Shown here piece after piece: positions 1 to 36,984 of a DNA stretch of 36,984 nucleotides. The stretch is from contig JAFOTA010000097.1 in assembly GCA_017421145.1 (NCBI GenBank), forward strand, positions 1 to 36,984, read 5' to 3'. The stretch comes from Treponema sp. GTDB lineage: Bacteria > Spirochaetota > Spirochaetia > Treponematales > Treponemataceae. Made by a program: the position numbers and the translations under genes. Position 1 is the stretch's first letter. The number at the start of each line of letters is the position of its first letter. The notes under the pieces are model-generated. The model was not told the origin of the DNA. It did no database searches and worked only from the letters and a program-made list of their open reading frames with translations.

Positions 1-85
1 AAAGGATCATGGAAGATGACGGAACTTTTTCCACTGTGATTTTCTGCCCGAAATCCCTGTTTTCTGCAAAAAATAAAGAAAATAC

Positions 86-114
86 TGGAAAAATTATAAG
101 TTTGCCGTTATAAT
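86..114 (+). promoter_or_regulatory. Putative sigma70 promoter for the 233-457 gene
   Basis: A TGGAAA box (86-91) is followed by a 17-nt spacer and a perfect TATAAT (109-114). The predicted start of transcription is near 121. This gives a leader of about 110 nt that contains two small inverted repeats (125-148 and 197-214). The second hairpin lies just upstream of the ribosome binding site. The rest of 1-232 shows no gene I can support. Confidence 0.5.
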
Positions 115-232
115 ATAGTGGAATCTTGGAAAGCTGTGTTTTTCCAGGATGGCTTGCATGTATATTTTGTACGCCGCTTAAGAAAAGATGACATATAGGA
201 GTCCTGGACTTCCTTTGACTTAGGAGAATATT

Positions 233-457
233 ATGGGAAGAGACGAGAATGGCGAAAAACTTTTGTCAATGATAAGGCTTTTGGTATCTGACGTTCAGGG
301 AGCGCCTTTCCCAAGAAAAGATTTTGAGCCTGAACTGTACTCAATCTGGTACGAGCATGTCCAGCGCGATGCACAGGAATGTTTTGAATTCCTTAACGAA
401 AATTATCCGGCAGATAAAGAGGGTATAAACAAAACTATCGGGAAAATGTTTAAATAG
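233..457 (+). CDS. Small protein of unknown function (74 aa)
   Basis: I do not recognise this protein. It is a soluble, charged 74-residue product with no signal peptide and no membrane segment. Its N-terminal half looks helical (GRDENGEKLLSMIRLLV), and it contains the acidic stretch FEPELYSIWYEHVQRDAQE. An AGGAG sequence at 222-226, seven nt before the ATG, is a good ribosome binding site, and a sigma70-like promoter lies upstream. Both support it as a real gene despite its length. The next gene follows on the same strand after about 110 nt, so the two may share a transcript. Nothing in the neighbours suggests a role. Confidence 0.6.
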   Translation: MGRDENGEKLLSMIRLLVSDVQGAPFPRKDFEPELYSIWYEHVQRDAQECFEFLNENYPADKEGINKTIGKMFK

Positions 458-566
458 CTTGTTATTTTGTCGAAAATACAAATAAGGCATGGAATGCGGC
501 AGCAATGTCCAAAGCTGGATAAGGATCTGCGCCTGTGCCGTTCATTTGTATTTTTGGTTGGAATAT

Positions 567-1745
567 ATGTCAGGTCAGAAAATTAATAAAAACGAAAGAT
601 ATATGCTTAAAGGCCACCTCAGAAAGGAAGGTTTTGATCTCTGGCGTCTTGTCATGTCGGGGGTAAGCACCGTTACTGCAGAGGAAAAGGTCTTTTTCAT
701 TGAATTCTATGTAGTAAACCCAGCAGTCTCACCCGAAAAATGCATTTTGGGATTCAAAAGCCGTGCGAAGATTTCACCTGAAGATTTGCACTCGGCACTT
801 GCGGGAACATTGTCTGCAGCTGACGTTGAGGCAGAAAAATATGTCCAGCCAAGCTTCGTCATGGTGAAAGGCGGCATTTTCAAGGAAAACGGAAAGCACA
901 TGAACGCTTATTTTCCGTCCGATGCAATAAAATCCGGCGGAACTGAGCTTCTTTTCAAAGTCGGTACAAATGAAAACAATGCATGTGCACTCACGACAAG
1001 CTCTACATACGGCTCTGTCTGCGTGACCAAAGATGAGCTTTCAGAAAGACCGGAACTCTTGTGCCAGGCTGGAAGCATGTCATGGAACCTGCGCTATGAA
1101 ACGCAAATATCATTCCCGGATTTCAAGAACGGATCGATCAACTGGTCAGTTCCCGGTGCAAAAACAGATTTCGAAGGAAAGATAGTTTTTGACGGCGAAG
1201 AATATACCGTAACACCGAAAAAATCTTTCGGATATTATGAAGTCTATTGGGGAAAATCCCTGCTCGAACATTACTACCACATGAACTCATCCAAGTTTTT
1301 CTGCCAGAATACCGGAAAACCGCTCGAAAATTCATGCTTCGTAGTTCAGGGCACCTACGATGACTCTGTGTCCATAATGGCATCCATCGAAGGAAGAAAA
1401 TACTGTTTCTCAGCTGACAAAGCAAAAAAGCTCGACCTGTCATATGAATTCACGGAAATCCCTGAAGAAGATGATGACGACGTGAAATTCCACTGGTCGG
1501 TCAGCATAAGCAACAACAAATATGTAATCGACATAGACGGATTTTGCTCGGACAAAGCGATGTTCCTGCGTGATTACGAATGCCCGGAAGGAAAAAGAAA
1601 GATACTCAGGGTTGCAGGCTCCGGAATAGGAACCGGCGAAGTCAAGGTGTTCAAAAAAATAAAGAAAGCCCTTGAACAGATTGAGTACGCAAGAGTCGAA
1701 AACATGGTCTGTGAATACGGCGGCTACGAGCTTCCTGAACTTTAA
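567..1745 (+). CDS. Tocopherol-cyclase-like / lipocalin-like protein of unknown function
   Basis: This is a soluble protein of about 392 aa, rich in beta-strand. The pattern is FFIEFYVVNP near the start, then PSFVMVKGGIF, SWNLRYE, a WGKSLLEHYYHMNSSKF block and a C-terminal core with HWSVSISNNKY. This resembles the two-barrel lipocalin arrangement of the tocopherol cyclase-like / AttH group, in which an aromatic and histidine-rich pocket faces a lipid. The assignment is from fold-like pattern only. No signal peptide is visible, so it is probably cytoplasmic. The frame is open back to an ATG at 489, but that start has no usable ribosome binding site and the extra 26 residues look unlike the rest. 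I prefer ATG 567 (MSGQKINKNERYMLKG), itself preceded only by a weak GGTTGGA. The substrate is unknown. Confidence 0.6.
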   Translation: MSGQKINKNERYMLKGHLRKEGFDLWRLVMSGVSTVTAEEKVFFIEFYVVNPAVSPEKCILGFKSRAKISPEDLHSALAGTLSAADVEAEKYVQPSFVMVKGGIFKENGKHMNAYFPSDAIKSGGTELLFKVGTNENNACALTTSSTYGSVCVTKDELSERPELLCQAGSMSWNLRYETQISFPDFKNGSINWSVPGAKTDFEGKIVFDGEEYTVTPKKSFGYYEVYWGKSLLEHYYHMNSSKFFCQNTGKPLENSCFVVQGTYDDSVSIMASIEGRKYCFSADKAKKLDLSYEFTEIPEEDDDDVKFHWSVSISNNKYVIDIDGFCSDKAMFLRDYECPEGKRKILRVAGSGIGTGEVKVFKKIKKALEQIEYARVENMVCEYGGYELPEL

Positions 1746-1803
1746 CGCGCGGTCAAGGATTTCCTGAGCTTAAAATTTCTGATTAAAAATCCTCCAGAAA
1801 AAT

Positions 1804-1832
1804 TTGATTGCAGGAAAATATTTTTATATATT
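1804..1832 (+). promoter_or_regulatory. Putative sigma70 promoter of clpB
   Basis: TTGATT (1804-1809), a 17-nt spacer and TATATT (1827-1832) form a good housekeeping-type promoter. The predicted transcript starts near 1839, giving a leader of about 20 nt that carries the AGGAGG ribosome binding site at 1846-1851. No CIRCE-type inverted repeat is present. Confidence 0.6.
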
Positions 1833-1857
1833 TTCAGACGTAAGCAGGAGGCAAAAT

Positions 1858-4455
1858 ATGAATTTTGATCAGATGACGCTTAAAGTCCAGTCGGCAATTC
1901 AAGAAGCCGATTCGCTTGCAAGACAGAGGGATCACAGTGAAATAGGCTGCGAGCACCTTTTGTATGCGATGCTGAATCAGGAAGACGGAATAATCGTTCC
2001 TCTTGTCGAAAGGATAGGCATAAAAAAACAAACTCTACAAAGCGAAATAGAAGCTCTTTTGAACGGATATCCGAGCGTTACGGGAAGCGGCGCACAGACA
2101 TCTTTTTCTCCTGACGCGCAAAAAGTAATTGCCAAGGCAGAAAATGAGATGAACGCCATGAAAGACCTTTATCTTTCAACCGAGCACATCTTCCTTGCAA
2201 TGACGGAAAGCGACGGAAAAACAGGGGAGCTTCTGAGAAAACTTGGGGCAACAAGGCAGGCGGCGCTTACTGCATTGAAATCCGTGAGGGGAAACAACAG
2301 GGTAGATTCCAACGATCCTGAAGGAAAGCTCCGTTCGCTTGAAAAATACTGCGTTGACATGACAGCACGTGCAAGACAGGACAAAATCGATCCTGTAATC
2401 GGACGTGACGAGGAAATAAGGCGTGTAATGCAGGTCATAAGCCGTAGGACAAAGAACAACCCTGTTTTGATCGGAGAACCGGGCGTTGGAAAAACAGCGA
2501 TCGTTGAAGGACTTGCAAGAAGGATTGCATCCCAGGACGTACCGGACAGCCTCAAAAACAAAAGGCTCCTTTCACTTGACCTTGGACAGCTTGTCGCAGG
2601 AACGAAATTCAGGGGTGAATTTGAAGAAAGGCTCAAGGCCGTGATCACGGAAGTTTCAAAATCAGAAGGGCAGATAATACTTTTCATCGACGAGCTTCAC
2701 ACCATTGTCGGTGCCGGGGCAAGCGAAGGAGGTATGGATGCATCGAACCTCTTGAAACCTGCTTTGGCAAGGGGTGATCTACGTGTCATAGGTGCTACGA
2801 CCCTTAATGAATACAGAAAATACATAGAAAAGGATGCCGCGCTTGAAAGAAGGTTCCAGCAGGTGTTTTGTGCAGAACCGAGCGTTGAGGATACCATTGC
2901 AATCCTCCGCGGACTCCGTGACAAATATGAAATCCACCACGGCGTAAAAATCAATGACGAGGCACTTGTGGCCGCAGCATCATTGAGCAACCGCTACATA
3001 ACCAACAGATTCCTCCCGGACAAAGCCATTGACCTTGTTGACGAAGCGGCAAGCCGTATCAAAATGGAAATTGAAAGCCAACCGGTTGAACTTGACAAGC
3101 TTGAAAGAAAGCTGCTCCAGCTGGCAATAGAAAAGCAGTCACTTTCAAAAGAGGATGACATTGCAAGCAAAGAAAGGCTTGAAAAACTTGAAAAAGAACT
3201 TGCAGAAACAAGCGCAAGCCGCGATGCAATGAAACTCCGCTGGCAGAACGAAAAATCAGCGATTGAAGGCGGACGCAAGCTTAAGGAAGATCTTGAAAAG
3301 GCAAAGTTCGAGGAAGAAAAATACACCAGGGAAGGAAACCTTGAAAAAGCAGCCGAGCTGAAATATTCAGTGATACCGGCGCTTGAAAAAAAAATTGATG
3401 AAGAAAAAAAGTCGCTTGTTGTTTCCGGTGAGCGCGACAGCCTTTTGAGGCAGGAAGTTACGGAAGAGGATATCGCAAGGGTCGTTAGCGTTTGGACAGG
3501 AATTCCGGTTTCCAAGATGATGACCAGCGAAAAGCAGAAGTACCTGAATCTTGAGCAGGTGCTCCACAAGCGCGTGATCGGGCAGGATGAAGCCGTGAAC
3601 GCAGTTTCAGATGCAATCAGAAGGAACCGCGCAGGATTGAATGACCCGAACAAGCCTCTAGGTTCGTTTATGTTCGTGGGACCAACCGGAGTCGGAAAAA
3701 CGGAGCTTGCAAAAACACTCGCCGATTTTCTTTTCAACGATGAAAAATCCCTCACGAGAATCGACATGAGCGAATACATGGAAAAATTCTCTGTCACAAG
3801 GCTCATCGGTTCACCGCCGGGATACGTCGGTTATGAGGAAGGCGGCCAGCTTACGGAAGCGGTGAGAAGAAGACCGTATTCTGTTGTCCTGCTTGACGAA
3901 ATAGAAAAGGCACACCCGGACGTATTCAACATCCTGCTTCAGGTTCTGGATGACGGAAGGCTTACTGACGGTCAGGGGCGCGTAGTCGATTTCAAGAACA
4001 CTATCATAATAATGACGAGCAACCTTGGATCCGACCTGATTCTGGAAAGCGAAGGAAGCGGCATCTCATCTTCCGAACTGAACGCAAGGCTTGAAGAACT
4101 TTTCAAACATTCGTTCCGCCCGGAATTCCTTAACAGGATTGACGAGATAGTATGCTTCAACAAGCTTGGAAAAGAGAATATAAAATCTATAGTCAGGCTG
4201 CAGCTGGAAAGAGTGCGCAAAAGGCTTTCAGACCGCCGCATAAACTTGGTTTTCGAGGATTCCGCAGTAGATCTTCTGTCGGACATCGGGTACGATCCTT
4301 CATTTGGTGCGCGTCCGGTAAAAAGGGCTGTGCAGTCCTATGTGGAAAATCCGCTTTCACGCATGCTTCTTGAAGGAAACATACAGGATGGAAGCACTAT
4401 AACGGCATCAAAAGACGGTGAGGTCATAAAGTTTTCAGCTGGCGTTGAAAATTGA
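1858..4455 (+). CDS. clpB: Chaperone ClpB (Hsp100 disaggregase)
   Basis: ClpB is the cytoplasmic AAA+ disaggregase that threads aggregated proteins through a hexameric ring and works with DnaK. The product is 865 aa, the usual full length. In order it has the N-terminal substrate domain (about 1-145), the first ATPase domain with Walker A GEPGVGKT at 206-213 and Walker B LFIDELHT near 278, the coiled-coil middle domain (about 400-520), and the second ATPase domain with Walker A GPTGVGKT at 608-615 and Walker [12 protein letters not shown] near 677. The C-terminal domain ends with [12 protein letters not shown]. The middle domain identifies ClpB rather than ClpC or ClpA. The frame is open 18 codons further upstream, but ATG 1858 has AGGAGG at 1846-1851 and matches the family N-terminus. 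Confidence 0.97.
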
Positions 4456-4475
4456 ATCCCTTCTGATTGAGCTTC

Positions 4476-4523
4476 AGGGAACGGCACTGAATAATCTGCA
4501 TTAAGATTGTTCACCGTTTCCCT
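4476..4523. terminator. Imperfect inverted repeat between convergent clpB and rlmJ
   Basis: AGGGAACGG (4476-4484) can pair with CCGTTTCCCT (4514-4523), with one bulged T. A smaller AATC/GATT pairing can form inside the loop. There is no clear T-run on either side. It could be a bidirectional terminator of the convergent pair, but the evidence is only its position and the stem. Confidence 0.3.
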
Positions 4524-4528
4524 TGGAG

Positions 4529-5413
4529 TCAGGTGCAGAATATTCCTTGCATGAAGGAAAGGGCTTCGTTCATTTTTTCTTCCAAAAGCCACGGAGGATT
4601 TATTATGAACATTCCGCTTCCCCTCATGTGAGGACATGCATCACCCTGCATTTCAGGCGGAAGATTGTCATTCCGGTAGATTTCAAGCTCGAATCTTGCC
4701 GTTCCGCACGGATTTGTGCCAAGTTTTGCAAAATCTTCCAGTGCACAAAGCATCTGCGCGGTTTCATTTTTCTTTCTTTCAAGTAGCGGATACCACAAGG
4801 CGATCACTGCGGTGTTCCATTTTTTGCGGACGTTTTTCAATGCGTCCGTGACCTGTAGATAATCGGATTTGTCTTCATAGCTCGGGTCGCAAAGGACAAG
4901 CCCCCTTTTGATTTTCGGAGGAACAAGTGAAAAAAGAGTCTTGTAGCTGTCTCCGTCATGCACCATGCATTTTCCTGATTGATTTTTTTCGCCTTGGCCG
5001 GTAATCAGAGGGAGCTTTGAATTTTCTTCTATTGATTTCAATGCCGCCGGATGTTTTTCTATAAGATGGCAGATGTCCCCGTCACGCAAAAATAATCTTT
5101 CGATCTCCGGGCTTCCTGCATAGAGCTTTCTCTTGAAATACGGTTTTTGTATTTCTGCATAGAGCTTTATGGCCTGAGGAATTTCAGATGCATTTTCAAG
5201 TGCCTTTTCAAGCTTTACGATGCCGGATTCTGCTTCACCTGTTTTAATGAGCCTTTCGTCATCAAGCGAAAAACGTCCTGCACCGGAATGAGTGTCAATC
5301 AACGTGAACGGCTTGTCTTTTTTTACAAGGGACTCAAGTATTGCGGCAAGGCATGTGTGCTTCAATATGTCGCCGTGGTTCCCTGCATGATATTCGTGCT
5401 GATATGAAAGCAT
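4529..5413 (-). CDS. rlmJ: 23S rRNA (adenine(2030)-N(6))-methyltransferase RlmJ
   Basis: RlmJ transfers a methyl group from S-adenosylmethionine to N6 of A2030 in 23S rRNA. The product is 294 aa, close to the family's usual 280. The N-terminus MLSYQHEYHAGNHGDILKH is the family signature. A SAM-binding segment (LIDTHSGAGRF, 38-48) follows. The catalytic motif near 176 is DPSY, a variant of the DPPY seen in most members. ATG 5413 overlaps the nadE stop as TGATG, with a GGAG in the end of nadE, so translation is probably coupled to nadE. The gene is convergent with clpB. Confidence 0.93.
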   Translation of the reverse strand: MLSYQHEYHAGNHGDILKHTCLAAILESLVKKDKPFTLIDTHSGAGRFSLDDERLIKTGEAESGIVKLEKALENASEIPQAIKLYAEIQKPYFKRKLYAGSPEIERLFLRDGDICHLIEKHPAALKSIEENSKLPLITGQGEKNQSGKCMVHDGDSYKTLFSLVPPKIKRGLVLCDPSYEDKSDYLQVTDALKNVRKKWNTAVIALWYPLLERKKNETAQMLCALEDFAKLGTNPCGTARFELEIYRNDNLPPEMQGDACPHMRGSGMFIINPPWLLEEKMNEALSFMQGIFCT

Positions 5414-7458
5414 CAGAAATTATTCTCCATGTCTTCAAGTTCTTTAAGCCATGCCCTTGAAGAAGCGTCGCTAGGCATCCTCCAGTCACCGCGCGGTGAA
5501 AGGCTTACGGTTCCTACTTTGGCTCCGTCAGGCATACAGCTCCGCTTGAACTGCTGTGAAAAAAATCTCCTGTAAAAAGTCTTGAGCCATTTCATTATGA
5601 TTTCTTTTGTATAATCAGTTCCCTTAAAAGCTTGTGTCGCAAGGAAGAAAATCTTCTTTGGTGAATATGCCCATCTGAGCGCATAATAAAGGAAAAAGTC
5701 ATGCAGCTCATAAGGCCCGACTATTTCTTCCGTTTTTTGGCTTATGTTTTTTCCTTCGGGCGGAATCAGCTCCGGGCTTACTGGTGTATCAAGTATGTCG
5801 TTTAGGACCAATGAAAGATCTTTGTCACCGTCAGAGGATGCTTTGTCGGCAAACCATTGCACTAGATATCTCACCAGCGTTTTTGGAATGGAGCCGTTCA
5901 CTCCGTACATGCTCATGTGGTCTCCGTTGTAAGTGCACCAGCCTAATGCAAGCTCGCTCAAATCTCCGGTTCCGATTACGATTCCGTTGGTCTTGTTCGC
6001 ATAATCCATTAGAATCTGAGTCCTTTCACGTGCCTGGGAATTCTCATATGTCACGTCATGATTTTCAGGATCCTGGCCTATGTCTGAAAAATGCTGGTTC
6101 ACCGCAAGCTTTATGTTTATCTCCCTAAGCGATGCACCTGTTTTTTCGGCAAGCGCACATGCATTTCCGTAAGTCCTGTCCGTAGTGCCGAAGCACGGCA
6201 TAGTGATTGCCTCGATGTTTTTTCTTTCTATGCCGCATTTGTCAAAGGCATACGCCGTAACCAAAAGGGCAAGTGTGGAATCAAGTCCGCCGCTCAGACC
6301 GATTACAGCGCTTTTTGCGTTTATGTGCCTCAATCTTTTTGCAAGACCTTCCGCCTGCATTTCAATGACCGCACGGCATCTTTCCTCACGTTTCTTTTCA
6401 TCGGAAGGAACAAAAGGATGCGGGTCGATGAAATCAAAGAGCTTTTTTTCTATAGATTTTTCATCATCTTTTCTTTCTGCAGTAAAACCGATTCCTTCAT
6501 GAGTTCTGATTTCCGGTGCAAAATCATTTTCAGCGAAAGGCACGCACACAACCCTGTATTCATCGTATGGATCCGGGACGTTGTTTTCTGCGCAGCATCT
6601 GAACGTTGTTGTCCTCTGCCTGTCCTTTGCAAGACGCTCCAGGTCAAGGTCGCAGAACAATATTTTTCCGCAGTCACCGAAAAGCTTTGATTCTGCCTTT
6701 ATCGTTCCGTTCAGCGCAATCAGGTTGTGGCCGGAAAAAACCATGTCGGTCGTGCTTTCATCATGGCCTGCGTCAGAGTATATGTATGCCGTCACTGTTT
6801 TTGCGGAGTGTGCGGAAACCAGCATTCTCCTGTAATCTGCCTTTCCTACGACTTCATTGCTTGCGCTCAGGTTTGCTATCACGGTTGCGCCTGACATTGC
6901 GGCTTTGGTTGAAGGGGGTAGCGGAACCCACACGTCTTCGCAGATTTCAGTGCATACCGTAAGCAGCGGATTGTTTTCGTCCTGAATGAGTATGTCCGTT
7001 CCGAACGGTATCTCCGGAAATTTTTCGGAAAAGAAAACCTCCCTTTCCATTTTTGAAGATGCAGGAGCAAACCAACGCCTTTCATAGAATTCGCTGTAGT
7101 TCGGTATGTATGATTTTGGAATTATTGCAAGAATCTGACCCTTGAAAACGTATGCGGCACAGTTGTATATCGCGCCGTAAGATTCAAATGGAAGACCGAC
7201 TGTAAAAACGACGGACGTATCTTTTGTCTGGCAGGCGATTTTCTCCAATGCATCTTTTGCGCTCTGCTTCAATGCAGTCTGGAAAAAAAGGTCAGCACAA
7301 GTGTATCCGGTTATGCTCAGCTCAGGAAATACAAGGAGCCTTATTTTTTTTTCATCGGCTTCCTTTACCGTCTCGATTATTTTGTCAGCGTTGAAATCAC
7401 AATCAGCAACTTTAAGATCCGGTGATGCGCACCCGGCACGGAGTATGTCATAAGTCAT
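5413..7458 (-). CDS. nadE: Glutamine-dependent NAD(+) synthetase
   Basis: This cytoplasmic enzyme makes NAD+ from deamido-NAD+ and ATP, using ammonia released from glutamine by its own N-terminal domain. The product is 681 aa, the expected two-domain length. The nitrilase-type glutaminase carries the Glu-Lys-Cys triad: E46 in VFPELSITGY, K115 in IIPKSYIPN and C173 in CTEICEDVW. The synthetase domain has the ATP-pyrophosphatase loop SGGLDS at 389-394. The frame extends upstream to a TTG at 7512, but ATG 7458 (MTYDILRAGC) fits the family N-terminus. It has no Shine-Dalgarno. A TATACT box ends six nt before the ATG, so the mRNA is probably leaderless. rlmJ follows with a 1-nt overlap. Confidence 0.95.
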   Translation of the reverse strand: MTYDILRAGCASPDLKVADCDFNADKIIETVKEADEKKIRLLVFPELSITGYTCADLFFQTALKQSAKDALEKIACQTKDTSVVFTVGLPFESYGAIYNCAAYVFKGQILAIIPKSYIPNYSEFYERRWFAPASSKMEREVFFSEKFPEIPFGTDILIQDENNPLLTVCTEICEDVWVPLPPSTKAAMSGATVIANLSASNEVVGKADYRRMLVSAHSAKTVTAYIYSDAGHDESTTDMVFSGHNLIALNGTIKAESKLFGDCGKILFCDLDLERLAKDRQRTTTFRCCAENNVPDPYDEYRVVCVPFAENDFAPEIRTHEGIGFTAERKDDEKSIEKKLFDFIDPHPFVPSDEKKREERCRAVIEMQAEGLAKRLRHINAKSAVIGLSGGLDSTLALLVTAYAFDKCGIERKNIEAITMPCFGTTDRTYGNACALAEKTGASLREINIKLAVNQHFSDIGQDPENHDVTYENSQARERTQILMDYANKTNGIVIGTGDLSELALGWCTYNGDHMSMYGVNGSIPKTLVRYLVQWFADKASSDGDKDLSLVLNDILDTPVSPELIPPEGKNISQKTEEIVGPYELHDFFLYYALRWAYSPKKIFFLATQAFKGTDYTKEIIMKWLKTFYRRFFSQQFKRSCMPDGAKVGTVSLSPRGDWRMPSDASSRAWLKELEDMENNF

Positions 7459-7464
7459 GCCGGA

Positions 7465-7493
7465 AGTATACAACAAAAGAGGCTTCTTGGGAA
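7465..7493 (-). promoter_or_regulatory. Promoter of nadE, placed for a leaderless mRNA
   Basis: On the minus strand TTCCCA (7493-7488), a 17-nt spacer and TATACT (7470-7465) precede the nadE ATG, with only six nt between the -10 box and the start codon. Transcription is therefore expected to begin at or next to the A of ATG 7458. The upstream in-frame TTG at 7512 lies outside this transcript. Confidence 0.55.
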
Positions 7494-7540
7494 CATGGAA
7501 AGCAGATTTCAAGCAAAAGGAGCTCTCTTCTGCAATCTGA

Positions 7541-7933
7541 TTACTGGAATTTTATGTTGTCGTCGTGGGCTACTGAAGTGAAAACGATCCAGTCTCCGTA
7601 GCTGTCAAAATCCTGTTTTGCCCATACAATTGAGCATATTTCGGATGATTCCCAGACCATTACACGGACTTTTACGCCTGATTTAAGCTCTCCGTCCGGA
7701 AAATACATGCTGTATTCGGGGTCAAGTATGGAATCGTTTTTATAATCTGCATATATCGTGCTGATTCCGTCTTCTGAAGGTTCGCCGAGAACTGCTTCAA
7801 CGGTTTCTACAGGCTGACCAAGATATTCGTCAACTTCAAGATAATAGCTTTCTTCTTTAGCAAAGCAAAATCCACCGCAGACGGCAAACAACAGGGCCGC
7901 CGTGCATTTAAAAAAAACATTTCTGCCTTTCAT
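7541..7933 (-). CDS. Secreted small protein of unknown function
   Basis: This 130-aa protein has a clear signal peptide: a basic start (MKGRNVFFKC), a hydrophobic core and probable cleavage after about residue 25 (GFCFA/KEE). The mature part contains YLGQPVETVEAVLGEP, similar in pattern to the short segment found in BamE/SmpA-like periplasmic proteins. The match is too short to name it. Cysteines near the cleavage site do not fit a standard lipobox, so I infer a periplasmic rather than lipid-anchored protein. AAGGTGG just upstream of ATG 7933 is a good ribosome binding site. The gene is divergent from tyrS and ends 82 nt before the nadE start. Confidence 0.75.
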   Translation of the reverse strand: MKGRNVFFKCTAALLFAVCGGFCFAKEESYYLEVDEYLGQPVETVEAVLGEPSEDGISTIYADYKNDSILDPEYSMYFPDGELKSGVKVRVMVWESSEICSIVWAKQDFDSYGDWIVFTSVAHDDNIKFQ

Positions 7934-7995
7934 TTTCCCACCTTCTTGAACACATATCGTCCGTACTTATAATAATCGGCATATTCGCAATGCCC

Positions 7996-8024
7996 TTGAC
8001 ACAATAATCCTGCCATGATAAATT
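7996..8024 (+). promoter_or_regulatory. Putative sigma70 promoter of tyrS
   Basis: A perfect TTGACA (7996-8001) is followed by 17 nt and TAAATT (8019-8024). Transcription would start near 8031, leaving a leader of about 19 nt that carries the GGAGG at 8038-8042. There is no room for a T-box leader. Confidence 0.6.
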
Positions 8025-8049
8025 TTTGACCTGATTTGGAGGTTTTTTA

Positions 8050-9294
8050 ATGAACAAGGCAATAGAAACTTTGCAGGCACGCGGATTTTTCAACCAGTGT
8101 ACTGACTTGCAAGCCCTTTCCGACAAAATGGACAAAGGCCCGATAACTTTTTACGTAGGCTGTGATCCGACCGGTGCAAGCCTTCATATCGGACACATGG
8201 TACCGTTCTTCGCTTTCCGTCATCTGATCGGATTCGGTCACAGGGGGGTCGCACTTATCGGCGGAGGTACTGGAAGAATCGGTGATCCGAGCGGAAAAAC
8301 CGAAATGAGAAAGCTTCTTGATTACAGCCAGATTGATGCGAACGTTGAAAGCATAAAGCGTCAGCTCGACAAATTCCTGGGCTTTGACGGTGAGCATGCT
8401 CTTGCGGTAAACAACAAGGACTGGCTCGAAAACCTCAACTACATCGATTTTTTGCGCGACATAGGATCATGCTTCAGCGTCAACAGGATGCTTACTTTTG
8501 AAGAATACAAGCTGCGCCTTGAACGCGGACTTTCGTTCATTGAATTCAACTATCAGCTTCTCCAGGCATACGATTTCTACATGCTCCACCAGAAATACAA
8601 CATGGATCTGCAGATCGGAGGTGCCGACCAGTGGGGAAACATCACGGCAGGAGTTGACCTCATACGCCGCAAGATGGGAGGAACCACGGAGCTTAACAAA
8701 GAGCATGAAGTATACGGACTCACGTTCCCTCTGATCATGCGTGCAGACGGAAAGAAAATGGGAAAATCGGAAAAGGGAGCCGTCTTCCTTGATCCTGCTC
8801 TTACCAGCACATTCGATTTCTTCCAGTATTGGCGCAACGTTCCTGATGCAGACGTACGGAAATTCTTCCTTCTCTTTACGTTCCTAGAAATCCCGGAGAT
8901 TGATACGATCTGTGCCGGGGACATAAACGCCGCAAAAGAAAGGCTTGCGTATGAAGTCACTTGCGTAATCCACGGAAAGGAAGAAGCTGAAAAGGCTCTT
9001 TCAGGTGCAAAGGCTGCATTCAGCGGAGAAGGTGACAAAGCTTCCATGCCTACTGTGGAGCTTCCAAAAAGCAGCTTTGAAAACGGAGTGAACGTATGCG
9101 ACCTCTATTTCGACACCAAGCTCTGTGCAACAAAATCTGATGCAAGGCGTCTTATACAGCAGGGCGGTGCAAGCGTGAACGGAAAGCAGATTTCCGACGT
9201 AAAGGCCGTGCTGACCATTTCTGATGCAGATTCAGACGGAGAATTCGTCGTAAAAGCCGGAAAGAAAAAGTTTGCAAGGGTAGTGCTTAAATAG
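8050..9294 (+). CDS. tyrS: Tyrosyl-tRNA synthetase
   Basis: This class I synthetase charges tRNA-Tyr in the cytoplasm. The 414-aa length is normal. The ATP-binding HIGH motif is at 46-49 (SLHIGHMVPF). The second signature appears as KMGKS at 236-240, a common variant of KMSKS. The tyrosine pocket lies in YQLLQAYDFYML and LQIGGADQWGNI. The C-terminal S4-like RNA-binding domain covers about 345-414 (SDARRLIQQGGASVNGKQI). GGAGG at 8038-8042 fixes the start at ATG 8050. It is a single-gene transcript, divergent from the secreted-protein gene and closed by the terminator at 9431-9472. Confidence 0.97.
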   Translation: MNKAIETLQARGFFNQCTDLQALSDKMDKGPITFYVGCDPTGASLHIGHMVPFFAFRHLIGFGHRGVALIGGGTGRIGDPSGKTEMRKLLDYSQIDANVESIKRQLDKFLGFDGEHALAVNNKDWLENLNYIDFLRDIGSCFSVNRMLTFEEYKLRLERGLSFIEFNYQLLQAYDFYMLHQKYNMDLQIGGADQWGNITAGVDLIRRKMGGTTELNKEHEVYGLTFPLIMRADGKKMGKSEKGAVFLDPALTSTFDFFQYWRNVPDADVRKFFLLFTFLEIPEIDTICAGDINAAKERLAYEVTCVIHGKEEAEKALSGAKAAFSGEGDKASMPTVELPKSSFENGVNVCDLYFDTKLCATKSDARRLIQQGGASVNGKQISDVKAVLTISDADSDGEFVVKAGKKKFARVVLK

Positions 9295-9312
9295 AGCATC
9301 AGCATATTGAAT

Positions 9313-9412
9313 CACCAACCCCGCCGCAGAGCAACGGGGTATGGTGTTCTCATAAGGTATTGCAGTCGGATTTAATACCCCTTGTTTCGCCCCAGAGGGG
9401 CGGGGTATTAAA
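9313..9412. repeat. Two-hairpin palindromic element (REP-like)
   Basis: Two GC-rich stems lie side by side downstream of tyrS. Stem 1 pairs CACCAACCCCG (9313-9323) with CGGGGT-A-TGGTG (9335-9346), with one bulged A. Stem 2 pairs TTTAATACCC (9371-9380) with GGGTATTAAA (9403-9412), and its tip pairs CGCCCC (9388-9393) with GGGGCG (9397-9402) around an AGA loop. The left side of stem 2 has a CTTGTTT bulge. The layout resembles REP/BIME-type intergenic palindromes mobilised by RAYT transposases. I see only one copy here and no RAYT gene. Confidence 0.6.
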
Positions 9413-9430
9413 CCCTCCGCTCGAATAAAT

Positions 9431-9472
9431 AAAAAAGAGACTGCTTTCGTTTTTGAATGCAGTCTCTTTTTT
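9431..9472. terminator. Bidirectional intrinsic terminator between tyrS and the ParB-like gene
   Basis: AAAAAAGAGACTGC (9431-9444) pairs perfectly with GCAGTCTCTTTTTT (9459-9472). The stem therefore has a T-run on its 3' side on both strands. It closes tyrS on the plus strand and the mrcA/ParB-like transcript on the minus strand. Confidence 0.9.
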
Positions 9473-9497
9473 TGAAAGATTGTAAGAAGATATAGGA

Positions 9498-9920
9498 TCA
9501 GCTTTTTTTGAAAAGCCCCTTGAAGAACTCCCCGATTTTTTCGAAAATCCTGACAAGGAAATTCAAAAAACGCCTGAATATGGAAGGATTTTTCAGCTTG
9601 TTAAGGCGCTTGTATCCTTCCAGAAGCTCTTCATCAGTGAATTCCTTCCTCTGATTGTTTTCTTCTATTTCCATTTCGAGCTTTGTCACCGGGGTTATTT
9701 CCTGAGCGAGAATTATCACGTCAATCATAGGCCAACCGAGTGCTTTTGCGGCTTCAAGCCTTCTTTCCCCGGCAATCAGCTCATATTTTGAATTTACGGT
9801 AATAGGGTTCATGAGTCCGTATGTCCTGAGGCTGTCCTTCAAAGGGCGCAGATCTCCCAAATCCTTGCGGACTCTTTTTTTCACCTTGATCTTGTTTATG
9901 TCAATATGCACTACGTTCAT
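9498..9920 (-). CDS. Single-domain ParB-like protein with amphipathic C-terminal tail
   Basis: This 140-aa protein consists of one ParB/Srx-type N-terminal domain. It has the start typical of the family (VVHIDINKIKVKKRVRKD), the nucleotide-binding GERR at 51-54 (LIAGERRLEAAKALG) and the ENNQRKEF motif at 87-94. It lacks the helix-turn-helix and dimerisation domains of chromosome-segregation ParB. Instead, residues 113-140 form a strongly amphipathic Phe/Leu/Lys helix (RRFLNFLVRIFEKIGEFF) that could lie on a membrane. GGAGGGG at 9924-9930 supports ATG 9920. It follows mrcA by 43 nt on the same strand, so it is probably co-transcribed with it. It is unlikely to be the genome's segregation ParB. 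Confidence 0.8.
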   Translation of the reverse strand: MNVVHIDINKIKVKKRVRKDLGDLRPLKDSLRTYGLMNPITVNSKYELIAGERRLEAAKALGWPMIDVIILAQEITPVTKLEMEIEENNQRKEFTDEELLEGYKRLNKLKNPSIFRRFLNFLVRIFEKIGEFFKGLFKKS

Positions 9921-9963
9921 ATGCCCCTCCGCTATAAGTCACCAGGGTTTCCGAAGAACTGCG

Positions 9964-12801
9964 CTACTCAAAGAATGACGATAAATCGTCATCAGAACTG
10001 CCTGCCGCTTCCGAAGAATTTCCTGCTGATTCATTTTCGACAGTTTCTTCAGTTTTCTTAGGCACATCTGCACTCTGACTGCTTCCACCGGAGCTTTCGG
10101 TGCTGTCTTGTTCCGGCTCATCGTCAGTAACATAATCAGAGAAGAATGACTCCCATCCTGAGTTCAAATCGGATGAATATGTTTCATCACCCAAATCTGA
10201 ATCGCCACCGAAAAGATCATCCAAAAGCTGCTGTTTTTCAGCACTGTCAGTGAGGATATCAGGATCAATCTTGAGACCGTCCGCAGTGCTCAGCTTGTCA
10301 TATTTCAGAGCGTATATAATCCTTTCAAGCTCGAAGCGTGACCAAGCGGTTTTTTCAGCAGTCTGATACAAGTGGACTTCACATGTGTCAGTAGGCTCGG
10401 TTCCCTTGTAATAGTAGCCTTCAACGGTCTTAGGACACTTTGAGGTTGCAAGGCATCCCGTTTCGGAACATACCTTTGCGGAAACTATGCCGCCCGGAAC
10501 TTTGTCAAAGAACGGCTTGTACGGCTTTCCGATGTGAATCTCATGCATGAAGTCACCCCATGCAGGAGCTGAAAGACCGGAACCAGTCATTGAAAGACCA
10601 AGTGATTCTCCCGGCTTGTCGAAACCGAACCAGAATACTGAAGTATAATAAGGAGTGAAACCGACCGCCCAGGCATCAGCCCAGTTCTGCGTAGTACCGG
10701 TTTTTCCTGCGACCGGCATATTGAACGCCTGGCCTTTTTCATTCTTGAACGTGAATTTATATCCGCTTCCCTTGTTCTTTCCGATTTTGTCCAGGGTTGA
10801 GCTGAAATTTGATCCGCTAGAGAGGGTTCCGTTTGAAACCGTCTTCTTGAGCATCTCCTGCATGATAAAGGCGTTCTGCTTTGAAATGATCTGCACGTCA
10901 TCGCCCTTTGCCTTCTTTTTGTTTATGGTTTCCTGCTCAACGTCGATCACTATGTTTCCGTTTTTGTCTTCTATGTTCCTTATGCAGATAGGAATTACTT
11001 CCTCACCGTTGTTGGCGAAAATGGCGAATGCCCTTGCAAGTTCTATAGGCCTTACGGAACATACGCCGAGACCAAGCGCGTATACAGGAACGATGGAGCG
11101 TTCTTCCCATTCTTCCTGAGGAATTCCCAAGAGGTCGGTTGAACGTGCAATGGCGGCATCGAATCCGATCATGTCAAGTATCTTGAGGGCAGGGATGTTG
11201 AGTGACGCGGCCAAGGCATACCATACTTCGACTTCTCCCTTCCATGATCCTACGTAGTTCTGCGGGAAATAAGGCGTTCCTATTTCATTGTAGAATACGA
11301 CAGGCGTATCGCTTATAGGCGTTGTCATCGTTACTACCTGGGCATCCATGGCTGCCGAATAATACAGCGGCTTGAATGACGAACCAGGCTGAAGGTATGA
11401 CTGAACCGCCCTGATGTACTGGTTTGAATAGTCGAAAGTGGATCCTCCGACCAAGGCATCGACGTATCCCGTCTTGTTTTCAAGAGCGACCATGGTTCCT
11501 TCAACCACGGAAGATTCCTTGTTCTTGTTGCGTATCGCATGTCCTTCCGAAACTATCTCGCCCTTAAGTCCGCTCATTCCGGTCATCATCGCAACGATGT
11601 CGAGCATAGGCGTTATGTCTTCGGAGAATTCTTTTTTGGAAAGTGTTTGGGTTCTCTTTTCCCCGGTCTTGATTGCCGGAAGGTTTAGAGAAAGAGCAAG
11701 GAGTTCCGTCAAAGGAATGTAGCTGCTGAAAGTGCTTCTTCTTGATGTCGATATATCCCTCTGGTGGACTTTGTTCGCATATTTAATGTAGTCGGCCATT
11801 ACGTCTTCCGCCACTTTCTGATGCGAAAGATTGAGCGTTGTGTTGACCGTAAATCCGCCTGTATAGATGTCGTCCGTTCCGTAGAGCATTCCGTTCAGTT
11901 CACGGCGCACATATTCGCTGAACCAAGGGGCGTTGTCTATGCGCATCTGGTTTACCGTGGCATTTGACCTCAGATAGTCGAAATTTGCCCAGTAGTCGTC
12001 AAAGCTTTCATCGGCTTCTTCACGCGTAACGTATCCTTCTTCAACGAGAGCGTCAAGAACGTACTGCTGCCTTGACATGGCCCTGTTTGGATAATCGAAA
12101 GGATTGTAGTAGGCCGGGTTTGAAAGCTGTATTACGAGGATTGCGGCTTCGGCAGGATTGATGTCCGTGGCATCATGACCGAAGTAGTACTTACATGCGG
12201 CATTTACGCCCGAAGTTCCGCCTCCGAAATAGATTCTGTTGAGGTAAAGCTCAAGGATCTCATCCTTTGAATAGCGCCTTTCCATCTGTATTGCCCACCA
12301 AAGCTCGCGCAGCTTTCTCATGACTGTCATGTCGCGGCGGTCTGCATACAAAGTTCCTGCAATCTGCTGGGTAAGGGTGGAACCTCCTCCAAGGCTGTTG
12401 TGGGTAAGAACACCGACAACGGCACGGAAAAGGGCTTTCATGCTGAATCCCGGGTGATCATAGAAAATCTTGTCCTCACGTGTAAGGAGGGCATCGATAA
12501 TCTGCTGCGGCAAATTCTGGAATGCTATGAATTCACTTTTCTGGTCACTGGAAAACTCGGTTATAAGCTCACCGTTTACGTCCAGAACCCTTGTGGGCTT
12601 GTCAACGTCGAATTCAGTGAAATTCTCTGTGTTTATGGTATTTTTCGTTACGGCCAAGCCTTTACCGAGAGCGGCACCCAAAAGCGCGGCAATGCACAAA
12701 AGCAGCGGTAAAAAAACAAAAGGCCAGATTTTTATTCTATCTGCAGACTTTTCCGCTTGTTCGGAAGAAGCCTCATTTTTGAAATTATTTCTCCATCTCA
12801 T
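9964..12801 (-). CDS. mrcA: Penicillin-binding protein 1A (bifunctional transglycosylase/transpeptidase)
   Basis: This class A PBP polymerises lipid II and cross-links peptidoglycan on the outer face of the inner membrane. The product is 945 aa. One membrane segment lies at about 25-50. The GT51 domain has catalytic E109 in REDKIFYDHPG, the GGGSTLTQQ motif at 138-146 and RKLRELWWAIQMER. The transpeptidase has SSFK with the acyl-enzyme Ser at 474, SLN at 533-535 and KTG at 700-702. The last 55 residues are an acidic, Ser-rich low-complexity tail of unknown role. No Shine-Dalgarno precedes ATG 12801. A TTGACA/TAGATT promoter ends nine nt before it, so the mRNA should have a leader of only a few bases. 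The ParB-like gene follows. Confidence 0.95.
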   Translation of the reverse strand: MRWRNNFKNEASSEQAEKSADRIKIWPFVFLPLLLCIAALLGAALGKGLAVTKNTINTENFTEFDVDKPTRVLDVNGELITEFSSDQKSEFIAFQNLPQQIIDALLTREDKIFYDHPGFSMKALFRAVVGVLTHNSLGGGSTLTQQIAGTLYADRRDMTVMRKLRELWWAIQMERRYSKDEILELYLNRIYFGGGTSGVNAACKYYFGHDATDINPAEAAILVIQLSNPAYYNPFDYPNRAMSRQQYVLDALVEEGYVTREEADESFDDYWANFDYLRSNATVNQMRIDNAPWFSEYVRRELNGMLYGTDDIYTGGFTVNTTLNLSHQKVAEDVMADYIKYANKVHQRDISTSRRSTFSSYIPLTELLALSLNLPAIKTGEKRTQTLSKKEFSEDITPMLDIVAMMTGMSGLKGEIVSEGHAIRNKNKESSVVEGTMVALENKTGYVDALVGGSTFDYSNQYIRAVQSYLQPGSSFKPLYYSAAMDAQVVTMTTPISDTPVVFYNEIGTPYFPQNYVGSWKGEVEVWYALAASLNIPALKILDMIGFDAAIARSTDLLGIPQEEWEERSIVPVYALGLGVCSVRPIELARAFAIFANNGEEVIPICIRNIEDKNGNIVIDVEQETINKKKAKGDDVQIISKQNAFIMQEMLKKTVSNGTLSSGSNFSSTLDKIGKNKGSGYKFTFKNEKGQAFNMPVAGKTGTTQNWADAWAVGFTPYYTSVFWFGFDKPGESLGLSMTGSGLSAPAWGDFMHEIHIGKPYKPFFDKVPGGIVSAKVCSETGCLATSKCPKTVEGYYYKGTEPTDTCEVHLYQTAEKTAWSRFELERIIYALKYDKLSTADGLKIDPDILTDSAEKQQLLDDLFGGDSDLGDETYSSDLNSGWESFFSDYVTDDEPEQDSTESSGGSSQSADVPKKTEETVENESAGNSSEAAGSSDDDLSSFFE

Positions 12802-12810
12802 AACTATAAA

Positions 12811-12839
12811 AATCTAAAAAAAAACAGCGTCTTTGTCAA
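12811..12839 (-). promoter_or_regulatory. Promoter of mrcA, placed for a near-leaderless mRNA
   Basis: On the minus strand a perfect TTGACA (12839-12834) is followed by 17 nt, which include a T-run, and TAGATT (12816-12811). Nine nt separate the -10 box from ATG 12801. Transcription is expected near 12804, leaving a leader of about three nt. Confidence 0.55.
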
Positions 12840-12886
12840 CTGCATATAAGTGAACCTTTAAAAATGAAATTCCGGAGGTTCCTGAT

Positions 12887-12939
12887 AAAAAGAAATGTCC
12901 AAAAAGCTCCGCTGTCTGGATGCAGGCTCTTTGGACATT
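12887..12939 (-). terminator. Intrinsic terminator of the P83/100 gene
   Basis: AATGTCCAAA (12894-12903) pairs with TTTGGACATT (12930-12939), and the stem extends inwards with one mismatch. On the minus strand it is followed by a T-rich run (complement of 12887-12895). It lies 36 nt past the P83/100 stop codon. Confidence 0.75.
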
Positions 12940-12974
12940 CCGTTCAACATTGCATTTCTTCCTGACTCACAGGC

Positions 12975-14621
12975 TTATTTCAGCGAAGTGACGGACGAAA
13001 GGTCTTTGAGGTTGAGGAGTGCGACCTGGTTTGAAGCCGTAGTCACAACGATTCCCTTTGACGTTACCGTTATAGGTGTATCCGGGCGGACTGAAACCGG
13101 GCTCTTGAGGAGAAGCTTCAGTGAGCTGTCATATTTTGCCACTGACCAGCCGTTTCCGTTCTGGATCACGCAGTAGAAATCATCGCCGTATTTTACGAGG
13201 ACTGAATCTTCCGCAACGATTTCGTTTCCTTCTGCCATAAGCTCAAGCGTGAGGGCATCAAGGAGACAGAGCTTGACCGCCCTGTTTGAAGCGTTGTTAT
13301 CGCCGCAGATCGCCACGTATGACGCTATGTTTCCGGCTTCGTCACCGTCGTTGGAATCTTCCATGACCGGGATGATCGTCCTTCCCCTTATTACGGTTAC
13401 AGGTGATTCATCAAGGATTTCTCCGGTTGTTGAATCAATCTTCACGAGACCCGTCAAAAGCTTGTCGTCATCCACGAGCTTGAGTCCCACGACTGCGTTT
13501 CTGTTGTATCCGTCTGCAAGTGCCTGTTCAAGCGTCTTCTGCTGGTCTTTTGCAATTTCGGTCCTTTCTTTCTTTGCTTCAGAAAGCTTTTTGTCTGAGC
13601 TGCTCTGTGCTTTTGCTGCCTGCTGCTCTGCCTGTTGGACGGCCTGTTTCTGCTCGTCGGTCTTCTGCTTTTCAGCGTCCGCTTTTTCTTTAGCCTGATT
13701 TGCCGCTGCCTGGCTTATTTCTGCCCTCTGCTTGAGAGCTTCGTTCTCCGGGTTTGCGTCAGAGGCTGCCTTTGCCTGCTGTGCGGTCTGCTGTGCTTTC
13801 TTTGCGTCTTCGTTTGCTTTGTCGGACACTGCCTTCTGCTGTTCGAGCTGGCGGTTGAGTTCAGCTGCATCAGATGCTGCTTTCTGTGCCTGATCAGCAA
13901 AGTTGCTTGCCTCGCGCTCCTTTATGTCGACCATGTTCTGTCTTTCATCAACGCCGCGGTTGTCTTCTTCGCGCATTGAATTAATGACGTTTGAATCGCT
14001 GATTATGGATGTATCGACGGTTGAAAGCCCTCCGTTCACGTCATAGAGAGGAATCACGATCTGAGTGTTTCCCGGCCATTCGCTCCATTTTGTGCTGAGA
14101 CCGCACTTGTCTTCGGTGAGGTTCTTTACTACTGCATCCTTGTACTTTGCCTTGAACACCGCAAGATTCTGCCTGTAGACGGCATTGTAGACGGTGATGA
14201 AAGTTGCGATCGTGGAAGCGTCGGATTTTTCATATCCGTATGCGGTCGTAAGGTATCCGATCAGAATGCGGCGCAGGTTCGTGATGTGGTCAACCGATGC
14301 AGTGCCGTTGAGTATGAATATGTCTGCATCAAGTTTCTGAGATTCAGATGAATCGACAGCATGGATTACGGAATATTTTGCACCGCGTCCATATGTTGCG
14401 GAATCATTCACGTTTTTTGCGACCTGTCTTCCGAGATTGCGTCCGATTTCAGTAATCGCATCGGCAGTTTCAATCAGAGCGTGAGGTCCTGAATAGTTGT
14501 CAAAGGAAATGACTTCGCCGCTTGTGCTGCGGATTTCGTCAATGTTTACAGTTAAAGCTGCGGCGGCGGCAATGACTGTAAGTGAAAGTGCACCGGTCAC
14601 TAACCATTTGCTAATTTTCAT
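12975..14621 (-). CDS. P83/100-family antigen
   Basis: This 548-aa exported protein has the domain order of the spirochaetal P83/100 family, known from the Borrelia antigen; its cellular function is not established. A signal peptide covers about 1-23 (MKISKWLVTGALSLTVIAAA). The N-terminal family region runs to about 230 and includes LDADIFILNGTASVDHITNL. A long Ala/Gln/Lys/Glu coiled coil lies at about 235-375. The C-terminal beta-rich region has repeated VKLCLLDALTLELM- and VAKYDSSLKLL-type strands. GGAGGA at 14625-14630 supports ATG 14621. It has its own -10 box and terminator, so it is probably monocistronic. The protein is expected in the periplasm or at the outer membrane. Confidence 0.88.
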   Translation of the reverse strand: MKISKWLVTGALSLTVIAAAAALTVNIDEIRSTSGEVISFDNYSGPHALIETADAITEIGRNLGRQVAKNVNDSATYGRGAKYSVIHAVDSSESQKLDADIFILNGTASVDHITNLRRILIGYLTTAYGYEKSDASTIATFITVYNAVYRQNLAVFKAKYKDAVVKNLTEDKCGLSTKWSEWPGNTQIVIPLYDVNGGLSTVDTSIISDSNVINSMREEDNRGVDERQNMVDIKEREASNFADQAQKAASDAAELNRQLEQQKAVSDKANEDAKKAQQTAQQAKAASDANPENEALKQRAEISQAAANQAKEKADAEKQKTDEQKQAVQQAEQQAAKAQSSSDKKLSEAKKERTEIAKDQQKTLEQALADGYNRNAVVGLKLVDDDKLLTGLVKIDSTTGEILDESPVTVIRGRTIIPVMEDSNDGDEAGNIASYVAICGDNNASNRAVKLCLLDALTLELMAEGNEIVAEDSVLVKYGDDFYCVIQNGNGWSVAKYDSSLKLLLKSPVSVRPDTPITVTSKGIVVTTASNQVALLNLKDLSSVTSLK

Positions 14622-14685
14622 AAATCCTCCAATTTTTCCCGTTTTGCCGGATGGACTTTCAGTTCAGTTCCAGCAATCCATTTCC

Positions 14686-14691
14686 ATTATA
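14686..14691 (-). promoter_or_regulatory. Probable -10 box of the P83/100 gene
   Basis: A perfect TATAAT on the minus strand lies 64 nt upstream of ATG 14621. The -35 region (TTCTTT at 17 nt) is weak. Transcription would start near 14679, leaving a leader of about 58 nt that ends in the GGAGGA ribosome binding site. Confidence 0.4.
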
Positions 14692-14767
14692 CAACGTTTC
14701 TTCATAAAAAAGAAGTGGAAATTACATATTTTGACGTAATGCTTTAAAAAATTTGAAAAACAGGCGT

Positions 14768-16564
14768 TTACTGCTCCGAAAGGATTTTCCTGAGCTTTTC
14801 AAGGGATTCCATTGCGGCTGTCCTGACCTGAACCGAATACCTGCTGTTTATCATGGCGGTGAGGATCGAGCGGCCTTTTGCATCGAATGCCCTGCGCCCC
14901 ATGAAACTGCATATTTCCACGGCGGCATCACATATCATAGTGAGTATTGTGTCGGCGCCGTTGTATTTCAGGACGATTTTCTCCATCTCCGAAAGCATGA
15001 GGAAGTCCGGGTCAAACGCCGTCTTTCCTGCTGTTTTTACAAGTATTTCCATTCTGCGTGCGTCTGTCGTTCCATGGATAAGCGATGCGATGTTTTTCTG
15101 GAAAAGCCCCGTACCGGATTCAGAGGCAAGGTCAAGTATCTTGGAAACGTAGTCCATGTCGGAAGAAAGATAGGATTTTTCGGTCTGGGTCTGAGAAATG
15201 CTCTGGAACCATGCACCTTCAACCGCACCGATTTCATCCGTGAGCATGGAAAGCCATTTTTTTTCTGATCCAGAGAAATCACCTTCGGAAAAAGCTTTTT
15301 TCACACAGGAAATCTGGTCAGCGGTAAAAAGCCCCTTGTATGCGTTCCTTCCTGTATTGGGATCCATCTTGTCATAAAGGGCGGAATAGTCGCCGGATGG
15401 AGGAGGGGCAAATGAAAAACCGTAGAGAGAAGGAATCTGCTTGACCCTGTATGATTCTATCAGCCAGTTTTTGGTGCAGAAAAAAAGATGCCCGTCATCG
15501 GATGCAGAGACATAATCCCACTTCCGCTTTTGATTGAGCTTTGAAATCCACTCAGGTTCCCCGGAAAAAGTATAGCATACGGCATAAGAAGAATCCGCGG
15601 TCACAAGACCCATGGCATTTATGGAAATGTACCCGGCAGATTCGGTTCCGCAGAAAATGCTGAATTCGGAAACGGTCTTTCCTGTTGCCGCATCAACGTT
15701 CAGTGCTTTTTTACCGCTCAAAATCAGGGTGCTCCCGGAAACTGGATCATAAAATATTTTGACCGGGCTTTTCGTTCCGGTATCGGTCATCCAGTCATAA
15801 TACACTGTGCCGCCGTTTCCCCTCATCAGCACGGCGCTTCCGTCTGAAAATCCGATTACGGCTCCATAAGGCGTGGTCCTTGCATCGGAAACGGTTCCCG
15901 GAAGGCTGTAATAAAAACCTTTTTCCCCGAACGGACTGACAGTAACCATGACCGTATTTCCATCCTCATCTTTTTTTTCCATAAATATGACAAGAGTGCC
16001 GTCATCAAGCTCCACAGGATACAGGGAACGGGAGATTCCGGGAAGGTCAAGCGTCCATCGCCTTATGCCCTTTATTCCGAAGCATGCAGCTTTATCGTCG
16101 CCGAATGCATAGACCCTGCCGTCCTTTGCCGCAAAAGCCTCTTTCGTTATTTCGAATCCCGCATCCGATTTCCAAACCACGGAACCTCCTGACCTGAGCA
16201 TAAGCAGTTTTCCGCCCGGTGATATAAGATAGAGCATGCCGCCGTGACCGTTTGAAAGGAGAGGGCATATTTCCTCTTCGAATTCTTTTTTCCAGATTAT
16301 CTTTCCGTCGTTATTGAAGACAGTGATTATATTTCCTTCGGAAACCGCAGCATATCCGTCTCCGGTGAGCAGAGGGGGTGAAAGGACTTTTCCTGTTAAT
16401 GCTATTCCCCAGCTGAGCTTTGCAGATGCAAGGCTTACTGTCTTGAGACCCGGAAATTCCTGGCACGGAGCCATTACGGACGGAAAAAGAACCATTACGG
16501 CGCAGAAAAAAATCTGCATGTGCCGGTGAATTCCAGACCGTTTTCTCAAGAAGCAGTTTACCAT
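14768..16564 (-). CDS. Exported PQQ-like beta-propeller protein
   Basis: This 598-aa protein has an N-terminal signal segment with an extended basic region (MVNCFLRKRSGIHRHMQIFF, then a hydrophobic core ending near APCQ). Residues 45-370 contain repeated strand blocks such as GNIITVFNNDGKIIWKKEF, GGKLLMLRSGGSVVWKSD and FSDGSAVLMRGNGG. This is the pattern of PQQ/BamB-like propellers, which usually act as protein-binding platforms. I see no cofactor residues. The C-terminal third is helical, with a HEAT-like ending (SRYSVQVRTAAMESLEKL). The frame is open to 16600, inside the upstream gene, but ATG 16564 has GAGGAAGG before it. It starts 16 nt after the RlmD-type stop, so the two genes form an operon. 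Confidence 0.75.
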   Translation of the reverse strand: MVNCFLRKRSGIHRHMQIFFCAVMVLFPSVMAPCQEFPGLKTVSLASAKLSWGIALTGKVLSPPLLTGDGYAAVSEGNIITVFNNDGKIIWKKEFEEEICPLLSNGHGGMLYLISPGGKLLMLRSGGSVVWKSDAGFEITKEAFAAKDGRVYAFGDDKAACFGIKGIRRWTLDLPGISRSLYPVELDDGTLVIFMEKKDEDGNTVMVTVSPFGEKGFYYSLPGTVSDARTTPYGAVIGFSDGSAVLMRGNGGTVYYDWMTDTGTKSPVKIFYDPVSGSTLILSGKKALNVDAATGKTVSEFSIFCGTESAGYISINAMGLVTADSSYAVCYTFSGEPEWISKLNQKRKWDYVSASDDGHLFFCTKNWLIESYRVKQIPSLYGFSFAPPPSGDYSALYDKMDPNTGRNAYKGLFTADQISCVKKAFSEGDFSGSEKKWLSMLTDEIGAVEGAWFQSISQTQTEKSYLSSDMDYVSKILDLASESGTGLFQKNIASLIHGTTDARRMEILVKTAGKTAFDPDFLMLSEMEKIVLKYNGADTILTMICDAAVEICSFMGRRAFDAKGRSILTAMINSRYSVQVRTAAMESLEKLRKILSEQ

Positions 16565-16580
16565 CGCACCTTCCTCGAAA

Positions 16581-17813
16581 TCACCTTTCAAGAACGGCAA
16601 GGCTTTCTATGTGGCTTGTCTGGGGATAAAAATCCAGGAGCCAAAGTTCTTTGAGCCTGTAGCCGCCGCGTACCAAAAATTTTACGTCCCTTGCATGGGT
16701 CGAAATGTCGCACGAAAGGCTTCTTATTTCAGGGATGCCGGAAGACGAAAGCCACCGGCACACATCTTTTTCCATGCCGCTTCTCGGTGGATCGACCACT
16801 GCGGCATCAAAACCGCCTATCCTTGAGACAAGCGGGGCAGCATGATACTTGACCCAGGTTTCGCCGCTCAGCCCGAAGCTTTCATGGGATTTTCCCATAA
16901 GATTTTTTTCGGCGTAGACAAGGGCATCACGGTTATGCTCGACAAGGACCGTATGCTCGAAATGGTCTGAAAGGAAAACCGAAAAAGTTCCGCATCCTGA
17001 ATACATGTCAAGGACGTTTTTTCCGCTGAGCCCCCCGGTTATCTTCGGAACGGCCGATTCAAGGACATCGATGTTGGACTGGAAAAATCCCAGCACGTCG
17101 AATGAAATCTCTTTTCCGCAAAGACCAAGAGTGCACATGTTTTCTTCAAGAGAAACGGTACCCTCGAACCTCGGACGGATTTTCTTCATTTTTTTTCCGC
17201 CGCTTTTTTTGACGGGCCTTTCTGATTTTTGTTTCGAAGCTCCGCCTGCAATTATTATTTTATCATAACCTTCTGGAATTGAAAGTATTTTTTCAGATCC
17301 GAACACTTGTATGCGTCCTTCAGGTCTTTTGTCGAAAGGTATTTCCCTAAGGTATGCATTTATTTCCTCTGAGGCGCACGGGCAGCATTCAACCGGAATC
17401 ACGGTGTTGGAAAAACGCTGCATAAGCCCCCCGTCATGAAACTGGAATCTGTTCCTGTAGCCGGATGGAGAGCCGGAAATCACTTTTATTTCAGGAACGT
17501 CGACACCCTCACGCCTGAAAGCTTCCTCAAGGATTGACGAACGCAGGGCTGTCTGGAACTCCTGGTCTATGTGCTGCATGTTGCATCCGCCGCATATTCC
17601 GTAATACTTGCAGAACGGTGCAGTGCGGTGCGGAGAAGGTTCCAGAACTTTTTTTATCTTTGCGGTAGAAAAATCCCTGTTTTCCTTTTCGATTTCCACT
17701 TCCAGCCTTTCACCCGGAACCGCATAGGGGACAAAAACCGTTTTTCCGTCGATTTTTCCGATACAATCTCCCCCATATACCATTTTTTCTGCTATAATAG
17801 TTGTACTTGACAT
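16581..17813 (-). CDS. rlmD: RlmD/TrmA-family RNA (uracil-C5)-methyltransferase
   Basis: This family methylates C5 of a uridine in rRNA or tRNA using S-adenosylmethionine. The 410-aa product has an N-terminal TRAM RNA-binding domain (KMVYGGDCIGKIDGKTVFVP), iron-sulphur cysteines C68, C74 and C77 (FCKYYGICGGCNMQH), a SAM fold (VLDMYSGCGTFSVFL), catalytic C368 in SCDISTHARD (usually SCDPATLARD) and the base E403 in HIESLAVLER. A Lys/Arg-rich insert (SERPVKKSGGKKMKKIRPR) sits mid-protein. The exact target uridine cannot be told from sequence; rlmD is the closest named type. The frame extends to a GTG at 17870, but TTGAAA/TATAAT ends six nt before ATG 17813, making this a leaderless start. The propeller gene follows. 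Confidence 0.88.
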   Translation of the reverse strand: MSSTTIIAEKMVYGGDCIGKIDGKTVFVPYAVPGERLEVEIEKENRDFSTAKIKKVLEPSPHRTAPFCKYYGICGGCNMQHIDQEFQTALRSSILEEAFRREGVDVPEIKVISGSPSGYRNRFQFHDGGLMQRFSNTVIPVECCPCASEEINAYLREIPFDKRPEGRIQVFGSEKILSIPEGYDKIIIAGGASKQKSERPVKKSGGKKMKKIRPRFEGTVSLEENMCTLGLCGKEISFDVLGFFQSNIDVLESAVPKITGGLSGKNVLDMYSGCGTFSVFLSDHFEHTVLVEHNRDALVYAEKNLMGKSHESFGLSGETWVKYHAAPLVSRIGGFDAAVVDPPRSGMEKDVCRWLSSSGIPEIRSLSCDISTHARDVKFLVRGGYRLKELWLLDFYPQTSHIESLAVLER

Positions 17814-17819
17814 TTTTTC

Positions 17820-17848
17820 ATTATAACAGAGAACCGGCGTTTTTTCAA
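17820..17848 (-). promoter_or_regulatory. Near-consensus promoter of the RlmD-type gene, placed for a leaderless mRNA
   Basis: On the minus strand TTGAAA (17848-17843), an exact 17-nt spacer and a perfect TATAAT (17825-17820) are followed by six nt and ATG 17813. The expected transcription start is the A of the ATG. The alternative GTG at 17870 lies upstream of the promoter. Confidence 0.7.
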
Positions 17849-17886
17849 ACCGGCAGGGCTTAGAAAACACCGGAAGGGAGGATTTT

Positions 17887-18834
17887 ATGATTTACGAAAT
17901 GAAAGTCATTTCCATGAGCGACGGAAACAAAAATGTTTTTCACAGATGGCTTCCTGACGACCGCGACAGCATAAAGCTTGTGATGATCCTGAGCCACGGA
18001 ATGGCGGAATATGCTGCAAGATACGGCAGGTTCGCATCGACCCTCACTTCAAAAGGGATAGCCCTGTTTGCCGAAGACCACCGCGGGCATGGTGAAACCG
18101 CAGCTCTTGCAGAAAAAGAAGGAACCGGAAAATTCGGCTATCTGAGCGACAAGGACGGATTTTTGCGCGTTGCAGAGGACATACATGAAGAAATCCTCAT
18201 GCTGAAAAAAGAATTCCCGGATAAAAAGATTGTGCTTTTCGGTCACAGCTTCGGATCCTTCGTTTCACAGTGCGTGATCGAAAAATATGGTCAAATTCTT
18301 GACGGATGCGTGCTTTGCGGAACTGCAGGCCCCCGTCCTATGACCATTGCGTTCGCCAAATTCGTGGGATCGCTGGTATGTGCGTTCGGCGGAAAAAAGA
18401 AAGAGTCAAAGCTCATAGACAAGCTTTCTTTCAGTCCGTACAACTCAAAGATCAAAAATCCCCGCACTGATTTTGACTGGCTTTCAAGGGACGAAGCTCA
18501 GGTTGACGCATACATAGCCCATCCATGGTGCGGATTCACATGTACCGGTGAATTCTACAGGGATCTTTTCAAGGGACTTTCGCTTATCCACAAAAAATCG
18601 ATGATGGCTTCTGTGCCTGCATCTCTTCCGGTGCTTTTCATAGACGGAACGGCCGATCCAGTCGGAAACTACAGCAAGACGGTGTCCGCACTGGCAGAAA
18701 TCTACAAAAAGAACGGCGTTTCTGATGTGGAGATAAAGCTGTATGAAGGCGCGCGCCATGAGCTTCTTAACGAAACGAACGGCGCGGAAGTGGAAGGCGA
18801 CGTGTTGAATTGGATAGAAAAACACTTTTTCTGA
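17887..18834 (+). CDS. Alpha/beta hydrolase, serine aminopeptidase S33 / monoacylglycerol lipase-like
   Basis: This 315-aa cytoplasmic hydrolase has a full catalytic triad. The nucleophile is S121 in FGHSFGSFVSQ, the acid is D257 in LFIDGTADPVG and the histidine is H291 in EGARHELLNE. The oxyanion strand is MILSHGMAEYAARYGRF and the segment FAEDHRGHGET is typical of lysophospholipase / monoacylglycerol lipase-like members of the S33 group. The natural substrate is unknown; an esterase or lysophospholipase role is the most likely. GGGAGG at 17875-17880 supports ATG 17887. The gene is divergent from the RlmD-type gene, with 73 nt between the start codons, and pcnB follows after its own promoter. 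Confidence 0.88.
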   Translation: MIYEMKVISMSDGNKNVFHRWLPDDRDSIKLVMILSHGMAEYAARYGRFASTLTSKGIALFAEDHRGHGETAALAEKEGTGKFGYLSDKDGFLRVAEDIHEEILMLKKEFPDKKIVLFGHSFGSFVSQCVIEKYGQILDGCVLCGTAGPRPMTIAFAKFVGSLVCAFGGKKKESKLIDKLSFSPYNSKIKNPRTDFDWLSRDEAQVDAYIAHPWCGFTCTGEFYRDLFKGLSLIHKKSMMASVPASLPVLFIDGTADPVGNYSKTVSALAEIYKKNGVSDVEIKLYEGARHELLNETNGAEVEGDVLNWIEKHFF

Positions 18835-18861
18835 TACGGCAATCTTGCTAGACAGGACGGC

Positions 18862-18890
18862 TTGACGCTTTTCTGCTTGAACATTAAAAT
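18862..18890 (+). promoter_or_regulatory. Promoter of pcnB, placed for a near-leaderless mRNA with GTG start
   Basis: TTGACG (18862-18867), a 17-nt spacer and TAAAAT (18885-18890) precede a GTG at 18901 by ten nt. The expected transcription start is 18897-18898. An in-frame ATG at 18889 overlaps the -10 box, and an in-frame TTG at 18862 lies in the -35 box, so neither can start the protein from this promoter. Confidence 0.6.
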
Positions 18891-18900
18891 GGTCTGCACT

Positions 18901-20007
18901 GTGCTTATACGTTACTCTACCGACAGCAAGGGCAGACCTGTACAGAAAGCTGTCATATATACAAAAGAAGAACATAACATTTCACTCAAAAGAATAGACG
19001 GGGACGCGGTTTATGTAATCCGCAGGCTCAGGGAAACCGGGTTCGATGCATACCTTGTCGGTGGTGCCGTCCGTGATCTGATCGTAGGAAGGACACCGAA
19101 AGATTTCGACATAGTGACCGATGCAACTCCAAGCCGCGTGAAAAGGATTTTCCACAACTCACGCATAATAGGAAGAAGATTCAGGCTCGTACACGTGATA
19201 TTCGGACAGAAAATTTTTGAAGTCAGCACGTTCAGGTCGATATGCGAAGGTTCGGTCGGAAACGTTTTCGGAACCATGGATGAGGACGTGCAGAGAAGGG
19301 ATTTTTCGCTCAACGCCCTCTACTATGATCCGGTGAAAGAGCAGGTGATAGATTACGTCAACGGTGTGAATGACATAAAAAAGGGGGTCGTCCGTCCGGT
19401 AATTCCGCTAGACAGGATATTCATAGAAGACCCGGTCAGGATGATCCGTGCGGTAAAATACAGCGCCACAACAGGCTGCGTGCTTCCGTGGAAACTTAAG
19501 AGAAAAATCCTGAAATCCGCCGATCTTCTTTCACCCGTTTCACCTTCAAGGCTCACCGAAGAAACTTTGAAGATAATCAACAGCGGGCATTCATACGCCA
19601 TAGTTTCAGGATTGATGGAAAGCGGGCTTTACCTCTATCTGCAGCCGGCCGCAACCAACCTCATGCTTGAAGACAAGAAATTCTGCGCCTCATACATGGA
19701 TAGCCTCAAAGACCTTGATTCGCATGTATCGTCATGTCCTGACTCAAGGCTCGGTGAAAGGCTCTATTTTATACTGAAAGATTTCGTTGCAAGCCTTACC
19801 GACTGGGATGCTGAAGTTAAAGGAGGAAGTGCAAACGCTGACCTCTACAAAATGACATGGGCAAGATGCAGGAATTTCATCCTCCCGATGAATCCCCAGA
19901 GAACGGAACTTGATTTTGCGATAAAGAAAATCCTTGACGGATACGGAATCCACATAAAGCAGGCAAAAAGAAAGACCAGGATCGTGCTCCCGCCGGAAGA
20001 AGACTGA
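18901..20007 (+). CDS. pcnB: Poly(A) polymerase I (PcnB-type nucleotidyltransferase)
   Basis: PcnB adds 3' poly(A) tails to RNA and so promotes decay. The 368-aa product starting at GTG 18901 has the class II nucleotidyltransferase head: GGAVRD at 54-59, the metal-binding D68 and D70 in KDFDIVTDATP, and the GRRFRLVHV motif at 91-99, which distinguishes PcnB from CCA-adding enzymes. RRDFSLNALYYDP and EDPVRMIRAVKYSA follow. The C-terminus is shorter than in enterobacteria but ends in the usual basic tail (KQAKRKTRIVLPP). The start is set by the promoter at 18862-18890 and by the family-like N-terminus MLIRYSTDSKGRPV. A longer reading from ATG 18889 is unlikely. It is convergent with the Asp23 fusion gene. 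Confidence 0.9.
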   Translation: MLIRYSTDSKGRPVQKAVIYTKEEHNISLKRIDGDAVYVIRRLRETGFDAYLVGGAVRDLIVGRTPKDFDIVTDATPSRVKRIFHNSRIIGRRFRLVHVIFGQKIFEVSTFRSICEGSVGNVFGTMDEDVQRRDFSLNALYYDPVKEQVIDYVNGVNDIKKGVVRPVIPLDRIFIEDPVRMIRAVKYSATTGCVLPWKLKRKILKSADLLSPVSPSRLTEETLKIINSGHSYAIVSGLMESGLYLYLQPAATNLMLEDKKFCASYMDSLKDLDSHVSSCPDSRLGERLYFILKDFVASLTDWDAEVKGGSANADLYKMTWARCRNFILPMNPQRTELDFAIKKILDGYGIHIKQAKRKTRIVLPPEED

Positions 20008-20031
20008 AAATCAGCCCGGATTTCATTTTTT
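20008..20031 (+). terminator. Weak intrinsic terminator of pcnB
   Basis: AAATC (20008-20012) pairs with GATTT (20019-20023) and is followed by CATTTTTT. The stem is only five base pairs and overlaps the end of the convergent gene, so this is a weak call. Confidence 0.35.
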
Positions 20032-20916
20032 CCTTGTCTTTTTCTTTGCTTCAAATCCGGTTATTTTGTCGATTATAATGTTCACGTCCTCGACGAGTAT
20101 GCCTGAACTGCGCTCAAGCTTGTCGGTAATGCACTGCTGAAGGTCGCGTATCAACCCGGTAAGCTGCCGGCCGAAAGGAACGTCCACCGTGACTATCAGC
20201 TTGTATCCGCTGGAGCTTGTTTTTATTGTAAGCTTTTTGATGCTGACCTGATCGTTGAATTCCTTGACGTATTTTACGACCATCTGCGTAACTGCCGCTT
20301 CGGACAATTCAACCCGGTCTTTCTTGCTGAATTCAGGTGCGACTATTGATTTTTCCCAGACTTTGGAATCTGAAGAAGCATGTTTTTTCAGCTTTCCCTT
20401 GCGCGTAAAAAAATCATGGAGGGATTTCACGAAAATCTGAGGATAGCTCTTTTTTATCTGCACCGCCGCAACCGGGATGACATGACGACCCTCGACGTTC
20501 CTGCTGTGGATGGCAGCCTGTATTTCCTCATCGCTTGCAATGCTGTGTATGTCGATTATCTTTTCCGGCGGAGGAAGCTGCAGTCTTTCGGCAATCTTTC
20601 TTGCCATCTTTTCGCTCGTGCCGATTATGAGGATTTTTTTGATTTTGTTGACCCTTATGGCTTTTGCAACTTCGTCACGGTATTCCTTGTCGTCGAACAA
20701 AGCGATGCGTACTGCACCCATGTACGTTTTTTCATGCTTTGCCGTGTGGCCTGCTATGATCTTGTCGTCCTGGATCAAAAGACCGTCGTCGATGAGGGCA
20801 GTAAGACCATATTTCTGAGCGACAAGCTTGGCATGATAGCTTTTTCCGGTGCCGCTCTCTCCCACTAGTGCGTATATCGTAAATTTCTGTTTAAAAAATA
20901 TTTTCAGTATTTTCAT
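20023..20916 (-). CDS. P-loop ATPase fused to an Asp23/Gls24-like domain
   Basis: This 297-aa protein joins two modules. The N-terminal part has a Walker A motif GESGTGKS at 19-26 and resembles a small nucleotide kinase or ATPase (KKILIIGTSEKMARKIAERL). The C-terminal part, about 205-297, has the strand and helix pattern of Asp23/Gls24 envelope-stress proteins (LSEAAVTQMVVKYV, KLIVTVDVPFGRQL, DVNIIIDKITGFE). A basic linker and tail surround it (FTRKGKLKKHA, AKKKTRKK). The function is unknown. The Asp23 part suggests an envelope- or stress-linked scaffold controlled by ATP. ATG 20916 has no clear ribosome binding site and lies 12 nt after a TATAAT. The RluA-type gene ends five nt upstream. Confidence 0.72.
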   Translation of the reverse strand: MKILKIFFKQKFTIYALVGESGTGKSYHAKLVAQKYGLTALIDDGLLIQDDKIIAGHTAKHEKTYMGAVRIALFDDKEYRDEVAKAIRVNKIKKILIIGTSEKMARKIAERLQLPPPEKIIDIHSIASDEEIQAAIHSRNVEGRHVIPVAAVQIKKSYPQIFVKSLHDFFTRKGKLKKHASSDSKVWEKSIVAPEFSKKDRVELSEAAVTQMVVKYVKEFNDQVSIKKLTIKTSSSGYKLIVTVDVPFGRQLTGLIRDLQQCITDKLERSSGILVEDVNIIIDKITGFEAKKKTRKK

Positions 20917-20921
20917 TCTTT

Positions 20922-21887
20922 TTAAAAAATTATAAGTTGTCCTGTTGATTTTATCAAGTTTAAATCAATTATTTTTTTGAAATCATCAGGAATGGGGCAT
21001 TCCAAAATAGGCGGAAGACCAAGCGGATTTTCTTCCGGGAATTCAAGTTTCGCCGCATGCAGGTAAAAAGTGCTCCCATGACCGCCGTATGCATTGTCCC
21101 CCAAAAGCGGGTGTCCGTGAAAAGCTGACTGGCATCTTATCTGATGTTTTCTTCCTGTGTCTATGCGGTATTCCATGAGGGTTATGTCCAGGCCGTCCTT
21201 TTTTCCGTATGCGACCGGGCGGGCGTGCGTGACCGCTTTTTTCCCTAAATCTCCGTCTTGAACGACCTTCACCCTGTAGAATCCTGAAATGCTTTCACCG
21301 TCAGAAATAAAATCTTCCCATGACACGGATTTTTCAAGCTTACCCTCGGAAATCCCAAGGTAGGTCTTTTTTATGAGCTTGTCCTGAAGGGCTTCGGAAA
21401 ACCATTTTGCACCTGTAAGGCTCCTTGAAAATGCGACCATTCCGCTTGTGTTCCTGTCAATCCTGTGAAGGGGACCTGATCTGAACGAAATGGAATCTTC
21501 CGCACCGGAATTTTTTCCAGAAATGATTTCACAAAGGCTCGTTTCCCCCGATGATGAAGGCTGCACGCTGATTCCGCGCGGTTTGTACACGACAAGCACA
21601 TGCTCGTTCTCAAAGACAGTCCTTATTTCCGGAAGGCGGGCAAGATTTTTTTTTCTTCCTGCGCTTTCCACGGAATTTTTTTCCAAAAGAAAAGCCGCAA
21701 CGGAGATTACGTCTCCCTCGTGTACTTTTGAATCGGAAGATGCTTTTTTCTGGTTCAATCTTACAAGTTTTTTCCTTATAATTTCATGGCAGTTGATTTC
21801 CGGGCTTTTTTCCAGAATCCTTTTGACAATCCTGTCCAATCTGCGTGAATCATCGTCCCTGCCGGCCGTAAAATCCTTGAAATCCAT
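20922..21887 (-). CDS. RluA-family 23S rRNA/tRNA pseudouridine synthase
   Basis: This enzyme isomerises specific uridines to pseudouridine in RNA. The 321-aa product has an N-terminal S4-like domain (about 15-65, SRRLDRIVKRIL to HEGDVISV) and the RluA catalytic core. The catalytic aspartate is D144 in LHRIDRNTSGMVAF. YKPRGISVQPSS and TGRKHQIRCQSAFHGHPLLGD are further family motifs. The S4 domain points to the RluC/RluD subgroup, but the target uridines cannot be read from sequence. ATG 21887 has no Shine-Dalgarno and lies eight nt after a TATAAC box. It is divergent from the Rnf-like operon. Confidence 0.9.
   Translation of the reverse strand: MDFKDFTAGRDDDSRRLDRIVKRILEKSPEINCHEIIRKKLVRLNQKKASSDSKVHEGDVISVAAFLLEKNSVESAGRKKNLARLPEIRTVFENEHVLVVYKPRGISVQPSSSGETSLCEIISGKNSGAEDSISFRSGPLHRIDRNTSGMVAFSRSLTGAKWFSEALQDKLIKKTYLGISEGKLEKSVSWEDFISDGESISGFYRVKVVQDGDLGKKAVTHARPVAYGKKDGLDITLMEYRIDTGRKHQIRCQSAFHGHPLLGDNAYGGHGSTFYLHAAKLEFPEENPLGLPPILECPIPDDFKKIIDLNLIKSTGQLIIF
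20929..20957 (-). promoter_or_regulatory. Promoter of the P-loop/Asp23 gene inside the end of the upstream gene
   Basis: On the minus strand TTGATA (20957-20952), 17 nt and a perfect TATAAT (20934-20929) overlap the last codons of the RluA-type gene. Twelve nt separate the -10 box from ATG 20916, predicting a leader of only about five to six nt. Confidence 0.55.
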
Positions 21888-21895
21888 ACCATATA

Positions 21896-21925
21896 GTTAT
21901 ATAATACAAAAGTTACTGTAGTCTA
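21896..21925 (-). promoter_or_regulatory. Promoter of the RluA-type gene, placed for a near-leaderless mRNA
   Basis: On the minus strand TAGACT (21925-21920), an 18-nt spacer and TATAAC (21901-21896) lie eight nt before ATG 21887. The -35 match is moderate. Confidence 0.4.
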
Positions 21926-21967
21926 GGGAAAATCCGCTAATCCTTACGCTGATTATACGGAGCATGC

Positions 21968-21995
21968 TAGACAAAACTTATTAATAGGATAGAAT
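21968..21995 (+). promoter_or_regulatory. Promoter of the Rnf-like operon, placed for a leaderless first gene
   Basis: TAGACA (21968-21973), a 16-nt spacer and TAGAAT (21990-21995) are followed by only six nt before ATG 22002. No usable Shine-Dalgarno is present; AGGA at 21986-21989 is too far upstream and would lie before the predicted transcript start. Confidence 0.55.
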
Positions 21996-22001
21996 ATAGC
22001 T

Positions 22002-22484
22002 ATGGATAATACGAAAGAACAGATAATCTCTTTTATCAGGAATCCTGTGCTATTGTCTTGCATTTTCAGCTGGTTGTCGGCTCAGTTCATAAAAACGCTC
22101 ATAAACCTTTTTTCCGGTAAAATCCACAGCGTGCAGGAGCTTTTCGAGCTGCTCATCTGGAGAACGGGCGGAATGCCTTCAAGCCACTCTGCACTGGTGG
22201 CCACGCTTTGCACGACCATAGCGTTCCGTTCAGGAATCAACAGCGACGTTTTCCTGCTTTCATTGGGATTTTTCATGGTGACGATCCGTGATGCGGTGGG
22301 TGTAAGGCGCGCCAACGGAATTCAGGCAAAAATCATAAACAAGATAGGCCGCTCTTTGGCTGAAAAAAAGCTCATAGATGATTTCAAGCCGGTCAAGGAA
22401 GTCAACGGGCATACTCCTGCGGAAGTAGCGATAGGATGCCTCATTGGATTTTTCATAGGCCTGGCTTTTTCTCTGTTCAAATGA
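22002..22484 (+). CDS. DUF212 / divergent PAP2-family membrane protein
   Basis: This 160-aa integral membrane protein has the DUF212 (divergent PAP2) signatures: GGMPSSHSALVATL at about 56-69, TIRDAVGVRRANGIQA in the middle and VNGHTPAEVAIGCLIGF near the end. The SSHS and GHTP histidines match the phosphatase-type active site of PAP2 enzymes, so a lipid-phosphate phosphatase role is possible. No substrate is known for this branch. There are about four membrane segments. It is the first gene of an eight-gene operon, 28 nt before the next gene. The start is probably leaderless: the -10 box ends six nt before the ATG and there is no ribosome binding site at the right distance. Confidence 0.85.
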   Translation: MDNTKEQIISFIRNPVLLSCIFSWLSAQFIKTLINLFSGKIHSVQELFELLIWRTGGMPSSHSALVATLCTTIAFRSGINSDVFLLSLGFFMVTIRDAVGVRRANGIQAKIINKIGRSLAEKKLIDDFKPVKEVNGHTPAEVAIGCLIGFFIGLAFSLFK

Positions 22485-22512
22485 GCTTTGCTTACATTAA
22501 AAATGTGGTGGG

Positions 22513-23928
22513 ATGATGAAATATAAATTCAGGCTGTTTCTATCAGTAATAGTTTTCCTCGTTTTTTTGCTCTGCTGTTTTGTGTTCAGGAGCATGCCGG
22601 TCGCAAAGATTTGGAGCAACTACAGCGTAATGTATACGGACAATTCCGTTCCTGAAGCTACGGTTCTTTTCTATCTTGAACAAGCCGGATGCCGCGACGT
22701 TATTTCGCTTTCAGGACAGAAAATGCCGCCCCTTTCGCAGTTCGTCATGCCGGAATCAATCGACGGCACATATCTTACGGAACGCCTCGGTTATTTCAGG
22801 GATGAAAGTTCATCTTACCAGCTGTTCTACATCCCGGAGCAGTATCAGGAAAAAGCAAAGTCAGCTGCGGTCGCGCTTATAAAAGGAACTGGTGCAGAAG
22901 CTGGCCTTGACGGACATGAGCAGTATCCTTGGCTTGTGCCTCTGATCAGCGTGGTGACATACCTTCTGCTTACTCTTGCATCAAAAAAGAAGGGCGTGTT
23001 CATGTTCTCCGCAATACTTCCGCTCGGCGTGGCTCTTTCACAGCCTTTCTACACGGTTGCCGCAGCAGTGTGCCTTTCTTTGGTCGCAATCTACCTCATA
23101 AACGGACTTTGGATACGAAGAAAATTCTTCACGGCCGTTTTCAGAAGCTTCTATATAGACATACTCATAGCGGCTTCGCTTGCAATTCCGTTCACTTCGT
23201 CGCTTACTGCAGGACTTCTCGGAGCGGGGGCATTTTTTGCCGTCTTCATGGCATTCATATTCCTCAAGGCACTGCATGAATACAGGGAATACAGAAGCTC
23301 GTTCTCGTTCGTTCCCATTTTTTCCGCATGGCAGATTCCGGTCATGTACAGAAAGACTGCAGGCTATGTGCTTGGTTCGGTGATTCCGCTGGCCGCACTG
23401 CTTGTTCTTTTCCTTGCTTCCACGCTCGTCACAACCACGTCTTCAATGTCGGGGCTTTCGGTTCCGTCGCCTGTTCTGTACGGGCAGAAATCCAACGGAA
23501 AAAAGCTTCCAGATGAAAATTCGTATTTTTCATGGGTTTGGAAAACAAGGGCATATCCGTACAAATCCCTGAACGACAAATCTGAGATAAAGGATCCTCA
23601 GGACGGTGACAAAATCGTTTCAAGCCACTTTACGGAAACATCACGCGGAATCGTAAAGTCGGAGGACATAATCTATACATACAACTCGAAATTCAGGGAC
23701 AAGCTCAAAAGTGAAGTCAGGAATTTTGATTACAACGCAATCGAAAAGCTGATGGTATTGCAGGACGAAAGCACGACGGTTTCCTATAACACGGGAATTG
23801 AAAGCAAGTCCGATTCCCAGCATAATACAATGAACATGTTCTTGCTTTTCATAGCAATAGCTGTTCCCATAATTCTATATGGAGTCTATTTTGGTTTTGG
23901 TCGGAAGAAAAATGAAAACAGTAAGTAA
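22513..23928 (+). CDS. Unknown multi-pass membrane protein of the Rnf-like operon
   Basis: I do not recognise this 471-aa protein. It has one N-terminal membrane segment (about 7-27) and an extracytoplasmic-looking domain of about 110 residues. A cluster of membrane segments follows from about 140 to 252, then one at about 283-304, a second soluble region (about 305-440) and a last segment (about 443-464) ending in a basic FGRKKNENSK. GGTGGG at 22507-22512 sits just before ATG 22513 and a second in-frame ATG at 22516, either of which may be used. Its end overlaps rnfC by 17 nt, so it is translationally tied to the Rnf-like genes and may be an accessory subunit. Confidence 0.75.
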   Translation: MMKYKFRLFLSVIVFLVFLLCCFVFRSMPVAKIWSNYSVMYTDNSVPEATVLFYLEQAGCRDVISLSGQKMPPLSQFVMPESIDGTYLTERLGYFRDESSSYQLFYIPEQYQEKAKSAAVALIKGTGAEAGLDGHEQYPWLVPLISVVTYLLLTLASKKKGVFMFSAILPLGVALSQPFYTVAAAVCLSLVAIYLINGLWIRRKFFTAVFRSFYIDILIAASLAIPFTSSLTAGLLGAGAFFAVFMAFIFLKALHEYREYRSSFSFVPIFSAWQIPVMYRKTAGYVLGSVIPLAALLVLFLASTLVTTTSSMSGLSVPSPVLYGQKSNGKKLPDENSYFSWVWKTRAYPYKSLNDKSEIKDPQDGDKIVSSHFTETSRGIVKSEDIIYTYNSKFRDKLKSEVRNFDYNAIEKLMVLQDESTTVSYNTGIESKSDSQHNTMNMFLLFIAIAVPIILYGVYFGFGRKKNENSK

Positions 23929-25219
23929 CATAACCCGTGACAAAAAATACAATTTTACGAATTCCGTAAGAGCTTTTTTGCCGCGTCATGCACTTGTCCC
24001 CCTGAACAAAGAAGGTGAGGACAACTTCACGTGCATAGTGAACCCAGGTGACAGCGTAACGGAAGGACAGATCGTCGGATTTTACATGGATGATGAGTCC
24101 GGAAAAAAGATTTATGTCCATGCATCGCTTCCTGGAAAAATCGAATCTTTCGAACAGTGCGGATTCCCGGACGGAAAAAAAGGCTCGGCATTGAAAATCC
24201 GTGTGGAAGGCTCCTTTTCTTTTTTGGGAAAGCTCGTTCAGGCCAACGAATGGCAGTGGAACAATGCGGAACAGATTCTTGCGGCTATATCAGAAAAAGG
24301 CGTCAGAAACACATTCGGAAAACCGGAAGACCTTGCCGTGCAGATTTCAAACTGCAAAGTGCAGAAGGGAAGGTTCCTGGTAATAAGGATGTTCGATGAT
24401 GACCCAAGCTACGAAACAGATACTTTCGTTGCAAAAAAGCATACGAAGGAAATTCTTGAAGGCGCACATATAGTTTCTCATGCTTTGAAAGCCAAGGGAA
24501 TCGTATTTGCGCTTCCGCAGAAAAGCCCGGTCGAAATCAGTGCCGATGAATTCGGCACGCTTCCTGTGTTCAAGATTGCAATGGATGACACGCGCTATCC
24601 CACTGGATTCGTACAGAATATCGTGCATGCGGTAAAAAAAGCGCAGAAAACTCAGGAGCAGGAATTGTTCGATTCAATAAGCCAGTTCGGTCTGTTCATC
24701 GATCCTGAAACCCTGTATTCTGTTTATGAAGCCGTCGTTCTCGGAAAACCGGTCGTGGAATCTTTCGTGCATGTTACGGGAAACTGCCTAAGGTCTTCGG
24801 CATTGCTCAGGGTCAGGATTGGTACTACGGTCAGAAGCCTCATGGAGCAGTGCGGCGGATGTGACAGGGCGCTCGGAAAAATAATCGTGAACGGAGTTGT
24901 GACCGGAGACTGCGTGGAATCGCTTGACACTATAATCACAAAAGACGTGAAGTCCGTGTCTTTCGTTCCAAAAAGCGAGCTTTCTGACCAAGAGAGGAAT
25001 CCATGCATAAGGTGCGGAAAATGCAGGAGCATCTGCCCGGAAGGAATTTTCCCGGATCTGATTTACAGGCACTGCAACGGCGGAAAAAAAATCGGGCGCG
25101 AAATGCTTTCAACTACGGCGTTGTGCTCAGGATGCTGCCTCTGCAATTCGGTCTGTCCGTCAAGGCTCCCGTTATGCCAGACAATCGATAATTTAAGGAA
25201 TGCTGAAAATGAAATTTAA
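23912..25219 (+). CDS. rnfC: RnfC-like iron-sulphur subunit, atypical
   Basis: In bona fide Rnf complexes RnfC is the peripheral subunit that takes electrons from or gives them to NADH. This 435-aa protein keeps the N-terminal barrel (NPGDSVTEGQIVGFYM, HASLPGKIES), the soluble linker block GTTVRSLMEQCGG and two complete 4Fe-4S motifs: C365/C368/C371/C375 and C405/C408/C411/C415, the latter followed by the family's PSRLPL. The nucleotide/flavin region is atypical. The glycine-rich GGAGFPT loop is replaced around 130-138 by GVRNTFGKP, and the ECEP-type acidic block by FDDDPSYETD (161-170). GGAAG before ATG 23912 supports that start over the in-frame ATG at 23879. It overlaps both neighbours. 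Confidence 0.82.
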   Translation: MKTVSNITRDKKYNFTNSVRAFLPRHALVPLNKEGEDNFTCIVNPGDSVTEGQIVGFYMDDESGKKIYVHASLPGKIESFEQCGFPDGKKGSALKIRVEGSFSFLGKLVQANEWQWNNAEQILAAISEKGVRNTFGKPEDLAVQISNCKVQKGRFLVIRMFDDDPSYETDTFVAKKHTKEILEGAHIVSHALKAKGIVFALPQKSPVEISADEFGTLPVFKIAMDDTRYPTGFVQNIVHAVKKAQKTQEQELFDSISQFGLFIDPETLYSVYEAVVLGKPVVESFVHVTGNCLRSSALLRVRIGTTVRSLMEQCGGCDRALGKIIVNGVVTGDCVESLDTIITKDVKSVSFVPKSELSDQERNPCIRCGKCRSICPEGIFPDLIYRHCNGGKKIGREMLSTTALCSGCCLCNSVCPSRLPLCQTIDNLRNAENEI

Positions 25220-26294
25220 CGAAATATTCAAAAAGCCGCAGAAAGCAGAATCTCTAAGACCGTTCTCATATCTTACGATGTCTGTTGGAACTGTGAGGAA
25301 ATTCATCCTCGTGATGATGGTGCCGCAGCTGATCATGCTTGCAATCACAAAATCATATGCGTCGCTTCTCATAGTGCTTTCATCTGCCGTTGCGTCCATG
25401 CTTTCGGAAATGGTGTTCTGCCTTTTATCAAAAAAGAAAATGGAATACCTTTCACCGCTCATTCAGGGAATCCTTACCGGACTTCTGATTCCTTCGGCAT
25501 ATTCAATAGTAGAAATCTTCTTCGTCGTTTTTGTCTCGATGTTCCTCGGAAAATATGTTTTCGGTGGGTTCGCCCGCTCATGGATAAACACTGTTGCACT
25601 TTCCGTTGCAATTGCATACATGCTGAACGTGCAGGCATTTTCAACGGTGGCAATCGGACCTGAATTCCTTTCAAATAGAAATGCGGCCCTTTCGTACATA
25701 CAAAGCCCGGATTTCCACATACTGAGCGCAGACTATGCCATAACCTCGTTCCTTAACAGGACTGTATTCAAGATCTTCGGAATCGTCATACCGGACGGAT
25801 ATATTTCGTTCTTCTGGGATACAGGCTTCCAGATTCCGGCATTCAGGTTCAATTTCATAACGCTTTTGTCATCTATCGTGCTGATGGCGCTTGACGTGAT
25901 CGACATGGTGGTTCCTTTCGTTTTTACGGCAGTCTACCTTCTTCTGGTACGCTTCGTATGTCCTATATTCACCGGTGCACCTGCATTCCAGGGCGACATG
26001 ATTTTTGCGCTTTTCACGAGCGGAACGCTTTTTTCAACCCTCTATCTTTTGCAGTGGTACGGAACGGTTCCTATAACGAAATCAGGTAAGCTCATATACG
26101 CTTCTCTTGCAGGACTTGTCGCATTCCTTGTAATGGGATACGGAAATTCTTCCGCCGGATATGTGTTCATGATTCTTATAATGAACCTTTTGTCAACGCT
26201 CGTGCAGATTTTTGAAAGCCGCATGGCAAGAAAGAAAATACAGTCAGTTCTCAATCCGAGAATCCAGGCAATAAAGGAGGCCGAAAATGTCTGA
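25209..26294 (+). CDS. rnfD: RnfD-like membrane subunit lacking the FMN attachment motif
   Basis: RnfD is a membrane subunit that in characterised complexes carries FMN bound covalently to a threonine in an SGAT motif. This 361-aa product clearly has the fold: ASMLSEMVFCLLSKKK, LIQGILTGLLIPSA, GKYVFGGFARSWINTVALSV and, near the end, GDMIFALFTSGTLFS and VPITKSGKLIYASLAG. I find no SGAT/SGAS-like motif between the conserved blocks, and the usual ATDPVTSP is LQWYGTVP here. About nine membrane segments are present. AAGGA at 25195-25199 supports ATG 25209; an earlier ATG at 25200 has no spacing from it. It overlaps rnfC by 11 nt and the next gene by 8 nt. Confidence 0.82.
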   Translation: MKFNEIFKKPQKAESLRPFSYLTMSVGTVRKFILVMMVPQLIMLAITKSYASLLIVLSSAVASMLSEMVFCLLSKKKMEYLSPLIQGILTGLLIPSAYSIVEIFFVVFVSMFLGKYVFGGFARSWINTVALSVAIAYMLNVQAFSTVAIGPEFLSNRNAALSYIQSPDFHILSADYAITSFLNRTVFKIFGIVIPDGYISFFWDTGFQIPAFRFNFITLLSSIVLMALDVIDMVVPFVFTAVYLLLVRFVCPIFTGAPAFQGDMIFALFTSGTLFSTLYLLQWYGTVPITKSGKLIYASLAGLVAFLVMGYGNSSAGYVFMILIMNLLSTLVQIFESRMARKKIQSVLNPRIQAIKEAENV

Positions 26295-26805
26295 TCAGAT
26301 TCAGGACGAAGAGCGCATGCAATCAGCCGAGCTGAACAAAACACGGCTCATAAAATTTGCGACTGCAGGGGGAGTGATACTTGTTCTTCTTGGTCTTCTC
26401 TTCCTTTTTGTTTTTTTGAGCAGGCAGTCATGGAAAGACGGCATTTCAAGGCAGATAGAAAATGTCCTTTCGAAAAACGGGCTTGAATATGAAATTGCAG
26501 AAGCAGATTCAATCAGGAGCATGGCAGGCACCAACGTAGTTTCATTCGCACTTTCAGACGGCGTGAATCATGCTGCGGCCGTTAAGATGATGACGATCTA
26601 TGGTCCTGTACCGGCAGTATTCATTTACAACGCGGAAAATGACAGGGCATCTTTCGTTGATTTTGCCGAACCGCTTTCAATCGCCGGGGATGCAGTACTT
26701 GACTATGCAAAAAATTCACAGATACCGTACTGGGAAAACAGGATACCCAAAATCATGAAGACGGCAGGAGATCCGCACGCATCTTTCAAGGAGGAGACGA
26801 AATGA
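26287..26805 (+). CDS. Small membrane-anchored protein in the RnfG position
   Basis: This 172-aa protein has one N-terminal membrane segment (about 24-46) and an extracytoplasmic domain, the topology of RnfG. It lies where rnfG lies in rnfCDGEAB operons. Sequence similarity to RnfG is not convincing, and the SGATxTS motif that holds covalent FMN in RnfG is absent; the C-terminal half ends with SIAGDAVLDYAKNSQ and a Lys-rich tail. It is either a strongly diverged RnfG or a replacement. AAGGAGG at 26274-26280 is a strong ribosome binding site for ATG 26287. It overlaps rnfD by 8 nt and rnfE by 4 nt (ATGA). Confidence 0.7.
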   Translation: MSDQIQDEERMQSAELNKTRLIKFATAGGVILVLLGLLFLFVFLSRQSWKDGISRQIENVLSKNGLEYEIAEADSIRSMAGTNVVSFALSDGVNHAAAVKMMTIYGPVPAVFIYNAENDRASFVDFAEPLSIAGDAVLDYAKNSQIPYWENRIPKIMKTAGDPHASFKEETK

Positions 26806-27731
26806 ACAAAAACATATTCATGTTTCTTTCGGTGGCCCTTATCATGCTGATTCCGGTACCGGGCAGATTCGCATACGCATTGGTCATGATTGCGGAGCTT
26901 TTGTTCCTTGTACTTCTTGGAACGGCTTCAAAATCATTGCTTTCAAAGCTCAAGATAGAAGACTTGCAGCACGTGATGATTCCGGTCATATTGATGGCGG
27001 CGTCCGTTTTCTTCAAGCAGCTCGTAACGCTCATAAGCCCGATGACGGCATTCGTACTCGGATACATAATTTATCTTCCGGCTGTATGTGCATACGTTCT
27101 TGGAATCCTTTCAGAAAAAAGGACTGCATCTCTTTCTTCTGACATAAAGAGAAACCTGGGCACTACGCTTTCCATTTCACTTCCTATAATCATCGTTTTC
27201 CTTGTGCGTGACCTGCTCGGATACGGTACTTTGACTCTTCCTTCACCCAACGGAATCTTTGCCATAACCATAATCCCGAAGATCAAGGACGTTCATCTTT
27301 TCACGGTTTTCTTTGCATCAATACCAGGTTCTTTTGTTTCTCTCGCCGCATGTACGTTCATAATCAACAAGTTCGGCCTGAAATGGAACATGAGAAAATC
27401 GCTCAAGGAAGAAGAATCAATCAAAAAAACGGAAGAATCTCCTGCACCATACGAAGTTCCTGCTGCAAAACCGCTTGCAGAAAAGCCTGCTGAACCAACG
27501 TTGGAGACAATTCCTGAGCCTAAGGATGAAAAGCCTTTGCAAGCAATACAGGAAACGACGATAGAAACGGTCAAAGAAAATGAACCGGCTTCCATCTTGG
27601 AAAATCCGTTCGATACCGATGCTTCGCAAACCGCCGCTTCTTCAGAAAACAGAACCGGGACAACCGTTCCGCCTGATGCACCCAGCCTGCTGAATCTTCA
27701 AAAACTACTGGAGGAAACGGATGTTGATTAA
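26802..27731 (+). CDS. rnfE: RnfE-like membrane subunit with long acidic C-terminal tail
   Basis: The first 200 residues are the six-segment RnfA/RnfE fold, recognised by FIPL-like strands before CAYVLG and by VRDLLGYGTLTLPSP, which corresponds to the family's IRE-x-GxGTL block. In the paired RnfA/RnfE (NqrE/NqrD) subunits, two cysteines each hold an iron centre in the membrane. Here the first is replaced (A12 at the usual GLCP site), and the nearest to the second is C96, one residue off the usual NC position. Residues about 205-309 form a Pro/Glu/Lys-rich tail (EESPAPYEVPAAKPLAEKPA) not usual in RnfE, probably cytoplasmic and flexible. GGAGGAG precedes ATG 26802. It overlaps rnfA by 11 nt. 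Confidence 0.8.
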   Translation: MNKNIFMFLSVALIMLIPVPGRFAYALVMIAELLFLVLLGTASKSLLSKLKIEDLQHVMIPVILMAASVFFKQLVTLISPMTAFVLGYIIYLPAVCAYVLGILSEKRTASLSSDIKRNLGTTLSISLPIIIVFLVRDLLGYGTLTLPSPNGIFAITIIPKIKDVHLFTVFFASIPGSFVSLAACTFIINKFGLKWNMRKSLKEEESIKKTEESPAPYEVPAAKPLAEKPAEPTLETIPEPKDEKPLQAIQETTIETVKENEPASILENPFDTDASQTAASSENRTGTTVPPDAPSLLNLQKLLEETDVD

Positions 27732-28272
27732 TTTCTTTTATTATGTTTTCTTTAGCTCGGCCGTATTCGTCTATGGTCTGGGTATTCATAAAGCGCTGAT
27801 GAAAAGCCGGAAACCGAGGAACATAGTCATGGAGCTGTGCAAATTCACGCTCACGATTTCCGTTTCATCGCTTCTGGTATATCTCATAAGCGCGCAGCTC
27901 GTAAAAATAAATTTCGGTGAGCTAAGCCCGTTCATTGCAGTGCTGATCATTTCATTCATCAACCTGTTCCTGGAGCTTGTCGTAAAGATTTCCAGCCGCA
28001 CGTCGATGGTTGATTCTGCATTCGAAATAATGTGCGTGGTCATTGCAGTCACGGAAGCCGCATCAATCTGGGAAGCTCTTTTGAATTCCCTGTTCTGCAT
28101 GGCTTCATATTTTATATGCATTCCGTTCTTCTACAGCTTGCGTAAACGGATTGAGATGAATGCACCGACGAAGAATGCAAGGAATCTTTCGCTCCTTTTC
28201 GTGAGCCTTGCAGTCGTTTCCCTTATTGCCCTTGCATGGAACATTTCATGGCTTAATCCGGGCAGGATTTAA
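27721..28272 (+). CDS. rnfA: RnfA-like membrane subunit lacking both conserved cysteines
   Basis: This 183-aa, six-segment protein aligns over its length with RnfA. VFVYGLGIHKAL matches the family's VLVxGLGICPFLG, and TEAASIWEALLN matches TNCAVLGVALLN. FFYSLRKRIEMN matches the family's AGIRERLE. At the two positions where RnfA/NqrE has the iron-binding cysteines, this protein has H23 and A113. The fold is therefore retained but the usual membrane iron-sulphur centre cannot form from this half. GGAGG in the end of rnfE precedes ATG 27721. No rnfB follows; the next gene, seven nt on, is a GH57-like protein. Confidence 0.8.
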   Translation: MLINFFYYVFFSSAVFVYGLGIHKALMKSRKPRNIVMELCKFTLTISVSSLLVYLISAQLVKINFGELSPFIAVLIISFINLFLELVVKISSRTSMVDSAFEIMCVVIAVTEAASIWEALLNSLFCMASYFICIPFFYSLRKRIEMNAPTKNARNLSLLFVSLAVVSLIALAWNISWLNPGRI

Positions 28273-28279
28273 ACTGAGT

Positions 28280-30097
28280 ATGGCGGTCTGCTTTCATTTG
28301 GATTTGAATTATTTGGATTCCTCAGACAAGACGGAGCTGGACAAAGCTTATCAGAACGGCTTGAAAAAGCTGCTCAAAGTCCTTTATTCTATGCCTGATT
28401 TTTGTCTTTCGATTTCAATTCCGGGAATCGTGATGGAATACTATTCAGAAAAATTTCCGGAAGCACTTGAACTTTTGAAAGAGCTTTCAGACCGCTCGCA
28501 GATTGAAATTCTCGGAGGGGGATTTTTCGTTCCAATACTTCCGCTTTTGCTTCCATCAGACAGAAGCGGCCAGATAGAAAAAATGACTTCATTTCTCCGA
28601 GGAACAATAGGAAAAAGACCGAGGGGAATATCCCTTTTTTCAAACGTGTGGGACAACTCCCTTATCCAGCCTTTGAAAGCATGCGGATTCGACTATCTTT
28701 TTCTTGATGACTCACTTGTACAGGCTTCAGATTCAGTTTATCCGCTTATTGCATCCGAATACGGAAAGAACATAAAGGTTCTTGTGACTCACCCGGCGCT
28801 TGCTCCTTCACAGGACGAGACCTTCGCTTCATGGAAAGAAAGGGCTGCCGCATTTGAAAAAAAATCTGCCGGATCACATGAAGCACTCACATGCATAAGC
28901 CTTGACATGGATGGTGCGCTGCGGCTTTCAGAAAAAAAATTCATTTCCGAACTTTTTTCTGCAGAAGAAAAAATCCGCGTTTTGCTTCCGATGCAGTACC
29001 TGAAAACATGCTGTTCATACGAAAGGGCATTCATTCCTTCCGGCATGAAAAAAATAGCTTCAGGAAAAAAATCATATTCATCCGTGCATGATTATCTTTT
29101 TGCAAACCCTCCGTCACTTCATTTGTATGAAAGGATGATTTACATAAACATGCTGATTTCACAATCACATGGAAAAGACAAGATGAGGAAAAAAGCTGCG
29201 CAGGAAAACCTTTGGGAAGCACAGTGCGGAAACTTCCTCATTTCTTCTTCTGATGAAAAATCTGCCGGTGCAAAAAGAAGGCAGTCTGCATACAAGCTTT
29301 TGAACGAAGCGGAAAAATGCCTGCACGAAAGCGGACAGTTCCTTGACGCACTCACTTCATTCGATTACAACAGCGACGGATTCAATGAATATGTTTTCCA
29401 GACGGAAAATTTCAATGCTGTAATCTCGCAGTCCGGCGGAAAGATTTCAGACCTGAACATGCTTTCCAACGGCGCAAACTATACTGACGCAAGCTTTTCA
29501 ATGCCATGTTCCGGAATGATGGTCGAAGGACTTTCAGAAAAAGAACCGGAAAAGGCCTCTCTTGCAGACGGAAGCCTGAGCTGGGCAGACGTGCTTTTTT
29601 CAGAAAAAAAATTCGATGCGAAAAGAAAAGACGTTTTCCTTGAATCAGAAAGCGTTTTTTCACAGCTGAAGATGCCGGTTTCCTTGGAGAAAAAAATCAG
29701 CATGTCACCGTCCGGGTTCATAGTCCAGTACATTCTCAAAAACCTAAGCCCGTTCCAGCTCAAAGGATATTTTTCCGTTTCAGCGTCCATCTCACAGACT
29801 GATTTCGTTAAAAAAGAAAACCAGTACGAGCTTGAGCTGATTCAGGACGGAAGCAGGATAAAGCCGCAGAAAGAAAAACTGTGCATGAAAAAAGGAGTTT
29901 CGATGCTCCAGATCACCGACAAGAGCGGAAAAATGACGATGCTTTTCGAACCGAACGAAGATGCCGGGTTCATCGCCGAAAACGAAAACAGGGCAGAGAC
30001 CATAAAATTCTACTGGCCCGTTGATCTTGCTTCAGGAAGGGCTATGGAAAAACGCGTTACGTTCATGCTCATCCCGTTCAAAAAAAACAGGCAGTAG
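28280..30097 (+). CDS. GH57-like protein (4-alpha-glucanotransferase type) lacking catalytic residues
   Basis: The 605-aa product follows the plan of GH57 4-alpha-glucanotransferases with their C-terminal DUF1925/DUF1926-type regions. Matches include SQIEILGGGFFVPILP (73-88), the barrel block RGISLFSNVWDNSL (115-128), GFDYLFLDD (136-144), a NPPSLHLYERM helix and the beta domain FDYNSDGFNEYVFQTENFN. Known GH57 enzymes have a nucleophile Glu in ERVWE-like motifs; here S121 stands there (FSNVWD). The HNHQP start is FHLDLN, the EMSEWSLP loop is GMKKIASG and the QCNDAYWHG block is QCGNFLISS. It is probably not a working transglycosylase. ATG 28280 lies 7 nt after rnfA; the frame is open further upstream into rnfA. 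It ends the operon. Confidence 0.75.
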   Translation: MAVCFHLDLNYLDSSDKTELDKAYQNGLKKLLKVLYSMPDFCLSISIPGIVMEYYSEKFPEALELLKELSDRSQIEILGGGFFVPILPLLLPSDRSGQIEKMTSFLRGTIGKRPRGISLFSNVWDNSLIQPLKACGFDYLFLDDSLVQASDSVYPLIASEYGKNIKVLVTHPALAPSQDETFASWKERAAAFEKKSAGSHEALTCISLDMDGALRLSEKKFISELFSAEEKIRVLLPMQYLKTCCSYERAFIPSGMKKIASGKKSYSSVHDYLFANPPSLHLYERMIYINMLISQSHGKDKMRKKAAQENLWEAQCGNFLISSSDEKSAGAKRRQSAYKLLNEAEKCLHESGQFLDALTSFDYNSDGFNEYVFQTENFNAVISQSGGKISDLNMLSNGANYTDASFSMPCSGMMVEGLSEKEPEKASLADGSLSWADVLFSEKKFDAKRKDVFLESESVFSQLKMPVSLEKKISMSPSGFIVQYILKNLSPFQLKGYFSVSASISQTDFVKKENQYELELIQDGSRIKPQKEKLCMKKGVSMLQITDKSGKMTMLFEPNEDAGFIAENENRAETIKFYWPVDLASGRAMEKRVTFMLIPFKKNRQ

Positions 30098-30118
30098 TAA
30101 AATATGTGAATCTGAATC

Positions 30119-31234
30119 TCAGCGTCCGTGGAGTTTTTTCACCGCGACCTTGTACCACCACGCACGGATTTTCTCCGCCGCTTCATACATGCCGTAGAAC
30201 GGTGAAAGTGAAAAATCAAAGCTTCCGGGCCTGTGGATAAGGTTTCCGCCGAATCCTGTCTTAAAAAGATAAAGCCCGTGCATAGGATGACTTTCATCAT
30301 CTGTAGGAGGACATCCGTAAAAATCATAGACCGGGCATCCGTATTCCTTCGCATCCTTGACAGCAGTCCACTGAAGCAGATATGCAGGCATCAGGTTTCT
30401 TTTCAAGTTTCCGCTCGCACCATAAAGATACACGGCTTCCCTTTTGCAGAAAAGAGTTATGATTCCGGCAAGAAAGTCGTCTTCATGCTTTGCAAGATAA
30501 AGGGTTATGAGAGGCTTTTCCTTGTCACTTGTCGCACATCCCCTTGAAAGCAGATCCTTGTAATATGATTTTGCATGGAAGCTAACGCCGTCCCTTTTGC
30601 TCGTCTGTTCAAAAAGCTCGTAGAAGCTGTCGAATGCCTTTTCAAAACCATCTGAATCAGCATGGAATTTCAAAACCTCAACGCCTTTTTTTGACGCAAG
30701 GCGTATGTTGTATCTCCACTTGCTCTTCATTTCCGAAAGGATTTCATCCTCTGTCTTTTCGAGCGGAAGAAGAACGGTGTCGGGCGGCTGTATGTCAACC
30801 CGGCTTTTTTTGAATTTCTTTCCTTTTCCGGCTGCCTTTATGAAAGCGTCCTTTTTTTCAATGTCCAGAAAATCGACCGGAACGTCATAGCGCACGAAAA
30901 GTGTCTTAGGAGGAAGGTAGGGCTTCAGCATTGCGGTAATCTTCTCGAGTGAAGAAAAATATTCCGTAACATCAGAAGCCGGTACATCATCACCGGGATT
31001 CCTGTCCTTGAATTCAACGGCCATCGGTATGTATGCCACGTTGAACATGCGGACTTTACGCACAAGGACGGTCAGCCTCGATGATTCAGGAACGCCTGAA
31101 AAAGATTCGAGCTTTTCAATTCCGTTCTCGTCATTCCTGAAATAAAAGGCTTTCCATCCGTGATTGGACTTGAAATCTGCCCAGAACGGGGTCTGCAAAA
31201 AACGCTGCGCTTCCAAATTAATGAACCTCTCCAT
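30119..31234 (-). CDS. FemAB-family aminoacyltransferase-like protein
   Basis: FemA/B-type proteins are GNAT-fold transferases that add amino acids from aminoacyl-tRNA to lipid-linked peptidoglycan peptides. This protein of about 371 aa shows the family pattern: FLQTPFWADFKSNHGWKAF at the start, KSKWRYNIRLASKKGVEV in the middle, YLYGASGNLKRNLMPAYLLQW and YDFYGCPP, then GLYLFKTGFGGNLI near the end. A peptidoglycan-bridge role is inferred from the family; the amino acid added is unknown. ATG 31234 lies 17 nt inside the end of metG and lacks a ribosome binding site. A TTG at 31216, just after the metG stop, has GGAGAGG at good spacing and may be the true start. It is co-transcribed with metG. 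Confidence 0.82.
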   Translation of the reverse strand: MERFINLEAQRFLQTPFWADFKSNHGWKAFYFRNDENGIEKLESFSGVPESSRLTVLVRKVRMFNVAYIPMAVEFKDRNPGDDVPASDVTEYFSSLEKITAMLKPYLPPKTLFVRYDVPVDFLDIEKKDAFIKAAGKGKKFKKSRVDIQPPDTVLLPLEKTEDEILSEMKSKWRYNIRLASKKGVEVLKFHADSDGFEKAFDSFYELFEQTSKRDGVSFHAKSYYKDLLSRGCATSDKEKPLITLYLAKHEDDFLAGIITLFCKREAVYLYGASGNLKRNLMPAYLLQWTAVKDAKEYGCPVYDFYGCPPTDDESHPMHGLYLFKTGFGGNLIHRPGSFDFSLSPFYGMYEAAEKIRAWWYKVAVKKLHGR

Positions 31235-33524
31235 TTTCGGCAAACTTTGTGACAAGGGGCTTTCCGTCTGCAACAAGTTTTTTTCCGCCTATTTCAACAT
31301 GCTTTGAGACAAGCTTTATTGCAACCTTGAAAAAATCGTCCGCAGAAATTTCGGAAGGTTTTTCAGCATTCACATCGGCTCCCTCAAGCACGACCTTCGT
31401 TCCCGGTACTGAATCCGGTGCTTCAAGAGGCTCCACGCGGTCTTTTCCTTCGGCATCCTTGTAGTCGCATGCCAAAAGCATTCCGTGGCTTTCGATTCCG
31501 CGCATTTTTCTCGGTGCAAGGTTTGACGCAAGGATTATGTTTTTTCCGAGCAGATCATCAGGCTTCAGATATTCCCTAAGTCCGCTCTGGATAATCCTTG
31601 GTTCACCGCTTCCGTCATCAAGCGTTTCGACATAGAGCTTGTCGCTGTCCGGGTTGTCTTCTACCTTTATGATTTTAGCGACCTTGAGTTCAATCTTTTC
31701 GTTGAAAAATCCGGCCTGATCAGGTGCAAGAACGATTTCGGCCTTTTCTTTTTTCGAGGCTTTTTTGCTTTCCTTGTTTTTTCTTTCAGACTGGCTTCCT
31801 GAATATTTTTCACGGTATGCATCTGATGATTTCTGGTCAAGCGGAGTAAAATAAATCTCCGGGGCGGAAACTTCTGAGAGTCCTTCCGTCTTTCCGATGT
31901 CCGACCAGTTAAGTCCTCCTGCAACCGGCTCTTCGTTCAGCTTTGGCTCGGAAATCTTTTTTCCAAGATATGAAAGTATTTTTTCCGAGAACTGAGGAAG
32001 GTAAGGGTGCACGAGAATCATCAGATCCTTGATTACGTAGCAGAGGTTATGGATGAGCTTCGCCGCTTTTTCAGGATTTTCCGTCCTAGTCTTCCATGGC
32101 TCCCCGTCCTGGAAAGCTTTGTTTCCGATGTCGGATATAGCGAAAATTTCATGGAATGCATCCTTAAGGTTTGCCCATTCAAGGTTTTCCGTTATCTTTT
32201 CTTCATACGCCCTGACTTTTGCCCACATTTCTTCATCTACAGGAGCGTCAGGAATTTTTCCTTCGTAATATTTGGTGACGAACAAAAGGGTGCGGTTCAC
32301 GAGGTTTCCGAGATTTCCGATCAGCTCGCCGTTGTATTTTTCGCGGAACTCCTTCCATGTAAACTGATAGTCCTGCTTTTCCGGCCTGTTGTAGAATATG
32401 AAGAACCTCCACGCATCGGCCTTGATTCCGCTTTCCTTTGCGTCCGATCCAAAAACGCCGACACCCTTGCTCTTGGAGAATTTTCCGTTCTCATAGTTGA
32501 GGTATTCGGTTGAGGACATGTGGTAGAGCTTTGTCCAGTTGTGCCCGGAACCAAGGAGGCTGCACGGGAAAACGACGGTGTGGAACGGAATGTTGTCCTT
32601 TCCTATGAACTGGAACAATTCGACAGGAGGCTTTCCTTTGGCTTCTTCGCTTTCTTCCGGGAGCCACCAGCTCTTGTAGTCGAATGATTTTTTGCCCTGG
32701 GCGAGAAGTTCGTCCGCAAGCTGCTTCGTTATGGAAATGTATCCGATCGGTGCGTTGAACCAGACGTAGAACACCTTGTTTTGATATCCTTCTTTCGGAA
32801 CCGGGATGCCCCATTTAAGGTCACGGGTGATTGCCCTTTCGTTAAGTCCGTCGCGGATCCATGCCTTCGTGATGTTGACGGCATTTTCAGACCATTGTCC
32901 TTCCTTGCTTGCCTTTGACATCCATGAATCAAGCTGTCCGCTTATTTTCGGAAGGTTTATATAAAGGTGCTTTGTGTCCCTGATTTCCGGGGTTGATGAA
33001 CATGTGGAGCATCTCGGTGATTTAAGCTCCGTAGGGTCAAGGAGTGCGCCGCATTTTTCGCACTGGTCGCCGCGTGCATCGTCATATCCGCATTTTGGAC
33101 AGATTCCGCGCACGAAACGGTCTGCAAGGTATCTCTGGCACTTGGGGCAGTAGGGCTGCTTGTTCATGTGCTCGGTTATATATCCGTTTTTGTCGAGGTC
33201 GGTGAAAATCTTCTGTGTGATTTCCGTACACTCTTCGTTGGATGTGCGTCCGAATTTATCGAATGCGATTCCGAACCAGTCGTAAATCTCTTCGTGCTGC
33301 TTGTAGAAATAGTCGCAAAGTTCGCGCGGTGTCTTGTTGTCCGCCATCGCCCTGGTTTCAGTGGCAGTTCCGTATTCATCGGTTCCGCATACATAAAGGG
33401 TTTCATATCCGCGGCTCCTGCAGAATCTTGCGAAAACGTCCGCGCTGAGCATCTGGATAAGGTTTCCCAAGTGGGGAATATTGTTGACATAAGGTAATGC
33501 TGATGTGATTAATCTTCTATTCAT
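31218..33524 (-). CDS. metG: Methionyl-tRNA synthetase
   Basis: This class I synthetase charges initiator and elongator tRNA-Met. The 768-aa product has the HIGH-type motif as HLGN at 18-21 (PYVNNIPHLGN). Four CxxC zinc pairs at 126-129, 142-145, 155-158 and 172-175 define the two-knuckle MetRS1 type. The KMSKS motif appears as KFSKS at 348-352. A Lys-rich linker (SERKNKESKKASKKEKAE) leads to a C-terminal EMAPII/Trbp111-like tRNA-binding domain (about 650-755, with KVAKIIKVEDNPDSDKLYVE). No Shine-Dalgarno precedes ATG 33524; a perfect TATAAT ends eight nt upstream, so the mRNA is probably leaderless. The FemAB-like gene overlaps its end. Confidence 0.97.
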   Translation of the reverse strand: MNRRLITSALPYVNNIPHLGNLIQMLSADVFARFCRSRGYETLYVCGTDEYGTATETRAMADNKTPRELCDYFYKQHEEIYDWFGIAFDKFGRTSNEECTEITQKIFTDLDKNGYITEHMNKQPYCPKCQRYLADRFVRGICPKCGYDDARGDQCEKCGALLDPTELKSPRCSTCSSTPEIRDTKHLYINLPKISGQLDSWMSKASKEGQWSENAVNITKAWIRDGLNERAITRDLKWGIPVPKEGYQNKVFYVWFNAPIGYISITKQLADELLAQGKKSFDYKSWWLPEESEEAKGKPPVELFQFIGKDNIPFHTVVFPCSLLGSGHNWTKLYHMSSTEYLNYENGKFSKSKGVGVFGSDAKESGIKADAWRFFIFYNRPEKQDYQFTWKEFREKYNGELIGNLGNLVNRTLLFVTKYYEGKIPDAPVDEEMWAKVRAYEEKITENLEWANLKDAFHEIFAISDIGNKAFQDGEPWKTRTENPEKAAKLIHNLCYVIKDLMILVHPYLPQFSEKILSYLGKKISEPKLNEEPVAGGLNWSDIGKTEGLSEVSAPEIYFTPLDQKSSDAYREKYSGSQSERKNKESKKASKKEKAEIVLAPDQAGFFNEKIELKVAKIIKVEDNPDSDKLYVETLDDGSGEPRIIQSGLREYLKPDDLLGKNIILASNLAPRKMRGIESHGMLLACDYKDAEGKDRVEPLEAPDSVPGTKVVLEGADVNAEKPSEISADDFFKVAIKLVSKHVEIGGKKLVADGKPLVTKFAENGEVH

Positions 33525-33532
33525 AACTTCAT

Positions 33533-33561
33533 ATTATAGAATTTACATGCTTTTAGGTCAA
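33533..33561 (-). promoter_or_regulatory. Promoter of metG, placed for a near-leaderless mRNA
   Basis: On the minus strand TTGACC (33561-33556), an exact 17-nt spacer and a perfect TATAAT (33538-33533) lie eight nt before ATG 33524. The expected leader is one to two nt. Confidence 0.65.
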
Positions 33562-33592
33562 TGTAGATTTTCAGCCTGATCAGATCGGATTA

Positions 33593-33622
33593 TCGACAAA
33601 AAAACATATACTGTGCTATACT
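33593..33622 (+). promoter_or_regulatory. Putative promoter of the sensor-cyclase gene
   Basis: TCGACA (33593-33598), an 18-nt spacer and TATACT (33617-33622) predict transcription from about 33628. The leader of about 118 nt holds a GCTT/AAGC hairpin at 33630-33641 and a possible 23-codon reading frame beginning at the predicted 5' end. Confidence 0.5.
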
Positions 33623-33746
33623 TGTTCATGCTTCGGGAAGCTCCTGCTTGCTCCACGGACCGGCATCTGCTTTCTCACGTAGTTCCCGTTGTAAAGTAGA
33701 GAGTGTTATTTTTTGGTTCTAAAGACTTCCTTTTGAGAGGGATACT

Positions 33747-36700
33747 ATGACTATTGCACGAAAAGCAGCTTTGTACGTTCTGGGGGTATTCTTTGCTTCG
33801 TCCCATGCATTTTCTGCGGAAGTGGAAAATCTTACGGTTCAGAACACTTCGCTTTCGGAATACGTGTGCAGCGTATGGACGGCACAGGACGGACTTCCCG
33901 GAAACACCGTCACCGATCTGATTCAAGGAAAAAACGGCTACATCTACATCGGTACGTATGAAGGATTGGTACGCTTTGACGGAATAGAATTCAAGCTCAT
34001 AAACCACGTGCTTGACGAAAAATATGCATTCAGCTCCGCGCGCTCAATTTTTGAAGATTCAAAGAACAACATCTGGGTCGGTGCGAACGACGAAGGTGCA
34101 GTCTGCATCGGAAAAAACGGATTGACAAAAAGCTTCACCGTAAATGACGGGCTTCCAAACAATTCTGTACGTTCAATAACCGAAGACCGTGACGGAAACA
34201 TCTGGATAGGAACGGCAGGCGGCATCGCATACATAACCCCTTCAGGAATTATAAAAAGACCTTCAGGACTTGAAAAATTCGGAGCTTCGGAAATCACGGT
34301 GATACAGCTCTACTGCGACACGGCCGGAAGGATCTGGCTGACCAGTGCGGATGAAGGCGGTCTTTACTATTACAACAACGGAACGTTTGATCGCTACGCC
34401 AGCTTCGAGACGCTTGAAAACCCGGCGATACTCTGCGTGACACAGGACAAAAACGGAGGATTCTGGTTCGGTGCTTCACCGCATTATGCAATCTACAAAA
34501 ACGGAACCGAAGAATACCTCTATGATGTAGGCTCAGGTGATCAGCCCGGAACTGTGGTGAACGTAATCCGCGTTGACAAAGAGGGAGGTGTCTGGTTCGG
34601 ACGCGACACAGGAATCACCGTGTACAAGAACGGCCAGATGAAGACCTATGACAAGACCACGGAGCTTGCAAGCAACAATGCGAACACAATCCTTGAAGAT
34701 GCGGAAGGAAACATGTGGTTCGGAACAGACCGCGGAGGACTAAAAAAATTTTCTCCCGGAAAATTCAACACGATACAGATGGACACTTCCGTAAACGCAA
34801 TCTGCGACGACCCGAAAAAGAAAGTGGTGTGGCTCGGTGCGGACTCAGGTCTTTACTGCTATGACCCGGTATCAGGAACGTTCCAGGAAAACGCATTCAC
34901 GGAATATTGCAGGAACATACGAATAAGGCACGTGGGGCTTACTAAAGACGGATCCCTTCTCGTGAACACGTACGAAAAGCTCGGGCAGCTCCTCATGTCG
35001 GACAAATACGGAATAAAATCATGGAATGTAGAAAACGGTCTTTCAGGCGACAGGACAAGGGTTTCAATCCTCGCGGATGACGGAAAAATCTATTCAGGAA
35101 CGACGAACGGACTCAACATAATAGACCCGGCCGATGATTCGATCAGGATAATAAACAAGCAGTCCGGGATTCCGAACGAATACATCATGTGCATTTTCCA
35201 GGACAAGGACGGAACTGTTTGGTGCGGAACTGACGGCGGCGGAATCTTCTCTGTGATAAACGGGGAAATCGGTAAAATCTACAACAAAAACGACGGTCTT
35301 TCAGGCGACATAATCTTCAAGATACAGCAGCTTGAAAATACGGACGAGCTTTGGATTTCTACAGGAACAGGCATCTCATTGTTCAAGGACGGAAAATTCA
35401 CTTCAATCGGAACTTCAAACGGACTTGTGACCGACAGCGTATTCCAGATGATCTACGACACTACCGGCACTGTCTGGCTCACCGGAAACCTCGGTGTGTC
35501 ATCCGTAAGAAAAACCGATCTGGACAATTTGATAAACGGCAGTTCTGATTTCATAAACCTTAAGACATACGGACATTCGGACGGACTCATAACGAACGGC
35601 GTCACTTCAACGTCCCTTTCGATGCTTGACAACGTGGGAAGGACATGGTTCACGCTGACTGACGGATTTGCGGTCTATGATCCGTTCCGCGTAACCAACA
35701 AGGCGGTTCCTCCCGTTCAATTGGAAAGGTTCAGCCTTGAATCTGAAAACTACGAATATGAAGGGCAGACCGTAATTGTGGCTCCGAACGTAAAGCGCAT
35801 GAGCATAAAATACACGGGGCTTAGCTTCGTTTCGCCGGAACAGCTGCGTTTCAGGTACAAGCTTGAAGGGTTTGAAGACGATTATTCCGCCTGGTCAAAG
35901 TCTCGCGAAGTCTCATACACGAACCTAAAGCCTGGAACGTACAGATTCATGGTTCAGGTGCTCAATTCGGACGAGACGATCGGTGAAGTTTCCGAGCCTA
36001 TGATCGTCGTAAAGCAGCCTTACATCTGGCAGCTTTGGTGGTTCTGGGCTTTGATTGCGGTGTTCTTCCTCGGCATAGTTTTCCTTGCGGTGCTGACCAG
36101 ATACAACCAGATGAAAAGATACCAGAAAAAACTTGAAAACGAAGTGGAGGCACAGACAAAAGAACTGCACGAAAGGGCAATGGAGCTTCAGGAGCAGGCG
36201 GAAAAGCTTGCGGTCGCAAACCATGACCTCGAAAAAGCCAACCAGCAGACAGAACGCCTTTTGCTCAACATACTTCCGAAACAGATTGCAAAGGAGCTTA
36301 CGGAACGTCCGGGAGAAATCATAGCGAACCAGTTCACGAACGTTTCAGTCCTCTTTGCTGACATAGTCGGATTCACCAAGCTTTCGGACAGTCTTTCGGC
36401 AGAGGAAATCGTCATGATTCTGAACACGCTTTTCACAAAGTTCGACATGCTCGTAGGAAATTCAGGCATCGAAAAGATAAAGACGATCGGAGATGCATAC
36501 ATGGCTGCGGCAGGAGTTACCGGAGAAAGCTCCGATGAAAATTCAAAGAAAATGGTCAACCTTGCGCTCCAGTTCTTCGGTGAACTTGAAAATTTCAATG
36601 CTGCAAGCCCGATAAAGCTGCGCATGAGGATTGGAATCAACACAGGAAACCTCGTTGCCGGAGTCATTGGAAAGACAAAATTCATCTATGACATCTGGGG

Positions 36701-36896
36701 TGACACGGTGAACGTTGCAAGCCGCATGGAATCAACTGGAATTCCCGGAAAGATCCACGTAACGCAGAGCGTCTATGAAAACACGAAGCAGTATTTCAAA
36801 TACAGCGGTCCGGAAGAGCTTGAAGTGAAGGGAAAAGGAACCATGAAAACGTATTTTATCGATGCAATGCCGGAAAGTTTGCACGATGACGCATAG
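33747..36896 (+). CDS. Periplasmic-propeller sensor with class III adenylate cyclase domain
   Basis: This 1049-aa membrane protein should sense a periplasmic signal and make a cyclic nucleotide inside the cell. In order: a signal peptide (about 1-23), many two-component-regulator propeller repeats such as RSIFEDSKNNIWVGANDEG and TEDRDGNIWIGTAGG to about 640, a Y_Y_Y domain (about 654-757, LKPGTYRFMVQVLN), one membrane segment (about 760-785), a coiled coil (about 790-845) and a cyclase domain (about 860-1040). Metal ligands are D872 (FADIVGFT) and D916 (TIGDAYMA). K912 and D982 (YDIWGDTVN), with NVASRM, are the residues that select ATP, so adenylate cyclase is more likely than guanylate cyclase. 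GAGAGGG before ATG 33747 is the ribosome binding site. Confidence 0.93.
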   Translation: MTIARKAALYVLGVFFASSHAFSAEVENLTVQNTSLSEYVCSVWTAQDGLPGNTVTDLIQGKNGYIYIGTYEGLVRFDGIEFKLINHVLDEKYAFSSARSIFEDSKNNIWVGANDEGAVCIGKNGLTKSFTVNDGLPNNSVRSITEDRDGNIWIGTAGGIAYITPSGIIKRPSGLEKFGASEITVIQLYCDTAGRIWLTSADEGGLYYYNNGTFDRYASFETLENPAILCVTQDKNGGFWFGASPHYAIYKNGTEEYLYDVGSGDQPGTVVNVIRVDKEGGVWFGRDTGITVYKNGQMKTYDKTTELASNNANTILEDAEGNMWFGTDRGGLKKFSPGKFNTIQMDTSVNAICDDPKKKVVWLGADSGLYCYDPVSGTFQENAFTEYCRNIRIRHVGLTKDGSLLVNTYEKLGQLLMSDKYGIKSWNVENGLSGDRTRVSILADDGKIYSGTTNGLNIIDPADDSIRIINKQSGIPNEYIMCIFQDKDGTVWCGTDGGGIFSVINGEIGKIYNKNDGLSGDIIFKIQQLENTDELWISTGTGISLFKDGKFTSIGTSNGLVTDSVFQMIYDTTGTVWLTGNLGVSSVRKTDLDNLINGSSDFINLKTYGHSDGLITNGVTSTSLSMLDNVGRTWFTLTDGFAVYDPFRVTNKAVPPVQLERFSLESENYEYEGQTVIVAPNVKRMSIKYTGLSFVSPEQLRFRYKLEGFEDDYSAWSKSREVSYTNLKPGTYRFMVQVLNSDETIGEVSEPMIVVKQPYIWQLWWFWALIAVFFLGIVFLAVLTRYNQMKRYQKKLENEVEAQTKELHERAMELQEQAEKLAVANHDLEKANQQTERLLLNILPKQIAKELTERPGEIIANQFTNVSVLFADIVGFTKLSDSLSAEEIVMILNTLFTKFDMLVGNSGIEKIKTIGDAYMAAAGVTGESSDENSKKMVNLALQFFGELENFNAASPIKLRMRIGINTGNLVAGVIGKTKFIYDIWGDTVNVASRMESTGIPGKIHVTQSVYENTKQYFKYSGPEELEVKGKGTMKTYFIDAMPESLHDDA

Positions 36897-36984
36897 TTTT
36901 CAATCTACCGCAGGTTCTTCCATAAAAAGAAAATTTATGTTATTTTTCTCTTGATTACCGTTCGGAAACTTCACCGGTCAGCAA

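Follow-up and report, generated by a model that had tools for sequence, protein, structure and literature searches.

A Stepwise-Stripped Rnf Orthologue in Treponema, Probably Now a Non-Redox Membrane Assembly Capped by an Iron-Sulfur RnfC

Does an operon with the gene order of the Rnf ion pump still encode such a pump when its cofactor sites have gone and its reading frames are intact? The question is raised by a locus in the stretch of DNA that we analyzed (the window; 36,984 nucleotides of Treponema sp., assembly GCA_017421145.1, contig JAFOTA010000097.1). The first-pass annotation had described there a tight Rnf-type operon with the order C-D-G-E-A. This observation is real, the full order being DUF212-p471-rnfC-D-G-E-A-GH57, as laid out below.

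21877..21905, + strand: candidate sigma-70-like promoter 5′ of the operon, consensus match 11/12
22002..22484, + strand: DUF212, divergent PAP2 family membrane protein, 160 aa (PF02681, 9.7e-39)
22513..23928, + strand: p471, membrane protein without a Pfam family
23912..25219, + strand: RnfC homologue with a replaced FMN loop and its two 4Fe-4S cysteine motifs intact
25200..26294, + strand: RnfD homologue, FMN threonine lost, GxIGE replaced by IPAFRFN
26287..26805, + strand: RnfG homologue, 172 aa, stalk helix and small domain, without the C-terminal SGAT flavinylation region
26802..27731, + strand: RnfE homologue without the [2Fe-2S] cysteines, its C-terminal tail charged and rich in proline
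27721..28272, + strand: RnfA homologue, [2Fe-2S] cysteines lost
28273..28279, + strand: junction from A to GH57, the position of rnfB in related loci (length given for a GH57 start at ATG 28280)
28280..30097, + strand: GH57-like protein with Ser in the nucleophile position, ATG 28280 being the likelier start

The promoter is a candidate by consensus match only, with 13 sigma-70-like matches in the region compared to 10.8 expected by shuffling. The rnfC open reading frame is listed from 23879; the start codon with the better sequence ahead of it is ATG 23912. The DUF212 protein belongs to its family (132.9 bits against the PF02681 cut-off of 26.5). A Pfam search with p471, which has a hydrophobic N terminus, a central membrane block, and a hydrophobic C-terminal segment, returned nothing convincing; among the matches listed in its search, those bearing names were all from Treponema. 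Several subunits score under their family cut-offs. RnfE and RnfG are both recognized weakly, RnfE by sequence and RnfG by its gene position and fold (modest Z); the RnfG profile found nothing convincing among PDB sequences.

To locate the cofactor sites, we compared 99 C, 100 D, 99 E, and 97 A sequences with four to seven normal ones and, in a second comparison, aligned 102 Treponemataceae loci, using the reference residues of the working enzyme given in PMC11889175. The columns of the RnfD threonine and of the second RnfA cysteine were placed from later alignments, the first having misplaced both. In RnfC, the FMN/NADH loop GxGGAxFP is retained in 0/102 loci (two are gapped there); an NTF-type motif stands in its place, and R(L/M)FDxDPS stands instead of NGxECEPY. 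The first [4Fe-4S] motif is kept in 102/102 loci and the second in 101, the remaining locus having one undetermined letter, so that all eight cysteines are present in 101/102. The covalent-FMN acceptor motif of RnfD, a region that aligns poorly in Treponemataceae, is missing in 101/102 loci, with a chance match in L128; the window protein reads NRNAAL there. The new RnfD motif IPAFRF is conserved, column by column, in 89, 95, 98, 98, 97, and 89 of 100 sequences, and I, A, F, R, and N are invariant across the 40 rows of A1. At the riboflavin site, the window RnfD keeps the Asn, as do 92 of the 102 loci, and has Trp for the Asp, as in 76/102 loci, window included. This second position is Asp or Glu in 17/102 loci and in 13/13 degenerate loci outside Treponemataceae, and riboflavin may therefore remain in loci that keep these residues. 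No SGAT-like motif occurs in 101 RnfG open reading frames, and the [2Fe-2S] cysteine pair is found in 0/97 RnfA and 1/101 RnfE sequences (L126). The loss of sites from C, D, G, E, and A in intact frames, proposed from the window, is supported. That almost every cofactor site is lost proved right for the flavin sites and the A/E cysteines and wrong for the two RnfC [4Fe-4S] sites, which are intact.

The operon is widespread and constrained. By our count by eye from tables, the atypical RnfD is present in 237/274 Treponemataceae genomes, the match being weak or missing in 37. DUF212, p471, and GH57 travel with the operon, occurring in 92, 96, and 92 of 102 Treponemataceae loci, several of them on short contigs. 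Median dN/dS values lie between 0.04 and 0.17 across the operon genes (0.044 for DUF212; 0.06–0.17 for p471, D, G, E, and A), and values near 1 were not seen. RnfG and RnfE evolve fast. Judged by these ratios and alignments, purifying selection has held on to the membrane subunits as well as to both [4Fe-4S] sites of RnfC, and new conserved motifs have replaced the flavin sites.

Other spirochaetes supply the history of these losses. The cofactor sites are present in L155, L156, L158–L161, and L164, and two of these loci, L155 and L161, have complete operons of the order p471-C-D-G-E-A-B-GH57. Serine replaces threonine at the acceptor site in some complete relatives (RnfG of L159 and L161; RnfD of L158) and in the normal RnfG of T. 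parvum. In the tree, the degenerate rows form one clade (support 100/100) nearest to L161/L155; the series from complete to degenerate loci includes long branches. A duplication of the normal Treponema Rnf was rejected as the origin, given this grouping and a periplasmic RnfD insert common to the atypical operon and L161 that the normal Treponema RnfD lacks. Intermediates survive: L162 keeps the RnfD Thr and the RnfG motif and has lost the E/A cysteines, and L163 and L153 keep the E/A cysteine columns and a full-length RnfB and have lost the C loop and the RnfG motif. The RnfA cysteines of L153 and L163 sit in the right columns in altered surroundings. Among loci fetched outside Treponemataceae, DUF212 adjoins 13/13 degenerate and 0/7 complete ones. 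These comparisons establish, at the level of sequence, that the operon is an orthologue of a cofactor-complete spirochaete Rnf operon (as in L155 and L161) and that its own U-shaped electron path lost its sites stepwise. The RnfC FMN loop went first, in one change common to the whole degenerate clade; the G and D flavin sites and the RnfA/E [2Fe-2S] sites followed in differing orders, and the Fe-S core of RnfB was lost many times.

The absence of rnfB had been noted as a trait of the operon. It is indeed absent from the window operon, but the gene was part of the operon ancestrally and disappeared within the clade: an Fe-S RnfB-like gene lies between A and GH57 in 54/97 loci, and a further 9 have a stub, 23 have none, and 11 are unclear, which requires at least 12 changes. 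The stub call in L118 is probably wrong because its A and GH57 frames overlap; the locus counts as lost in both cases. The RnfB-like genes inspected in relatives are without the N-terminal FeS domain. A PF04060 search of seven genomes without normal Rnf (G003–G007, G042, and G068) found no match in five, and the matches in G003 and G005 were rejected as RnfB since they sit in frames of 651–656 aa, which is too long. The retention of an Fe-S-motif RnfB in 54/97 loci argues for a redox role in those loci.

The GH57-like protein matches the GH57 catalytic domain (PF03065, 8.1e-19) and, across its N-terminal catalytic part, the 4-alpha-glucanotransferase 1k1w of Thermococcus litoralis (1.6e-20). 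It differs from this enzyme at the nucleophile, where 1k1w has Glu (WLTERVW) and the window protein Ser; the catalytic Glu of GH57 glycosidases was not found in it, and this column holds Glu in 6/103 rows. The reported nucleophile loss thus stands for the window protein, but not as part of the same decay, since the residue is also missing in the cofactor-complete L155, L158–L160, and L164.

The pattern proposed as support for a new system, in which a cofactor-poor operon is conserved and a normal one accompanies it, was found: a normal Rnf subunit is present in 46/66 genomes tested, with normal RnfA/E in 8/8 genomes nearest the window (L013 was counted by normal RnfD, as was G216 [locus L010], which has no RnfA/E match, and the others by RnfA/E; one RnfA/E search did not include the near-identical L023). 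The other 20 operon-bearing genomes, many of them incomplete assemblies, gave no match to normal RnfA/E or RnfD, and they include the complete T. ruminis chromosome. Of the 237 genomes with the atypical RnfD, 60, again counted by eye, are without normal RnfD, and two of these (G065, G199) have normal RnfA/E. ApbE is present in 19/20 genomes tested. Lack of a normal Rnf was rejected as the explanation for RnfB retention, the ratio of genomes with a normal subunit to those without being 17:7 for RnfB-less and 29:13 for RnfB-bearing loci (Fisher p 1.0).

The operon of T. pallidum, GH57-A-E-G-D-C-DUF212, in which TP0151 is the RnfD, belongs to the same degenerate family as a very derived member, with neither p471 nor rnfB found. 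No other Rnf-like operon was found in this 1.14 Mb genome, which gave no match to normal RnfA/E or RnfD, and the FMN_bind and ApbE genes are situated away from the operon. Published proposals for T. pallidum assume a flavin-driven RNF (PMC7512555 and PMC10194888); the type of operon speaks against the flavin ion pump role proposed in PMC7512555.

Taken together, our data favor, with somewhat better than even confidence, an Rnf orthologue stripped step by step that is now probably a non-redox membrane assembly capped by an Fe-S RnfC; the stepwise loss of electron-carrying sites makes a new role probable. It is very likely that the operon product is no NADH:ferredoxin ion pump, there being no recognized transmembrane electron route, and likely that an Rnf-like complex of the A/E/D/G core with the RnfC head continues to form. 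Binding of cofactors through other residues would be compatible with the sequence data. As a tentative best guess, the core would take part in an envelope process as a non-redox conduit or scaffold, serving p471, DUF212, and the GH57 protein, which resembles a sugar enzyme; RnfC would form an Fe-S cap, either structural or sensing redox or iron state. The link to the envelope is suggested by the gene neighbors. A structural, transport, or sensory role, as put forward in the first-pass annotation, is likewise an inference. In such a mode the iron-sulfur part of RnfB would be optional, which would account for its repeated loss.

Four other readings were weighed against this assembly. In a cytoplasmic Fe-S relay, RnfC and, where present, RnfB would shuttle electrons between soluble carriers or hand them to an unknown partner at the cytoplasmic face, the membrane subunits serving only as an anchor. 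The kept Fe-S cysteines of RnfC (101/102 loci) and the Fe-S RnfB (54/97) fit this, but RnfB was lost in those 12 or more changes while C-D-G-E-A stayed, an anchoring role by itself would hardly account for the dN/dS medians of 0.06–0.17 in p471, D, G, E, and A, and in A. woodii direct transfer between RnfC and RnfB is thought unlikely because of the distance (PMC11889175); we consider the relay unlikely. More improbable still is a redox pump with substitute cofactors or ligands, such as a flavodoxin feeding the RnfC clusters together with riboflavin in RnfD. It could draw on the riboflavin-site Asn (92/102 loci), on ApbE in 19/20 genomes, and on the flavin-driven proposals for T. pallidum in PMC7512555 and PMC10194888. 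However, no recognized site is left to carry an electron across the membrane besides the riboflavin pocket, whose Asp is replaced by Trp in 76/102 loci, the flavinylation region of RnfG is wholly missing, a normal Rnf subunit coexists in 46/66 genomes, and the T. pallidum FMN_bind and ApbE genes lie away from the operon.

That the operon helps or regulates a normal Rnf complex present alongside it in the cell seems very improbable: a normal subunit accompanies it in those 46/66 genomes, including all eight nearest the window, but 20/66 (the complete chromosome of T. ruminis being one) and also T. pallidum show no normal Rnf match, and RnfB loss is unassociated with normal Rnf (Fisher p 1.0). 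Least credible is that the operon is a relic in decay or that poor alignment produced an artefact. The fast-evolving G and E, scores under family cut-offs, and the badly aligned RnfD threonine region would suit this reading, but dN/dS medians of 0.04–0.17, an operon in 237/274 genomes that T. pallidum retains in a genome of 1.14 Mb, new conserved motifs, and intermediates that bridge the alignment all speak against it.

It is possible, though we would not rely on it, that a redox pump became a non-redox machine near universal in Treponema, with its own partners, an envelope or transport function, and DUF212 recruited at the first site loss, mirroring the path from Rnf to NQR. If so, Rnf-annotated genes in hundreds of Treponema genomes would encode no Rnf ion pump, and T. 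pallidum energy models centered on a flavin-driven RNF pump would need another ion-motive device. The living intermediates would present a multi-subunit redox machine dismantled piecewise with its assembly kept, in which the RnfC clusters and the A/E/D/G core are parts that may serve purposes other than electron transfer.

The closest known counterparts are the cofactor-complete operons of L161 and L155, which share the C-D-G-E-A order with p471 and GH57 and are the nearest tree rows; they differ in that no cofactor site is missing and RnfB is full, with no DUF212 gene found beside them. With the Rnf complexes of A. woodii (9eri), C. tetanomorphum (7zc6), and A. vinelandii (8ahx), the window operon shares C, D, G, E, and A homologues in rnf order, an RnfC with two 4Fe-4S motifs, and common descent through the intermediate series; unlike them, it is without the C/D/G flavin sites, the A/E [2Fe-2S] cysteines, and RnfB, and it has the extra partners p471, DUF212, and GH57. 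Na+-NQR (NqrABCDEF) likewise goes back to an rnf operon, after the loss of rnfB (PMC4014512 and PMC12174285). Among the eight window-operon genes, the set covered, none matched the family of NqrF (FAD, 2Fe-2S, NADH-oxidizing), the subunit that NQR has where Rnf has RnfB. Whereas NQR retains the membrane flavins and [2Fe-2S] and its NqrA lost the RnfC cofactors, the operon described here shows the opposite pattern, with the RnfC cluster sites kept and the membrane path lost.

In A. woodii Rnf (PMC11889175), FMN is attached to RnfD T156 and RnfG T185, a membrane [2Fe-2S] cluster is held by RnfA C25/C113 and RnfE C25/C108, riboflavin lies close to RnfD residues D249 and N123, and RnfC carries FMN plus two [4Fe-4S] clusters. 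We examined these sites in 102 aligned loci of the atypical kind, several of them on short contigs, in which DUF212 (a divergent PAP2 family membrane protein) was present in 92, p471 (a membrane protein without a Pfam family) in 96, G in 101, E in 101, A in 97 and the GH57-like protein in 92. In the alignment, the RnfC loop GxGGAxFP was retained in 0/102 loci, the RnfG flavinylation motif in 0/101 G sequences and the RnfD motif in 0/102 loci apart from one chance match (L128); the cysteine pair was kept in 0/97 loci for RnfA and 1/101 for RnfE (L126). The first-pass annotation of the window had reported that the FMN sites of D and G, the membrane cysteines of A and E, and the nucleotide loop of RnfC are gone or displaced, and their loss was borne out across the 102 loci. 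Its broader statement that almost all cofactor sites are lost applies to the flavin sites and the A/E cysteines but not to the [4Fe-4S] motifs of RnfC, the first of which is present in all 102 loci and the second in 101, the remaining one containing an undetermined letter. The riboflavin-site Asn of RnfD is kept in 92/102 loci, and the corresponding Asp is Trp in 76, the window among them, and Asp or Glu in 17. Conserved new motifs replace the flavin sites of RnfC (NTF and R(L/M)FDxDPS) and RnfD (IPAFRFN), a pattern unlike simple decay.

In Treponemataceae, the family of T. parvum, 237 of 274 genomes gave a strong match (E < 1e-30) to a profile of the atypical RnfD; 17 further genomes had a weak match only, and 20/274 had no match at E 1e-15. 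A genome scan returned 182 places, the best 80 of which were all titled Treponema or wider spirochaete groups. Median dN/dS values (Nei-Gojobori on 15 pairs, with dS below 2 retained, giving 9 to 15 pairs per gene) were 0.044 for DUF212, 0.088 for p471, 0.067 for C, 0.058 for D, 0.113 for G, 0.166 for E, 0.058 for A and 0.087 for GH57, with dS saturated in several window pairs. The highest single value was 0.49 (G, L027 versus L028), and the medians of this check, which had been proposed at first pass, are not near 1.

The presence of a second, normal rnf operon beside the atypical one, also raised at first pass, was found in part: a normal Rnf subunit lies elsewhere in 46 of the 66 relatives' genomes tested (44 from RnfA/E; those of L013 and L010 from RnfD only), the window's eight closest genomes all being among these 46, but 20/66, many of them incomplete assemblies, gave no match, the T. 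ruminis chromosome among them. The normal operons of T. parvum and T. socranskii (L138 after 10703; L139) end in an rnfB frame of ~100 aa with the N-terminal FeS domain and without the ferredoxin part. At L142, the normal operon has no rnfB beside rnfA; this genome (G050) carries an RnfB-like FeS gene, with a frame of 288 aa, at another place.

The absence of rnfB from the window operon was confirmed, and the loss is common to the window's clade (L001-L008). Among the 97 Treponemataceae loci having an rnfA ORF, 54 carry an RnfB-like gene of 178-232 aa with Fe-S cysteine motifs 3' of rnfA, placed ahead of GH57 wherever the contig extends that far; the inspected proteins lack the FeS domain that normal RnfB has at its N-terminus. 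RnfB is a short stub in nine loci (the assignment of L118 being doubtful), gone in 23 and unclassified in 11. When full versus lost RnfB was mapped on a quick tree built from all 102 loci, the 86 classified rows required at least 12 changes. Stubs 3' of rnfA in L013, L015, L017, L022, L037 and L065 keep a membrane helix and a C-terminal FxFWxKxY; as both ends persist while the Fe-S part is deleted, they may have an independent function.

Twenty spirochaete loci outside Treponemataceae, with weaker RnfD matches and chosen from a longer table, span complete to degenerate operons. In seven (L155, L156, L158-L161, L164), the RnfC loop, an RnfG flavinylation motif and both E/A cysteine pairs are all present and RnfB is full; at the acceptor position, Ser takes the place of Thr in L159 and L161 (RnfG) and in L158 (RnfD), and the normal operon of T. 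parvum likewise has Ser in its RnfG. p471 and GH57 are present in the same order in L155 and L161. In L162, the RnfC loop is gone together with the E/A cysteines, but the RnfD threonine and RnfG motif are kept. The E/A columns of L163 and L153 still hold cysteines (the RnfA ones in altered surroundings) and RnfB is full-length there, but the RnfC loop and RnfG motif are gone; the RnfD threonine is kept in L153 and L154. The RnfC loop, RnfG motif and complete E/A set are all missing from nine loci (L146-L152, L157, L165). All 13 degenerate loci keep the riboflavin Asn and Asp/Glu. The DUF212 gene adjoins 13/13 degenerate versus 0/7 complete loci (L146-L165), as if its arrival in the operon had coincided with the first site loss.

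In a careful tree built from 37 chosen rows, a branch with 100/100 support separates the 25 degenerate rows from the rest, L161/L155 being the nearest complete rows (joining support 93/92). It omits seven rows of a 44-row quick tree, including the long L118, L157 and L165, and the two trees agree. Scoring Ser at the acceptor site as present, the minimum changes were one each for the RnfC loop, RnfG site and RnfD GxIGE, two for the RnfD threonine, and three each for the E/A cysteines and RnfB N-terminal domain. On this reconstruction, loss of the RnfC loop is common to the whole degenerate clade, and the other sites were lost afterwards in an order differing among lineages.

The GH57 nucleophile had been counted among the losses. 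It is indeed lost in the window, with Ser at the 1k1w nucleophile Glu position, but Glu occupies that column in only 6/103 rows (L133, L153, L154, L161, L162, L163). Since complete loci also lack it, membership in the cofactor-site loss was ruled out and the nucleophile is a separate matter. The window RnfE has a charged, proline-rich C-terminal tail (27480-27731), and RnfE frames of L001-L004 are long too (308-386 aa; the median over 100 loci is 211 aa). Downstream of the operon, the third gene is:
33747-36896, protein with two-component-regulator propeller repeats, Y_Y_Y and an adenylate/guanylate cyclase domain, 1049 aa
The T. socranskii genome (G002) has fourteen FMN_bind matches, most within 580-760 aa frames, versus 0-6 in each of ten further genomes tested.

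The T. pallidum genome G042 (one contig, 1,139,633 bases) has one RnfD only, and this is degenerate; its operon is ordered GH57-A-E-G-D-C-DUF212, and neither rnfB nor p471 was found there; PF02508 (RnfA/E) and PF04060 (RnfB) had no match in the genome. Two FMN_bind matches and a single ApbE lie outside the operon, and a 295-residue stretch of the ApbE fragment shows complete identity to PDB 4ifu, T. pallidum Ftp. The proposal of an RNF in this organism reportedly stems from a 2015 paper. In PMC7512555 and PMC10194888 such an RNF is assumed to be flavin-driven and is termed noncanonical. The tp0151 variant published in PMC7162541, at position 174174, maps within the G042 rnfD. The accessible portions of the literature on these Rnf operons contain no mention of cofactor-site loss.

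Lacking both the [2Fe-2S] and the FMN of C, D and G, the assembly would have no recognised two-way electron route between the membrane faces, which makes Rnf-type redox pumping very unlikely. The parts retained are an A/E/D/G core, the head subunit RnfC with its two [4Fe-4S] sites, and the partners p471, DUF212 and GH57. Our best guess is that they form a membrane conduit or scaffold that is non-redox, carries an Fe-S cap and, to judge by the families of the partners, serves an envelope process. NQR (PMC4014512 and PMC12174285) is the mirror case, in which the membrane path is retained and NqrA has lost the RnfC cofactors.
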